From positions 1-64,000 of the forward strand of contig WTGF01000125.1 in NCBI GenBank assembly GCA_011525385.1: DNA of 64,000 bases, in the 5' to 3' direction. Positions 1-64,000 of the stretch are shown in pieces. The translations under genes and the position numbers were made by a program. Position 1 is the stretch's first letter, and every line of letters begins with the position of its first letter. Source of the DNA: Chloroflexota bacterium. Its GTDB lineage: Bacteria > Chloroflexota > Anaerolineae > Aggregatilineales > Phototrophicaceae. The notes under the pieces were generated by a model that ran no database searches, was not told where the DNA came from, and saw only the letters and a list, made by a program, of their open reading frames with translations.

Positions 1-2
1 AC

Positions 3-416
3 CCGGCCATCTTCCACCAACATCCACACCATCTCACTGCGAGACTAAACAGCTACCATGGGCGCCCTATCGCCGAAGGCATGATCGCGCGCGTCCCGCC
101 CGGCACTTACGATTACATCGATCAGAACCTGCTGCTGGCGACTTTTCGCGATCCCGGCACGCTCAACTATGAAGACTTGACACTTGAGAATTGGGCAGCG
201 GATTTCAAGCAGTTGCTAGACGACGGATTCCGCTATCTGGTCATGCATCGAGAAGTTCCGGTCTCGAGCTTCCTTGGGCGCGCCAAAGGCTGGGCCCTGG
301 CCATGTTCGAAAAGGAGCCCAAGCTATACGATGACGGCAACGTCATCATTTATGACTTGGCGGATATGGACGCGGAGAATGTCTTGTCGAGAGCCAGGCG
401 CCTCCTGGCCGAATAG
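3..416 (+). CDS. C-terminal fragment of a membrane glycosyltransferase-like protein (truncated at window start)
   Basis: Reading frame stays open upstream of the called ATG at 81 back to the window edge (..HQHPHHLTARLNSYHGRPIAEGMIARVPP..); the HGRPIAEG..R pattern resembles the C-terminal part of GT39/PMT-like proteins. Confidence 0.45.
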   Translation, partial: PAIFHQHPHHLTARLNSYHGRPIAEGMIARVPPGTYDYIDQNLLLATFRDPGTLNYEDLTLENWAADFKQLLDDGFRYLVMHREVPVSSFLGRAKGWALAMFEKEPKLYDDGNVIIYDLADMDAENVLSRARRLLAE

Positions 417-436
417 AGCATAAGCGCTCTCGCGCT

Positions 437-1222
437 TCAGACCTTCAACTGGCATTTGAGCACGGCGCCCGGAATGAAAAAACTGAAGTCATCACCCTCA
501 ATTTGATCGGGCAGTTGGAAGGCGCGCCTGATATCTTGCGCGGCTGCGCCGAATATGGACTTGATCATTTGCCTGTTTTGCCGAGGTGTCTGCATGCGCG
601 TCGTCCATTGGTCGAAATGCAGTTCCAGCTCAAACTTGTGTATCAGCTCAGCGCGGAATCCCGCAGCCGACAACATAGCGCGCCATTCGGAAATGCGGTA
701 GTCGCGCACATGTGATGGATCGCGCAGCAACTCGATGGTTTGCAAAAAAGTATCTTGCGCGTAATCTTCGCTGGCCATGATGTCGCTGATGATCAAACTG
801 CCGTTGTCCTTCAGAACGCGGCGAATCTCGTTTATAGCCCTTTGCGGATGATGCCAATGGTGCGCGCTGTAACGCGACGTTACGATGTCGAAACTATCGT
901 CTGGAAAGGGCAGATATTCAATGTCGGCGAGTTGCGGCGTGACGTTGGCAGCGTTTCGTCGGCGGGCGAGAAGTTTTACTTGTTTGAGCATCGACCCGGT
1001 GAAATCGCAGGCGTAAACCCAAGCGACATCGGGCGCGAAAGCCATAGCGGTGTGCCCGGCGCCGCAGCCGGCGTCCAGGACGACGCTGCTTGGGCGTTGC
1101 GGCGCATTGCGCGTCATGACCTCAAGATCCGCTCCAGAGGCGTGCACGGCGCTCGCGAGATAATTGGCCGCGACCTCTCCAAAACGCGTCTGAACCTGTT
1201 GCTTTATGTCCCGATTCGCCAT
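437..1222 (-). CDS. Class I SAM-dependent methyltransferase (UbiE/Methyltransf_11-like)
   Basis: VLDAGCGAGHTAMAFA SAM-binding motif, EIRRVLKDNGSLIISD. Confidence 0.85.
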   Translation of the reverse strand: MANRDIKQQVQTRFGEVAANYLASAVHASGADLEVMTRNAPQRPSSVVLDAGCGAGHTAMAFAPDVAWVYACDFTGSMLKQVKLLARRRNAANVTPQLADIEYLPFPDDSFDIVTSRYSAHHWHHPQRAINEIRRVLKDNGSLIISDIMASEDYAQDTFLQTIELLRDPSHVRDYRISEWRAMLSAAGFRAELIHKFELELHFDQWTTRMQTPRQNRQMIKSIFGAAAQDIRRAFQLPDQIEGDDFSFFIPGAVLKCQLKV

Positions 1223-1305
1223 GAGTCAGTTTAGTCGCTCTGCTTGTCCCCCATCCGGATCGCTCTGTCATTATCGGTCTAGAGGCGATCTCGGGACAGG
1301 TAGAT

Positions 1306-2505
1306 TCACGAGAAGTCGGAAGCGTGCGCAAGGGCCGGCAGGAACCCGCCAACGAAGGCGTCGCCGAGCCCGATTGTGGTACCGTTCTCCTGTTCGACAG
1401 CCGCTACCGGCAGGCAGACTATACTATCGCCCCCCGCGGCGTTAATGATGTCGGCGAATTGCGCGTCTTCCGCATTCGCTTCTCGACCCTCGATTTCCCG
1501 GTAGTTCGCCATCGTGAAGTCATCACCATAGCGGAAGCGCGTAGTCGCCATAGTGACGCCCGCCTTTAGCGCCGCGGCGTATCTATTGGCATCGTCGCCA
1601 TATGCGAGCGCCCAGCGCCGCGTATGCACGACGATGGCGGCGGCTGGAACGAGCCGGCTCAAATCGGCCAAGGCGCATGTGATCTTTTGGACGTCATGCA
1701 AGTCCACGGCCCGATCAAGATGCACTTGCAGCTCGTCTTCGTTCATGCTGAAAACGTCAATTCTCGGTCCGAGCTCCCGGAATATCAGTTGACGGTAGCT
1801 CCGGTCATAATAGGCGCCGTCCTCCATAAAGACGGCGGCATCGCCAGGCAGGCGCTTCAAGATACGTTTGAGACTGACTAGTCGATCCGCGAGCAACTGC
1901 TCGCTTTGCACCGCGTTGAAGCCCGAGATCAGCAATACTTTCGCTTCCGTAATCAGGTCAGCGAAGTCTTCATTCAAATTCATTGAGATTCTTGCGGCAT
2001 TGCAGTGGTATATGAGGCGGTTCGGCTGTTTGGCGCGAATGTCAATATCGCTTGCGCGCAGCCTCGAGTCGGCCCCGAACTGCACAATCAGATGCGGATA
2101 TGTGCTGTCGCGCGGATTGCTGCAGACGTAAGGACAATCTCGGGGTAAGAGTCGGCGCACGTGGCTGTTCATTGTGATCAGATGTAGCGCGGCGGTATAT
2201 CCCAATACCCGCATCGCGATGGCGGCGCGCACGGAGGTGCCGCCCAGCGTGATTTTTTTCTCAAACCGCGCCGCGAAACGCTCGATGATCACCGAATTGG
2301 AAACGAAGCGCTCGCCGCCGCCTGAAGTCATCATGAAGCTCAGTATCGAGATTACGAGATCCCGTTCGGAACCTATCTCGCCCGGCAAGCCCAGTTCATC
2401 GGCGCTGATCTCATAAGAGGCAATGAGTTCTTCAAGCACTTCCGCATTCCAGACGATTTCATAATCGACATTATTGCAGAAGCCGAGGGCAATACGCTCG
2501 CTCAC
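1306..2505 (-). CDS. ADP-dependent phosphofructokinase/glucokinase-like sugar kinase
   Basis: C-terminal TTIGLGDAFVGGFLPAL (GxGD kinase motif), FSMNEDEL (NxxE-like), ITLGGTSVRAAIAMRVLG; overall layout of the ADP_PFK_GK family. Confidence 0.65.
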   Translation of the reverse strand: MSERIALGFCNNVDYEIVWNAEVLEELIASYEISADELGLPGEIGSERDLVISILSFMMTSGGGERFVSNSVIIERFAARFEKKITLGGTSVRAAIAMRVLGYTAALHLITMNSHVRRLLPRDCPYVCSNPRDSTYPHLIVQFGADSRLRASDIDIRAKQPNRLIYHCNAARISMNLNEDFADLITEAKVLLISGFNAVQSEQLLADRLVSLKRILKRLPGDAAVFMEDGAYYDRSYRQLIFRELGPRIDVFSMNEDELQVHLDRAVDLHDVQKITCALADLSRLVPAAAIVVHTRRWALAYGDDANRYAAALKAGVTMATTRFRYGDDFTMANYREIEGREANAEDAQFADIINAAGGDSIVCLPVAAVEQENGTTIGLGDAFVGGFLPALAHASDFS

Positions 2506-2569
2506 GTTGTGGTTTTACCTGGGCAGAACGATCCCGGAGGCCAAACGTCAATGGATGAGTTGGACGCCA

Positions 2570-3454
2570 TCAGTATAGCGCCGCCTTGCCCGTCGTTTTG
2601 AAGAGGTCAAACTTCTGCCGGCAGACGACTTTCATCGCGTCAATGCACTGTGGATAGATGCTGCTAGGCTCTCGCAGTATAGGATCCCGCAAGACTTCGC
2701 GACATTTCTGATAAAAGGCGTTTTTCATGTCGGCGGAAATATTGATCTTGCAAATGCCCAATTCCACTGCACGGGCGATCTCCTCGTCGGGGTTCCCAGA
2801 GCCCCCGTGCAAGACCAGCGGAATATCAACTTTGGCGTTGATGTCTCGTAGCAGGTCCAGGCGAATCTCCGGTTTCATGTCCTTCGGGTACAATCCATGT
2901 GAGGTGCCAATCGCGACCGCCAGCGTATCAACATCGGTGGCGTCGACGAAAGTCTTGACTTCTTCAGGATCGACAAAAATGACTTCTTCGGCTCCGGCTT
3001 CGGCCTCTTCGTCGAGTTCGCCGATGGTTCCGAGTTCGCCTTCGACCGAAACATCGACCGCATGAGCCAAGGCCGCGACTTCGCGGCAGGCGGAGATATT
3101 TTGGTCTAGCGGGAGTTCCGACGCGTCAATCATCACCGATGTGAAGCCGGCGCGGATGGCGGTCATGATTTGTTCCAAGGACGAGCCGTGATCCAGGTGA
3201 ATTACGACCGGCACCGAGGCATTTTTCGCCTCTTCCAGCGCGAATTTGACAAAGGCGGTCCCGACGAATGCCAATTCGTCGGGATGAATGGCGATGATGA
3301 CAGGCGCGTTAGCATCTTCTGCCGCTTCAATCGCGCCAGTCAAAAGCATATTGCTGCTGATATTATATGCGGGCACGGCGAAACGATTCTCTCGCGCGAC
3401 CGCCAGCAGGTCTCTCATGTTCATTAACATAGTGACATCGTCATTTCGTTGCAA
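2570..3454 (-). CDS. Class II ketose-bisphosphate (fructose-bisphosphate) aldolase
   Basis: VPAYNISS, VVIHLDHGSS, VEGELGTIGE, GTSHGLY, LVLHGGSGNPDEEI motifs; start could be an internal Met. Confidence 0.9.
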   Translation of the reverse strand: MQRNDDVTMLMNMRDLLAVARENRFAVPAYNISSNMLLTGAIEAAEDANAPVIIAIHPDELAFVGTAFVKFALEEAKNASVPVVIHLDHGSSLEQIMTAIRAGFTSVMIDASELPLDQNISACREVAALAHAVDVSVEGELGTIGELDEEAEAGAEEVIFVDPEEVKTFVDATDVDTLAVAIGTSHGLYPKDMKPEIRLDLLRDINAKVDIPLVLHGGSGNPDEEIARAVELGICKINISADMKNAFYQKCREVLRDPILREPSSIYPQCIDAMKVVCRQKFDLFKTTGKAALY

Positions 3455-3478
3455 GTAGATAAATGGGTAAGCGCACGA

Positions 3479-4321
3479 TTAGCCTTTGACTGAGCCGGCC
3501 GACATACCCGCGATGAAGTAACGCTGGAAGAGCAGGAATAGAATGAGCACCGGTAGCGAACCGAGTACACTCAGCGCTAACATCTGGTTCCATTCAAAGG
3601 AGTGCTGCCCCATCAGCAAGTGTATGCCAATCGGGACCGTTCGCATATCGTTGGTTCGCGTCAAGGTGAGCGCGAATAAGAACTCGTTCCATGCCAACAT
3701 GAAGGTGTAGACGCCGACCGCAACGATCCCCGGCAAGGAAATCGGCACCAGAATGCGCCAGAGCGTCACAAAGCTGCCTCCCCCGTCGATCATGACGGCC
3801 TCGTCCAGGTCACGAGGCAGCGTATTAAAATAGCCAGTCATCATTATGATTGCGTAGGATAAGGTGAACACCATATAGGTCAGGACCAGCGCCGCGTAGG
3901 AATTGTATATCCTAAGCCAGACGATAAGACCAAAATAGGGGATCATCAAGGTGATCGGCGGCACCGACTGGACGCCGATGATGATCAAGTTCAAGATTTT
4001 CTTGAAGCGGAAGTCGTAGCGGCTGAAGCTGTATCCGGCCAGGATGCTGGTGACAACCGTGCAAATCGTCACCATGATCGCGACGAGGTAGCTGTTGAAG
4101 AAGAAACGCAACTGTCCCGGGTCACTCAGCACAGCCTGGTAGGCCTGGAAGGAAAAGGAATAGTCAATCAGAGCCGGCGGATAGGCGAAAATCTCCAGGT
4201 TGGACTTGAAAGACGAAGAAACCATCCAAAGCACAGGCAAACCGGCAAAGCAGGCGCCGAGGAGCAGCGCAATCCATATCAGGATCTTTCTGATGAGAAT
4301 TTGCCTGCGACTGCCGATCAT
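3479..4321 (-). CDS. Carbohydrate ABC transporter permease (MalG family)
   Basis: Six-TM protein with EAVMIDGGGSFVTLWRILVPISLPGI EAA loop. Confidence 0.9.
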   Translation of the reverse strand: MIGSRRQILIRKILIWIALLLGACFAGLPVLWMVSSSFKSNLEIFAYPPALIDYSFSFQAYQAVLSDPGQLRFFFNSYLVAIMVTICTVVTSILAGYSFSRYDFRFKKILNLIIIGVQSVPPITLMIPYFGLIVWLRIYNSYAALVLTYMVFTLSYAIIMMTGYFNTLPRDLDEAVMIDGGGSFVTLWRILVPISLPGIVAVGVYTFMLAWNEFLFALTLTRTNDMRTVPIGIHLLMGQHSFEWNQMLALSVLGSLPVLILFLLFQRYFIAGMSAGSVKG

Positions 4322-4322
4322 T

Positions 4323-5255
4323 TTATTCGTCCGCCATTCGCTGACTGCGCACGTAAAAAATTGCTACGAAGGTACAAATCGCCAGGATCACCATCGCGAT
4401 AGTGGAAGCGATCGAGTACTCGTGCGAACTGAACGCTGCCTTATAGGTGTAAGTGCTCAAGACCTCGGTCGAGCGCAAGGGACCGCCGCCCGTGGTCATC
4501 CAGATTAAAGTGAATTGATGTATGGTCCAAATGAAGTCCAGCAGGGCCAGGCTGATAATGATGGGCTTCAATTGAGGCAGGGTAATATGCAGGAAAAGCT
4601 GCCAGGCGTTGCCGCCATCGACGCGCCCGGATTCGTACAGGTCGTCGGGGATCCCTTGCAAACCCGCCAGAAAGCTGACCAGGTAAAAAGGATAACCGGA
4701 CCAGATATTGATGAAAGTAACCGCGTTCAAGGCCAGTTTACGGTCCGAAAGCCACTCCAGAAGCTCCGGGATTAGCCCCAACTCCAGCAAGACAAAATTC
4801 ACAACACCATGCGGGTTCAGCAGCAGTCGCCACAAGATAGCGATAATCGAGGCGGTGAATACCCAGGGCAGGATGTATATGACACGGAAAACCGCCTTGA
4901 CATTGGCGCTGAGCAGGCGCGAATTCAGGAGCAGCGCAAATGCTAAGCCAATGATGAAATGCGCAACCACGCTGACGATGGCGAAATACATTGTATTGCT
5001 AAGCGCGCCGCGGAACTTCCTGTTGGTCAGCACTTCTTCGTAGTTCTCGAGGCCAACGAAAACAGGGGGGTTGGGGTTGACGATGACGTTATCCACCAGG
5101 GAATAGAGGAAGACCGTCATGATCGGCACGACAGTCAGGGCCGCGAGCAGCATCAGCGTCGGCGAGAGATAAGCATAAGGGAGGAGTTTGCGCTTTCTCT
5201 GCTCCCAGGTGACATTGGCCGGATTATTGATTTCGCGCTGTGTGGCTGAGGCCAT
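4323..5255 (-). CDS. Sugar ABC transporter permease (MalF/UgpA family)
   Basis: YESGRVDGGNAWQLFLHITLPQLKPI EAA loop, multiple TMs; adjacent to MalG-like gene. Confidence 0.9.
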   Translation of the reverse strand: MASATQREINNPANVTWEQRKRKLLPYAYLSPTLMLLAALTVVPIMTVFLYSLVDNVIVNPNPPVFVGLENYEEVLTNRKFRGALSNTMYFAIVSVVAHFIIGLAFALLLNSRLLSANVKAVFRVIYILPWVFTASIIAILWRLLLNPHGVVNFVLLELGLIPELLEWLSDRKLALNAVTFINIWSGYPFYLVSFLAGLQGIPDDLYESGRVDGGNAWQLFLHITLPQLKPIIISLALLDFIWTIHQFTLIWMTTGGGPLRSTEVLSTYTYKAAFSSHEYSIASTIAMVILAICTFVAIFYVRSQRMADE

Positions 5256-5273
5256 GCCCGCTCCGCTTGGGCG

Positions 5274-5304
5274 GAGGCGGCCAACCAGGATGGAAGGCCG
5301 CCTC
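5274..5304 (-). other. Intercistronic stem-loop between solute-binding protein and permease genes
   Basis: Perfect 9-bp inverted repeat GAGGCGGCC - 13 nt - GGCCGCCTC, no T-tract. Confidence 0.6.
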
Positions 5305-5342
5305 GGCGTTAGAACTTATTGGCATTGCGCTTTCGCGGCAAG

Positions 5343-6587
5343 CTACTCGAATATAGCTTCCCACTCTTCCTGGGCGATTTCCAGGAACTCTTCCAGATCC
5401 ATCTCGCCTTCCAGATAGAATTGGAAAGGCTCGTCGAATTGACGCATCAACTCTTCCGCGGCGGGGAGCCCGGTGAACTCGTTCGCCAGATAGCCTTCCT
5501 GGAAGATCTCAAAGGCTGTCATAAAGAGTTGATCGGTTTGAATGAAGTCCGGCGTCGCGTTGACATTGCCCGGGAAGGCATTGGCGATAGACGTCAGCTT
5601 GGTGTTGCCTTCGACGCTGGTCAAGTAATCAATCAGCTTCCAGGCTTCGGCTTTGTGCTCGGTATTGGAGCTGATGCCGATGCCCCAGGAGGCGTAGGGC
5701 AAGCCGCGCGGACCATCGTAGCCTTCGGCCGCCGGCAGCGCGGTGATATCGAAGTTGAGGTCCGGATTGCGCTCCCGGATGAGGGTGAAGTGCGCCAGCG
5801 TGTTGATGATCATGGCGACGCGCTCGTTGACGAATTCTTCGACCTTTTCATTCTCCTTCATGGCGAAGGCGCCGGGGGCTACCACGCCAGCGTCGTGCAG
5901 GCTCTTGATGTAGGCCATGGTATCGGCCAACTGCTCGTTGCCGACCAGGTTGGGCTGACCCATGTCATCGAGCATGCTGCCGCCAGTCGCCCACAACCAA
6001 GACATGGTATCGTTTTGGATGCCGTTGGGCTGCTCCAGCGAAAGCGGCTGCGCCCAACCGTATACGTTGTTATCGGGGTCGGTCAGGGCTTCGGCCGCGG
6101 CGGCGAATTCGGCGCGGGTCGAGGGCGGATCAATGCCAGCGGCTGCCAGCATGTCGAGATTGACGAAGACCGGGTAAATGAAGTTGGCGATGGGGATCAT
6201 GTAGGTCTCCCCGGCGAGTTTGATCTGCGCCGCCAACTCGCTGTCATCGTACATGGCGTCGGCCATGGACTGCGACAGACTGTGCAAGGCGCCTTGCTTC
6301 CAGAGGACGTTGACCCAGGCGCCATCCAAGCCGACGACATCGGCCATGGTGCCGGTGGCCGCGCTGGCGATGATCTGGTCCTTCGTGGTCAGGTAGGGTC
6401 CGCTGATGGTCTCCACCCTAATGCCCGGGTTGGCCGCTTCAAAATCGTCCAAGATCGCGCGGAAAGAGCCTTCCGGCAATTCCGGCTCCCACCATTGCTG
6501 GAATTCCAGCACAACATCCTGCGCCATGCCGATGCCGCCCACCAGCAATAGCATCAGGATCGTCAAGAAACCAAGATATTTCTTCAT
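5343..6587 (-). CDS. ABC transporter extracellular sugar-binding protein
   Basis: Signal peptide MKKYLGFLTILMLLLVGGIGMAQ; SBP family 1 features (VVGLDGAWVNVLWKQGAL, WGIGISSNTEHKAEAWKLIDYLTS). Confidence 0.9.
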   Translation of the reverse strand: MKKYLGFLTILMLLLVGGIGMAQDVVLEFQQWWEPELPEGSFRAILDDFEAANPGIRVETISGPYLTTKDQIIASAATGTMADVVGLDGAWVNVLWKQGALHSLSQSMADAMYDDSELAAQIKLAGETYMIPIANFIYPVFVNLDMLAAAGIDPPSTRAEFAAAAEALTDPDNNVYGWAQPLSLEQPNGIQNDTMSWLWATGGSMLDDMGQPNLVGNEQLADTMAYIKSLHDAGVVAPGAFAMKENEKVEEFVNERVAMIINTLAHFTLIRERNPDLNFDITALPAAEGYDGPRGLPYASWGIGISSNTEHKAEAWKLIDYLTSVEGNTKLTSIANAFPGNVNATPDFIQTDQLFMTAFEIFQEGYLANEFTGLPAAEELMRQFDEPFQFYLEGEMDLEEFLEIAQEEWEAIFE

Positions 6588-6723
6588 TGTGCGTTTCTCC
6601 TCATGACAAGAATCGATTCAGTCGGAATGGGCACGAGGCGCTTGGCTCGATTGCTGTCGCGAACCGCCCCGCGCATGCTTGCAAGTCTTCACGTCATAGG
6701 CCCTCCCTTTCCCAACTGCGTCC

Positions 6724-7587
6724 CTAGTATTTGCGGTGATCTGTCGCTCTTGATGTCTTCAAGACGGACGGCACCAAGGTATCGGAACGCTCAATACAAA
6801 TGCCAACGTACAGCGCTTCCGTCAGCGCCAGGGCAGCCAAATTGGAATTCAACCGTTCTTCGCGGAATTGGCTGACGCGCGTGGCTGTACACAAGCAAAA
6901 GTCGCTGTGGCGCGTCAGCGGAGAGTCGGAGTGATTGGTGATGCAAATTGTCGTCGCTCCATGTTGTTTCGCCAATTCCAGGGCATGAACCGTATCCTTT
7001 GAGCTTCCCGTGTGCGAGATGCCTACCGCCACATGGTCATGCGATGTCAAAGCGGCATACATTTCTTGCATAGTCGGGTCTATTGAAAAACGGCTCAGCA
7101 ACCCGATCTTGGTCAAGCGGAAATCGAGATCCATCGCTATCGGTATGGAGTTGCCGGAAGCAAACAAGACAATTTGCCGACTACTGCACATTGCGCCAAT
7201 GGATGCCTCCAATGCCGACATATTGAGAATGTTGGCGGTGTCCTCGAGCGCGCGCAGCCCCATGGTCATCGCCTTCTGGACAGCTGTCGCTGGATTGTCG
7301 TCTGGCATCAGGTCTTCGTGGACGATCAACATCGGCGAGACGATGTCCTCCGCCAGACGAATCTTAAGGGCGTGGAAGCCAGAGAAGCCAAGCGACTGGG
7401 CGAATCGGACAATACTTGCCTCGCTAACGCCAACGCGCGCGGCCAACTCGGTGATGGAAAGGTTGATTGTCTCCTGCGGGAGGTGCAGAATGAACTGAGC
7501 CACTTTCCTGGTGGCGCCTTTCAAGTTCGGCAAGGCGTCAGAGATAGTGGACAGAGATCCGCGATCGGGTTTGTAGCCATTCTTCAT
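6724..7587 (-). CDS. RpiR/MurR family transcriptional regulator (HTH_6 + SIS domain)
   Basis: ELAARVGVSEASIVRFAQSLGFSGFHALKIRL HTH plus SIS domain (VGISHTGSSKDTVHALELAKQHGATTICITN). Confidence 0.93.
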   Translation of the reverse strand: MKNGYKPDRGSLSTISDALPNLKGATRKVAQFILHLPQETINLSITELAARVGVSEASIVRFAQSLGFSGFHALKIRLAEDIVSPMLIVHEDLMPDDNPATAVQKAMTMGLRALEDTANILNMSALEASIGAMCSSRQIVLFASGNSIPIAMDLDFRLTKIGLLSRFSIDPTMQEMYAALTSHDHVAVGISHTGSSKDTVHALELAKQHGATTICITNHSDSPLTRHSDFCLCTATRVSQFREERLNSNLAALALTEALYVGICIERSDTLVPSVLKTSRATDHRKY

Positions 7588-7605
7588 GAAACAAAATCCG
7601 TAGGA

Positions 7606-7651
7606 TGAAAATTATTTCCAACATAGTAACATACTTGAAAATAATTGTCAA
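7606..7651 (-). promoter_or_regulatory. Promoter and two palindromic operators upstream of the rpiR gene
   Basis: Minus strand: TTGACA (7651-7646) - 17 bp - TACTAT (7628-7623); palindromes TGAAAATTATTTCCA (7606-7620) and TGAAAATAATTGTCA (7636-7650) with 30-bp centre spacing. Confidence 0.65.
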
Positions 7652-7686
7652 TCAAGTGAATCTGTCTTCACATGGAAAATGTAGTC

Positions 7687-7716
7687 TTGACAAGGGCATA
7701 CCTAAAGCTATATACT
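7687..7716 (+). promoter_or_regulatory. Sigma70-type promoter for rpoB
   Basis: TTGACA - 18 bp - TATACT about 180 bp upstream of rpoB ATG. Confidence 0.6.
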
Positions 7717-7897
7717 GCAAGTTTGCAGTCCTCTTTCCATGACATAGTTTGGTTGAATGAAAACCGACCATATACACGCGTCATTCAATTCGCGCGAATT
7801 CCTTGCGTTGCTTGAGCCAGTCGGAGCGGCGTAGCTGCGTTCGCGGTTCGCTTTTGCATGTCCAGCAGATCCAATTATCTTTCCGAGGAGCGGCACC

Positions 7898-10800
7898 TTG
7901 AAACACTATTATAATGTGAAGAGTTATGCGCGTACCCCGGAAATCCAGGAACTACCGTCGCTGATCGACATACAGTTGCGGTCGTTTCAGGACTTTCTCT
8001 ATGGGGGCAGGTTGCTCGAACTGTTCGACGAGATCAATCCCATACAGAGTTTCAATGGCAATTTGTCCCTCTATTTCCCGGGAAATATCCCCCAAGCCCA
8101 GGAATTCGGATTAGAGTATTGGTTCGAAGAGTCGAAGTATGACGAAGACGCGTGCCTGGAACGCGACATGTCATACGCGGCGCCTTTATATGTACGCGTC
8201 GCCCTGGTGAATCACGATCAAGGCGACGAGGTCATACTCCAGGATATTTTCCTGGGCGACTTCCCGTTGATGACCGAGAAGGGCACCTTCATCATTAACG
8301 GCACAGAGCGCGTCGTTGTCAGTCAATTGATCCGCTCGCCCGGCGTCTACTTTGATCTGGAGGAAGAACGCGCGACGGGTCGCCAACTTTCCAACGCGAA
8401 GCTGATCCCGGACCGCGGCGCCTGGATGGAGTTCGAGACGCGCAAAACGGACTACATCACTATCAAATTCAATCGTAAGCGCACGATTCCGGTCACGATC
8501 CTGTTGCGCGCGCTGGCTGCTATAGACGATGGATTGGGCGAATCGAAATCTCCAATCAAGACCGGGGACGACGAAGAAATTCTGGCGCTTTTCGCCGATG
8601 TCGACAATGACGAAACGCATAAATATATCGAGAGTTCGTTGAAGAACGAGCCCGTATGGGATGTCAAGAAAAAGCAGACCATCGCTGAAGTAGCATTGAT
8701 TGAGTTCTACAAGCGCATGCGCCCTGGCGACCCTCCCACGCTTGACAACGCGCGTGACTATCTGGCAGGCCAACTTTTCGATCAACGCCGATATGATCTC
8801 GAGCGTGTTGGACGTTACAAATTGAACCAGCGTCTTGACCTGGAGGGCGTCGTTGACCCCGATCATCGCACTATCACCAAAGCGGATATCGTCGCCTTGG
8901 TCAGACACATGATCATTATCAACAGCGGCCAACGCGGCCGTGACGATATTGATCATTTGGGCAACCGCCGGGTTAAGACCGTCGGCGAACTCATCGGCAA
9001 CAAATTACGCATCGGCTTGCGCCGTATGGAACGCGTTGTCAAAGAGCGCATGTCAATCCGCGAGGCCGAACAACTGACCCCGGTTTCATTGATCAATATT
9101 CGCCCGATTGTCGCTGCGGTGCGCGAATTCTTCGGCTCGTCGCAATTGTCTCAGTTTATGGAGCAAACGAATCCGCTGTCGGAATTGACGCACAAGCGGA
9201 CGTTATCCGCGTTGGGTCCGGGTGGGCTGCGCCGCGAGCGCGCCGGATTCGATGTGCGCGACGTGCATCACAGTCATTATGGGCGCATTTGTCCGATCGA
9301 AACGCCGGAAGGTCCCAATATCGGTTTGATCGGGCGGCTGGCGAGTTACGCGCAGGTGAACGATCTTGGGTTTATCGAAACACCCTACCGCAAGGTTGTC
9401 AGTTCGCTCAGCGTGGGGGATCCGGGCTTGGTCGGTCGCAGGCTCTACGACGACATCGAGGACTCCAAAGGCAAGGTTGTATTTGAAGAAGGAACGATCC
9501 TTGACGCCAAGATCGTCAGCAGCCTGAAGCGGCGGAAAATCAAGGAAGTTCCCGTGGCTCCCTTTGCCACGCGCGAGATTGAATATCTGTCAGCTGACAA
9601 TGAAGACAAGTTCATCATCGCGCAAGCCAATGCTTTGCTCGACGACCACAATCAATTCGTCTCGAACCGCGTCTCCGCGCGCTATATGCAGGGGTTCCTG
9701 TCTGTTCCGCCCCAGCGGATCGACTATATGGATATCGCGCCGCGGCAGATCGTCGGCATCAGCGCGGCGTTGATTCCCTTCCTTTCCCATGACGCGGCCA
9801 ACCGCGCCTTGATGGGTTCCAACATGCAGCGGCAAGCTGTGCCATTGCTGACGCCGGATGTCTCGGTCGTTAGCACGGGCATGGAAGGTCAGGCGGCTTA
9901 TGATAGCGGCCAGGTCTTGGTGTCGGAAATTGAAGCGGAAGTGATCAGCGTACAAGGGCATCGCGTGATCGTTCGCACCGCGGATGGTGAAGAAGTTACT
10001 TACCAATTGAGAAAATACGAGCGTTCCAATCAGTCGACCTGCATTGACCAGCGGCCGCTGGTGCGCAAGGGAGACGCGATCAAGCCCGGCGATGTGATTG
10101 CCGACAGTTCGTCGACGTTTGACGGTCAATTGGCGCTGGGCCACGATGTTTTGACCTGCTTCTTGTCTTGGGACGGCGGCAATTATGAAGACGCCTTGCT
10201 CATCAGCGAAGAGATGCTGCGCAACGACAAATTCACCAGCATTCACATCGAGAAGCACGAGATTGAAGCGCGTGACACCAAGCTGGGAGCGGAAGAGATC
10301 ACCTACGACATTCCGAATGTGGGTGAGGAAGCGCTCAAGGACCTTGATGAGCACGGCATTGTGCGCATCGGCGCCGAAGTTGGACCGAATGACATCCTGG
10401 TGGGCAAGATCACGCCCAAGGGCGAGAAAGAATTGTCGCCCGAAGAGAAGTTGTTGCGCGCCATTTTTGGCGAGCAAGCGCGCGAGGTCAAGGACTCGTC
10501 GCTGCGCTTGCCGCACGGTGACCGCGGCAAAGTGATCGACGTAAAAGTCTTCACTCGCGACGAACACCCGGACCTGCCGGCCGGCGTGGAAAAGATGGTT
10601 CGCGTCAGTGTGGCGCAGCGCCGCAAGTTGACGGTTGGCGACAAGATGGCGGGGCGGCACGGAAACAAGGGCGTCATCTCCAAGATCGTGCCCATCGAAG
10701 ATATGCCCTATGTTGACGGCGGCACCCCGGTAGAGATTATTCTCAACCCTCTCGGTGTCCCCTCTCGCATGAACATCGGCCAGATCCTGGAGTTGCACTT

Positions 10801-11845
10801 GGGCTGGGCGGCGGATCGCATGGGATTCCGAGCTGTGACACCGGTTTTCGACGGCGTGCGCGAACACGAGATCCAAGCCGAGCTCGGCCGCGCCTGGATG
10901 CTGGATTGGGCCTGGAAACAGATCACGGAGCGCGCCTGGGAAAACCAAGCGCGCCTGGCAAGCAGCGCCGGCATCGACCGGGAAGATTTCGACGATGATA
11001 TGCACGTGATCTGCGCGTATCTGCTGGACCGCGTTGGCGAGAGCGGGCTCTACGACAACGAGGCGATCATTCTCGAGCGCGACGAGATTTATGTGCGACG
11101 CGTGGCTGTGGCGGAGGTCTTGCGCGAACTCGGCTACGATCCGGAGGAAATCATGGTATATGACAACAGCGATCTGGCGGCGGACATGCGCGATGAACGT
11201 GATTTGGCGGCCTTGCGCGTTTCCTTGTGCTTGTGGATTCAGCAGACCTCGCCCGAGGCAATCGAACTGAGCGACTCGCTCTCCATTCGCGACCTATTCG
11301 ATATTGCCAACCGCGTCATGTTTGAGACGGGTCATCCTCTGCCGCATTATGGCAAGCAGACCTTGTACGACGGCCGTACCGGCGAGCCCTTTGATCGCCA
11401 CGTGGCAGTAGGCTATGTTCACATGCTCAAATTGGCGCATTTGGTCGAGGACAAGGCGCACGCTCGCTCGACCGGTCCATACAGCCTGGTTACGCAACAG
11501 CCCTTGGGCGGCAAGGCGCAGTTTGGCGGTCAGCGCTTCGGCGAGATGGAGGTCTGGGCGCTGGAGGCTTATGGCGCCGCGCATATTCTGCAGGAGATGC
11601 TCACTGTCAAATCCGATGACGTGCAGGGCCGCGTGAAGACTTACGAGAGTATCGTCAAGGGCGAACCCATTGAAGAGCCGGGCATTCCCACGAGTTTCCG
11701 CGTATTAGTCAAGGAGCTGCAAAGCCTGGGGCTGGCGGTGGAAGCGATTACGGGAAGCGGCGATGTGATCCGCTTCGGCAAGGACGACGAGCAAACCCGG
11801 CGTCCGCAGCCAGCGACCGGGTTGCTGGGGCTGGGTTCGCGTTAG
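7898..11845 (+). CDS. rpoB: DNA-directed RNA polymerase subunit beta
   Basis: [75 protein letters not shown]. Confidence 0.99.
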
Positions 11846-11878
11846 GGCGAAAACGGCATTTGCAAAGGAACATCTAAA

Positions 11879-11912
11879 GGGCGCATCATGTGGTGCGCCC
11901 TCTCTTTTTATT
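11879..11912 (+). terminator. Rho-independent terminator after rpoB
   Basis: GGGCGCA-TCATGTGG-TGCGCCC followed by TCTCTTTTTATT. Confidence 0.8.
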
Positions 11913-12000
11913 AACCCCTTGTTCATGCAAGGAGAAGGCTTGTTATTTTCTGGGTACGCGACATTCCCGGGACTTTTTTGCCGGTTACGCGCCGAGCGGC
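11901..12000 (+). repeat. Dispersed intergenic repeat, copy A
   Basis: tctctttttattaaccccttgttcatgcaaggagaaggcttgttattttctgggtacgcgacattcccgggacttttttgccggttacgcgccgagcggc; matches copies at 39356, 40554, 43745. Confidence 0.85.
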
Positions 12001-12176
12001 TTTTTGCCAGAATGATATTGCAGCAGCAATTCATACATGTGATTCACCGTAGACTGCTTGAGACACAATAAAGTGAATTCGGCGTGTTGATTGTGGTATT
12101 CCGACCTCGCGCAATGTTGCTGGCCTGGGGTAGAATAATCAGCGAGGCGGCAACCTCTACAAAGCCTTGCCCAGCC

Positions 12177-12204
12177 TTGCTTGATTTTGCCGACATAGTA
12201 TGCT
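12177..12204 (+). promoter_or_regulatory. Candidate promoter for the nuo operon
   Basis: TTGCTT - 16 bp - TATGCT, 55 bp upstream of nuoA. Confidence 0.4.
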
Positions 12205-12259
12205 AATCTCTGTAAAGTCTTGATTTGTTCCAAAAAGCACAAACGCTTGGAATGCTCGT

Positions 12260-12619
12260 ATGACCGTTCTCGAATTTGGCCCTGTCGCCGCCCTGCTTGT
12301 CATTGCCTCCGCGCTGGCCTTAATCATCGCTAACATATCGCGCGTGATGGGTCCGCACCGGCCGACCTATCGCAAGTCCGTACCTTATGAAAGCGGGATG
12401 AAGCCGATTGGTCCGGCGCTGCGCCGTTTTCCGGTCAAGTTCTATCTGGTAGCGGTTTTGTTCATTATTTTCGACATAGAAGTCATTTTCTTTTTGCCTT
12501 GGGCAGTTTCCATGCGCGACCTCGGCGTTTATGGACTGGCAGTGATGGCGGTCTTCACAGTGATCCTGGTCGTAGGTTTCGTATATGAATGGAAGAAGGG
12601 TGGTTTGGAATGGGAGTAA
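12260..12619 (+). CDS. nuoA: NADH-quinone oxidoreductase subunit A
   Basis: [40 protein letters not shown]. Confidence 0.97.
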
Positions 12620-13092
12620 GCTCCAAGCTCGGTAACCTGGGTGTTGTCACAACCACCGTTGAACAAGCTGTCAATTGGGCGCGGACCGGGGCCATGTGGC
12701 CGTTGCTTTTTGGTTTGGCCTGCTGCGCAATTGAATATATGAGTTCGCAGGCTTCAAGCTACGACTTGTCTCGCTTTGGCATGGAGTTGAACCGCGCCAC
12801 GCCTCGTCAGGCGGATCTGTTAATCGTATCGGGACGCTTGACGCGGAAAATGGCGCCGGTCGTGCGCCAGCTCTACGACCAGATGGCGGAACCGAAATGG
12901 GTGATCTCCATGGGCGATTGCGCTTCCTGCGGCGGCGTTTACAATAACTATGCGATTGTGCAGGGCGTCGACGAGATCATACCCGTGGATGTTTACATTG
13001 CGGGCTGCCCGCCGCGCCCCGAGCAGTTGTTGCACGGCATCTTGACCTTGCACGAAAAGGTAAAGAGCGAGCGCGTCACGGATTGGGCCTAA
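12610..13092 (+). CDS. nuoB: NADH-quinone oxidoreductase subunit B
   Basis: [55 protein letters not shown] 12610 overlaps nuoA end. Confidence 0.97.
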
Positions 13093-13136
13093 CCGGTTCG
13101 CGGACTTATTGATCAGATTCTGAGGCGGCCTTGGGA

Positions 13137-13706
13137 ATGGAAATTCCGGCAGCAAGAGACCCGGTATCAGCAGCGCGAGACGCTTTTGATGATGCCGTCT
13201 TACATGTGAAGCAATTTCGCGGAGAGACCACGCTGGTCGTGGAACCCGCGCTCTTGCCCGAAGTGCTGGATTTCCTGCGCGTCAGTTCCGGGTTGGTCTA
13301 TAACATGCTCTCCGATGTAAGCGCTGTCGACTATTACCCGGACGACTATGGCGACGATTTTGACGGCGACGAAAGTGATTACCGCCCCGGGCGTTTCGCG
13401 GTCTCCTATCACATTCTTTCGATGCTCTACAACCGGCGGCTGCGCGTGAAAGTGTTCGCCGCGGAAGAAGATCCCCGCCTGCCGACGGCGACTGTAGTTT
13501 GGCCCGCCGCCAATTGGCTGGAACGCGAAATAGCCGACATGATGGGCATTACATTTGACGGTCATCCCGATCAGCGCCGGTTGCTGATGCCGGACGATTG
13601 GCACGGGCACCCGCATCGACGCGACTATCCCTTGGGCAAAGAGACGGTCGCCTTTTCCTTCAACGAAGCGGAAATCCGCAAGCACAAGCCCTTTGCGCAG
13701 AACTAG
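13137..13706 (+). CDS. nuoC: NADH-quinone oxidoreductase subunit C
   Basis: WLEREIADMMGITFDGHPDQRRLLMPDDWHGHPHRRDYPLG. Confidence 0.95.
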   Translation: MEIPAARDPVSAARDAFDDAVLHVKQFRGETTLVVEPALLPEVLDFLRVSSGLVYNMLSDVSAVDYYPDDYGDDFDGDESDYRPGRFAVSYHILSMLYNRRLRVKVFAAEEDPRLPTATVVWPAANWLEREIADMMGITFDGHPDQRRLLMPDDWHGHPHRRDYPLGKETVAFSFNEAEIRKHKPFAQN

Positions 13707-13720
13707 AGTCCGAGGTCACA

Positions 13721-14989
13721 ATGGCAGTTGCAGCGCAAGCGCAATCAATTGAAGAGCAGCGCAAATGGGAAGGCAGCCTCGATGAATTGAGAGGATTGGT
13801 TTCCGAACGGGCGATGACCGGCGAAACCATGCTGCTCAATATGGGACCGCATCATCCCAGCACGCATGGCGTATTGCGTCTGCTGCTCGAGTTGGACGGT
13901 GAAGAGATTGTCACCTGCTTGCCCGACATCGGATTCTTGCATACCGGCATTGAAAAGTCCCTCGAAGACAAGAGCTACGAAAAGGCGCTTCCGCTGACGG
14001 ACCGCATGGACTATCTGTCGCCGATGTCCAATAACATGGCTTATTCCTGCGCCGTCGAGAAACTGCTTGACCTGGATGTGCCGGAACGCGGTCAGATCAT
14101 CCGCGTGATTTGTCTCGAGTTGGCGCGCTGCGCCAGTCACCTTGTCTGGCTGGGGACACACGCCATTGATATGGGCGCGATGAGCGTCCTGCTATATGCC
14201 TTCCGCGAGCGCGAGCGCGTGCTCGGCATGTTCGAGATGCTTTCCGGCCAGCGAATGATGAGCAGCTATATTCGTCCCGGCGGCGTCTGGCGCGATGTCC
14301 CGGCCGAGTTTCTCCCCACGATCAAACAGTTCCTTAACGACTTTCCGGCCAAGGTTGACGACTACGAAGCGCTGCTGACGCAAAACCCGATCTGGAAAGA
14401 CCGGGCGCAAGGCGTGGGAGTGGTGGAACCGGATGTGGCGCTGGCGCACGGCATGACCGGCCCAGCCTTGCGCGGCAGCGGCGTCAATTGGGACTTGCGC
14501 AAGGCGCAGCCCTACAGCGGTTATGAGACCTACGACTTTAATGTGCCGCTTGGCGAACATGGGGACGTATACGATAGATACCTGATCCGTATTCAAGAAT
14601 TCCGTGAAAGCATGAAGATCCTGAATCAGGCGGTTGCCCGGCTGGAAACGGTGGGGGGACCGTACCGCTCGGAAAACCGCAAGTATGTACCGCCGCTGCG
14701 CAGCGAGTTAGGTCAGAGTATGGAAGCGGTGATCCACCACTTCAAGTTGTGGACCTACGGTTATGACGCCCCCGATGACGAAATCTATAGCGCGATTGAA
14801 AGCCCGCGCGGCGAAATCGGCTGTTACATTCACGGGACCGGCGCCAATAAACCGCGCCGGGTGCATTTTAAGACGCCGTCGTTTATTCACATCAGCGCGC
14901 TGCCGGTCATGTCGAGCGGCTATCTGTTGGCGGATATGGTTGCGATCATCGGCAGCGTCGATATCGTTCTTGGCGACTGCGATCGTTAG
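13721..14989 (+). CDS. nuoD: NADH-quinone oxidoreductase subunit D
   Basis: LNMGPHHPSTHGVLRLLLELDGE, GEIGCYIHGTGANKPRRVHFKTPSFIH, terminal DIVLGDCDR; start ATG 13721. Confidence 0.98.
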   Translation: MAVAAQAQSIEEQRKWEGSLDELRGLVSERAMTGETMLLNMGPHHPSTHGVLRLLLELDGEEIVTCLPDIGFLHTGIEKSLEDKSYEKALPLTDRMDYLSPMSNNMAYSCAVEKLLDLDVPERGQIIRVICLELARCASHLVWLGTHAIDMGAMSVLLYAFRERERVLGMFEMLSGQRMMSSYIRPGGVWRDVPAEFLPTIKQFLNDFPAKVDDYEALLTQNPIWKDRAQGVGVVEPDVALAHGMTGPALRGSGVNWDLRKAQPYSGYETYDFNVPLGEHGDVYDRYLIRIQEFRESMKILNQAVARLETVGGPYRSENRKYVPPLRSELGQSMEAVIHHFKLWTYGYDAPDDEIYSAIESPRGEIGCYIHGTGANKPRRVHFKTPSFIHISALPVMSSGYLLADMVAIIGSVDIVLGDCDR

Positions 14990-15068
14990 ATCGTATTGTG
15001 CGTACCGAGGTTAATACGCGAAATCATGCAACTGCCTCCCAGGGCGCGTCTTTGAAGGAAACTGATTG

Positions 15069-15569
15069 ATGGCAATCATCGGCAATCCGAAATACCAAGA
15101 TCGTATCCAGCATCATCTTGCCAAATACGAAACCAAACGTTCCGCGGTGATGCCGCTGCTTTATCTTGTACAAGAAGAATACGGCTGGGTTAATCAGCAG
15201 GGTATGGAAGAAGTTGCGCAAATTCTTGATCTGGATCCAACTCAGGTCAAGTCAATCGCCGGCTTCTATACCATGTATTCGGAAAAGCCGAAAGGCAAGT
15301 ACTGGTTGCAAGTGTGCACCGATTTGCCTTGCGCGCTGAGGGGCGCCGATGAGTTCCACGCTTGGTTGAAGGATGAGCTCGGCGTCGAAGAGGGCGGCAC
15401 GACCGACGATGGCATGTTTACTGTTGAACACGTTATGTGCCTGGCCGCCTGTGACAAGGCGCCCATGCTGCAATGCAATTTCCACTACGTAGAGAACTTG
15501 GGGCAAGAAAAGATGCGCGAGTTGTTGGCGCAATGGCGCGAGGAAGCGGCGCAACCTGCCAACGGCTAG
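15069..15569 (+). CDS. nuoE: NADH-quinone oxidoreductase subunit E
   Basis: VQEEYGWVNQQGMEEVAQIL, QVCTDLPCALRG.., EHVMCLAACDKAPMLQCN 2Fe-2S motif. Confidence 0.96.
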   Translation: MAIIGNPKYQDRIQHHLAKYETKRSAVMPLLYLVQEEYGWVNQQGMEEVAQILDLDPTQVKSIAGFYTMYSEKPKGKYWLQVCTDLPCALRGADEFHAWLKDELGVEEGGTTDDGMFTVEHVMCLAACDKAPMLQCNFHYVENLGQEKMRELLAQWREEAAQPANG

Positions 15570-15605
15570 GCGAGCCATCGAACGGTAAAGGAACTGAAAC
15601 GAAGC

Positions 15606-16874
15606 ATGCATATTCTTTTGCGCGGACGCGAAATTGATAACATCGACAAGCTGGAAGTCTATGAAAAGCACGGTGGCTTTGATGGACTGAAAAAATCGTT
15701 GGCTATGACGGCGCCCGAAGTGATTGACGAGATGAAAGCCTCCGGATTGCGCGGTCGCGGTGGCGCGGGCTTCCCTACGGGCGTGAAATGGAGCTTCATT
15801 CCCCAGCACGAGCCTCTCAAGTACGTCACGGTGAACGCTGACGAAAGCGAGACCGGCACCTTCAAAGACCGCGAAATCATGGAAAAGAATCCATATCAGT
15901 TGATCGAGGGCTCGTTGATCTGCGCTTACGCCATTCAAGCCAAGGCGGTTTACATCTATTTGCGTGGCGAGTTTTGGGATATCGGCACACAGCTTGACGA
16001 TTGTATCGAGCAACTGCGCCAAAAAGGATACGTTGGCGAGAATATCATGGGCTCGGGCTATGATTGCGAGGTCTATACGCATCTTGGCGCCGGCGCCTAC
16101 ATCTGCGGTGAAGAGAGCGCCCTGCTGAACAGTTTGGAGGGCTATTTGGGGCAACCGCGGGTGCGCCCCCCGTTTCCAGCGCAAAAAGGCGGCGGCCTCT
16201 ACAAGGAAGCCACGGTTGTCAACAATGTTGAAACGCTCGCCAACTGTCCATTCATCATGCGGGAAGGCGCGGAAGCTTTCAAAGCGATCGGCACCGACCA
16301 GAGTGCGGGCAACAAGGTTTATTGCGTCAGCGGTCACGTCAAGAAACCGGGCAACTATGAATTGCCCATGAGTACAACCTTCCGCGAATTGCTCTACGAT
16401 CATGGCGGGGGACCTTTATATGATGATCGCGCCTTCAAAGCGATGTTGCCGTCGGGTGGCTCTGGACCTATCGTTCCCTTAACCGACGAAGTCCTGGACA
16501 CCCCGATGAGCTATGAACATTGCGCGAATATCGGCACAATTATCGGCTCCGCGTCCATCATCGTCATGGACGAATCCGTCGATATGACCTGGGTCGCTTC
16601 AAAAGTAACTAAATTCTTTGAGCACGAAAGCTGCGGCAAATGTACGCCCTGTCGCGAAGGCACCTATTGGCTGGACAAGGTGATCGATCGCATTCTGGAT
16701 GGCCGTGGGACGCCTGATGATGTCAAACGCATCGCGGATGTGGCTGAAAATATGGCAGGCACGACGCTTTGCGCCTTGGGTGATTTCGCCGCAAACCCGA
16801 TCATACATACGATCAAACACTTCCCGGATGATTTCGCGCAGCACGTGGGGGCGGCGTCCGCAGGCGGCGATTAA
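15606..16874 (+). CDS. nuoF: NADH-quinone oxidoreductase subunit F
   Basis: LRGRGGAGFPTGVKWSF, GAGAYICGEESALLNSLEG, ESCGKCTPCREGT. Confidence 0.98.
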   Translation: MHILLRGREIDNIDKLEVYEKHGGFDGLKKSLAMTAPEVIDEMKASGLRGRGGAGFPTGVKWSFIPQHEPLKYVTVNADESETGTFKDREIMEKNPYQLIEGSLICAYAIQAKAVYIYLRGEFWDIGTQLDDCIEQLRQKGYVGENIMGSGYDCEVYTHLGAGAYICGEESALLNSLEGYLGQPRVRPPFPAQKGGGLYKEATVVNNVETLANCPFIMREGAEAFKAIGTDQSAGNKVYCVSGHVKKPGNYELPMSTTFRELLYDHGGGPLYDDRAFKAMLPSGGSGPIVPLTDEVLDTPMSYEHCANIGTIIGSASIIVMDESVDMTWVASKVTKFFEHESCGKCTPCREGTYWLDKVIDRILDGRGTPDDVKRIADVAENMAGTTLCALGDFAANPIIHTIKHFPDDFAQHVGAASAGGD

Positions 16875-16877
16875 AGC

Positions 16878-17195
16878 GTGACGGGCCGGGCCGGTTTATT
16901 ATGGCGAATCTTGAAGAAGCTGTTTCAAAGTCCGCTAGAGCGCGAACGAGATTTTTATGATCGCTTCCGCGAACTGAGCGACGAGATTGAGGCGCTGCCG
17001 GATTCAATCACCCATTATGTGCTGCGCGGAGAGTTGTTTATCGAACGCGGCGAATACGAACGCGCGAGAGCGGATTTCGAGGCAGCAGTGGATATCGCTG
17101 AAGCGGTGAACGCGGACGAGTCTTGGGGTCTATTGGAGCAAGTGATGCGCGACCGCGCCTTGCAGGGAATCGAGTTGGTGAAACGACGCCGGTAG
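16878..17195 (+). CDS. Small TPR-like protein encoded between nuoF and nuoG
   Basis: GTG start 4 bp after nuoF stop; YVLRGELFIERGEYERARADFEAAVDIAEAVNADESWGLLEQV resembles TPR repeats. Confidence 0.6.
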   Translation: MTGRAGLLWRILKKLFQSPLERERDFYDRFRELSDEIEALPDSITHYVLRGELFIERGEYERARADFEAAVDIAEAVNADESWGLLEQVMRDRALQGIELVKRRR

Positions 17196-17237
17196 CGAAG
17201 TCGGCGGCGCGGCGCCGTTGTTGAGGTGGAGGTCTGG

Positions 17238-19772
17238 ATGTCCGACACGGTAACAATCAACATTGATGGAATAGAGTACGAGGTAGCGGCCGGGTCAAAT
17301 TTGGTTGATGCGGCCAAATGGCATGCTGGCAACGACATTCCGGTATTTTGCTATCATCCCAAGATGGATCCGGTCGGCATGTGCCGCATGTGCCTGGTGG
17401 AGTTGGGCACGCCGGCGCGTGATCGCGCTAGCGGTGAGGTGATGCTCAACGAAGACGGCAGTCCGCAGATCCGCTATTTTCCCAAACTTCAAACCGCATG
17501 TACCACCGTCGTCAGCGACGGGATGCACATCAAGACCAACACGCAGGAAGTGATTGACGCTCGAAACGATGTCCTGGAGTTTCTGCTGACGAGTCATCCC
17601 CTGGATTGTCCCATTTGTGACAAAGGCGGCGAATGTCCGCTGCAGAACTTGACCATGCGCCATGGTCCGCAGTCGTCGCGGATGTATTTTGAAGATAAGC
17701 AACTGCTCGCAAAGCACTATCCGCTTGGGGACCTGATATTCCTCGATCAGGAACGCTGCATTCAATGCGCGCGCTGTATCAGGTTCCAGGATGAAATCGT
17801 CGGGGACGACGTCCTGGCCTTTCACGAGCGCGGACGTCGATTGCAGATAATCACCAATTCAGATCCAGGCTTCGATACATACTTCAGCGGCAATACCACG
17901 GACATCTGCCCGGTGGGCGCCTTGACCACCGGGGACTTTCGCTTCGGCGCGCGCCCCTGGGAGTTGAACGAAGTCGCGAGCATTTCTCCCTGGGATTGCG
18001 CTGGGGAGAATATCAGTCTCAGTATGCGGCTGGACCGGGACTTTGACGGTAAAGCTGTGATCAAACGAGTGATGCCGCGCCAAAACGAGTGGGTTAACGA
18101 GATCTGGATCAGTGACAAGACTCGCTTCGGCCATCACTTCACGCGCAGCGAAGATCGCTTGCAAAAGCCACAGACCAGGTCCGGCTCCCAATTGCGAGAA
18201 TCTGATTGGAAAACAGTTTTGCCACAATTGGCCGCAATCTTGAAGAACGCGGACGGCGACATCGCCGCCATAGCCGGCAGCGGTATGTCCAATGAAGATC
18301 TTTGGGAATTGCGTCAGTTGATAGAGGGTCTGGGCGGAACGCGCTTGGGCGCCTGGCCGCCGACGCATGGCGCTGCCGACCAAGTGGCGCAGGTTGGCGT
18401 CGGCGTTGGCAGTAATCTTGGTCAGCTCGGGCGGGGCGACGCCATATTGGTGATCGCCAGCGATTTGGAAGAAGAAGTACCGATTTGGCGTTTGCGCATC
18501 AAACAGGCACAGGATCGAGGCGCTTATCTGGTCGTCGCCAACGCGCGTCGTACGCGCCTGGAAGACTTCGCCGTTCAGGGCGCGCGCAATGACAAAGTGG
18601 TTGCCGGGGATGCGATCCGTTACGCCGCCGGCGATGCTGTCGCGGTCATGCGCGACTTGAAAAAGAATCATGCGGATGTCGCTCAACGATTGGAAGAGGC
18701 TGACAATCTCATTATTGTGACGGGCGCAGAGGGCTTGACGCTCGCAGGCAGCCGGGTCTTGGCGGGTGCGGCTGCCAACTTTTTGATCGAGACAAAGCAT
18801 GTTGGAAAGCCGAACAATGGTTTGCTCTCAGTATTGCCCGGCGCCAACGGCATGGGTCTTCACTACCTGGGCTACTCGCCCGACGTGACGCAAGATATCA
18901 TCGCCAATCCACCCAAGGTATTGATTGTGGCGCAGGCCGACTTGCTCGATGACGACCCATCGGCGCGAGGCTGGCTGGAAAGTATCGAAACTGTCATTGC
19001 TGCCAATCAGTTTGACGACGGTATCTCGGAATTTGCGGAGCATCTGCTGCCGATACAGAGCTTTGCGGAGCGCGATGGCAGCTTTGTTAATGGAGAACGG
19101 CGAGTACAGCGATTCTATACAGCGCAAGGTCCCATGGGCGAATCCCTGCCGGCTTGGAAACTCTTTGGCAGTATCCGACAGGCTACGGGACTAGCGCGCC
19201 TGAAGCCATCGGCCGCCACTGTCATGCTGGAATTGAGCCAGAGCGTCGATGACTTCGACGGCATGACTTACAAAGCGCTGGCAAAGGTCGAGAGGCAGTT
19301 TCCCGATGTTGGCGGCCGCGACCTGTATTATGGCGGCACCGCCTATACCAATGAGGGTGGTTTGGGCATTCAAATCGCCAGCGCGGCCGACCGCAACGAG
19401 AAGCCGAAAGTGGCGAAACTGACTTTGCCCGCGAACATCGAAGTTGGCGAGAACGAAGTCATCGTCATGCCGATTACTTGTTTGTACAATCGACAGCGAA
19501 GTTTCCGTCCGACGCTATTGCTCGAGCCGCGGATTCTCTCTCCGTTCGTGATCATCAATTCTGCTGACGCGGAGGCTATGGGGATCGCTCACGGCGACGC
19601 GGTCGAGGTTTCCGCGGGCGGAGCGCGCGTCCGCGTTCTCGCGCAAGTTAGCGACGAGATTTCCCGGGGCGCGGTAGCCTTGCCCCGCCACATGACTGAC
19701 GGGGCCATTCCGATGATGTTGACGAGTGGGACCATCAGTAGAGTGGCCGAAGCCGTGGCTTCAGGCGATTGA
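17238..19772 (+). CDS. nuoG: NADH-quinone oxidoreductase subunit G
   Basis: 2Fe-2S and 4Fe-4S motifs CYHPKMDPVGMCRMC, CPICDKGGECPLQN, ERCIQCARCIRFQDEI. Confidence 0.95.
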   Translation: MSDTVTINIDGIEYEVAAGSNLVDAAKWHAGNDIPVFCYHPKMDPVGMCRMCLVELGTPARDRASGEVMLNEDGSPQIRYFPKLQTACTTVVSDGMHIKTNTQEVIDARNDVLEFLLTSHPLDCPICDKGGECPLQNLTMRHGPQSSRMYFEDKQLLAKHYPLGDLIFLDQERCIQCARCIRFQDEIVGDDVLAFHERGRRLQIITNSDPGFDTYFSGNTTDICPVGALTTGDFRFGARPWELNEVASISPWDCAGENISLSMRLDRDFDGKAVIKRVMPRQNEWVNEIWISDKTRFGHHFTRSEDRLQKPQTRSGSQLRESDWKTVLPQLAAILKNADGDIAAIAGSGMSNEDLWELRQLIEGLGGTRLGAWPPTHGAADQVAQVGVGVGSNLGQLGRGDAILVIASDLEEEVPIWRLRIKQAQDRGAYLVVANARRTRLEDFAVQGARNDKVVAGDAIRYAAGDAVAVMRDLKKNHADVAQRLEEADNLIIVTGAEGLTLAGSRVLAGAAANFLIETKHVGKPNNGLLSVLPGANGMGLHYLGYSPDVTQDIIANPPKVLIVAQADLLDDDPSARGWLESIETVIAANQFDDGISEFAEHLLPIQSFAERDGSFVNGERRVQRFYTAQGPMGESLPAWKLFGSIRQATGLARLKPSAATVMLELSQSVDDFDGMTYKALAKVERQFPDVGGRDLYYGGTAYTNEGGLGIQIASAADRNEKPKVAKLTLPANIEVGENEVIVMPITCLYNRQRSFRPTLLLEPRILSPFVIINSADAEAMGIAHGDAVEVSAGGARVRVLAQVSDEISRGAVALPRHMTDGAIPMMLTSGTISRVAEAVASGD

Positions 19773-19790
19773 GGCTAGGGGATAGCAATT

Positions 19791-21365
19791 ATGAGCCGTA
19801 ATCTGAAAATAGCCATTGGCTTTGGCTTTGTAGCGCTGGTCGGGCTGATCATCGTGGTAGCGCTGATCGTGGCGAATCTGAACCCGATAATGACCTGGAT
19901 CGGCTTTGACAGCGCGGGCAACCTCGATGGCCGTCAAGGCGCGTTGGGTCTGCTGCTCAATCCTGAAGCGCGCGTACAAAACCTGATTCAATGCGAAGAC
20001 GATGCTGGGTGCTCGGCGCTTTGGCCGATTATATTCTCCGCTGGATTCGCCTTCGTGATCGTCACGGGTTTCGCGTACACGACCTTGCTGGAGCGGCGTC
20101 TTCTGGCGTTCTTGCAGCATCGCGTGGGTCCCAATCGCGTCGGTCCCCTGGGCTTCATGCAACCGGCCGCGGACGGCGTCAAACTGGTTTTCAAAGAGGA
20201 TCTGCTGCCGGCCGGCGCCGACAAGTGGGTCTTCCGCTTGGCGCCGATGATCAAGGTGATTCCTATCCTCATGATTGCCGCTGTCATCCCGATGGGACCG
20301 GACCTGGTCTTGCCCTGGTTCGCGCCATCGCTTGGCGACGTCTGGTTCCAGGTACCGCAAGGCTTGGTCGATTCCAACGTCGGCATCTTGTGGGTGATCG
20401 CCATCACGAGCATCGCGACCTATGGCGTGGTGCTTGCTGGATGGTCCAGCGACAACAAATACGCCATGTTGGGCGCGCTGCGCGCGTCGGCGCAGATGAT
20501 CAGCTACGAGTTGAGCTTTGCGCTGGCGCTGGCGGTGCCAGTGATGATCGTCGGCAGCATGGCGATCGGCGACATCATTGACGCGCAGCGAAATGTCTGG
20601 GAGTGGTTCGTATTCCAAAATCCCTTGGCGGCGGCAGTGCTGATTCTGGCGCTCCTTGCCGAGACGAACCGCGCTCCCTTTGACTTGACGGAAGCGGAGC
20701 AGGAACTGACGCAGGGCTACATGACCGAATACAGCGGCATGAAGTTCGCGCTGTTTATGATGGCCGAATATCTGGGCATGATCGCCGTCAGCCTGGTTGC
20801 CGTCGCGGTTTTCTTCGGGGGATACCACTTGTGGCCGATGGATGGATTGCCGATCCTGGCCCCAGTGATTTTTATCGGGAAAGTAGTGCTTTGTCTTTGC
20901 GGCATGATCTGGATCCGCGCCACCCTGCCGCGCATCCGCTACGATCGGCTCATGCAATTTGGTTGGAAAGTCATGATCCCGCTGGGCCTGCTGGCAGTGG
21001 CCTGGACATCCGTAGCGGTGGTCATCGGCGAGGCCTTGGGCGGCACGGCTTATCCTTTCATTTCCGGCGTAGTTTTTGTAGTCGTTCTTGCGATCGGCGC
21101 CTTGGTATTGCGGCGGCTGGGCCGGGATCAAGCGAGCGAAGAAGCGATCCCGCTGGAAGACGATCCCATGTATACCGGTGAACGTCGCGGATTGGGCTGG
21201 GCTTTGGCGCACCTGGTTGGCATGCTGATCGCGATTCCGATCGTACACATCCGCTTCCAGGTCAAGGCCCTGGAAGGGATGGCGAGTTTCGGACGCAGTC
21301 CCGAAGAAGATCGCCATCTGGAAAGTGGGGACGCCGCGATCACGACAACCGGCGGCGGCGACTAG
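19791..21365 (+). CDS. nuoH: NADH-quinone oxidoreductase subunit H (extended)
   Basis: LLERRLLAFLQHRVGPNRVGP, AETNRAPFDLTEAEQELTQGYMTEYSGMKFALFMMAEY; 524 aa with N- and C-terminal extensions. Confidence 0.96.
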   Translation: MSRNLKIAIGFGFVALVGLIIVVALIVANLNPIMTWIGFDSAGNLDGRQGALGLLLNPEARVQNLIQCEDDAGCSALWPIIFSAGFAFVIVTGFAYTTLLERRLLAFLQHRVGPNRVGPLGFMQPAADGVKLVFKEDLLPAGADKWVFRLAPMIKVIPILMIAAVIPMGPDLVLPWFAPSLGDVWFQVPQGLVDSNVGILWVIAITSIATYGVVLAGWSSDNKYAMLGALRASAQMISYELSFALALAVPVMIVGSMAIGDIIDAQRNVWEWFVFQNPLAAAVLILALLAETNRAPFDLTEAEQELTQGYMTEYSGMKFALFMMAEYLGMIAVSLVAVAVFFGGYHLWPMDGLPILAPVIFIGKVVLCLCGMIWIRATLPRIRYDRLMQFGWKVMIPLGLLAVAWTSVAVVIGEALGGTAYPFISGVVFVVVLAIGALVLRRLGRDQASEEAIPLEDDPMYTGERRGLGWALAHLVGMLIAIPIVHIRFQVKALEGMASFGRSPEEDRHLESGDAAITTTGGGD

Positions 21366-21435
21366 TGCTGCCGCGCGGACAGCGGCGCTGTAAATCAAGT
21401 TTTCTCAAAGACGAATGAGTCGAGGGTAGCGCAAG

Positions 21436-21930
21436 ATGAACGTGATCAAAGGTTTCAGGACGACCTTCAAGCATCTGATGGACGACGCTGTGACTGTACA
21501 GTATCCGGAGCAGGTGCAAAAGTTTCATGAGCGCTACAAGGGCAGGCATCACCTGCGGCGTTATGAAAATGGCTTGGAAAAATGCATCGGCTGTTCGCTT
21601 TGCGCCGCGGCATGCCCGGCGGACGCCATCTGGGTCGAAGCAGCTGAAAACACCGATGACGAGCGCTATAGCCCGGGCGAACGTTATGCCAAAACCTATG
21701 AGATCAACATGCTGCGCTGCATCTTCTGCGGTTATTGCGAGGACGCCTGCCCGACAGAAGCGATCGAGCTTGGGCACGAACATCAGATGTCCTTTACCGA
21801 CCGTCGCGACGCCATTTATACCAAGGACATGTTGATCGACCCGCCGGGTGAAGGCGCCGGTGATACGCCTCAGCAAGTCGAGCCCGGGGCTTACACGCGC
21901 TCTATCCCTGATATGGAAGATCCATCGTAG
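21436..21930 (+). CDS. nuoI: NADH-quinone oxidoreductase subunit I
   Basis: Two 4Fe-4S motifs CIGCSLCAAACPADAI and CIFCGYCEDACPTEAI. Confidence 0.97.
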   Translation: MNVIKGFRTTFKHLMDDAVTVQYPEQVQKFHERYKGRHHLRRYENGLEKCIGCSLCAAACPADAIWVEAAENTDDERYSPGERYAKTYEINMLRCIFCGYCEDACPTEAIELGHEHQMSFTDRRDAIYTKDMLIDPPGEGAGDTPQQVEPGAYTRSIPDMEDPS

Positions 21931-22039
21931 GGCAATTCATTCCTTGATGTGAGTTTTCCCGTCATTTTATTTCGCTTTGAACAAGATTGGCGATTGTGTT
22001 AAAATGCACAAATCGATTTTGAGGTGGGATTAGAAGCGT

Positions 22040-23464
22040 ATGGAGTGGTTGTTCCTGGTCGTAAGCTTTGTCGCTGTCGTCGCGGCCGGATTGATGCTGA
22101 CGCGGCAAAACGCGGTACACAGCGCTCTGTTTTTGATCGTCAATTTCGGCTGCGTCGCTTTTCTCTATCTGATGCTTGACGCGCCGTTCCTGGCGATGGT
22201 ACAAGTGACGGTTTATACCGGCGCGATCATGGTGCTTTTCCTGTTTGTGATCATGCTGCTTGGCGCCGAGGCGACCACCGATACCAGCGGCCGCATGCGT
22301 TGGCTGGGCTTCGCGAGTACCGCGGTCGCAATTCTGATCCTGCTCATTTTTGGTTTTCCCATCGCTTCGGACATGCTGAACGACGACGCGGTTGAACAAC
22401 CGGACGCGAAAGCACGTTTGCGAATCATCAATGCCGTATCGTCTGGGGATGGAAGCGAGTCCGGCGTCATTGAACCCGGCGCGGACTATTCAGCGTCGTC
22501 CATGGATCGAACCTTGCTCGAAGGTGCTGTGCAGCTAAACGTCGCTCTCGATTCGCTCGACGATTCGCTATCGGATATCGCCTTCGAGCCTGTCGTTCAT
22601 TTTGGGGCGCGCGACGCGACCCCCGGTTATACCGAGTTGCCCGCCGGCTCGTTTGCCCTGCGCGCGTCACTGAGCGCCATGGTGGGCGACAGGGAATTTA
22701 CCACTGTGCCAATTCTTAGCCAAGACCTGCAGTTGGCGGCGGATGACGCCCTCACCCTCGTGGCCTTTGAAGGCTCGGATAATCTGATCAGCATGGCTCT
22801 TCTAGCAGACGATCTCAGCGCGCCATCTGTAGGCGCTATGCGCTTTACGATCATCAATGCGGTCGCTGATGCCCAGGTGTCGCTGGTTGATATCGGCCAA
22901 TACACAGCGATTACTTCACTCTGTGAGGACAATTCATGTGACGCCTTGATACCCCATCGCGTTGTTGCCGCCGATTTGCCATCAGGTGAAAGCGTCAGCG
23001 TTGAATTGGATCAAGGCAAGTACAATCTGGCCTTTGTCGACGGGGGGCAAAATGTCCTGCGTATCTTGGTCGACTACGAAGCCGAACGTGGAAGGGTGGA
23101 GACCCGCCTGCTGGTCCGCGACCCGGGTATTCCCGGCGGGCAGGCCAGTTACCGCGCGGTGATGTTTGATGCCTTGGGCAAACCGGCATTCGGCAGCCCG
23201 GAGTCTATTGGTCAGGTATTGTTTATCGATTATGTGCTGCCGGTTCAGTTGGTCGGGATCCTGCTGCTGGTCGCATTGATCGGGGTAATTGTTCTGGCGC
23301 GTCCCGATGCGCTGCGGCAAGCGGAACGCCGCCGTGTCAATCAGCGCAGGCGCGTCAGCCGACCGCTTGTCAGCGTCTTGTCGCAGCAGACGGGCTCCGA
23401 TGTCTTGAGCGGCGACTATCTCGCGAAGCTGCCCGGCGGGTCCGATGACCCGACTGATGATTAG
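22040..23464 (+). CDS. nuoJ: NADH-quinone oxidoreductase subunit J with large DUF4397-like insertion
   Basis: N-term TM1-4 (MLTRQNAVHSALFLIVNFGCVAFLYLMLDAPFLAMVQVTVYTGAIMVLFLFVIMLLG) and TM5 (LFIDYVLPVQLVGILLLVALIGVIVLARPD) flank ~250 extra residues. Confidence 0.93.
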   Translation: MEWLFLVVSFVAVVAAGLMLTRQNAVHSALFLIVNFGCVAFLYLMLDAPFLAMVQVTVYTGAIMVLFLFVIMLLGAEATTDTSGRMRWLGFASTAVAILILLIFGFPIASDMLNDDAVEQPDAKARLRIINAVSSGDGSESGVIEPGADYSASSMDRTLLEGAVQLNVALDSLDDSLSDIAFEPVVHFGARDATPGYTELPAGSFALRASLSAMVGDREFTTVPILSQDLQLAADDALTLVAFEGSDNLISMALLADDLSAPSVGAMRFTIINAVADAQVSLVDIGQYTAITSLCEDNSCDALIPHRVVAADLPSGESVSVELDQGKYNLAFVDGGQNVLRILVDYEAERGRVETRLLVRDPGIPGGQASYRAVMFDALGKPAFGSPESIGQVLFIDYVLPVQLVGILLLVALIGVIVLARPDALRQAERRRVNQRRRVSRPLVSVLSQQTGSDVLSGDYLAKLPGGSDDPTDD

Positions 23465-23480
23465 CCGCTGAGGAGAACGG

Positions 23481-23792
23481 ATGATGCACTCAATCGGCAC
23501 TGAGCCTTATATCATGTTGAGCCTGGTCCTCTTCCTCATGGGGGCTATGGGCGTATTGATGCGGCGCAATGCCATTCTTGTGTTTATGTCGGTCGAGCTC
23601 ATGTTGAACTCTGCGAACCTGGCGCTGGTGGCTTTTGCGCAACAATGGCAGCAAATCAATGGCCATGTCTTCGTATTCTTTGTCATGACCGTCGCCGCGG
23701 CGGAAGTAGCCGTCGGCTTGGCGCTTATCGTGAACATTTTCCGCGAGCGCCAGAGCATTAATATTGACGATTTGCAGCAAATGCAAGGCTAG
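23481..23792 (+). CDS. nuoK: NADH-quinone oxidoreductase subunit K
   Basis: [43 protein letters not shown]. Confidence 0.97.
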
Positions 23793-23822
23793 CGGATCGC
23801 CGTCGGAAGAGGCTCATAAAGT

Positions 23823-26327
23823 ATGGAAAATCTACCGCTTCTGGTTCCCTTGGTCATTCTGGCGCCGTCGCTCGGCGCGATCATCAATTTCTTCGTCGGC
23901 GCCAAGCTGGGGGAGAAGTGGTCCGGCTATATCGGCTGCTTCGCGTCGATTTTCGCTTTCATCATTTCCTTATTGCTCTTGACCTACGTCACCGGTACAG
24001 GCGGCAGCGCCGCGGTCGTAAATCCTCCGCTTGTCGATGGCTGGCTGCGCATTGAGTCTATCGGACTAGAGATTCCCTGGCAGTTGCGCGTCGATTCACT
24101 CAGCGTCACGATGATGCTGGTGGTGACAGGGGTCGGTTCCCTGATTCATCTTTATGCCCGCGGCTATATGCACGGCGACAAGCTTTACCCGCGCTTCTTC
24201 GCCTATCTCAATATGTTCCTGGCCTTCATGCTGACCTTGGTCACGGCGAATAACTTCCTGATGCTCTTCGTCGGCTGGGAGGGCGTCGGTTTGTGCTCAT
24301 TCTTGCTCATCGGTTTCTGGTGGGACAAGAAAATGCCGGAAGGTTGGAAGAACAGCAATGCCGCGCGCAAAGCCTTCATCGTCAACCGTATCGGCGACTT
24401 CGGGCTTTTGATGGCGATGTTCCTGATCTTCTGGACCTTCGGCACGCTGGACTTTTACAAGGCCGGCGAGTTGCCGAATACGGAAGCCAAGTACCTGGTG
24501 AAGTGGCGTGAAGACAATGGCCTGGCCGATCACAATGGCGATGATGCAAAGAACGCCGGTGGGGACAAAGAGCAGGCTGACGGGCACGGCGGTTCCTACG
24601 TCTGCGTGCCGGCCGATCCAGCTGCCCATGATGACAGCCATGGCGCCGAATCGAAGTACGGCGGCGCCAATCCGCTCGCAAGCGACATTCGCGCGATCTA
24701 TTGCGATAATCATCATTTTGATACCGATTACCTGGGCGTCTTCGGGCAAACGGGGGAACGCTTCGGGACGGGCGAGAACGTGGACTTCGGCGGCTTTCAG
24801 ATGGCCTTCGACGATGTCATTTTCCTGATCGCCCTGTTCATGCTGCTGGGCGTGGCCGGCAAATCGGCACAGATTCCGCTCTTTGTCTGGCTGCCGGACG
24901 CCATGGCTGGACCGACGCCTGTCAGCGCGCTGATTCACGCGGCGACAATGGTCACGGCAGGCGTCTACATGATGGTCCGCGCCAACGTCATCTTGTGGGA
25001 ACTCAACCACGGTGGTTATGTCATCGGCTTGATTATCACCCTGGTTGGATCGGGGACCGCGTTGATGGCGGGCTATATCGCGCTGGGCCAGTGGGACATC
25101 AAACGTGTTCTGGCTTATTCCACGATTTCGCAACTTGGCTTTATGGTCGCCGCGGTCGGCATCGGCGCATACGTCGCCGCCATGTTCCATCTGGTGACGC
25201 ATGCCGTGTTCAAAGCGCTGCTCTTCCTTGGCAGCGGCTCGGTTATACATGGCGTCGAACACGGCCACCATCATGCGCGCGAGCACGGCTACGGCCATGA
25301 CCATGACGACGATCATGATGATCACCAGGACCAAGACTTTGATGCGCAGGATATGCGCAACATGGGCGGCTTGCGCAAACGCATGCCGATCACCTATATC
25401 ACGTATTTGATCGGCACCCTGGCGCTGGCGGGTATCTTCCCCTTCGCCGGATTCTGGTCCAAGGACGAGATCCTGGCTGACGCCTGGTACGAGGGCTTCC
25501 AACTCAACGCCTTGAGCGGATTCATCGCTTTTGGCATTCTCTTGGTCGCGGCGGCCTTCACGGCCTTTTACATGTGGCGCCAAATCGTGCTGGTCTTCTT
25601 TGATGAGGCGCGCAGCGAGGCGGCTCGGCAGGCGCCGGAGAGCAACGGCGCGATGTTGTTGCCGCTGGTTGTTTTGGCGATCTTCACTTGCATAATCGGT
25701 TTGATCAACGTACCCAAGGCGACGCCGATTTTCTCCAGCATCTATGAAAGCTACGAATTCAAATATTTCCTTGAACACAGCCTGCTCAGCGTGTCGCGAG
25801 GGCACTCGCTCGACTTCAATCTGTTGATAGCCGGCATTGCGCTGGCGCTTGGGATCGCCTCAATCGTGGTGGCGCACAATGTCTACAAAGGCAAGGGATT
25901 GGCGCCAGAAAATCGCGATCAGTTGGAAAGGCATGCTTCGTCTCGCGCCGCCTTCCGCCTGGCGAATGCGCGCCTGTATTGGGACGAGATATACGGCAAC
26001 GTGATCGAGCAGCCCTTTAACCGACTGGCGAGTTTCCTTGCCGACCGTATTGATTGGGATTTCCTGCACAATTATTTCCACGACAGCATTATCAAACGCG
26101 GTTTCGACAGCATCGCAAAACTGTTGGGTCAGCCCTTCGACCTGGGCATCATTGACGGCACGGTGAACGGTGTAGCCTGGCTGGTACAGCGCCTGGCCAA
26201 TTGGATGCGCGGCATGCAAACGGGCTACGTTCGCCTGTATGCGGTAGTGATCTTCATCGGTGTTGTGGCTGTTATTCTGTTGATGCTTTTGCCTTTTATA
26301 CAGACCATGCTCCAAAGTGGCTCTTAA
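23823..26327 (+). CDS. nuoL: NADH-quinone oxidoreductase subunit L (with insertions)
   Basis: FLMLFVGWEGVGLCSFLLIGFW, GKSAQIPLFVWLPDAMAGPTPVSALIHAATMVTAGVYMM; 834 aa. Confidence 0.97.
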   Translation: MENLPLLVPLVILAPSLGAIINFFVGAKLGEKWSGYIGCFASIFAFIISLLLLTYVTGTGGSAAVVNPPLVDGWLRIESIGLEIPWQLRVDSLSVTMMLVVTGVGSLIHLYARGYMHGDKLYPRFFAYLNMFLAFMLTLVTANNFLMLFVGWEGVGLCSFLLIGFWWDKKMPEGWKNSNAARKAFIVNRIGDFGLLMAMFLIFWTFGTLDFYKAGELPNTEAKYLVKWREDNGLADHNGDDAKNAGGDKEQADGHGGSYVCVPADPAAHDDSHGAESKYGGANPLASDIRAIYCDNHHFDTDYLGVFGQTGERFGTGENVDFGGFQMAFDDVIFLIALFMLLGVAGKSAQIPLFVWLPDAMAGPTPVSALIHAATMVTAGVYMMVRANVILWELNHGGYVIGLIITLVGSGTALMAGYIALGQWDIKRVLAYSTISQLGFMVAAVGIGAYVAAMFHLVTHAVFKALLFLGSGSVIHGVEHGHHHAREHGYGHDHDDDHDDHQDQDFDAQDMRNMGGLRKRMPITYITYLIGTLALAGIFPFAGFWSKDEILADAWYEGFQLNALSGFIAFGILLVAAAFTAFYMWRQIVLVFFDEARSEAARQAPESNGAMLLPLVVLAIFTCIIGLINVPKATPIFSSIYESYEFKYFLEHSLLSVSRGHSLDFNLLIAGIALALGIASIVVAHNVYKGKGLAPENRDQLERHASSRAAFRLANARLYWDEIYGNVIEQPFNRLASFLADRIDWDFLHNYFHDSIIKRGFDSIAKLLGQPFDLGIIDGTVNGVAWLVQRLANWMRGMQTGYVRLYAVVIFIGVVAVILLMLLPFIQTMLQSGS

Positions 26328-26342
26328 GGAGAACGTCGTCCT

Positions 26343-27944
26343 ATGGACTTGACTGGACTTTCGCTTACGACAATTACCTTGTTTATCCCGATGATCGGGC
26401 TGGCCATATTGCTGTTCATGAATGGCGAGACGCAGCGGGATAACATCAAGTGGGTAGCCTTCGGCACGAGCATTGTCGCCTTTGTCGCGTCGGTCTTGAT
26501 GTGGATTAATTTTGATCCGAGCGTGGCGGAGCTTCAGATGGTGCAGCGCAATACCTGGGCCGAGGTATCCTTGGGCGAGTCGGTGATCAATATCAGCTAC
26601 TTTGTTGGCGTCGACGGCATCAGTCTGCTGCTTGTGCTACTGACAACTTTCATCATGCCGATCGCTATCTTGGGCTCTTTTGGCAGCCAGATCTTTGAAG
26701 AACGAGGACGAGAAAAGCTCTATTACATCTTTATGATGCTCCTGGAATGGTCAATGATCGGTGTCTTCGTGATACATGACTTGATCATTTTCTATGTGTT
26801 TTGGGAGGTCACCCTGGTGCCGATGTACTTCCTGATCGGCATTTGGGGCGCGGAAGAGCGGATATATGCCGCGGTTAAGTTTTTCCTCTACACGATGGCC
26901 GGCTCTATCTTGATGTTGATCGCTATCCTCTACGTTGGCAACAAATCCGGCACCTTCAGCACCTACAGCGCCGCGGGCGATGTCGGCGTCATCGAGATGG
27001 TGCACACTTACGAAGGCGAGGGCAGCTATTGGGACCCGGCCGCCGATGAGGGGGAAGACGCCGGATTCTTGCTCAGTTCCGTAGAAAGCTTCCTGTTTTT
27101 GGGATTCTTGGTGGCTTTCGCCATCAAAGTGCCGATCTTTCCCTTCCACAGTTGGCTTCCCGACGCACATGTGCAGGCGCCGACCGCCGGCTCGGTCATA
27201 CTGGCGGGTGTCTTGTTGAAAATGGGCACCTACGGCATCGTGCGTTTTAATCTGACGATGTTTCCCGAAGCCGCGGTGGCTTGGGCGCCGACGATTGCTT
27301 TTCTCGGCGTGGTGGGGATCATTTACGGCGCTTGGGTCAGCTATGCGCAGGACAACGTAAAGAAACTGGTCGCCTATTCCTCGGTCAGTCACCTGGGCTT
27401 CGTGGTGCTTGGCATTTTCGCGTTGAACTCGCAAGGTCTGCAAGGCGCGACCTTGCAAATGGTCAATCACGGTATCAGCACCGGCGGTCTCTTCTTGATC
27501 GTGGGTATGCTCTATGAGCGCTGGCACACCAAGGAAATGGCGGATTACGGCGGTATCTGGAAAATGATGCCCGCCTTCGGCGCGATTAGCTTGGTGATTT
27601 CTTTGAGCAGTATGGGCTTGCCCGGCTTAAACGGCTTCATCGGTGAATTCACGATTCTGCTAGGTTCGCTGGGCAGCGAATATCTGGGCTTCGCCTTCAC
27701 GCTCTTCGCGACCCTGGGCGTGATCATGGCGGCGGTTTACCTTTTGAAGATGTTCCAGCACGTATTCATGGGCGAGCACGACAATCCGCTCTCCGACGAG
27801 ACGCGCTACAAATTGCAGTGGAACGAGATCGCGGCTTTCATCCCGATCCTGATCATGATCTTCTGGATCGGCATCCAACCGATTGTCTTTTTCAATATGC
27901 TGGATATTTCGGTGGATAGCATCGTGGCGCTGTTCCTGCCCTAG
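26343..27944 (+). CDS. nuoM: NADH-quinone oxidoreductase subunit M
   Basis: [61 protein letters not shown]. Confidence 0.97.
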   Translation: [533 protein letters not shown]

Positions 27945-27952
27945 GAGACACC

Positions 27953-29491
27953 ATGTTTGAGACGCCCACTATTGCGGATTTTCTCGCGCAATCCAACCTG
28001 GCCTCGACATTGCCTGGCACATTGCTGGTGCTATGGACGCTCATCCTGGTCTTGGTCGATCTCTTTTTGCCGGAGGAACGTCAACGCTGGACGCCTATCC
28101 TGGCTTGCGTCGGGCTGGGCATCAGCTTTGTGGCCAATATGTTCGTCTATTCCCCGGCTGAAAGCGAACAGATCGCGCTCTACGGCATGTTCGTTGCCGA
28201 TGCCTTCACCGGATTTTTGAATGTCGTGATCCTGGTCGCCACCTTGATCGCCATATTGATGAGTTGGGACTATCTCAACCGCGCCGATATTCACCGGGGC
28301 GAATACTATGTCCTGGCGCTTTTGTCTTCAGCTGGCGCGATGTTTATGGTCGGCGCCAATGACCTGATTATCATATTTGTCGCCTTGGAATTGCTCAGTA
28401 TTCCGCTGTATATCTTGGCGGCATTCCGCTCGATCAAGAACGACGGCAGCGACCTGGCGCTCAAATCCGAAGAAAGCGGCATGAAATACTTCATTCTCGG
28501 CGCGTTTTCCAGCGCATTTCTGGTCTTCGGATCGGCTCTGGTTTATGGCGCGACAGGTACCACCAACATCCCGGAGATCTTTTCCTTGGCTGGCGCTATC
28601 GCGGGGGGCGTTTCGTCGGCTGCCTTCTACTTGATTATCGGCGCAGCTCTGCTCTTTGTCGGCTTGGGATTTAAGGTAGCGGTGGTGCCCTTCCACATGT
28701 GGACGCCCGATGTCTACGAAGGCGCGCCCACGCCGGTTACCGCCTTTATGAGCGTGACTGCCAAGATTGGCGGCTTCGCCGCGATGCTGCGGCTTCTGGT
28801 CTCCGGTCTGGCCGTGCTGGTAATCGCGGATGGAGAGCCGGTTGCCTGGCAAGCGACGGTGTCCCTTGTGGCTGTTTTGACCTTGGTTCTCGGCAATTTT
28901 GTCGCGATTTCGCAAAGAAACCTGAAGCGCATGCTGGCCTATTCGTCGATCGCGCACGCCGGTTACATTCTTGTGGCTGTGGCTGCCACAGGAACGTCCG
29001 GTGTGGCTGACGCGGCGACTCAGAGCGCCTTGGTCTACATGCTGGCCTATATGTTCACCAATCTGGGCGCCTTCGCCGTCGTCATGGCGATTGAAGGAGA
29101 AGACGGCAGCGGCGGTAATATCGAGGACATTACCGGCCTGGCGCGATCACGCCCCTTGATGGCAATGGCTATGACGATCTTCATGCTAAGCTTGACCGGC
29201 ATCCCGCTGACAGCCGGCTTCCTAGGCAAATTCATGGTATTCGCCTCTGCCGTGCAAGCGGGTCTGTTTGGTTTGGCTATCATCGGCGTGCTCACAAGCG
29301 TCGTCAGCGCATTTTATTACATGCGCGTGGTAGTCAATATGTACCTGCGTGACAGCTCAGGTGATTTGCAGCCGGCATTGGAAACATCGGCCGTAAGATG
29401 GGCGATCAACATTGCCTTGGCAGGCACGATGGTCTTCGGCGTCTTTTACCCGCTTGCCACGAACCTTGTGAGTTCGGTGAGCATCACTTGA
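27953..29491 (+). CDS. nuoN: NADH-quinone oxidoreductase subunit N
   Basis: KVAVVPFHMWTPDVYEGAPTPVTAFMSVTAKIGGFAAMLR, NLKRMLAYSSIAHAGYILV. Confidence 0.97.
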   Translation: MFETPTIADFLAQSNLASTLPGTLLVLWTLILVLVDLFLPEERQRWTPILACVGLGISFVANMFVYSPAESEQIALYGMFVADAFTGFLNVVILVATLIAILMSWDYLNRADIHRGEYYVLALLSSAGAMFMVGANDLIIIFVALELLSIPLYILAAFRSIKNDGSDLALKSEESGMKYFILGAFSSAFLVFGSALVYGATGTTNIPEIFSLAGAIAGGVSSAAFYLIIGAALLFVGLGFKVAVVPFHMWTPDVYEGAPTPVTAFMSVTAKIGGFAAMLRLLVSGLAVLVIADGEPVAWQATVSLVAVLTLVLGNFVAISQRNLKRMLAYSSIAHAGYILVAVAATGTSGVADAATQSALVYMLAYMFTNLGAFAVVMAIEGEDGSGGNIEDITGLARSRPLMAMAMTIFMLSLTGIPLTAGFLGKFMVFASAVQAGLFGLAIIGVLTSVVSAFYYMRVVVNMYLRDSSGDLQPALETSAVRWAINIALAGTMVFGVFYPLATNLVSSVSIT

Positions 29492-29531
29492 GTTGCCAAG
29501 TCGCGCTACATATCGGAATCATTGAAGGACG

Positions 29532-29556
29532 AGGCGAGCTAACCTCGCCTTTTTTG
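29532..29556 (+). terminator. Rho-independent terminator after nuoN
   Basis: AGGCGAG-CTAAC-CTCGCCT followed by TTTTTTG. Confidence 0.85.
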
Positions 29557-29585
29557 TTGGAACTTTGCTGACGAATTGAGGACTG

Positions 29586-30503
29586 ATGTCAACGCGGGAG
29601 CGTGAGGGATTTCTGTGGATTCTGGCTGCGGCCGTTGGATTCGCCTTTATCCCGACGATCGTCAAAACGGTTTACAACCATTCGAGCTTTGAAGCGCTCG
29701 ATCTGGCACTGTGGCGCTTCATCCTGGCTGTGCCGCTCATGTGGATACTGGTTGGATTGAGAAACCGCTCGCAGGGTCCAGCGCGCGGCAAGGGCATCTC
29801 GCCAATCGGTTCCCTGTTTATAGGGCTATTGTTCGCAGCGGCTGTGCTCTGCGCTTTTTTCGCGCTGGAGCGCTTGCCTGGCAGCACCTATGTTGTCTTG
29901 TTCTTCACATATCCGGCAATGATCGTACTCCTGTCGGCATTTCTTGGCGAAGCGATTAGCCCGCGCGCCTGGCTGGCTTTGGCGCTGGCGCTTGTCGGAG
30001 TCGGACTCACGGTGCCGGATTTCATCGTGCCCAACGCCGTCGATCCGCTGGGCGCGATTCTGGCGCTGATTAACGCGGCAATTGTCGCCGCATATTATTT
30101 GATGGCGCGGCGTGTCTTGGCGGGGGTCGAGGACATTTCGCGGGCCAGCGCCCATATGATGGGCGCCACGCTTCTGATCTTGCTGCTCTCCTTGCCGGTG
30201 CGGGGCCTGCAACTTCCGCAGAATCCGGCAACGCTTGTCGGCCTCTTTTGCATTGCGACATTGGGAACGGTGCTGCCGGTATTTGCTACCAACATCGCGA
30301 TCCAGCGAATTGGACCGGCGCGCGCTTCTCTGGTCAGTACCATTGAACCGGTGTTGGCGATGGTCGTGGCCATGATCTTGCTTGGCGAAGTGATCGTATC
30401 TCTGCAATGGCTGGGCGCAGCGCTGATAGTCGGAAGCGTTGTCATATTGCAATTGGGAGCCAGCGAGAAAGTCAATATCAATATTGCTCATGAGGCGGGA
30501 TAG
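29586..30503 (+). CDS. EamA/DMT-superfamily transporter
   Basis: Ten predicted TMs; LERLPGSTYVVLFFTYPAMIVLLSAFLGE and IQRIGPARASLVSTIEPVLAMVVAMILLGE. Confidence 0.88.
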   Translation: MSTREREGFLWILAAAVGFAFIPTIVKTVYNHSSFEALDLALWRFILAVPLMWILVGLRNRSQGPARGKGISPIGSLFIGLLFAAAVLCAFFALERLPGSTYVVLFFTYPAMIVLLSAFLGEAISPRAWLALALALVGVGLTVPDFIVPNAVDPLGAILALINAAIVAAYYLMARRVLAGVEDISRASAHMMGATLLILLLSLPVRGLQLPQNPATLVGLFCIATLGTVLPVFATNIAIQRIGPARASLVSTIEPVLAMVVAMILLGEVIVSLQWLGAALIVGSVVILQLGASEKVNINIAHEAG

Positions 30504-30513
30504 CTGTTAGAGT

Positions 30514-31050
30514 ATGCTCATGACCGCTACACCGGAACGACTTTCCAAGGACTTGCTGAACGACTTCAAGCGCAATCGCGACGGCCGGCTGTCGTCTCGC
30601 CAATGGCTGGAATTGATCACCGAACCGCTGACGTCGCTTCTGCTGCTGTCTGTGCCGCTGGCGCTGCTGCTGGGACGCTATGGCATGGCGGGCCGTCTTT
30701 TGGTAGTCGCGCTAATCCTGGGTTTCTTGGTGACTGTGGCGCTGCGCGCGCTTCGTTTTTCGCGGGTCAAACTTTGCTACCGCGTCCTCTATCCCGAAGA
30801 GATTCATCCGCGCTGGCGGTTTTGGAAGAAGACAAGCCTTGCCAGCAGATCGGGCGAGTCGGTCCGCTTCGACAAGCGTATCGCCAGCAAAGTCAAACTG
30901 CAGCCTGACCAGGGCTTATGTGTCTATTATTTTGACTTTGGGGAGCGCCGCGTGTTGATCAGCATGATTCCTGAGGAGCACCCGAAGGCGGATCTTGCCG
31001 AACCGAGCGCATCCTTCGTCAACCGCGGCGGGCGGATTTTCGCCGATTAA
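30514..31050 (+). CDS. Hypothetical protein with two predicted TMs
   Basis: Open frame 178 aa with hydrophobic LTSLLLLSVPLALLLGRYG..LLVVALILGFLVTVAL. Confidence 0.5.
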   Translation: MLMTATPERLSKDLLNDFKRNRDGRLSSRQWLELITEPLTSLLLLSVPLALLLGRYGMAGRLLVVALILGFLVTVALRALRFSRVKLCYRVLYPEEIHPRWRFWKKTSLASRSGESVRFDKRIASKVKLQPDQGLCVYYFDFGERRVLISMIPEEHPKADLAEPSASFVNRGGRIFAD

Positions 31051-31060
31051 CGACGTCTGA

Positions 31061-31870
31061 CTATAGACGTTCCAGCATTTCGAGGACTTCGCTTCCGTCT
31101 TCCTCCACCCACACGCCGCATTGACCGCCGCCCTGACTGACATCCAAGTCGACTGTAGTGCCATCAAAGCGCAGCACGGGATGATAATAATGCGCCACTT
31201 GATCGGCATCGGCATCGATATAATGGCCGATCAGGGCGCGTCGGAATCTCGCAGTGGAGCTATTGGGGAAGCTGCCGTGAATCAATTGGCCGTTGAAGAA
31301 AAAGACGTCCCCCGCTTTCATGATCACCGGCTCGGGCTGCATGTCCGCCGACAGCGGAACAGTCACATCCGTGAAGCTCTGCGTGGTATCGGCGTCTTCG
31401 GGACACAAGACAGGCAGGCTATGACTGCCCGGGACAACCTGTAAGCAGCCATTTTCCTCGTCGCAGTCATCCAGCGCCATCCAGGCGGCAATGCAAGTGC
31501 CGGGCTGGACGCGCAAATAGTATTGATCCTGGTGCAAGGCTTGGCCGCGCGCGCCGGGAGGCTTGAAGTAGAGCATCGTCTGCACGGCCAAAGGCGCTTT
31601 GCCCAGCAACTGTACAAAGACGGCTTCCAACCGCGGATCCAGCATCCAGTCAAGACTTGTTTGGTCCCAACGATGCATGTGAATCAGGCGTGGAAAAGCC
31701 TTGAGCGGATCTGTCGCCGTGGAATCTATCCCGGCGAAGTCGCCCTCATAGCTTCCGGCGCGGCGCATCTCCATATAGTGCTGTCGAAATGCCGCGACTT
31801 CGCCCTCAGTAAACAGGTCCGAAACGATGACGTGTCCACGCTCCTGGAAACCTTTCACATCCACCCGCAT
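31061..31870 (-). CDS. Phytanoyl-CoA dioxygenase family protein
   Basis: ALHQDQYYLRVQPGTCIAAWMALDDCDEENGCLQVVPGSH, LIHGSFPNSS; Fe(II)/2OG dioxygenase motif. Confidence 0.9.
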   Translation of the reverse strand: MRVDVKGFQERGHVIVSDLFTEGEVAAFRQHYMEMRRAGSYEGDFAGIDSTATDPLKAFPRLIHMHRWDQTSLDWMLDPRLEAVFVQLLGKAPLAVQTMLYFKPPGARGQALHQDQYYLRVQPGTCIAAWMALDDCDEENGCLQVVPGSHSLPVLCPEDADTTQSFTDVTVPLSADMQPEPVIMKAGDVFFFNGQLIHGSFPNSSTARFRRALIGHYIDADADQVAHYYHPVLRFDGTTVDLDVSQGGGQCGVWVEEDGSEVLEMLERL

Positions 31871-31956
31871 GATCGCACTCCCACCTGCTAACGCTGCCCG
31901 ATTCATCCTCGCTATAATACAATTGCGCTCGTTAGTCTATCCGAATCGGAGCCTGC

Positions 31957-32442
31957 ATGCAAGCAATGGGTGTTAAGGATGTCCAACGGGCCCTCGAGCG
32001 ACAGGGGCTTGAAATCGAAATCATCGAATTCGACAGTTCAACCGCAACCTCGCAACAGGCGGCGGACAACGTCGGCTGCGAATTGGGGCAGATCGTCAAG
32101 AGCCTCGGTTTCTTGATTGAGAAATCAAAGCCGATTCTTGTTTTAGCAAGCGGCGACCAGTCCGTCGATGATCGAAAGTTGGCGTCGCTATTTGACGTAG
32201 GGCGCAAGAAAGTCCGCATGATGAACCCGGAGCAATGCCTGTCAATCCTGGGCTATTCGCCGGGCGGCGTCCCGCCGCTGGGTCATCAAAGGCCAGACAT
32301 ACCCGTGATTATTGATGATAATCTTCGCCGATATGACATCGTTTATGCTGCGGGTGGAGCGGCAAACGCGATTTTCCCGATTGAGCTCCCGGTCTTGCGG
32401 GTTGTGACGAAGGCGGTCTTTGCCGACATAGCTAGAACCTAG
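31957..32442 (+). CDS. YbaK/EbsC family aminoacyl-tRNA deacylase-like protein
   Basis: GCELGQIVKSLGFLIEKSKPILVLASGDQSVD, GYSPGGVPPLGH. Confidence 0.9.
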   Translation: MQAMGVKDVQRALERQGLEIEIIEFDSSTATSQQAADNVGCELGQIVKSLGFLIEKSKPILVLASGDQSVDDRKLASLFDVGRKKVRMMNPEQCLSILGYSPGGVPPLGHQRPDIPVIIDDNLRRYDIVYAAGGAANAIFPIELPVLRVVTKAVFADIART

Positions 32443-32455
32443 CGCGGACCCGGTA

Positions 32456-34384
32456 CTAGGCGTCGGATTCGACATTCAAAGTTGTCAGATAGTAAAGCGT
32501 GCCGATCATGTCGCCGCTAACATAGCTCAAGGTCAGTTCCTTTCCGGTGATTGTCTCGACAAAGCCGAGCAAAAGCGGATAGCTGCCGGGCTCGATATTG
32601 CAGGGAACCTGCAGCAGGGAGTGATCGCGATAGTATTTGTTCGCGAGCCAGTCGCTGGTGAATACATTGGCGGGTACGGAGGGCGTCCTCGCTAGCTGGC
32701 CATCTCCATCACTATCAGCCAAAATGATGTTAAGCGTGTACGGCGTACTGTCTTCGGCCCCAAGTTGCCACCAGCTTTCCACTGTGACGTCCTGGCAGGG
32801 CTGGACATCAACAGAATCCAGCAGCGTCCAATCAAAGAGTTGCATGCTATCGCCGGCGACGAGCAGGGGGGCCTCCCTTTGCGGGGCGCGAACATATTCG
32901 CTCAATTCATACGACGTGTGATATGGCTTGTCCCAGCGTGTCGTTTGAACAAAGGCATAGTTTCGATTGAGCCAGTCCTGAATGTTTTTCCCCCAACGGT
33001 TACCGCCGCCTTGACGCAGGAGCCATAACTGACTGTGGCTGCGCTTGGGATCGAAGTTTACAGGATCGAAACTTGTGTAGGTATTGGCCAGGCGATCGGG
33101 ATAGGTGGGCGGATGCGCGCTGTCATTGGATCCGATCACATGGAACATGCGCTCCTTGGACATCTGATCCGGCGTAAAGTCCATCAGGAAATAGGCCGCG
33201 GGACTTAGCCAGCGCCAAGCCCAGCCGAACTCGGTGATTAGGATGCTGTCGTTCTCGTAATGCTGACCCATGCTGGCGACGATTTCGCGATAGGGTCCGT
33301 TGCTGGGTTGGATAAATATATTCTGCGGCGCCATCACGTAGAGCAATAGCAGCATGGTGCCGCCCGCCTGGACGGGCAAGGTACGCAAACCCAAAGCCAT
33401 TAAGAGCGCGATCAGCATGACAACAGATTGCAAGCCTCGCGCATTCAGGCTGCCGTATATCGTGTTGAACAAGCCAGCCGCGAGAAGCGTCGCCAGCAGC
33501 AAGACCAGCGGGAACAACAGATTCCAGTGCCTCCGCCAACGCAGTGGGGTGAAGGCGTCGCTTGTGAGGCCGCGCCGCCGCAGCAGTCGTGGCGCGCACA
33601 GAGCAAGCAAGAGCAGAAAACCAAAAACGATCTCGGGGCGGAAATGCAGATGATGGTATAGCTCATCCGGGAGATCAACATAGTACCCGCCGGAGAAGGG
33701 ACCCAGCATGACGCCGAGCAGGGGAATGATCCAAGCGGAAAACGAGAGGGCTATGAATACCCACATCAACAATGAATTCAGATACGCTTGGCGCCGCACG
33801 CGGTGAAATATCAGGAGAAACACCGCGTGCGCCGGGAATATGTAGAAGGCGAAAAAGTGTGTATAGATCGCCGCCATACCAAGGACCACGTACAGGATCA
33901 TCACTGTCGAGCCTGGTTTGACGAGCCAGCGATAGAATGCCAGGTGCAAGGCGGTGGTCAGGGCGACCAGCATGGCATAGGGGCGAAATTCGTACATGCC
34001 GTTGGCCGCGAAGCCGTAGACACCCAGCAGCGCCACCGCATAAAGCGCGGCTCTGCGATCGATTAGCTGTCTTCCCAGTTGGAAAACCAAGGCGTATGTC
34101 AAAAGGTTGAGCAATTGCGACGACCAGCGCGTAATCGCTTCGGCTGTGCCGAAACTATCCACCCAAAAGTCGGCGAAGAGGCGCCAGCCGGGCGGATGCA
34201 CATCACCCGCCATCCAGCGCACGATCTCCGGCGGCGATTTGATCAATGCCGCATGAATCGAGTTTATCTCGTCTTCGCGATAGTTGCGCCCCGCGTAAAC
34301 CCCTGTATGCAGGACCGTGATCAGCAGCGCCAAGAGTGCAATTGTCAGGGTGCTTGCGACTGTCACAACCCTTTCATTCGTCAT
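32456..34384 (-). CDS. GT39-like integral membrane glycosyltransferase
   Basis: N-terminal YREDEINSIHAALIKSP (acidic loop) and VHPPGWRLFADFWVDSFGTAEAITRWSSQL, multiple TMs. Confidence 0.7.
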   Translation of the reverse strand: MTNERVVTVASTLTIALLALLITVLHTGVYAGRNYREDEINSIHAALIKSPPEIVRWMAGDVHPPGWRLFADFWVDSFGTAEAITRWSSQLLNLLTYALVFQLGRQLIDRRAALYAVALLGVYGFAANGMYEFRPYAMLVALTTALHLAFYRWLVKPGSTVMILYVVLGMAAIYTHFFAFYIFPAHAVFLLIFHRVRRQAYLNSLLMWVFIALSFSAWIIPLLGVMLGPFSGGYYVDLPDELYHHLHFRPEIVFGFLLLLALCAPRLLRRRGLTSDAFTPLRWRRHWNLLFPLVLLLATLLAAGLFNTIYGSLNARGLQSVVMLIALLMALGLRTLPVQAGGTMLLLLYVMAPQNIFIQPSNGPYREIVASMGQHYENDSILITEFGWAWRWLSPAAYFLMDFTPDQMSKERMFHVIGSNDSAHPPTYPDRLANTYTSFDPVNFDPKRSHSQLWLLRQGGGNRWGKNIQDWLNRNYAFVQTTRWDKPYHTSYELSEYVRAPQREAPLLVAGDSMQLFDWTLLDSVDVQPCQDVTVESWWQLGAEDSTPYTLNIILADSDGDGQLARTPSVPANVFTSDWLANKYYRDHSLLQVPCNIEPGSYPLLLGFVETITGKELTLSYVSGDMIGTLYYLTTLNVESDA

Positions 34385-34421
34385 GAAAGCGGTACCTGTT
34401 GATTCTGGGCTGGATATGCCA

Positions 34422-37400
34422 TTAGTCTAGCACTCTTGAGATGGGGCTGCCATTTGCTCTCGCCATTGCCAACAGGTCGAGCTTGTCCTGCAGATCTCGC
34501 AGCAAGTCGAGCAGACGGTTTTGCCAGTCAGCCTCTTCAGCGGCGAAGCGTACATCCGTGCGGGTAACATCGACGTCGGCGCCAAGGGCGAGTGACAAGA
34601 GGCCCCGGTTGATCTTGGCTAGATAGGGGAGTCTGATTTGGACATGGTCGCGCGGCAAGCTGACGTGAGTCGCGTGTATCGTTTGCGCCAGCGCCTTGAC
34701 TTCAATCTGATACATCAGACCCTCGACCGCAACCGGCAACTGACCGAAGCGATCTATCAATTCCGTCCTCATCGCCTCTACATCCTCTACGCTTTGGATG
34801 TTGCCGATGCGCCGATAGAGTTGCAAGCGCAGCGCCATCTCGGGTATCCAATCGGTTGGGATGTACGCGGGCAAGGGCAAGTCGATCACAATGCGTTCGC
34901 GGGAAGCGGCGGATTCCGATTCCCCGCCGCCGTCATCCGGAGCGCGCTTCTGGTCTTGAACCGCCTGTTTAAGCATATCAGTATAAAGATGCAGTCCAAC
35001 GCTTTCTATGTTGCCCGATTGCCGCGTGCTGAGAATGTCGCCGCTGCCGCGCAGCTCCAGATCTCTGATGGCGACCTGGAAGCCCGCGCCGAGTTTGGTG
35101 TTTTCGGAGAGCGTTTCCAGCCGCTCGCGGGCTTCTTGCGTGAGCGAACCCGGCGCGTGGAAGAAGTAGGCATAGGCTTGTTGCGCCGAGCGCCCGACAC
35201 GGCCGCGCAATTGATATAGCTGTGCCATGCCAAAGTGATCGGCGCGATCGACGATCAAGGTATTGACCCGGGGCATGTCGATGCCGTTTTCGATGATCGA
35301 GGTCGAGATCAAGATATCGTATTCCCCGCGCGAGAACGCCGCCATCACGTTTTCCAACGCGCGCGGCGGCATCTGTCCATGCGCGACGGCGAGGGTCGCT
35401 TCCGGCACTATGCGCTCGATTCTGTTGCGAATGATGTGAATGGAATTGACGCGATTATGCACGACAAAGACCTGGCCGCCCCGTTCCAATTCGCGCATGA
35501 TGGCCAGGCGCGTCAACTTGTCGTCCCATGATCCTACTTGCGTGATAACCGGCAGACGTTCTTCGGGCGCGGTTTGAATCATACTGATGTCGCGAATGCC
35601 GCTCAAGCTGAGATAGAGCGTACGTGGTATCGGTGTCGCGGTCAGCGTCAAAATGTCGACCTGGGCGCGCAGCTTTTTGAAATGCTCTTTATGCTTGACG
35701 CCAAATCGCTGCTCTTCGTCGATGATCATCAGACCAAGTTCCTTGAATTCGATATCCGCGGAAAGCAGACGGTGGGTCCCAATGACGATGTCTACTTCTC
35801 CGCTGGCGATTTGCTTCACGATGGCATTTTGTTGAGCCTTGCTGCGAAATCGCGACAGCATCTCGACCTTGACCGGGAAGGCGGCCAAGCGTGATTTGAC
35901 GTTGTCGTAGTGCTGCTGCGCGAGTACTGTGGTTGGTACGAGCACGGCCACTTGCATGCCGTCTTGTACAGCCTTGAAGGCGGCGCGCAAGGCGACTTCG
36001 GTCTTGCCGAAACCGACATCGCCGCAGATCAGGCGGTCCATGGGAGTGCCGCTATGCATATCCGACTTGACTTCTTGAATGACGCGCACTTGATCTTCGG
36101 TCTCGACAAAGGCGAAGTTGGCTTCCATCTCGTGTTGCCAGGCGCTGTCAGCGCTGAAGGCATAGCCCTGGGCGCGGGCGCGTTCGCGGTAGATTGCCAG
36201 CAAGTCTTTCGCCTCCTCCTGGGCATTGCGGCGCGCCTTTTCTCTCACTTTCAGCCATTGCTCGGGCTTGCCAAGCTTGTTGAGCTTGGGCGGCGTCTCG
36301 TCCGCGCCCACATAACGAGAGAGACGATCTGCCTGGTGGATCGGCACATACAAGGTATCTGTGCCCTGATATTCGACGAGCAGGAACTCGCGCTCTGTGG
36401 TATTGACCGTACGATGTCGCATACCCATGAACTTGCCGATACCATAATCTACATGAACGACATGCGTACCTTCCGACCAGTCCATGTAGGCGGTTTCCGG
36501 CGTCTTGCCGCCGCGCCGAGCGCTTGTCTCGCGCCGGCGCCTTGGCTCGGGCCGCGTCCAGCCGAAAATTTCGGCATCCGTCACACAGTGAAGCGCGCCG
36601 CCGTCGCTTTCCAGCGACCAACCTTCCGCCATAGAACCGCGAACAAAATGTAATGCGCCCGCCTCGGGAACTTCTGCGATCGACTGCGATTTGGGTATGA
36701 ATGCGGATGCGTCTTGCTCGTACCAGAGGTTTTCCAGCCGTTCGACTTGCTCGGTGACGATCACAACCCGGTCGCCACGGTTGCGGTACTGGCGCGCCTG
36801 GTTCAACATGCTGCGCAACTGGCCGCCGAATCTCTGGCCAGGTTGAAACAGGCGCGCTTCCCCATCAGCTTGAAAGTTGGACAGATCTATACTGGGCCGG
36901 GCCGCAATCTGTTGCTCTATGCTCTCCCAGGGCAGATACGGTTTAGGATGATTCGCGGCGATCTGATACGAATTAAGGGCGTCGGCGCGGTTTGCTTCTG
37001 CGCGAGACATAAGCTCGTCGACGGCTGCTTCCATTGCAGCCGCGTCTTCTATGAGAATCAGACTGTTTTCGGGAAGATAATCCAGCAGACAGGCCGATTG
37101 CTCATAGGCATAAGGCAAATAGTGTTCAAGGAATGGGAAAGTCATCCCTTCTTTCATTGAATCGATATCGGAATCAATGCTGGCGTGTTCTGCGCTCTCA
37201 CTTGCAGGAGACTGGGTCGATTGAGTCAGGATTTCTCCGACGGACGTCATCAAGCGCGGCAATGCCTCTCTGGCTGGCACGATAGCTGTTGAGCGCAGCC
37301 GCCTGATGCTGCGCTGATCGCTGGGGTCGAATAGACGCAAGCTTTCGATTTCATCGTCGAAAAACTCTATCCGCAGGGGATACTCTCCTGCCAAAGGAAA

Positions 37401-37970
37401 GATATCCAGGATGCCCCCCCGCCGACTGAAAGTACCCTGTTCAATGACAATCGTAGCCGGCTCGTAGCCCATGCCTGTCCAGGATCGAATCAAAGCATCG
37501 AAATTGTGCCGTTCGCCAACCGCTAGCTCCTGCGTCTCGTTGATGAATACGTCGGGGGGCATGGTAACTTGCATCAAGGCGCGGGCCGACGCTACGATGA
37601 TCGGATGCCGGGCGGAGTGACCGCGTTGCAGGGCGCTCAAGGTCTCGACCCGGTTGCGGATTACCGGGGCATCCCAGGGCGCGCGGTCATAAAAGAGGGC
37701 GGAGGGTTCTGCAAATCGATGCAGGCGCTCTGGCTTGTCGATCCATACTGGCAACTGCTCGCTAACGTTATAGGCGCGGCGTACTTCCGGTGTCAGATAG
37801 ACCAGCGGACCGTCCCAATCAGCAGCCAATGCCGCCAAAACAAAGGGACGCGCCGAACGTACCACGTTGAGCGGCGCACTTGCGGGAGCGCTCGTAACGT
37901 CTTGCAAAAGGGATTGATAGGGCCGGCTTTCCCGCAGAATATCCAGCAGACCAGCGAGATAAATCGACAT
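34422..37970 (-). CDS. mfd: Transcription-repair coupling factor
   Basis: [77 protein letters not shown]. Confidence 0.97.
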
Positions 37971-38103
37971 GCGTGACCTTGTTTTTACTTGTCGTTATAT
38001 TGTTGTCGCTAAAACGGAACGGCGCAGTATATCAGAGACTTGCCCGGCGGGCTAGATTTCGTCCCTCGTAATTTGGCCGAGCCGACTTGAATCAGCTGGC
38101 CGA

Positions 38104-39342
38104 TTAATCCACCAGCGCTTGATAGACAAGCGCCCTGAAGTCCGCCTGGAAGAGCAACAGATTGTCCATTAATTGAGTCATGATGATGCCGACGATCTGC
38201 TCCTGAGGATCGACCCAGAAATTAGTGGCGGCGGCGCCGCTCCAGCCGAAGGCGCCCGCCGAGTTAAGGATGCCCGTTTGCGCCGGGTCGAGGACCACGT
38301 CAAAGCCGAGGCCGAACCCCCTGCCGCCAATTGTACTCAAGCCGATAGCGATGGGCAGGAGTTCCTGCGGCAAATGGTTCAGCGTCATGTACTCCAGGGT
38401 CTTCCGTCCCAGTATCCTTATGCCGTTCGATTCCCCGCAGTTCAGCAAGATCCTGGCGAAGCGCCAGTAGTCGCCGATGGTCGAGACAAGGCCGCCCCCA
38501 CCCGAAGGCGAGTTCGCGGGCTTGGTGTAGTCGTGCGCGGGTATGTTCGGCCCGCCTTCGTATTCGCGGAAGCTGCCATCGGAGGGCCGATGTTGATACA
38601 GTTTGGCGAAGCGATCAAGCTTGTCCGCCGGCACGTGAAATCCCGTATCGACCATGCCGAGGGGATCGAAAATCTCTTGCTGCAAGAAATCTTCAAAGGG
38701 CATATCCGCCAGCACCTGTATCAGATAGCCGCAGACGTCCGTGGCGATGCTGTAATTCCAGGCTGCGCCGGGTTGGTGCCGCAGTGGAAGATCCGCCATG
38801 CCGAGGATTTTCTCTTCCAAACTAGCTGTCTCGCTGCGGAAGATCGAATCACGGTACATATCGTCGATCGGACTGTCGTAGAAAAAACCGTAACTCAAAC
38901 CAGCCGTGTGCGTCAGCAAGTGGTGCACCGTCATGGGTGGATCTTGCTCGACCAGTTCCTTGCCTAGGAATCCGTAGCCGCTCAAAACCCGCGTCTTGGC
39001 GAAAGCAGGGATGTACTTGCTGACCGGATCAATCAACTGAAACTTGCCACGTTCGTAAAGCATCATCAAAGCGACCGACGTGATGGGTTTGGTCATGCTG
39101 TAGATTCGAAAGATGGTATCAAGCTCCATCGGCAGCGTCCCTTCGGCATCGCGATGACCGATAGCCTCGAGATGGACGATTTCTCCGTGCCGGGCGAGGA
39201 GCGTAACGAACCCGGCGACATTGCCCTTTTCAACGTATGTGTTCAGTTTATGATTGATATTCGCGAGTCGGCCTGATGACATGCCGACGCTTTCCGCTTC
39301 AGCTATCCGCATAGCGCCTCCTTGATTTTCTTCTGATGACAT
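38104..39342 (-). CDS. Beta-lactamase/serine hydrolase family protein
   Basis: FRIYSMTKPITSVALMMLYERGK (SxxK), YSIATDVCGYLIQVLA (YxN-like region). Confidence 0.88.
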   Translation of the reverse strand: MSSEENQGGAMRIAEAESVGMSSGRLANINHKLNTYVEKGNVAGFVTLLARHGEIVHLEAIGHRDAEGTLPMELDTIFRIYSMTKPITSVALMMLYERGKFQLIDPVSKYIPAFAKTRVLSGYGFLGKELVEQDPPMTVHHLLTHTAGLSYGFFYDSPIDDMYRDSIFRSETASLEEKILGMADLPLRHQPGAAWNYSIATDVCGYLIQVLADMPFEDFLQQEIFDPLGMVDTGFHVPADKLDRFAKLYQHRPSDGSFREYEGGPNIPAHDYTKPANSPSGGGGLVSTIGDYWRFARILLNCGESNGIRILGRKTLEYMTLNHLPQELLPIAIGLSTIGGRGFGLGFDVVLDPAQTGILNSAGAFGWSGAAATNFWVDPQEQIVGIIMTQLMDNLLLFQADFRALVYQALVD

Positions 39343-39355
39343 TGGTTCTTACACA

Positions 39356-39450
39356 GCCGCTCGGCGCGTAACCGGCGAAAAAGTCTGCCGCGCTCACACA
39401 AAATAATAAGCCTTCTCGGCGCATGAGCGACGCGGTCTATCAAAAAGAGA
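39356..39450 (-). repeat. Dispersed intergenic repeat, copy D
   Basis: Minus strand tctctttttgatagaccgcgtcgctcatgcgccgagaaggcttattattttgtgtgagcgcggcagactttttcgccggttacgcgccgagcggc. Confidence 0.8.
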
Positions 39451-39463
39451 ATCGTTATATTCT

Positions 39464-40498
39464 TCATCGGTTCGCCGCTGCTGTATCAGCGAGGGCTTTC
39501 CCCATTTCCAGCGCCTTGGGATGTTGCGGGTTGATTGCCAAAGCCTCTGTTACCGCCGCCCTCGCCGCCGCGAAATCGTTCTCCCCCAGGAAATAGTCAG
39601 CTATGATCAACATGCGGCTGACGGCTTTCTTCTTGTTATTGTGATTGAGATACCAGTCCGCGATTTCGCGTTGCAAGTCGATCAAACCGGGATTGATGGT
39701 TGCTGCCTTAACTTTTTCGGCGACAGCAAGCCGCTCTGACCCTGCGGCTTCGAGCAGCCTCGCCAAGAGGAGATGATTGTCCACGGCCTTGTCGAGCATT
39801 CCGAGTTTCTTTTGCAGCGAGATGAGTTTGGACAAGGGCTTGGGATCATGAGGCGCGAGTTCCTGGGCGCGCCGCGCAATTTCGAGTTGTTCCTCAAGAT
39901 CGAGCGATTGCGCGTGCGACTTGGCGCCGACGCCATTATGGGCGGACATAGCTTTTTCGATGCCATCTTGCAGCCAGGTCTCAATTGCGTCTGCCGCCCG
40001 AACCGTCAGCTCCCGGGCAAGAATGAGATCGTCGCCCTTTAGTGTCTGCAATACGTAGTCCACCGGATCCATTTTACCGGGCGGCCTGCCGATGCCGAAG
40101 CGCAAGCGAGCGAAGTCCTTGCTCCCTAAATGCCCCACAATACTGCGCAAGCCGTTTTGTCCGCCATGCCCCCCCGCTTGTCGCAGTCTCAGGGCGCCAA
40201 AAGGCGTATCGAGATCATCGTGAACGACCATGAGACTTCCGATGGGAATCTTGTAGTATTCCAGAAGCGATCGAACTGCCTCGCCACTGCGGTTCATGAA
40301 GGTCAGAGGCTTGACCAGCTTTACGCCTTTGCCGTGGATATGGGCGCTCCAGGTTTGCGCGCGCTTTTCGCCCCTGCCTTTGCCAAGGTCATAGCGGCGG
40401 ATCAACTCGTCGATCACCCACCAGCCTATGTTGTGGCGCGTCTTGTCGTATTTGGGTCCTGGATTGCCAAGCCCAACAATCAGATGAAGCTCGGACAT
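39464..40498 (-). CDS. pth: Peptidyl-tRNA hydrolase with C-terminal TPR-like extension
   Basis: MSELHLIVGLGNPGPKYDKTRHNIGWWVIDEL, VVHDDLDTPFGALRLRQAGGHGGQNGLRSI; then helical repeats DFAAARAAVTEALAINPQHPKALEMGKALAD. Confidence 0.95.
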   Translation of the reverse strand: MSELHLIVGLGNPGPKYDKTRHNIGWWVIDELIRRYDLGKGRGEKRAQTWSAHIHGKGVKLVKPLTFMNRSGEAVRSLLEYYKIPIGSLMVVHDDLDTPFGALRLRQAGGHGGQNGLRSIVGHLGSKDFARLRFGIGRPPGKMDPVDYVLQTLKGDDLILARELTVRAADAIETWLQDGIEKAMSAHNGVGAKSHAQSLDLEEQLEIARRAQELAPHDPKPLSKLISLQKKLGMLDKAVDNHLLLARLLEAAGSERLAVAEKVKAATINPGLIDLQREIADWYLNHNNKKKAVSRMLIIADYFLGENDFAAARAAVTEALAINPQHPKALEMGKALADTAAANR

Positions 40499-40553
40499 TA
40501 TACCCTCGTCAGGTGACATGCGCCGCTATGTTAGCAGAGCGGGGCTTGCCTTG

Positions 40554-40648
40554 TCTACTTTTTTAGCGGACCCCCTTGCTAATGCAAGGAGAGGGCTTGC
40601 AAATTTGTGTGAGCGACAGGCTTTCTCGCCGGTTACGCGCCGAACGGC
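40554..40648 (+). repeat. Dispersed intergenic repeat, copy B
   Basis: tctacttttttagcggacccccttgctaatgcaaggagagggcttgcaaatttgtgtgagcgacaggctttctcgccggttacgcgccgaacggc. Confidence 0.8.
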
Positions 40649-40713
40649 TGAATCGAGATGATCGACCCCGGCCGGTTCAGGCGACTATAGCTTCGATTGG
40701 ATTTCCGCGAGCC

Positions 40714-41484
40714 CTAGAGCGGACTGTCATCAACATAGCGCGGATAGGTCGATTTAGCCGCTTCAGCCAGGCGCAGGTCAAGGTCAAGTGTGACAAAGGG
40801 CTGATCCGCTCCTGTCACGGCCAGAACTGCGCCGTCAGGATCACAGATCCAGCCAGCGCCGCCCAACTCGATATGACCGGCATGACCAGAGTGGTTGGAC
40901 GAGAGACAAAAGGCGCCCGACACGACGGCTGCGCTCCGTCCGCCGGCCAGCCACTTCTCGTTCGTGCCCATTGGCGTACTGCGCGGATTGAGCAAAAGGT
41001 GAATCCCTTGTCGGCTGTATTCGCGCGCGTGTTGCATGAACCAGATCTCGGTGCAGATCATGATTCCGGCGCGTGTAGCGCCGATGGCTGCGCATTGAAA
41101 GTCGACCGGCGAGCGATCGTACCAGTTGGCTTCCCAGTATCCGTCGTCGTTGGGTAGATAGGTTTTCTGATGATCCCAGCGCAGCCCGGCGCTCCGGGTC
41201 CAGATATATGCTACATTGAGTTTCTTTTCTCCAAGCGCGCGCGGCGATGTGCCGACAATTGTTTCCGCGCCTAACTCCGGCAAGCGCCGCAACCACTGAT
41301 CGTGTGAATCTACGGCGCTTCTCCAACGGACTTCATCGGGGCGGGGCGTCGTGCAAAACCAGGGCGCAAAACACATCTCCGGCAACAAGACCAACTGACT
41401 GGCGGCCTGCCGAACATGATGTCGCAAAGCCTCCCATTGGCTTTCCAGCTGACTTGGATCAATTTCTGTGATGGTCGCTCTCAT
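40714..41484 (-). CDS. Carbon-nitrogen (nitrilase-superfamily) hydrolase
   Basis: Glu-Lys-Cys triad context: LVLLPEMCF, WDHQKTYLPND, GIMICTEIWF. Confidence 0.85.
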   Translation of the reverse strand: MRATITEIDPSQLESQWEALRHHVRQAASQLVLLPEMCFAPWFCTTPRPDEVRWRSAVDSHDQWLRRLPELGAETIVGTSPRALGEKKLNVAYIWTRSAGLRWDHQKTYLPNDDGYWEANWYDRSPVDFQCAAIGATRAGIMICTEIWFMQHAREYSRQGIHLLLNPRSTPMGTNEKWLAGGRSAAVVSGAFCLSSNHSGHAGHIELGGAGWICDPDGAVLAVTGADQPFVTLDLDLRLAEAAKSTYPRYVDDSPL

Positions 41485-41557
41485 TGGAATGCGCTCGTGA
41501 ACATCTTACGGTCGCTAAAGGCGATTTCAACCAAGAGACCGGCGGCAAGCGGGGCGG

Positions 41558-43495
41558 CTATGCCAATTCACGCTGTTGACTAAATTGCGTTTCGTAAAGC
41601 CGGGCATAGAGCCCGTCGCGGGCGATGAGCTCGCTATGAGTGCCGCCTTCGACGATGCAACCGCGATCCAGCACCAGAATCTGATCGGCAGCGAGTATGG
41701 TGCTGAGTCGATGCGCGATGACGATACTGGTACGGCCCTCCATGATGTGGCTCAAAGCGTCTTGAATCAAGGCCTCCGACTGGCTGTCGAGATGGCTGGT
41801 CGCTTCGTCCAGAACCAGAATGCGCGGATCTTTTAGTACCACGCGGGCAATGGCCATTCGCTGTTTTTCTCCCCCGCTGAGCCGGTATCCGCGCTCGCCG
41901 ACGATCGCGTCATAGCCCTCGCTTAATCCCATAATGAAATCATGGATATGGGCAACTTCGGCCGCGGCTTCGACTTCAGCTTGCGTGGCCTCCGGCTTGG
42001 CATAGAGCAGATTGGTGCGGATGCTGTCGTGAAAGAGATAGGTCTCTTGCGTGACCATGCCGATATTCTGCGCCATGGTATTCAGGCTCAAGTCACGCAG
42101 GTCGTGGCCGTCGATCAATATCCTGCCTTTGGAAGGATCATACAGGCGCGGTATCAGGTAGGTCATCGTGGTCTTGCCCGCGCCGCTGGGACCCACCAAT
42201 GCGACCAATTGCCCGGGCGAAATACGGAAGGAGATGTCTTGCAGGGCCAGCTCCCTGGCCTGGTGGACTTTTGCGGTTCCGCCCTGGCCGTCCCCGCGTT
42301 TCGCAGGGTCGCCAGATCGCGTAGCGGCGATGCTGTCCATCTTGCCGATGCGTTCCACATCGGAGAGTAGATTGTCTTCGTCTACGGTGTAGCGGAAGGA
42401 CACGCGCTCGAATTCCAGCTCGCCCTTGACATTATGCAGATGAACCGCGTTGGGCTTTTCCGCGATTTCAAGCGGCAGGTCGATGATCTCGAAGACCCGC
42501 TCAAAGCTGACAATTGACTGGGCAAAGTCTACCGGGGCATTGGTCAGCGCTTGCAGCGGAGTATAAAGTTGCGTGAGATAGGCGCCAAATGCGACTATGG
42601 TGCCGACAGTAAAGGCGTCCTGAATGACCAGAACGCCGCCCACCCAGTATACGATCGCGGTGCCGATCACGCTCACTAGTCCGATCATCACGAAAAACTG
42701 ACTGCCGAGCACGGCGCGCTCAATGCCGGAATCGCGGACGTCGGCAGCGCGTCGTTCAAAATGTTGAACTTCAGTATCAATGCGCCCGAATAACTTCACC
42801 AGCAGGGCGCCGCTGATATTGAGCGTTTCGTTCATCATGGCGTTCATTTGCGCGTTGTAAGCCATTTGTTGGCGGGCAATCGCCTGCAGCCTCTTGCCCA
42901 ATCTCCTTGCAATCAGGATGAAGAAAGGAAGTACCAGCACGCCTAGAATGGTCAGTCGCCATTCCAAAGCCAACATCATGACCAGAGTCGCGACAACTGT
43001 GATCACGTTAGTGACGATAGACACGATGGTGTTGCTGATGGCGTTTTGGGCCCCGACGACATCATTGTTTAGCCGGCTCATCAATTCGCCTGTCCTGGTA
43101 TTGGTGAAGAAGCGCAGCGACATCTGCTGCAAATGGTGATACAAGGCGACCCGCAGGTCGTAGATTACGCCTTCGCCGATCGAGACATTTAACTTGCGCT
43201 GTATGATCCGGATGCCTCCGCTGAGAACCGGGATCAGGACCAATCCCAGCGCCAACAAATGCAGGTGATCCAGGTCTTTATTGGCCAGCGCCGTATCTAT
43301 GATCTCGCGAAAGATGAGGGGATTCAGCAAGCCCAAAAATGTCGTGAGCAGAATCGTGGCGAGCATGCCGATTATGTGTAGTCGATAGGGCTGGGCATAA
43401 GCCAGAACGCGCAGGAGCAAGCGCCGCGAAACGTTTGGCCTCGCCGCCTCGAAGCCGTGCATGTAGCGAAACCATCCGCCGCCCTTCATCATCAT
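41558..43495 (-). CDS. ABC transporter, fused permease/ATP-binding exporter
   Basis: ALVGPSGAGKTTMTYLIPRLYDPSKGRILIDG Walker A, LSGGEKQRMAIARVVLKDPRILVLDEATSHLD. Confidence 0.95.
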   Translation of the reverse strand: MMMKGGGWFRYMHGFEAARPNVSRRLLLRVLAYAQPYRLHIIGMLATILLTTFLGLLNPLIFREIIDTALANKDLDHLHLLALGLVLIPVLSGGIRIIQRKLNVSIGEGVIYDLRVALYHHLQQMSLRFFTNTRTGELMSRLNNDVVGAQNAISNTIVSIVTNVITVVATLVMMLALEWRLTILGVLVLPFFILIARRLGKRLQAIARQQMAYNAQMNAMMNETLNISGALLVKLFGRIDTEVQHFERRAADVRDSGIERAVLGSQFFVMIGLVSVIGTAIVYWVGGVLVIQDAFTVGTIVAFGAYLTQLYTPLQALTNAPVDFAQSIVSFERVFEIIDLPLEIAEKPNAVHLHNVKGELEFERVSFRYTVDEDNLLSDVERIGKMDSIAATRSGDPAKRGDGQGGTAKVHQARELALQDISFRISPGQLVALVGPSGAGKTTMTYLIPRLYDPSKGRILIDGHDLRDLSLNTMAQNIGMVTQETYLFHDSIRTNLLYAKPEATQAEVEAAAEVAHIHDFIMGLSEGYDAIVGERGYRLSGGEKQRMAIARVVLKDPRILVLDEATSHLDSQSEALIQDALSHIMEGRTSIVIAHRLSTILAADQILVLDRGCIVEGGTHSELIARDGLYARLYETQFSQQRELA

Positions 43496-43744
43496 TGAAT
43501 CGTCCTTGTCAGCTTGTCTTTACTTAATCTATCGCAAAATCGTCGGTCGGGGCTACTGTCAATAAGATTGGGTAGACCGGTCAAATGGCTAGTATGGGCT
43601 GGTGTCCTTAAGCCGCCCGCCGTCGCCAAGAGCGCTGCCCGCGACAAATAAACGAGCGGCTCGCAGCCTGGCGCAGCATTGCGGTCTTCCTAAACGAAGA
43701 GCAAGAGCCTGTGAGTTTAGTTCCTTGCTGGTGGTTCGCCACAA

Positions 43745-43843
43745 CCGCTCGGCGCGTAAGCGGCGAAAAGGTCCCAGGAATGTCGCGCTCACAGAAAATA
43801 ACAACGTCGTTCCTTGCATGAGCAAGAGGATTTGTTAAAAAGA
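43745..43843 (-). repeat. Dispersed intergenic repeat, copy C
   Basis: Minus strand tctttttaacaaatcctcttgctcatgcaaggaacgacgttgttattttctgtgagcgcgacattcctgggaccttttcgccgcttacgcgccgagcgg. Confidence 0.85.
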
Positions 43844-43885
43844 TGGCAAATTGAATGCGAGTGACGGCTAGCTGTTGGGGCGCGC

Positions 43886-44278
43886 CTAACGATCCAAAGA
43901 CAAACCTCGGATTATCGCTCTCGCATCCGAAAGATTGGGCGCGAAAAGTATTTCACGACCCTCAACGGCATTGTTGAAAGTTTTGTGGATGGTCTGATAA
44001 ATGGTCCGTATCGCCCCGTTAGCGCCGACCACCACACGCGCGCCCTCGTTCGGGCGCGCCTCTCCCGAGGCCAGCAATGTCTTGGCGGCGCTAAAGACAT
44101 CCTTCGGTATCGTGGTGCCTTCGAGATCTATGATGAGATCGACAAAGTGACCGACACTGCCAATTAGCGAGTCCGCCCGCTGTACCGCTTCCTCAAGTTC
44201 CTCCCAGGACCATTCCGACTCGAATTCCAGAAGGACGATTGTCTTTTTCTTGTTATCCCAACGTGTCACAATTGCCAT
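43886..44278 (-). CDS. Hypothetical STAS/SpoIIAA-like protein
   Basis: MAIVTRWDNKKKTIVLLEFESEWSWEELEEAVQRADSLIGSVGHFVDLIIDLEGTTIPKDVFSAAKTLL; STAS-like pattern is weak. Confidence 0.5.
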   Translation of the reverse strand: MAIVTRWDNKKKTIVLLEFESEWSWEELEEAVQRADSLIGSVGHFVDLIIDLEGTTIPKDVFSAAKTLLASGEARPNEGARVVVGANGAIRTIYQTIHKTFNNAVEGREILFAPNLSDARAIIRGLSLDR

Positions 44279-44414
44279 ATTGCCAGTCCCGTATCTTGCT
44301 CCAGGATATATAACCCAATTACGGAAGTCTTTCCCGGACGTTGCCCGGAAAACCAGTAATAACATATCACAGTTTCTGGCTTGAAGGCAATCGCGCAGCT
44401 TCTCTATCGCGCAG

Positions 44415-45227
44415 CTAATTCTCGACGATCTCAAATGGCAACAGAGGAGAAAGCGCGCTACCGTCCAGGCTTATCTGAACTGACCACCGGCCTGCCGTGA
44501 AGGCTGTATCGGTCTGGTCAATAAAGAACCATATACAGTTGTCGTCTATGAAATGCTCCGTTTGAAAACTGTGGGACACGAGCTCTTGATCCCGGTGTTG
44601 CCAGCTTGAAGATAGCGTTGCGCCCGCGGGGATGTTGTACGCTCTGGCCACGACATAGATCTCGGTAGAATCCGGTGTGAACAGCGGGTTAATGTCCACT
44701 GGGCAGTCCTCGCTGTTGACGCCGGAAGACAACACAAGATTATCCAGACGCGGATGCAAATCCGGGGTCACCTCAGTTCTGGCTGGCGGGGTTGCCGTCT
44801 GCGCCGCCGAGAGGGCGTCATTCAGATCAATCGCTGTGCTCGCGCCACCGACAGCAGCCGCTTCTTCGCGCGATTCGACAGCAACAACCTGCGGCTGGTC
44901 CCCCAGTTGACGCAGGTTGGCGTCGATGAAATCGCTGTCTGTGCCTAATGCAGACAAATTGGAACGCAAGAACGCGCCTGACTGTTCGATTTGCGCCACT
45001 CGCGTGCCGGCAAAATCCAGTGTGATTTGGAGTCTCGCTCTGACAACTGTTGCTGTGGCGCGCAACCGGTCCAATTGCGTCGCGGCGGCTTCGTACTCAG
45101 CGGTGGCGGTCAAAGGCAAGTCCGATGTCCGGCATGCGACCAGCGCTGAACTTGTGAACAAAAAGAGAACGATCGCGAGAGGCAATTTGGGACCCAGCGG
45201 GAGCCACCGCAGTCTCTTCCTTTCCAT
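44415..45227 (-). CDS. Hypothetical secreted lipoprotein
   Basis: MERKRLRWLPLGPKLPLAIVLFLFTSSALVACRTS signal peptide with lipobox LVAC. Confidence 0.55.
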   Translation of the reverse strand: MERKRLRWLPLGPKLPLAIVLFLFTSSALVACRTSDLPLTATAEYEAAATQLDRLRATATVVRARLQITLDFAGTRVAQIEQSGAFLRSNLSALGTDSDFIDANLRQLGDQPQVVAVESREEAAAVGGASTAIDLNDALSAAQTATPPARTEVTPDLHPRLDNLVLSSGVNSEDCPVDINPLFTPDSTEIYVVARAYNIPAGATLSSSWQHRDQELVSHSFQTEHFIDDNCIWFFIDQTDTAFTAGRWSVQISLDGSALSPLLPFEIVEN

Positions 45228-45503
45228 AGTGCCGCAGATTATACCCAAGAAAAGCAAAACCGCCCCAAACAGGTTGAGACGGCTGCAGGAGTGGAAGCGC
45301 CGGGGACCTGCCCCCCGGGTCCGCTGGTTTCGAATCTCGCACTTCTACAAGCTTAGCCCTTTGTAGAGCTTCGCGCCGCGCATTCCCAAAGGGCTCGGTT
45401 CACACTGCGCTAGCCGATGGGTCTTGGCGTCGTCTTATCGGCGTCAACGACGGGCACCCTCACTTTTTATGACACTCGCGGCAGATCGCGAAGGGAGACG
45501 ATT

Positions 45504-45549
45504 CTGCAGGAGCGGTAGAGGACTCGTTGCCTCTACACCCTACTTGCAG
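45504..45549. other. Imperfect cruciform/hairpin in non-coding gap
   Basis: CTGCA...GTAGAGG-actcgttg-CCTCTAC...TGCAG nested inverted repeats. Confidence 0.6.
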
Positions 45550-45818
45550 CAGCCTAAGCTACGGCAGGAAGGGCGTTAAAGTTTGGTTTTGCACCTATGT
45601 GCGTTGCCAGTTTAACGTGTCTTGGCGCCACGGCTTGCCGTGCGGCTTCAACCACCAACGTCGAATCTGATTCGCTCCCGTGATGGCTGACGGCGCTGCC
45701 CGTCCCTTCGCGAACCGCGCCATCGCTCCTGCTCATGGTAGCATAGTTCGGGCGGTTTGTGAAGCGCCGCGGCATTTTCTCTCACTGCTTTTGCCAAGGC
45801 CTCATTGGATCGTGCGAA

Positions 45819-45864
45819 CCTGCCATATTGTCCTGAATCAGGTATGATAGGACAATATGGCAGG
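45819..45864 (+). promoter_or_regulatory. Perfect 16-bp inverted repeat overlapping a putative promoter and RBS
   Basis: CCTGCCATATTGTCCT - 14 nt - AGGACAATATGGCAGG; putative -35 CTGCCA (45820) and -10 TATGAT (45843) with 17-bp spacing; RBS CAGGAGG overlaps right arm. Confidence 0.7.
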
Positions 45865-45886
45865 AGGACAATGAAAGGCGCAATTC

Positions 45887-46888
45887 GTGGCCGTTGATGC
45901 TTTGATCGTTGGCGCGGGATTATCGGGCCTGATGGCTGCGCAGAGCTTAAGCCAGCGTGGCTATACCGTTCAACTTGTCGAGCGGGGGCGCAGTGTCGGC
46001 GGACGCCTGGCCACTCGCCGGGTCGGCGAGGATGGCCTGGCTGATCATGGCGCGCAGTTCTTCACCGTGCGGTCGGAAACCTTTCAGGGATTCGTTGACC
46101 AGTGGCTTCAACAAGACTTGGTATATATCTGGGGTACAGGTTGGTCGGATGGCAGCGTCAAGCGCACCTTCGGCGATGGGCATCCGCGCTATGTCGTACG
46201 CGGAGGCATGAACAGCCTGGCGAAATACCTGGCGCATGATCATGATATCGCCCTTAATCGGCTGGTTACACAGATTCGAATGCTGGAGAACAGTTGGTCA
46301 TTAGTTGATAGTGATGGCGAGCGATATAATGGACGCTCTCTGCTTTTGACGCCCCCCATGCCAGAGACCCTGGAGTTGCTCTCGTCAAGCGGGGTTCCGC
46401 TGGGGGCGAGCGATTACAATGAACTTCATCGCATTCGATTCGGTCCTTGCCTTTGTGGCATCCACGAGATCGCGGGCGAGATGGAATTGCCCGCGCCGGG
46501 CGCCCTTCAAAACTTCCAGAGCGAAGTCTATTGGGTGGCCGACAATCATGCCAAGGGAATTTCGGACAGGACAGTTGTCACCAGCCACGCCAACGCCAAA
46601 TTCAGCCGACAAAACTGGGACGCTTCGGAAGCGGATATCATCCGCGAGTTAGAAGCTGCCGTGCTGCCCTATCTCAAAGGCAGCGCAAGGATCGCGAGCA
46701 CTCAACTCAAGAAATGGCGCTACTCCGTCCCCCTGACTACGTATCCAGAGGAATTCTTGATGGCGCGCGGATTGCCGCGTCTGGCTTTTGCCGGCGACGC
46801 TTTTGGCGGCCGCGGCCGCGTCGAAGGCGCCTTCCTGTCCGGTATCGCGGCCGGCAATGCCTTGTCAGACGCGCTTTCCAATGCTTAG
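45887..46888 (+). CDS. FAD-dependent oxidoreductase (renalase/amine-oxidase-like)
   Basis: DALIVGAGLSGLMAAQSLSQRGYTVQLVERGRSVGGRLATRR; GLPRLAFAGDAFGGRGRVEGAFLSGIAAG; GTG start. Confidence 0.88.
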   Translation: MAVDALIVGAGLSGLMAAQSLSQRGYTVQLVERGRSVGGRLATRRVGEDGLADHGAQFFTVRSETFQGFVDQWLQQDLVYIWGTGWSDGSVKRTFGDGHPRYVVRGGMNSLAKYLAHDHDIALNRLVTQIRMLENSWSLVDSDGERYNGRSLLLTPPMPETLELLSSSGVPLGASDYNELHRIRFGPCLCGIHEIAGEMELPAPGALQNFQSEVYWVADNHAKGISDRTVVTSHANAKFSRQNWDASEADIIRELEAAVLPYLKGSARIASTQLKKWRYSVPLTTYPEEFLMARGLPRLAFAGDAFGGRGRVEGAFLSGIAAGNALSDALSNA

Positions 46889-47636
46889 GAAGGCAGCCTC
46901 GAATCCGAAACGACTCCTTGCAATCCTGCTGATATCGCTGTTGCTTTCTATCGGCGGTTTCTTAGCCTGGGCGAGCAGTCCATCAGGGCAACTGATGCCA
47001 CAGGCGCGGATAGCCCTGGCATCGGATGAGCGCGTTGTCGTCAAACGGGAGCGCTGGATTGTCTTTGAGCCGAGATCAGGGATATCATCAACAGGTTTCA
47101 TCTTCTATCCCGGTGGGCGCGTACAGTCAGAAGCTTATGCGCCATTGGGAAAAACGCTCGCGGATAAGGGTTACCAAGCGATTGTCGTTCCGATGCCCTT
47201 TAACCTGGCAATACTTGCTCCCGATGCCGCAGATGAGGTCATCGCTGCCTTTCCCCGAGTCAGGCGTTGGGTCATCGGCGGTCATTCGCTAGGCGGCGTC
47301 ATGGCGGCGCGCTATGCGCATTCGCATCCCGATCGGATCGACGGGCTGGTCTTGGTCGCGGCCTATCCGGAAGATGGCCTTGACTTGTCTCGCAGCGGGC
47401 TCCCTGTTGTGACAATCTATGCGGAACTGGATGGATTGTCAGAGCCAAGCCGGATAGAGGATTCTTTCCGTTTCCTGCCGCCCGATGCCATCAAGGTGAT
47501 GATCGCTGGGGGCAATCACGCCGGTTTCGGCTGGTACGGCCCCCAATCCGGCGACAACCCGGCCGCAATCAGCCGCCAGGACCAGCAGGCGCAATTTTCC
47601 CAGGCGATTCTGATGTTCTTGCAAGAGGCTGGTTAA
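46881..47636 (+). CDS. Alpha/beta hydrolase with N-terminal membrane anchor
   Basis: RWVIGGHSLGGVMAARYA nucleophile elbow GHSLG; N-terminal TM LLAILLISLLLSIGGFLAW. Confidence 0.85.
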   Translation: MLRKAASNPKRLLAILLISLLLSIGGFLAWASSPSGQLMPQARIALASDERVVVKRERWIVFEPRSGISSTGFIFYPGGRVQSEAYAPLGKTLADKGYQAIVVPMPFNLAILAPDAADEVIAAFPRVRRWVIGGHSLGGVMAARYAHSHPDRIDGLVLVAAYPEDGLDLSRSGLPVVTIYAELDGLSEPSRIEDSFRFLPPDAIKVMIAGGNHAGFGWYGPQSGDNPAAISRQDQQAQFSQAILMFLQEAG

Positions 47637-47691
47637 GCAATCGAATTGATGTTAGATTGAACCCGAAAATGAGGGGCTGGAGAAACCGGGT

Positions 47692-48870
47692 ATGGCGACG
47701 ACAAGCACGGACGCGATGGCAGGACCGCATTTCAAACTGAGCGAAGAGCAAGAGATGCTGGTGCGCATGACGCGCGATTTCGTCGCCGACAACATCATTC
47801 CCGTGGCCGCCGAATATGACGAAAAGGCCAAGTTTCCCGAGGAGATCTTCCATAAGGGGCGACAACTGGGAATCGTCAACATGCTGGTGCCCGAAGAGTT
47901 TGGCGGCGTGGGGGCATCGGCTTTTGAAGAGGTTCTGGTATCGGAAGAATTGGGTTACGGCTGCACCGGAATCAGTTCGAGCCTCGGCGTCAACTCGCTG
48001 GCCGCGCTGCCGATCCTGCTTGCCGGAAGCGCGGAGCAGAAGGCTTATTGGCTGGGCGAAAGGGTGATCGACCGGGGTCACTTCCTGTCCTACGGCGTGA
48101 CCGAAGCCAATGCCGGGTCCAACGTTGCCGGCATCCTGACGCGCGCCGACAAGCGCGGGTCGAGTTACTTGATCAACGGCAGCAAAACCTTCATTACAAA
48201 CGCCAGTCATGCTCACTTTTATACCATTTTCGCAAAAACCGATCTGGAAGCCGGGCATCGCGGTATGACTTGTTTCATCGTTGACCGCGAGACACCTGGA
48301 CTTAGCGTCGGCAAGAAGTTCGACAAGTTGGGTCAACGCGCTTCGGATACGGCCGAGATCATATTTGACAATGTCGAAGTACCGGAAGATAACATTGTGG
48401 GGCAGGTTGGCCAGGGCTTTTATATCGCCATGCAGGTATTCGACTACAGCCGTCCCGGCGTCGCGGCTGCCGCGGTGGGCCTACAGCGCCGCGCCCTGGA
48501 AGAAAGCATCAGATATGCCAGGCAACGCGAAGCATTTGGCCTGCCGATATATCAGCATCAAGCGGTTGGGCACAAGATTGCTGACATGGCGATCAATTAC
48601 GAAGCGTCGCGGTTGTTGGCCTGGCAAGCTGCCTGGCAAGTTGACCAGGGAATTTTCAACCCGCGCGTGCCGGCCTACGCCAAAGCCTTTGCGGCGGATA
48701 TGGCGACTAAGGCTGCGGTGGACGCAGTACAAGTCTTCGGCGGCTATGGATATATGAAAGAGTATCCGGTCGAAAAACTGTTGCGGGACGTCAAGATATT
48801 TCAGATCTATGAAGGCACCAGCGAGATCCAGCGCAATATCATCGTGCGCGAACTCTTTCGCGGAGGGTAA
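47692..48870 (+). CDS. Acyl-CoA dehydrogenase
   Basis: YGVTEANAGSNVAGILTRA, VFGGYGYMKEYPVEKLLRDVKIFQIYEGTSEIQRNIIVREL. Confidence 0.95.
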   Translation: MATTSTDAMAGPHFKLSEEQEMLVRMTRDFVADNIIPVAAEYDEKAKFPEEIFHKGRQLGIVNMLVPEEFGGVGASAFEEVLVSEELGYGCTGISSSLGVNSLAALPILLAGSAEQKAYWLGERVIDRGHFLSYGVTEANAGSNVAGILTRADKRGSSYLINGSKTFITNASHAHFYTIFAKTDLEAGHRGMTCFIVDRETPGLSVGKKFDKLGQRASDTAEIIFDNVEVPEDNIVGQVGQGFYIAMQVFDYSRPGVAAAAVGLQRRALEESIRYARQREAFGLPIYQHQAVGHKIADMAINYEASRLLAWQAAWQVDQGIFNPRVPAYAKAFAADMATKAAVDAVQVFGGYGYMKEYPVEKLLRDVKIFQIYEGTSEIQRNIIVRELFRGG

Positions 48871-48918
48871 CGGGAAAAGTCCACCGCATTCAGTTCAAAG
48901 TCGCTTCCATATATTGCC

Positions 48919-48947
48919 TTGACAGGCGATTTCATCCCTGATAACAT
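48919..48947 (+). promoter_or_regulatory. Candidate promoter for the rpsL (str) operon
   Basis: TTGACA - 17 bp - TAACAT, ~194 bp upstream of rpsL. Confidence 0.5.
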
Positions 48948-49140
48948 CCTCGATTGCACTGGCAGCCGGAAACCTCCGATCATGGAGGCGCTGCGGGCTG
49001 AATCGAGCAGATATGACGAAAGTGCTTTGCAAAGGCGGAGCGTCTCGTCATGTTAGGAAAAACGATCGGGCGTCCATAATTGTGCGCCTGTTTGTGTGTC
49101 GAAAGCACAAAGCAATAAAGCAAGAGATACGGAGTCAACT

Positions 49141-49557
49141 ATGCCGACCATCAATCAGTTGGTTCGCAAGGGACGCAAATCGAAGAGTAAGAAAAACAAA
49201 GCGCCCGCGTTGCAATATACCTTCAATGCGCTGGATCAGCGGCGCTCTCGTCAAAAGAAGGGCGCCCCACAAAAGCGCGGCGTCTGTACTCAAGTCAAGA
49301 CCATGACGCCCAAAAAACCCAACTCGGCCCTGCGAAAAGTTGCGCGCGTGCGCTTGACCAACGGCATTGAAGTTACCGCGTACATCGGCGGCGAGGGCCA
49401 TAATCTGCAGGAGCACAGTGTGGTGCTGGTACGCGGGGGCCGTGTGAAGGATCTTCCCGGTGTGCGCTACCACATCGTCCGCGGCACGCTTGATACCAGC
49501 GGCGTAGATGGCCGTGAGCAGGGCCGTAGCAAATACGGCGCCAAGCGTAGCGGTTAG
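49141..49557 (+). CDS. rpsL: 30S ribosomal protein S12
   Basis: [64 protein letters not shown]. Confidence 0.98.
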
Positions 49558-49573
49558 TCAGGGAGAATAAGTA

Positions 49574-50041
49574 ATGCCGAGAAGAAACCGACCGCCCAAG
49601 CGCGTCCCCCCGAATGACGTGAAGTACGACAATCTTCATGTTGCCATGTTCATCAATCGTATGATGCGCGGCGGCAAGAAGAGCTTGGCGACGCGCATCA
49701 TGTATCAGGCGATGGAGTCGATGGGCGAACGTACCAAGAAGGACCCGGTAGAGGTTTTCGAAACCGCGATTCGCAACGTTGTGCCGGCGGTCGAAGTCAA
49801 GCCGAAACGCGTTGGCGGTTCTACTTATCAGGTGCCGATCGATGTATCGCACGAGCGCGGCATAACCTTGGCAATGCGTTGGCTGATCCAGTTCGCGCGC
49901 GATCGCAGCGGACGCAGCATGGCGGAAAAGCTCGCGAACGAGTTGCTCGACGCCTATAACGGACAGGGCAACGCGATTCGCAAGAAAGACGAAACGCATC
50001 GGATGGCGGAAGCCAACCGGGCCTTCGCGCATTTCCGTTAA
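49574..50041 (+). CDS. rpsG: 30S ribosomal protein S7
   Basis: LHVAMFINRMMRGGKKSLATRIMYQAME; KKDETHRMAEANRAFAHFR. Confidence 0.98.
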   Translation: MPRRNRPPKRVPPNDVKYDNLHVAMFINRMMRGGKKSLATRIMYQAMESMGERTKKDPVEVFETAIRNVVPAVEVKPKRVGGSTYQVPIDVSHERGITLAMRWLIQFARDRSGRSMAEKLANELLDAYNGQGNAIRKKDETHRMAEANRAFAHFR

Positions 50042-50090
50042 ATCGAAGGGGAAAACGTCCTTTCTGCATAGAACGGACATTGGATGGAAC

Positions 50091-52190
50091 ATGGCAGACA
50101 AGCAATCCGGTTTTGATCTCAACAAGGTACGCAATATCGGTATCATCGCGCATATCGATGCGGGCAAAACCACCGTTACGGAACGCGTACTGTATTACAC
50201 TGGCATGGTGCACAAGATCGGCGAGACGCACGAGGGCTCGGCGACTACCGATTATATGGAACAGGAGCGGGAACGCGGCATTACTATCACATCGGCCGCG
50301 GTGACCGCGAGTTGGGACGACCATCAGATCAACATCATCGATACGCCCGGTCACGTTGATTTCACCGCCGAGGTGCAGCGCAGCCTGCGCGTCCTTGACG
50401 GCGGCATTACCGTTTTTGATAGTGTCGCGGGTGTCGAACCTCAGTCGGAGACAGTTTGGCGGCAGGCATCGGAATACAGCGTACCGCGCCTCTGTTTCGT
50501 CAATAAGATGGATCGCACGGGCGCCGATTTTGACCGCTGTGTCAGCATGATGGTTGACCGACTAAAGGCGAATCCGGTGGTGATTCAGGTTCCTTACGGC
50601 AGTGGAGAACACTTTGAAGGCATCATTGATCTGATCAAAATGGAGTTGATTACCTACGGCAACGACGAAGGCACGGATATCAACTATCATCCGATTCCCG
50701 AGAGTCACCGGGAAATGGCCGAGACCCGCCGCGAGGACATGATCGAGAAGATCGTCGAAAACGACGAATACTTGACGATGAAGTTCCTCGAAGAAGAAGA
50801 GATTAGCGACGAGGAAATCGTCGGGGCGCTCCGTGCCGGCACGATCGCAAGTCAGTTGCATCCTGTCATGTGCGGCGCGGCTTTGAAGAACAAAGGCGTG
50901 CAGGCGCTATTGAATATGGTTGTGGCGCTGTTGCCGTCGCCGTTGGATATCCCCCCGGTGAGAGGCGAACACCCCAAAGACGGGAGGGCGCTGCTGCGCA
51001 GTGCGGACGATGACGAGCCGCTGGCCGCCCTGGTCTTCAAAATCGTCTCGGATCAATACGGCCGACTGGCCTTCACTCGCGTCTATTCGGGTGTCCTCAA
51101 GGCGGGAGCCCAGGTGACGAACACCGCCAATGGCAAACGGGAGCGTATCGGGCGCATCGTACGCATGTTTGCCGACCGGCGCGAAGACGTTAAAGAAGTG
51201 CACGCGGGAGACATTGCGGCAGTTATCGGCATGAAAGAGACCTTCACCGGCGACACGCTTAGCGCGCCAGGCGACCCTATTCTGCTGGAAAACATCAGCT
51301 TTCCCGATCCGGTTGTAGAGGTGGCGATTGAGCCCAATACCAAGGCGGATCAGGACAGGATGGGCATAGGTTTGCGCAAACTGGCGGAAGAAGATCCGAC
51401 CTTCCAGATTGAAGTAGACGATCAGCTTGGCCAGACCAAGATCAAGGGCATGGGCGAGCTTCATCTTGAGGTTTTGGTCGACCGCTTAATGCGAGAATAT
51501 GGGGTCGAAGCCCGTGTAGGGCGCCCCCGCGTGGCCTATCGCGAGACCATTACGCGGGCGATAGAGATCGACACTACCTTCCGACGCCAGACCGGCGGCG
51601 CCGGCCAATATGCTCGCTGTGTGATTCGTTTTGAGACGATACCGGAAGACGAAAAGCTCGACGCCGACGGCGAATTGCTCTTCGTAGACGCTATTCGCGG
51701 CGGCGCGATCCCCAAGGAATTTATCCCGGCTGTCAGGAAGGGCGTTACGCAAGCTATGCAGGGCGGGGTTATCGCCGGGTACCCGGTGGTCAACATCAAG
51801 GCTTCGGTGGTTGATGGCGCTTTTCACGAGGTGGATTCCAGCGAGATCGCCTTTACTATCGCCGGTTCAATGTGTCTGAAAGAAGGCATTCAGAAGGGCA
51901 AACCGGTGATCCTGGAGCCCGCCATGCAAGTGGAAGTGGTCGTTCCCGATAATTATACCGGCGCTGTTGTCGGCGACATTGCCTCGCGCCGTGGCGTGGT
52001 CCAGGGAATGGAGCCTCATAGCGAGGGTATTTCCGTGATAAAGGGGCAAGTGCCGCTGGGTGAGATGTTTGGCTACGCCAATGATCTGCGCAATTACACC
52101 CAGGGACGCGGCAACTTTAGCATGGAATTTGATATGTATACGGTCGCTCCGGAAGAGATAGCGGAAGCCGTCAAATCCGGATCGCGATAA
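50091..52190 (+). CDS. fusA: Elongation factor G
   Basis: [48 protein letters not shown]. Confidence 0.98.
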
Positions 52191-52275
52191 TGTAGAAGGC
52201 CGGTATTTGCCCGGTCTGCAGGTTTCGTTCGTTAATTCATTTTCAAGTTGGCAGGATTACAAGAGGGATTGTCAG

Positions 52276-53475
52276 ATGGCAAAGGGAAAATTCGAGCGTA
52301 GCAAACCGCATGTCAATATCGGCACGATCGGTCATGTCGATCACGGCAAGACCACATTGACGGCAGCGATTACCAAAGTGCTTGCACTTAAGGGCCAGGC
52401 GCAGGAACGCGAGTACGGCGAAATCGATAACGCGCCGGAAGAGCGGGCGCGCGGTATCACCATCAATATCCGCCACGTCGAGTACGAGACCGACAACCGC
52501 CACTACGCGCACGTCGATTGCCCGGGGCACCGCGATTACATCAAGAACATGATTACCGGCGCCGCGCAAATGGACGGCGCCATCCTCGTCGTGAGCGCGC
52601 CCGATGGCCCAATGCCGCAGACGCGCGAGCACGTCCTGCTGGCCAAGCAGGTTGAGGTGCCGGCAATGGTCGTATACCTCAATAAGACCGACCAGATGGA
52701 CGATGAAGAGTTGATCGAACTGGTCGAAATGGAGTTGTCGGAATTGCTCGAGGGTTATGATTTTGATCCCGATACACCGATCATCAAGGGTTCGGCGCTG
52801 GCGGCCCAGGAGTGCGCCAGCACGGATCCCAGCGCGCCGGAATACGAGTCCATCATCGAATTGATGGACAGCGTCGACGAATGGATCCCCACGCCCATGC
52901 GTGATGTCGACAAACCATTCATGATGGCCATCGAAGATGTTTTCTCGATCAAGGGTCGCGGGACCGTCGTCACCGGTAGCGTCGCGCGCGGCACCTTGCT
53001 CAAGGGTACACAGGTTGATATTGTCGGCTTGCGCGATGAAATCCAAAAGACCACGGTAACCGGCATCGAGATGTTCAACAAGGAACTGGACCAGGCGCAG
53101 GCCGGTGACAATGCCGGTATTCTGTTGCGCGGTATTGATCGTGACGAAGTGCAGCGCGGTATGGTGATCGCGCAGGTTGGCTCGATCACGCCGCACAAAA
53201 AGTTCAAGTGCGAGGTTTACGTCTTGCGTCGGGACGAGGGTGGGCGCCACAAGGCTTTCTTCAGCGGATATCGCCCGCAGTTCTATATTCGTACGATGGA
53301 TGTCACCGGCACGATCACACTGCCCGACGGCGTGGAGATGGTCATGCCCGGCGATAATGTCAATCTCGATGTGGAGTTGATAACGCCTGTTGCCTTGGAG
53401 CGAGGCTCATCCTTCGCGATCCGTGAAGGTGGCCTGACCGTTGGCGCAGGCCGCATTACGGAAATCCTTGAATAG
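52276..53475 (+). CDS. tuf: Elongation factor Tu
   Basis: [48 protein letters not shown]. Confidence 0.98.
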
Positions 53476-53493
53476 GTTCGCACCGAGTAATTC

Positions 53494-53526
53494 GCGACAA
53501 GCCGGGCCAGGTATCCGGCTCGTCGC
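53494..53526 (+). other. Stem-loop between tuf and rpsJ
   Basis: GCGAC-a-AGCCGG gccaggtat CCGGCT-c-GTCGC; no T-tract follows. Confidence 0.6.
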
Positions 53527-53652
53527 GGTATCTCGCCGGCGCAGCAAATCGGAAGCTTTCGGAGAGTTCCTTGGGCTCTCTTTCTCACAATGAAGAAATG
53601 TCATCGCATTTGCTTTACGTGGGTTTGGTAGTTAACGCAAAAAGGTTGCGGA

Positions 53653-53961
53653 ATGGCAAAGAACAAAATTCGTATCCGGTTGAAAGCCTATGACCACCGG
53701 GTGCTTGACCAGTCAGCACAGCGCATTGTAGATACCGCGGAACGAACCGGATCGCGTGTGGTGGGGCCAGTTCCATTGCCGACGCGTATTGAACGCTTTA
53801 CGGTACGGCGCTCCCCGTTCATTGATAAGGATTCGCAGGAGCACTTTGAGGTACGTACGCACAAACGGCTGATTGACGTGCTCGATCCCGATAGCAAAAC
53901 CATTGATACGCTAATGCGTCTTAATTTGCCGGCGGGAGTTGATATAGAGATTAAGATCTGA
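53653..53961 (+). CDS. rpsJ: 30S ribosomal protein S10
   Basis: [62 protein letters not shown]. Confidence 0.98.
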
Positions 53962-54144
53962 TCCCTTTCTCGTTAAGGTTACACCCCGCAAAGCGTCAGT
54001 TTTGTCGCTTTCTGTGAAGACGAGAGCAAGGAATTCCCAATAAGCCGGACTGACTTGCGAGCGTCCGCAGGGGAGCGAGGTATCTTGGCAGGGTAGTAGC
54101 CACGACGCGAAGGCGCGATGCTGCGACCAAGTGGAGGCTAAATC

Positions 54145-54783
54145 ATGAAGGGCATGATTGGCAAAAAAGTCGGTATGACCCAGGTTTTCGACCAGCAAGG
54201 GACAGTCATCCCGGTGACGGTCATCCAGGCGGGACCTTGTTACGTCACCCAGGTGCGCAACACCGAAAGAGATGGTTATGTTTCCGTTCAACTGGGATAT
54301 GGCGAAACCAAGCCGAGGAAGTTGACCAAAGGACAATTGGGGCATTTGCAAAAGGCGGATCTGCCCGCGCTGCGTCATTTGCGGGAATTCCGTTTGTCGG
54401 ACGACGCGTCAATTGCCGTTGAAGAAGGTCAAGAAATCAAGGTTGACGTTTTCGAGCAGGGCGAACTGGTGGACGTAATCGGGACAAGCAAGGGCCGCGG
54501 TCATGCTGGGACGATCAAGCGCCATGGTTTCTCCCGCGGTCCCAAAACGCATGGCCAATCCGATCGCATGCGTTCGCCGGGTTCGATTGGCATGTGCGCC
54601 ACTCCAGCTCGCGTTTTGAAGGGCAAAAAGATGGCCGGACGAATGGGCAACGATCGCGTGACCGTGCAGAATCTGCCCCTTGTAGTGGTCGATGCCGAGA
54701 ATGATCTGATTGCTGTCAAGGGTTCCGTACCCGGCGCCAAGGGCAGTATCGTGATGATTAAACCCGCGCGCAAACAGGCCTAG
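54145..54783 (+). CDS. rplC: 50S ribosomal protein L3
   Basis: [35 protein letters not shown]. Confidence 0.98.
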
Positions 54784-54816
54784 CGGCCGGCAATCGAGGA
54801 AATAGGAGCATTCGCT

Positions 54817-55446
54817 ATGGAATTCCCAGTGATGAACAGCGCCGGCAAGCAAGTATCGCAGATTGAGCTGCCATCGGACATTTTCGACGCCAAGATAAAC
54901 GTCGGTTTGATGCATCAGGCTTTTGTCCGCCAGATGGCGAACGCCCGTCAGGGATCGGCAAGCACTTTGTCGCGCAGCCAGATCCGCGCCACGGGCGCGA
55001 AATGGTATCGGCAAAAAGGGACCGGGCGGGCGCGTCACGGCGCCCAGAGCGCGCCGATATTCGTTGGCGGTGGCTTGGCGCATGGACCAAAGCCGCGCGA
55101 CTTCTCGAAGCGCATGCCCAAGAAGATGCGTCGCGGGGCGATACGCTCGACTTTGAGCGCTCTGGTTAGGGATGAACAGTTGGTGCTGGTCGACAGCCTG
55201 AACGCCGATGCGCCAAAGACCAAAGAGATGAAGCGAGTCATATCGGCGCTAGTCGGGGATCAGTCCGCGCTTCTGGTGCTTAGTTCGCAACAGAAGGCCG
55301 TGCGCAAAGGCGTCGCTAACTTGCCGAATGCGCATTCGATCATTGCGGACTATCTCAACGTGCGCGACCTGCTTAAATACGACAAGGTCATCATGTCTTT
55401 GGATGCGCTAGAGATCGTAACGCGCATTTGGAGCAAGGAGGGCTAA
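54817..55446 (+). CDS. rplD: 50S ribosomal protein L4
   Basis: SRSQIRATGAKWYRQKGTGRARHGAQSAPIFVGGGLAHGPKPRDF. Confidence 0.97.
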   Translation: MEFPVMNSAGKQVSQIELPSDIFDAKINVGLMHQAFVRQMANARQGSASTLSRSQIRATGAKWYRQKGTGRARHGAQSAPIFVGGGLAHGPKPRDFSKRMPKKMRRGAIRSTLSALVRDEQLVLVDSLNADAPKTKEMKRVISALVGDQSALLVLSSQQKAVRKGVANLPNAHSIIADYLNVRDLLKYDKVIMSLDALEIVTRIWSKEG

Positions 55447-55447
55447 G

Positions 55448-55750
55448 ATGGCAGAGCTTCATATTTATGACGTGATCCGTCGACCGGTGATAACCGAGAA
55501 AACGACCGGTATGGTCGACGATGACAACAAATATGTCTTCGAAGTAGCGCGGGATGCCAACAAAATCCAGATCAAGGAAGCTGTCGAAGAGATATTCGAA
55601 CTCGAAGGCAAAGTGCTGAAGGTGAACACCATGAATATGCCCGCCAAGCGCGGCCGCCGGGGACGGAACTGGTACATCCGGTCTCGTCAATGGAAAAAGG
55701 CCGTCGTTACTTTGGAAGACGGTGTATCCATCGAGCTGTTCAACGTCTAG
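55448..55750 (+). CDS. rplW: 50S ribosomal protein L23
   Basis: IRRPVITEKTTGMVDDDNKYVFEVARDANKIQIKEAVEEIF. Confidence 0.97.
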   Translation: MAELHIYDVIRRPVITEKTTGMVDDDNKYVFEVARDANKIQIKEAVEEIFELEGKVLKVNTMNMPAKRGRRGRNWYIRSRQWKKAVVTLEDGVSIELFNV

Positions 55751-55763
55751 GGGAGCATGAACG

Positions 55764-56597
55764 ATGCCGATCAAGGTATACAAGCCGACATCGCCGGGAC
55801 GCCGCGACATGACCGGCTATACGTTTGAGGAAATCACCAAGAAGAAGCCGGAGCGCGCCTTGACCACCGCTCTTCGCAAGAAGGGGGGACGCAATAATTC
55901 GGGCCGTATCACTGTGCGTCATCGCGGCGGGGGACACAAACGCAGGTACCGGCTCATCGACTTCAAGCGCGATAAAGAAGATTGCCGCGCAGAAGTGATT
56001 GCGATCGAGTACGATCCCAATCGTTCGGCGCGCATTGCGCTTTTGCAATACGAGGACGGGCTTAAGAGTTATATCATCGCGCCCATGGGTGTCAGCGTTG
56101 GGGACGTCATTGGCAACGGCGCTATGAGCGCCCTGCGCCCGGGCAACAGCCGAGCGCTTAAGGACATCCCCTTGGGCACGGTTGTACACAACATAGAGAT
56201 GAGACCTGGAAAGGGTGGGCAGATCGCCCGCTCGGCCGGCACCTCCGCGCAGATTCTGGCCGCTGAGGATAAGTACATCACCTTGCGTTTGCCCAGTGGC
56301 GAGATGCGTATGATCCTCGAAACTTGCCGCGCGACGATCGGCCAAGTCGGCAACGCAGAACATGCCAACGTCAAGCTCGGCAAGGCCGGCCGCAAACGCT
56401 GGCTGGGCTGGAGGCCTACCGTACGCGGTAGCGCAATGGATCCAGCGAGCCACCCGCACGGCGGCGGCGAGGGCAAATCCGGAATCGGTATGGCCGCGCC
56501 CAAGACTCCTTGGGGCAAGAAGGCGCTCGGTGTGCGGACGCGGCGCAACAAGCGTACCAGCAAGTTTATTATTCGTCGCCGGGGCAAGCGCCGTTAA
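55764..56597 (+). CDS. rplB: 50S ribosomal protein L2
   Basis: [48 protein letters not shown]. Confidence 0.98.
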
Positions 56598-56614
56598 TTT
56601 CGGGAGAATCCAGC

Positions 56615-56884
56615 ATGTCACGTTCTTTGAAAAAGGGCTATTTCGTAAGCCCAAAACTGCTCGAAAAGGTCGAGAAGCTCAATGACCAGAATAAGAAAGT
56701 CGTGATACGGACCTGGAGCCGGGCAAGTACGATCTTCCCGCAAATGGTCGGTCATACCATCGCCGTGCACGACGGTCGGCGCCATGTGCCAATCTATATC
56801 ACGGAAAACATGGTCGGACACAAACTTGGCGAATTTGCCCCAACCCGAACTTTCCGCGGCCATGTTGCCGATAGCAGGAGATAG
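56615..56884 (+). CDS. rpsS: 30S ribosomal protein S19
   Basis: [63 protein letters not shown]. Confidence 0.98.
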
Positions 56885-56895
56885 GGGATTCTGAT

Positions 56896-57240
56896 ATGGA
56901 AGTTCGCGCTATGACCAAGTATCTGCCAATCTCGCCCAGGAAATTGCGTCTGGTTTGTGACAAAGTCCGCGGCATGGACGCGCAGGAAGCGCAGATCGTC
57001 CTGGATTATATGCCCCAGAAGGGCGCTGCTTTGGTCAGCAAGACCTTGGCTTCGGCAATGGCGAACGCCACAAACAACTTCGATCTCAACCCGGACGACT
57101 TGTTTGTTTCGCAGATTTACGCTGGCGACGGTCCCACCTTGAAGCGCTTCAAGGCGGGCGCGCGCGGGCGCTATAAGCCGCGTTTGAAGCGCACATCACA
57201 CCTGTGGGTGTTTTTGGCAGAGCGAGAGGAAGAAGATTAA
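56896..57240 (+). CDS. rplV: 50S ribosomal protein L22
   Basis: LPISPRKLRLVCDKVRGMDAQEA; GPTLKRFKAGARGRYKPRLKRTSHLWV. Confidence 0.97.
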   Translation: MEVRAMTKYLPISPRKLRLVCDKVRGMDAQEAQIVLDYMPQKGAALVSKTLASAMANATNNFDLNPDDLFVSQIYAGDGPTLKRFKAGARGRYKPRLKRTSHLWVFLAEREEED

Positions 57241-57932
57241 TGGGTCGTAAGGTTCATCCCAAAGGATTCCGCCTGAAAGTGATTCGTGAGTGGGACGCCC
57301 GCTGGTATGCGGAGGGCGAACGCTATGTCAATCTGTTGATGGAAGACCGCGAGATCCGCAAATACTTGAAAAAGAAGACCACGCGCGCCGGCGTTTCGCG
57401 CATCGAGATTGAACGTCATCCCAATCTGGTGATTATCACGATCAATACGGTTCGCCCGGGTCTCATCATTGGTCGCAAGGGCGAAGCTGTCAAGGAACTG
57501 CGGCAGAACTTGCAAGATATGACCGGGAAAAAGGTTAAGGTAGAAGTTAATGAGATCGAAAAACCCGATCTCGACGCGACTCTGGTTGCCGAAAACGTTG
57601 CCTCGCAGTTGGTGCGTCGAATTGGGCACAGCCGCGCGATGAAACGAGCGATCATGCAGGCTATGCGACAAGGCGCCGGCGGCATCCGCATAGAGGTTAG
57701 CGGTCGCCTGGGCGGTTCGGATATGGCGAGGCGCGAGTGGATGTTCGACGGCCGCGTTCCGCGGAATACACTGCGCGCCGACATCGATTATGGATTCGCC
57801 GAGGCCCTGACGACATTTGGGCAGATCGGCGTCAAAGTCTGGATTTACAATGGCGATATTCTGCCCGGCGAGAGTCCCTTTGCCAATGTGGCGCGGCCAG
57901 GGCAAGAGGGGCGCAGGGGCCGACGAAACTGA
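57240..57932 (+). CDS. rpsC: 30S ribosomal protein S3
   Basis: [45 protein letters not shown]. Confidence 0.98.
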
Positions 57933-58005
57933 GACTTTTGAAGTTTTCAGCGGCGTGATGGCTGTTGGGTCCTTGCAATTAGGGCAGCAAGAGGGAGCAA
58001 TCCAC

Positions 58006-58440
58006 ATGTTAATGCCGAAACGTAGAAAATATAACAAGCAAATGCGCGGCAGAATGCGCGGCAAAGCAAGACGGGGAGCCGTAGTACAGTTCGGCGATTA
58101 TGGTCTGCAAGCCTTGGAGCCGAGTTGGGTAACCAGCCGCCAAATCGAGGCCTGCCGTCGTGCCATGGTGCGCTATATTCGCCGGCGCGGCAAAGTGTGG
58201 ATCCGCATCTTCCCGGACAAGCCGGTCACGCAAAAGGCCGCGGAAACTCGTATGGGTAAGGGCAAAGGCTCGGTGGAAAAATGGGTCTGTGTCGTGAAGC
58301 CGGGTCGTATTCTGTTTGAAATGAGCGGCGTGCCGGAAGCTGACGCGCGGGAAGCCTTGCGCCTTGCTTCGCACAAATTGCCGATCAAGACCAAGTTCGT
58401 GAAACGATTCGACCCGATCTCCGGCCGGGAGGTTAGCTGA
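58006..58440 (+). CDS. rplP: 50S ribosomal protein L16
   Basis: [94 protein letters not shown]. Confidence 0.98.
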
Positions 58441-58670
58441 TGTACATTGACGAAATCCGCGCCATGTCTACTGATGACATTCTGGACAAGATTGAAGACT
58501 TGAAAGTGGAAATGTATACCTATCGCATTCAGAAGGAGTCCGGCGAACTTAAGGATACGACATTGTTCCGCAAAACGCGGCGCGATATTGCCCGGCTGAA
58601 GACCGCTCTGCGCGAGCGCGAGCTGGCTGCCGAACTCATTGCCGAAGGAGGGACAAGCCATGCCCAATAG
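58440..58670 (+). CDS. rpmC: 50S ribosomal protein L29
   Basis: Position plus RKTRRDIARLKTALRERELA. Confidence 0.93.
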   Translation: MYIDEIRAMSTDDILDKIEDLKVEMYTYRIQKESGELKDTTLFRKTRRDIARLKTALRERELAAELIAEGGTSHAQ

Positions 58671-58920
58671 ACGCAAACGCATGATTGGAACGGTCGTCAG
58701 CGACAAGATGCAAAAGACGGTTGTCGTCGCAATTGAGAACCGTAAGATGCACCCGATATATCGTAAAGTTGTGACGTCGACGAAAAAGGTCATGGCGCAC
58801 GACGAGACCGGCGCTGGCATCGGTGCGGTTGTACGCATTGTGCAAAGTCGCCCAATCAGCAAACGTAAACGCTGGGTCGTAGAATCCGTGCTGGAACAGC
58901 CGGCCGAACTGGGATCATAA
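58660..58920 (+). CDS. rpsQ: 30S ribosomal protein S17
   Basis: KRMIGTVVSDKMQKTVVVAIENRKMHPIYRKVVTSTKKVMAHDE. Confidence 0.97.
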   Translation: MPNRRKRMIGTVVSDKMQKTVVVAIENRKMHPIYRKVVTSTKKVMAHDETGAGIGAVVRIVQSRPISKRKRWVVESVLEQPAELGS

Positions 58921-58932
58921 GGAGAGTCCACG

Positions 58933-59304
58933 ATGATTCAGACAGAATCTCGTCTGAAAGTCGCTGATAACAGTGGAGCGCAAGAGATCCTGGTTATCCG
59001 TGTCATAGGCGGGTCGCGGGTCAAGTATGGTCATGTTGGCGATATCGTGGTGGGTACGGTGAAATCGGCATCGACCTCCAGCGCGGTAAAAAAGGGCGAA
59101 TTGGTACGCGCGGTGATCGTGCGAACGCACAAAGAGTATCGCCGCGCCGATGGCTCGAGCATCCGTTTTGACGACAACGCTGCGGTGGTCCTGGCGGAAG
59201 ATCTGGAAAACCCGCGCGGCACCCGCGTGTTTGGACCGGTCGCGCGCGAACTGCGTGACAAAGGCTTTATGAAAATTGTGTCGCTGGCGCCAGAAACGCT
59301 GTAA
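58933..59304 (+). CDS. rplN: 50S ribosomal protein L14
   Basis: [56 protein letters not shown]. Confidence 0.98.
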
Positions 59305-59318
59305 ACGAGGGAAGTATC

Positions 59319-59645
59319 ATGCAACGTGTGAAACAAGGCGACACTGTCGAAGTGATCGCCGGGAAGGACAAAGGCCTGCGCGGCGAGGTTGTGCGCGTGC
59401 TAATCAAGAAAGACCGCGTGATCATCAATGGCGTTAACATCATGAAACGACATCGTAAAGCGCGTCCCGCGCCCGGCGGCCAGCAGATCCCGGCGCAGAT
59501 TATCGAATTCGAAGCGCCGCTGCATTTGTCGAACGTGATGGTGGTTTGTGGCAGTTGCGACGAGCGAACCCGTGTGGGCTATCGCAGGACCGATGATGGC
59601 ATCAAATCACGCTTTTGTAAAAAATGTGATAGCAATATCAGCTAG
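59319..59645 (+). CDS. rplX: 50S ribosomal protein L24
   Basis: VKQGDTVEVIAGKDKGLRGEVVRVLIKKDRVIINGVNIMKRHRK. Confidence 0.97.
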   Translation: MQRVKQGDTVEVIAGKDKGLRGEVVRVLIKKDRVIINGVNIMKRHRKARPAPGGQQIPAQIIEFEAPLHLSNVMVVCGSCDERTRVGYRRTDDGIKSRFCKKCDSNIS

Positions 59646-59664
59646 CGACGGAGCGAGGTGAATT

Positions 59665-60207
59665 ATGGAAAACCGCATGTACACCCGCTATCAGGAAGAG
59701 GTTATACCGGTCTTGCAGCAAGAGTTTGGCTATACCAATCTGATGCAAGTCCCAATCATTAGCAAGATAACGGTTAATGTCGGTGTTGGCGAAGCGATCG
59801 ATGAACCCAAGTCCCTGGACGGCGCCGTCGAGGATCTGAAAGTGATCACCGGCCAGCAGCCGATTGTAACCCGCGCTAAAAAGAGTATTGCGACTTATAA
59901 GTTGCGCGAAGGGCGCGCCATCGGCGCAAAAGTGACCTTGCGCAAGCAAAGGATGTGGTCGCTGTACGATCGCCTGGTCAACATCGCCTTGCCGCGTATT
60001 CGTGACTTCCGCGGCGTATCGCCCAAGCTGGACGGCCGTGGGAATTTCACGGTCGGCCTGCGCGAGCAACTGGTCTTCCCAGAAATCGACTTTGACAAGA
60101 TCGACAAAGTGCGCGGGATGGAAATCACGATTGTCACGACGGCAAAAACTGACGAGGAAGGACGCCGTTTGCTTTCGCTGCTCGGTATGCCTTTCCAGGG
60201 AAATTAG
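59665..60207 (+). CDS. rplE: 50S ribosomal protein L5
   Basis: [49 protein letters not shown]. Confidence 0.98.
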
Positions 60208-60217
60208 AGGGACGTAT

Positions 60218-60400
60218 ATGGCGAAGAAATGTATGCAGTATCGGGAACAGCGGCGCAAATTCGATGTGCGCGTGCGGAATCGTTGCAAGGTATGTGGACG
60301 CCCACGCGCTTATATCCGCCGTTTTGGTTTGTGCCGGATTTGCTTCCGCGAGATGGCGCTAAACGGCGAGATTCCCGGCGTTGTAAAGTCGAGCTGGTAG
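60218..60400 (+). CDS. rpsN: 30S ribosomal protein S14 type Z (zinc-binding)
   Basis: [38 protein letters not shown] with CxxC...CxxC. Confidence 0.97.
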
Positions 60401-60412
60401 GAGGCGGTAACG

Positions 60413-60826
60413 GTGTCTAATGTGACAAATGATCCCATTGCTGATATGTTGACGCGCGTCCGCAATGCGTTGACAGCGGGCAAGCTCGAGGTGATCGTAC
60501 CCAAATCGAACATAAAGATCGAGATCGCCCGCATCCTGAAGGAAGAGGGCTATGTGGGAGACTACTCGATTGGCGATGAGACCCCGGTGCCGCTGATTCA
60601 TATTCAGTTGAAGTATTTCGGTTCTCGCCGAGATCGGCGCCCGGTCATCACGCAGCTCAGGCGCATCAGTAAGCCGGGACGCCGCGTATATCGCAAGCGC
60701 AGCGAACTGCCGATCGTTTTGAGCGGAACCGGCATCGCCATCGTAACAACGCCGAAAGGCGTCATGACGGCGCAACAAGCCCGTCGCAGCGGCGTCGGTG
60801 GCGAAGTGCTCTGTTATATCTGGTAG
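60413..60826 (+). CDS. rpsH: 30S ribosomal protein S8
   Basis: NDPIADMLTRVRNALTAGKLEV; GIAIVTTPKGVMTAQQARRSGVGGEVLCYIW; GTG start. Confidence 0.97.
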   Translation: MSNVTNDPIADMLTRVRNALTAGKLEVIVPKSNIKIEIARILKEEGYVGDYSIGDETPVPLIHIQLKYFGSRRDRRPVITQLRRISKPGRRVYRKRSELPIVLSGTGIAIVTTPKGVMTAQQARRSGVGGEVLCYIW

Positions 60827-60841
60827 GAGAAGGGAACGATC

Positions 60842-61390
60842 ATGTCTCGCATTGGAAAGCAACCAGTCGTCCTTCCGGACAAGGTGACAGTCACAATCGA
60901 AAAGAATTCGGTCACGGTAAGGGGCCCCAAGGGCGAGCTATCGCAGGACTTCAATCCGGAGATGTCGATCCGGCAAGATGACGGAACTCTGATCGTCGAG
61001 CGCCCGACGGACTTGCGCCACCACAAAGCATTGCACGGTTTGACACGCGCTTTGCTGGCGAACATGGTGACTGGCGTTTCCCAAGGTTATCGCAAAACAT
61101 TGGAGATTCAAGGTGTCGGTTATCAGGCGATTTTGCAGGGCAAAAATCTGCAATTGCGGCTTGGCCACTCACACGAGATCCTTGTCGAGCCCCCAGAGAA
61201 TATCAGCTTTGATGTTCCGAAGGATTCGCGCGGCTCTATCATCCATGTGGACGGAATCAACAAACAGGTCGTTGGTCAGGTAGCGGCGGATATCCGCGGA
61301 TGGCGGCCGCCAGAACCCTATAAAGGAAAGGGCGTTCGCTATTTTGGGGAATATGTCCGGCGCAAGGCCGGTAAGGCTGGCAAGAAATAA
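60842..61390 (+). CDS. rplF: 50S ribosomal protein L6
   Basis: MSRIGKQPVVLPDKVTVTIEKNSVTVRGPKGEL; EPYKGKGVRYFGEYVRRKAGKAGKK. Confidence 0.98.
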   Translation: MSRIGKQPVVLPDKVTVTIEKNSVTVRGPKGELSQDFNPEMSIRQDDGTLIVERPTDLRHHKALHGLTRALLANMVTGVSQGYRKTLEIQGVGYQAILQGKNLQLRLGHSHEILVEPPENISFDVPKDSRGSIIHVDGINKQVVGQVAADIRGWRPPEPYKGKGVRYFGEYVRRKAGKAGKK

Positions 61391-61445
61391 GGCCCGCGGC
61401 GGTGATGCCCATCGTCGTGTGACCAGAAAACATGAGGTTGGATAA

Positions 61446-61820
61446 ATGGCTGACATTGTAGGTCGCAGGAAGTATCTCGCTCGCAAGCGGCGCCATCGTC
61501 GCGTTCGCAGGCATATTTCCGGAACGCCACAGCGTCCGAGGATGAATGTCTATCGCAGCAACCGCAACATCTTCGTTCAGGTGATTGATGATATCGAAGG
61601 GCGCACTTTGGTTTCTTGCTCGACGATAGACAAGGACGTCGCGCCGGCATTGGCCGACAAGAACAAAGTCGAAGCGGCTAACATTGTCGGAAAGAAGATC
61701 GCGGAGCGAGCGCGGGAAGCGGGCATAAGCACCGTGGTATTTGATCGCGGAGGCTTCAAATACTCCGGACGCGTGGCGGCGGTGGCACAGGGCGCCCGCG
61801 AAGCCGGGCTGGAATTATAG
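61446..61820 (+). CDS. rplR: 50S ribosomal protein L18
   Basis: [56 protein letters not shown]. Confidence 0.97.
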
Positions 61821-61835
61821 GCGTGGAGTAAAGAT

Positions 61836-62399
61836 ATGGCAGACAACAGACGTCGGGATTCGCGCAGGAACCAGGATGAGCGCGATGAACTGGATGAACG
61901 CGTAGTAGATATTCGCCGCGTTGCCAAGGTGATCAAAGGCGGGCGTCGCTTCGCCTTCCGGACCGTAGTGGTCGTTGGCGACAACAGAGGCAATGTCGGC
62001 ATTGGTATCGGCAAGGCGCGGGCCGTCCCGGACAGCATCCGCAAAGCTGCCGAGCGCGCGCGCCGCAATATCGAAAAAGTGGCGCTTTCAGGCACGACCA
62101 TCCCCTACACGGTCACAGGCCGTCATGGCGGCGCTCGCGTATTGCTGAAGCCGGCTGCTCCTGGTACGGGCGTAATCGCTGGCGGCGGCGTGCGCGCTGT
62201 GCTGGAAGTCGTTGGCGTGCGCAATATTTTGACCAAGAGCCAAGGCAGCGCCAACTTGCTCAACGTAACCATGGCGACGCTCGACGCGCTGAAGCAATTG
62301 CGCGGCGCGGAACAATTGGCGCAAATGCGCGGCAAGCAGGTGCACGAGGTCGCCCCGGTTTGGGAACGTCGCAGCGCTCGAGGGGCGGACCATGAGTGA
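61836..62399 (+). CDS. rpsE: 30S ribosomal protein S5
   Basis: [43 protein letters not shown]. Confidence 0.98.
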
Positions 62400-62595
62400 G
62401 CAACGTGGAAAAATGCTAAAGGTTACCTTGGTTAAAAGTCCCATCGGCTATAACAGCAAGCAGAAAGCTACCATCAAGTCGCTTGGTTTGCGACGTATGG
62501 GGCGCGCGGTGCTGATCGGCGACGCGCCTCAGATTCGTGGAATGATCGCCAAGGTCAGCCACCTGGTCAAAGTCGAAGAGGTCGACGAATCATGA
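62392..62595 (+). CDS. rpmD: 50S ribosomal protein L30
   Basis: [30 protein letters not shown]. Confidence 0.96.
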
Positions 62596-63119
62596 AATTG
62601 CATGACTTGAAACCAGATCCCGGTTCGAAACGCAAGCGCAAACGCGTTGGCCGCGGCATTGCGGCCGGCAAGGGAAAAACAGCGGGACGTGGCCACAAAG
62701 GACAGGGCGCGCGCAGCGGTGGAGGCAAAGGCCCCTACTTTGAAGGCGGCCAATTGCCATTGGTGCGACGGCTTCCCTTTAAGCGCGGTTTCACCAACAT
62801 ATTCGCTATCACTTATCAGGAAGTGAATGTGGACATGATAGAAGCGCGCTTTGATGACGGCGCTGTCGTCAACGGCGCGTCCTTAAAGGCAGCGGGCCTG
62901 GTTCGCAAGGCTGATGAACCGATCAAGGTGCTCGGCCGCGGCGAACTGGGCAAAAAGCTGGAAGTGCATGCGAACAAGTTCACAAAAAGCGCCGCGGAAA
63001 AGATCGAAGGCGCCGGCGGCAGCGTCAATCGGCTGCCGCTCAAGGTGACGGGCGCGCGCGCGACCGTCAAAAAACTGCGCAAAGTCGATTTGGAGCGGCT
63101 CTACGGCAACAGCGAGTAG
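62592..63119 (+). CDS. rplO: 50S ribosomal protein L15
   Basis: [44 protein letters not shown]. Confidence 0.98.
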
Positions 63120-63281
63120 AGCATGCAGCTGAACGGCCTGCTCAGTTGCAGCAAGGTCGCGCAGGCTGTTTGAGTCGTCTGTCGCGTTCTTGCGTATACG
63201 CTGTATGCGCTCAATATGGCGGGCGCCGACGAAACAAGCGCATTTTTTCCTGCGGGTAGCTTATATCGAAGGACGAGGGTT

Positions 63282-64000
63282 ATGATACAAGCTTTGCGTA
63301 ACGCATGGCGTTTGCCCGATGTAAGGAACAAACTGCTATTTACCGGATTTATTCTCGTGGTCTACCAGTTCGCGGCCCACGTGCCTGTTGTCGGCGTGGA
63401 TCGCGTTGCCCTGCGGCAGGTATTTGAAAGCGGCAGCAGCGCCGGCAACTTGATTCAGGTGATGAATCTTCTCTCCGGCGGCGCGGTCGCCAACTTCAGT
63501 GTGATCGCGAATGGCGTGTATCCCTACATCACGGCTTCAATCATCTTCCAGTTGCTAGTGCCGATTGTGCCCGCGTTAGAACGGATCCAGCGTGAGCCGG
63601 GCGGACAAGAAAAGATCCAACGATACACCTATTATGTCGCCATCCCGATGGCGGTATTGCAAGCGCTGGGTCAGATCAGCATCTTCAACCTGGCAACCGG
63701 CACAGGTACGGAGATAATCCCTGGCTTTGGTTTTGGGGTTGGCAGTAATCTCCTGTTGACGGTATCGGTCTTGACGACCATGACTGCCGGTACGATGTTT
63801 GCTATTTGGCTGGGCGAGCTAATCACCGAACAAGGCATCGGCAACGGTATTTCAATTATCATTTTCGCCGGTATCGTCGCGCAAGCGCCGCAAAACCTGA
63901 TTCGATTGCTCACCCAGCAACCGGATCGCAGTGTGTACAATCTGGTGCTATTTGTCATCATCACCATTTTGAGCGTTTTGGCGGTGGTTGTCATTCAAGA
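63282..64000 (+). CDS. secY: Protein translocase subunit SecY (truncated at window end)
   Basis: My translation from ATG 63282: MIQALRNAWRLPDVRNKLLFTGFILVVYQFAAHVPVVGVD...GVYPYITASIIFQLL...LGELITEQGIGNGISIIIFAGI; open to window edge. Confidence 0.96.
   Translation, partial: MIQALRNAWRLPDVRNKLLFTGFILVVYQFAAHVPVVGVDRVALRQVFESGSSAGNLIQVMNLLSGGAVANFSVIANGVYPYITASIIFQLLVPIVPALERIQREPGGQEKIQRYTYYVAIPMAVLQALGQISIFNLATGTGTEIIPGFGFGVGSNLLLTVSVLTTMTAGTMFAIWLGELITEQGIGNGISIIIFAGIVAQAPQNLIRLLTQQPDRSVYNLVLFVIITILSVLAVVVIQ

Follow-up and report, generated by a model that had tools for sequence, protein, structure and literature searches.

Few membrane proteins are as conserved as the core subunits of complex I, and ND6/NuoJ has a central role in coupling. 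In the 64,000-nucleotide stretch of Chloroflexota DNA analyzed here (the window), the nuoJ gene of a complete nuo operon encodes 474 residues, and the question is what the additional residues are, whether they belong to the gene, and what they may do for the enzyme. The proposal that we favor, and regard as fairly probable as a whole, is that they form a pair of DUF4397 domains, gained once and lying outside the membrane on the canonical 14-subunit complex I found in most families of the order Phototrophicales, where they would serve as a docking or stabilizing platform.

A two-domain insert within an otherwise intact NuoJ

A preliminary description of this locus had proposed a 474-aa NuoJ with a long insertion between TM4 and TM5, and this was confirmed by the open frame, by Pfam, and by alignment with plain Phototrophicales NuoJ. 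In that alignment, the extra block comprises ~260 residues between TM4 and TM5 of an otherwise intact five-helix NuoJ (nt ~22376-23191), and the interval first proposed for it, 22386-23214, was right to ~25 nt. TM4 ends at about residue 112, and a conserved FGSPxxIG motif stands before TM5 from residue 384. We hold this anatomy, a NuoJ with a two-domain insert in the TM4-TM5 loop, to be near certain, and its parts are the following.

22040..23464, + strand: nuoJ with tandem DUF4397 insert, 474 aa, a single open frame
22040..22375, + strand: NuoJ TM1-TM4, residues 1-112, conserved core including the TM3 region (PF00499, model helices, dN/dS 0.028)
22409..22825, + strand: insert domain 1, residues ~124-262, DUF4397-like beta-sandwich (PF14344, model strands, dN/dS 0.20)
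22835..23176, + strand: insert domain 2, residues ~266-379, DUF4397-like beta-sandwich (model strands, fold matches, dN/dS 0.12)
23198..23299, + strand: NuoJ TM5, residues ~387-420 (alignment with plain NuoJ, model helix, dN/dS 0.021)
23300..23461, + strand: NuoJ C-terminal tail, basic beside TM5 (RRRVNQRRRVSRP), expected to be cytoplasmic (sequence, charge count)

The protein matched Oxidored_q3 (PF00499, NuoJ/ND6) in Pfam at E=2.9e-37 and 128.1 bits (cut-off 33.2), with the best stretch at residues 17-111, and its place as NuoJ was confirmed by the five helices and by the position of the gene between nuoI and nuoK in the nuo operon. It missed the NCBIfam NuoJ equivalog cut-off (best 122.4 bits vs 192); the insert probably breaks up the match. 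As the Pfam cut-off was reached, the protein is best kept as a NuoJ, though not among the curated NCBIfam equivalogs.

DUF4397 (PF14344) was matched in the same protein at 35.1 bits (cut-off 30.6) over residues 194-279, and at E<0.01 in 37 of the 37 homologues tested. The objection that the insert might lack any DUF4397 similarity therefore failed, as the profile match lies above its cut-off. Pfam reports one DUF4397 stretch in the window NuoJ, and the second unit comes from the alignment and the structural model. Two units of the form R(L/F)xIINAV, as originally described, were found at residues 126 and 268, and the start-strand arginine of each (R128, R268) is invariant or nearly so in the 37 homologues. 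In the window's genus, domain 2 also contains a Cys pair (SLCEDNSCD).

Distribution and history of the long NuoJ

The genome to which the window belongs is a draft assembly in 131 contigs, which by itself would be compatible with an artefact, whether a false fusion of two genes or a chimeric contig. This explanation is refuted and deserves practically no weight, since the identical in-frame architecture, with the insert in the same loop, recurs in 132 genomes (with stop codons in one of the matches listed), the insert is present in a cultured strain whose closed genome is a single contig, and the dN/dS of the insert is well below 1. On the same evidence, the frameshift or chimera that the preliminary description had allowed for did not materialize. 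That closed genome (G100, 5,631,885 bases), which we take as Phototrophicus methaneseepsis ZRK33 (PMC8941918), carries the long NuoJ in its nuo operon (L235:7982-9439). With this identification, the window's family is Phototrophicaceae, in the order Phototrophicales.

A search of 61 related genomes found the long NuoJ as one open frame in 34 of 34 members of the genus. Across Phototrophicales it occurs in 132 of 151 genomes, at full length in 128 and cut by contig ends in 4, while the remaining 19 have plain NuoJ (families f2, f5, and f6, and genome G096) or no canonical nuoJ in the assembly. This presence across the order, along with the DUF4397 match in every homologue tested, places the insert beyond chance. 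Beyond Phototrophicales itself, a survey of 199 class genomes (10 belonging to the order) and a 400-genome sample of the phylum yielded no long NuoJ, and class matches from other orders covered the helical part of NuoJ alone. Among the best 80 matches from a scan of ~85,000 species genomes, this long architecture appeared only in Anaerolineae/Chloroflexi records; the Frankia NuoJ proteins among those 80 have 253-315 aa and are without it.

Trees were built from nuo-operon core proteins with NuoJ left out. They separated f2 (plain NuoJ, plain NuoH) first, and then f5 plus f6 from every family with long NuoJ. Both of these clades were fully supported, and the topology supports a single gain of the long NuoJ. 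Genome G096 has an intact plain NuoJ of 204 residues (L225) and an intact NuoH but is nested in the long-NuoJ family f3, which supports one clean secondary loss of the insert. The window's near relatives, which are Chloroflexota MAGs, appear to derive from sponge samples, and other relatives with the insert are assigned by record title or publication to groundwater, hydrothermal, and cold-seep sites. A tie between the insert and sponge symbiosis was ruled out because these non-sponge relatives carry the insert as well.

The best candidates for a donor of the insert are exported multi-DUF4397 proteins (only ~26% pairwise identity), two of which adjoin an S-adenosylhomocysteinase gene. At L062:7574-10102 (genome G000, contig C122), a gene beside that for S-adenosylhomocysteinase encodes an exported protein that combines three DUF4397 units with SH3-like repeats, and this neighborhood is also found in family f6 (L220). 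The L062 protein is a possible source of the NuoJ insert. As a separate observation, a NuoJ-like match in another order of the class (G186:C59:93025-93330) lies within a 736-residue open frame and could be a fusion.

Selection on the insert

Taken as medians over 136 genus pairs, dN/dS was 0.028 in TM1-4 and 0.021 in TM5, and reached 0.20 in domain 1 and 0.12 in domain 2. Both insert domains are under purifying selection and change far faster than the core, and values of 0.20 and 0.12 against 0.02-0.03 in the helices are the pattern of a constrained yet exposed surface. Identity between families is 24-28% in the insert and 71% in TM1-3, and this fast divergence, together with the clean loss in G096, suggests that the insert is dispensable in some lineages.

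These results bear on the main rival to a docking or stabilizing role, namely that the insert is a passive passenger in a loop that tolerates foldable inserts, kept mainly to avoid misfolding (neutral elaboration) and with no dedicated partner. Constraint that is relaxed relative to the core, rapid divergence, and one clean loss are what such a passenger would show. However, retention in 132 of 151 genomes over a deep clade, with clear purifying selection on both domains, argues against it, and we consider it unlikely, although serious enough to be weighed again below.

Predicted fold and side of the membrane

An AlphaFold2 model built with 37 homologues (mean pLDDT 75.5, modest confidence in the membrane part) contains helices at residues 2-21, 25-45, 50-76, 88-111, and 387-434 and strands in two blocks, 124-257 and 266-379. 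The pLDDT exceeds 80 for most of residues 161-290 and 311-360, with many above 90, as are most of those in 311-360. The preliminary description had expected a beta-sandwich appendage, and the model predicts two beta-sandwiches.

In Foldseek searches of the PDB, the helical part of the model matched complex I NuoJ chains, and the closest folds to the insert were the extracellular domains of mammalian PepT2 and PepT1. The PepT2 domain structures 5a9h and 5a9i matched at E 5e-9 to 4e-8, the lower value being that of 5a9h, with TM-scores by target length of 0.61-0.69. No sequence relationship with PepT was found, given no match in the PDB profile search and 8-16% identity in the structural alignments, and by sequence the insert had very weak matches at most to solved structures in that profile search (AlgF, E=0.08). 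In BFVD, which holds predicted structures, the two best Foldseek matches are named DUF4397 proteins, viral and tandem (E 1.8e-11 and 1.5e-9). Pfam, AlphaFold2, and Foldseek all support reading the insert as tandem DUF4397.

In known structures, the five helices of NuoJ run from an outside N-terminus to an inside C-terminus. The insert is strongly acidic (42 D/E vs 17 K/R), the C-terminal tail is basic, and elsewhere in these genomes DUF4397 occurs in exported proteins, in which inspection showed signal peptides together with SH3b or FAS1 domains. Given this topology, these charges, and the exported DUF4397 relatives, the insert very probably faces the cell exterior, and the same considerations support the extracytoplasmic TM4-TM5 loop assumed from the outset. 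In the E. coli structure, Ser145/Glu142 on the TM5 side are linked with the periplasmic surface (PMC8357420).

An exterior DUF4397 pair might instead mean that complex I acts as an anchor displaying adhesin-like or matrix-binding domains toward the wall, a sheath, or the sponge matrix. DUF4397 does occur in exported SH3b- or FAS1-containing proteins of the same order, and Bacteroides cell-adhesion and fimbrial proteins, along with HGSNAT, are among the lower-scoring PDB matches in Foldseek. Yet a respiratory enzyme embedded in the membrane is poorly placed to mediate adhesion across a wall, no conserved motif for binding was found, and the spread of the insert over 132 genomes, relatives from groundwater, hydrothermal, and cold-seep sites included, speaks against a host tie, so that we find surface binding quite improbable. 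The early comparison with adhesin or stalk domains holds for the type of domain; the resemblance gives no evidence of adhesion.

Other elaborated subunits of the same enzyme

The nuo genes around nuoJ, and the two other subunits with additions, are arranged as follows.

12260..29491, + strand: complete nuoA-nuoN operon
Starts of nuoA 12260, nuoB 12589, nuoC 13131, nuoD 13598, nuoE 15066, nuoF 15606, nuoG 17226
Starts, continued: nuoI 21436, nuoK 23481, nuoM 26343, nuoN 27953
19791..21365, + strand: nuoH, 524 aa, with an extra N-terminal helix, a Cys pair, and an extra C-terminal helix
23823..26327, + strand: nuoL, 834 aa, with an expanded TM6-TM7 loop

Between nuoF and nuoG lies a small TPR-like ORF (105 aa, 16878-17195) whose Pfam matches are weak.

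The NuoH Cys pair, C68/C74 (nt 19992-20012), is located immediately before TM1 on the extracytoplasmic side and is likely to form an outside disulfide. It is common to all sampled long-NuoJ clades and to f5/f6 and is absent from f2 and the other orders examined. A strict coupling of NuoH lengthening to the NuoJ insert was rejected, as the Cys pair and the C-terminal helix are also present in f5/f6, where NuoJ is plain.

In the three f5/f6 genomes examined, the extra length of NuoH is mostly due to ~100 residues in its outside TM6-TM7 loop that match Baseplate_J (PF04865), at 21.4, 25.2, and 30.7 bits against a cut-off of 21.1.

L051:7248-8720: NuoH with Baseplate_J-like domain, f5/f6
L054:7818-9278: NuoH with Baseplate_J-like domain, f5/f6
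L057:7608-9056: NuoH with Baseplate_J-like domain, f5/f6

The NuoH insert is predicted by modeling to be a beta domain, and the tree supports its gain in a single event. It shares 44% identity over 85 residues with a Baseplate_J-like membrane protein from a related f2 genome, and the domain of that protein could plausibly have been its source. The f2 Baseplate_J proteins of 511-534 aa, to which this source belongs, were also considered as NuoH, and this was rejected because they are a membrane protein distinct from NuoH.

In the window, the NuoL TM6-TM7 loop has 136 residues between FGTL and GKSAQ. Its length ranges from 72 to 181 residues across the order, compared with 30-40 in two scorable outgroup sequences, and the expanded loop is rich in His, Glu, and Asp, with an additional Cys pair in the window's genus. 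The same genome encodes a second, partial complex I-like cluster, NuoHJKLMMN (L063:1937-11310), with a plain NuoJ of 168-170 aa, and no peripheral-arm genes were seen near it. The plain NuoJ of this cluster and the changes in NuoH and NuoL suggest that the elaboration concerns the outer face of the canonical enzyme, and the NuoJ insert together with the sister-clade NuoH insert indicates that this face was elaborated at least twice.

For the passive-passenger explanation, these additions point in both directions. Unrelated domains in comparable outside loops of sister clades would fit loops that simply tolerate inserts, but the elaboration of NuoJ, NuoH, and NuoL on the same face is better explained by a common requirement on the outside than by chance.

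Discussion

We return to the docking or stabilizing platform. The insert would derive from an exported multi-DUF4397 protein, and the module may stand out from the membrane arm on its outer side, close to NuoH, NuoA, and NuoK, leaving the proton-pumping core untouched. It could then act as a cis-fused counterpart of supernumerary subunits, with a component of the envelope or another respiratory complex as its binding partner, and the Baseplate_J domain on the sister-clade NuoH would fill a similar outside role. For the docking or stabilizing role taken alone, we see the balance as close, falling a little short of even.

Comparison with solved NuoJ/ND6 subunits (E. coli 7nyh_J, M. smegmatis 8e9g_J, and T. 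thermophilus 4he8_J) shows the same five helices, TM3 region, and nuoI-nuoK position. The solved chains matched have ~145-252 aa, the mycobacterial one being the longest (252 aa), and at that length leave no room for such a domain pair between TM4 and TM5. Exported DUF4397 proteins share with the insert the tandem beta-sandwich units, the R-x-x-x-x-A start, and the predicted fold, but those seen consist of a signal peptide and repeats, and none lies within a multi-pass respiratory subunit.

PepT1 and PepT2 are membrane transporters that likewise carry two Ig-like sandwiches in tandem within an outside loop (PMC4597091), but the host protein is an MFS peptide transporter unrelated to NuoJ, and the likeness is one of design, not of membership. 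When PepT2 lacks its external domain, the transport KM is unchanged, a result that suits a module leaving the pump alone as well as a passive passenger, and the PepT2 domain also binds trypsin (PMC4597091), which makes it an apt precedent for the platform. E. coli complex I has extensions that overlap supernumerary subunits and are thought to be stabilizing (PMC8357420), and they resemble the NuoJ insert as additions to a conserved core. These extensions belong to the cytoplasmic peripheral arm, whereas the insert is fused in cis to a core membrane subunit and is very probably outside. The nearest parallel within the same enzyme is the f5/f6 NuoH insert (PF04865), which is likewise outside and independent but involves another domain, subunit, and loop (TM6-TM7). 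The preliminary description knew of no complex I with such a fusion, and we also found none in the open-access literature on DUF4397, NuoJ inserts, bacterial supernumerary domains, and Phototrophicaceae NADH dehydrogenase.

More broadly, and more tentatively, Phototrophicales complex I may have repeatedly gained outer-face domains in NuoJ, NuoH, and NuoL loops, with the pump doubling as a docking hub for the envelope or for other electron-transfer complexes. If this is true, cis-fused external accessory domains evolve in parallel in bacteria. The lineage with the NuoJ insert, and its sister with another domain on the adjacent subunit NuoH, illustrate how accessory functions can become part of the core by fusion in cis and not only be added as separate supernumerary subunits. 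The cultured strain ZRK33, with its closed genome, carries the insert and makes its structure, topology, and function directly testable. In this strain, a cytochrome b6/f is reported, along with the absence of an alternative complex III (PMC8941918).
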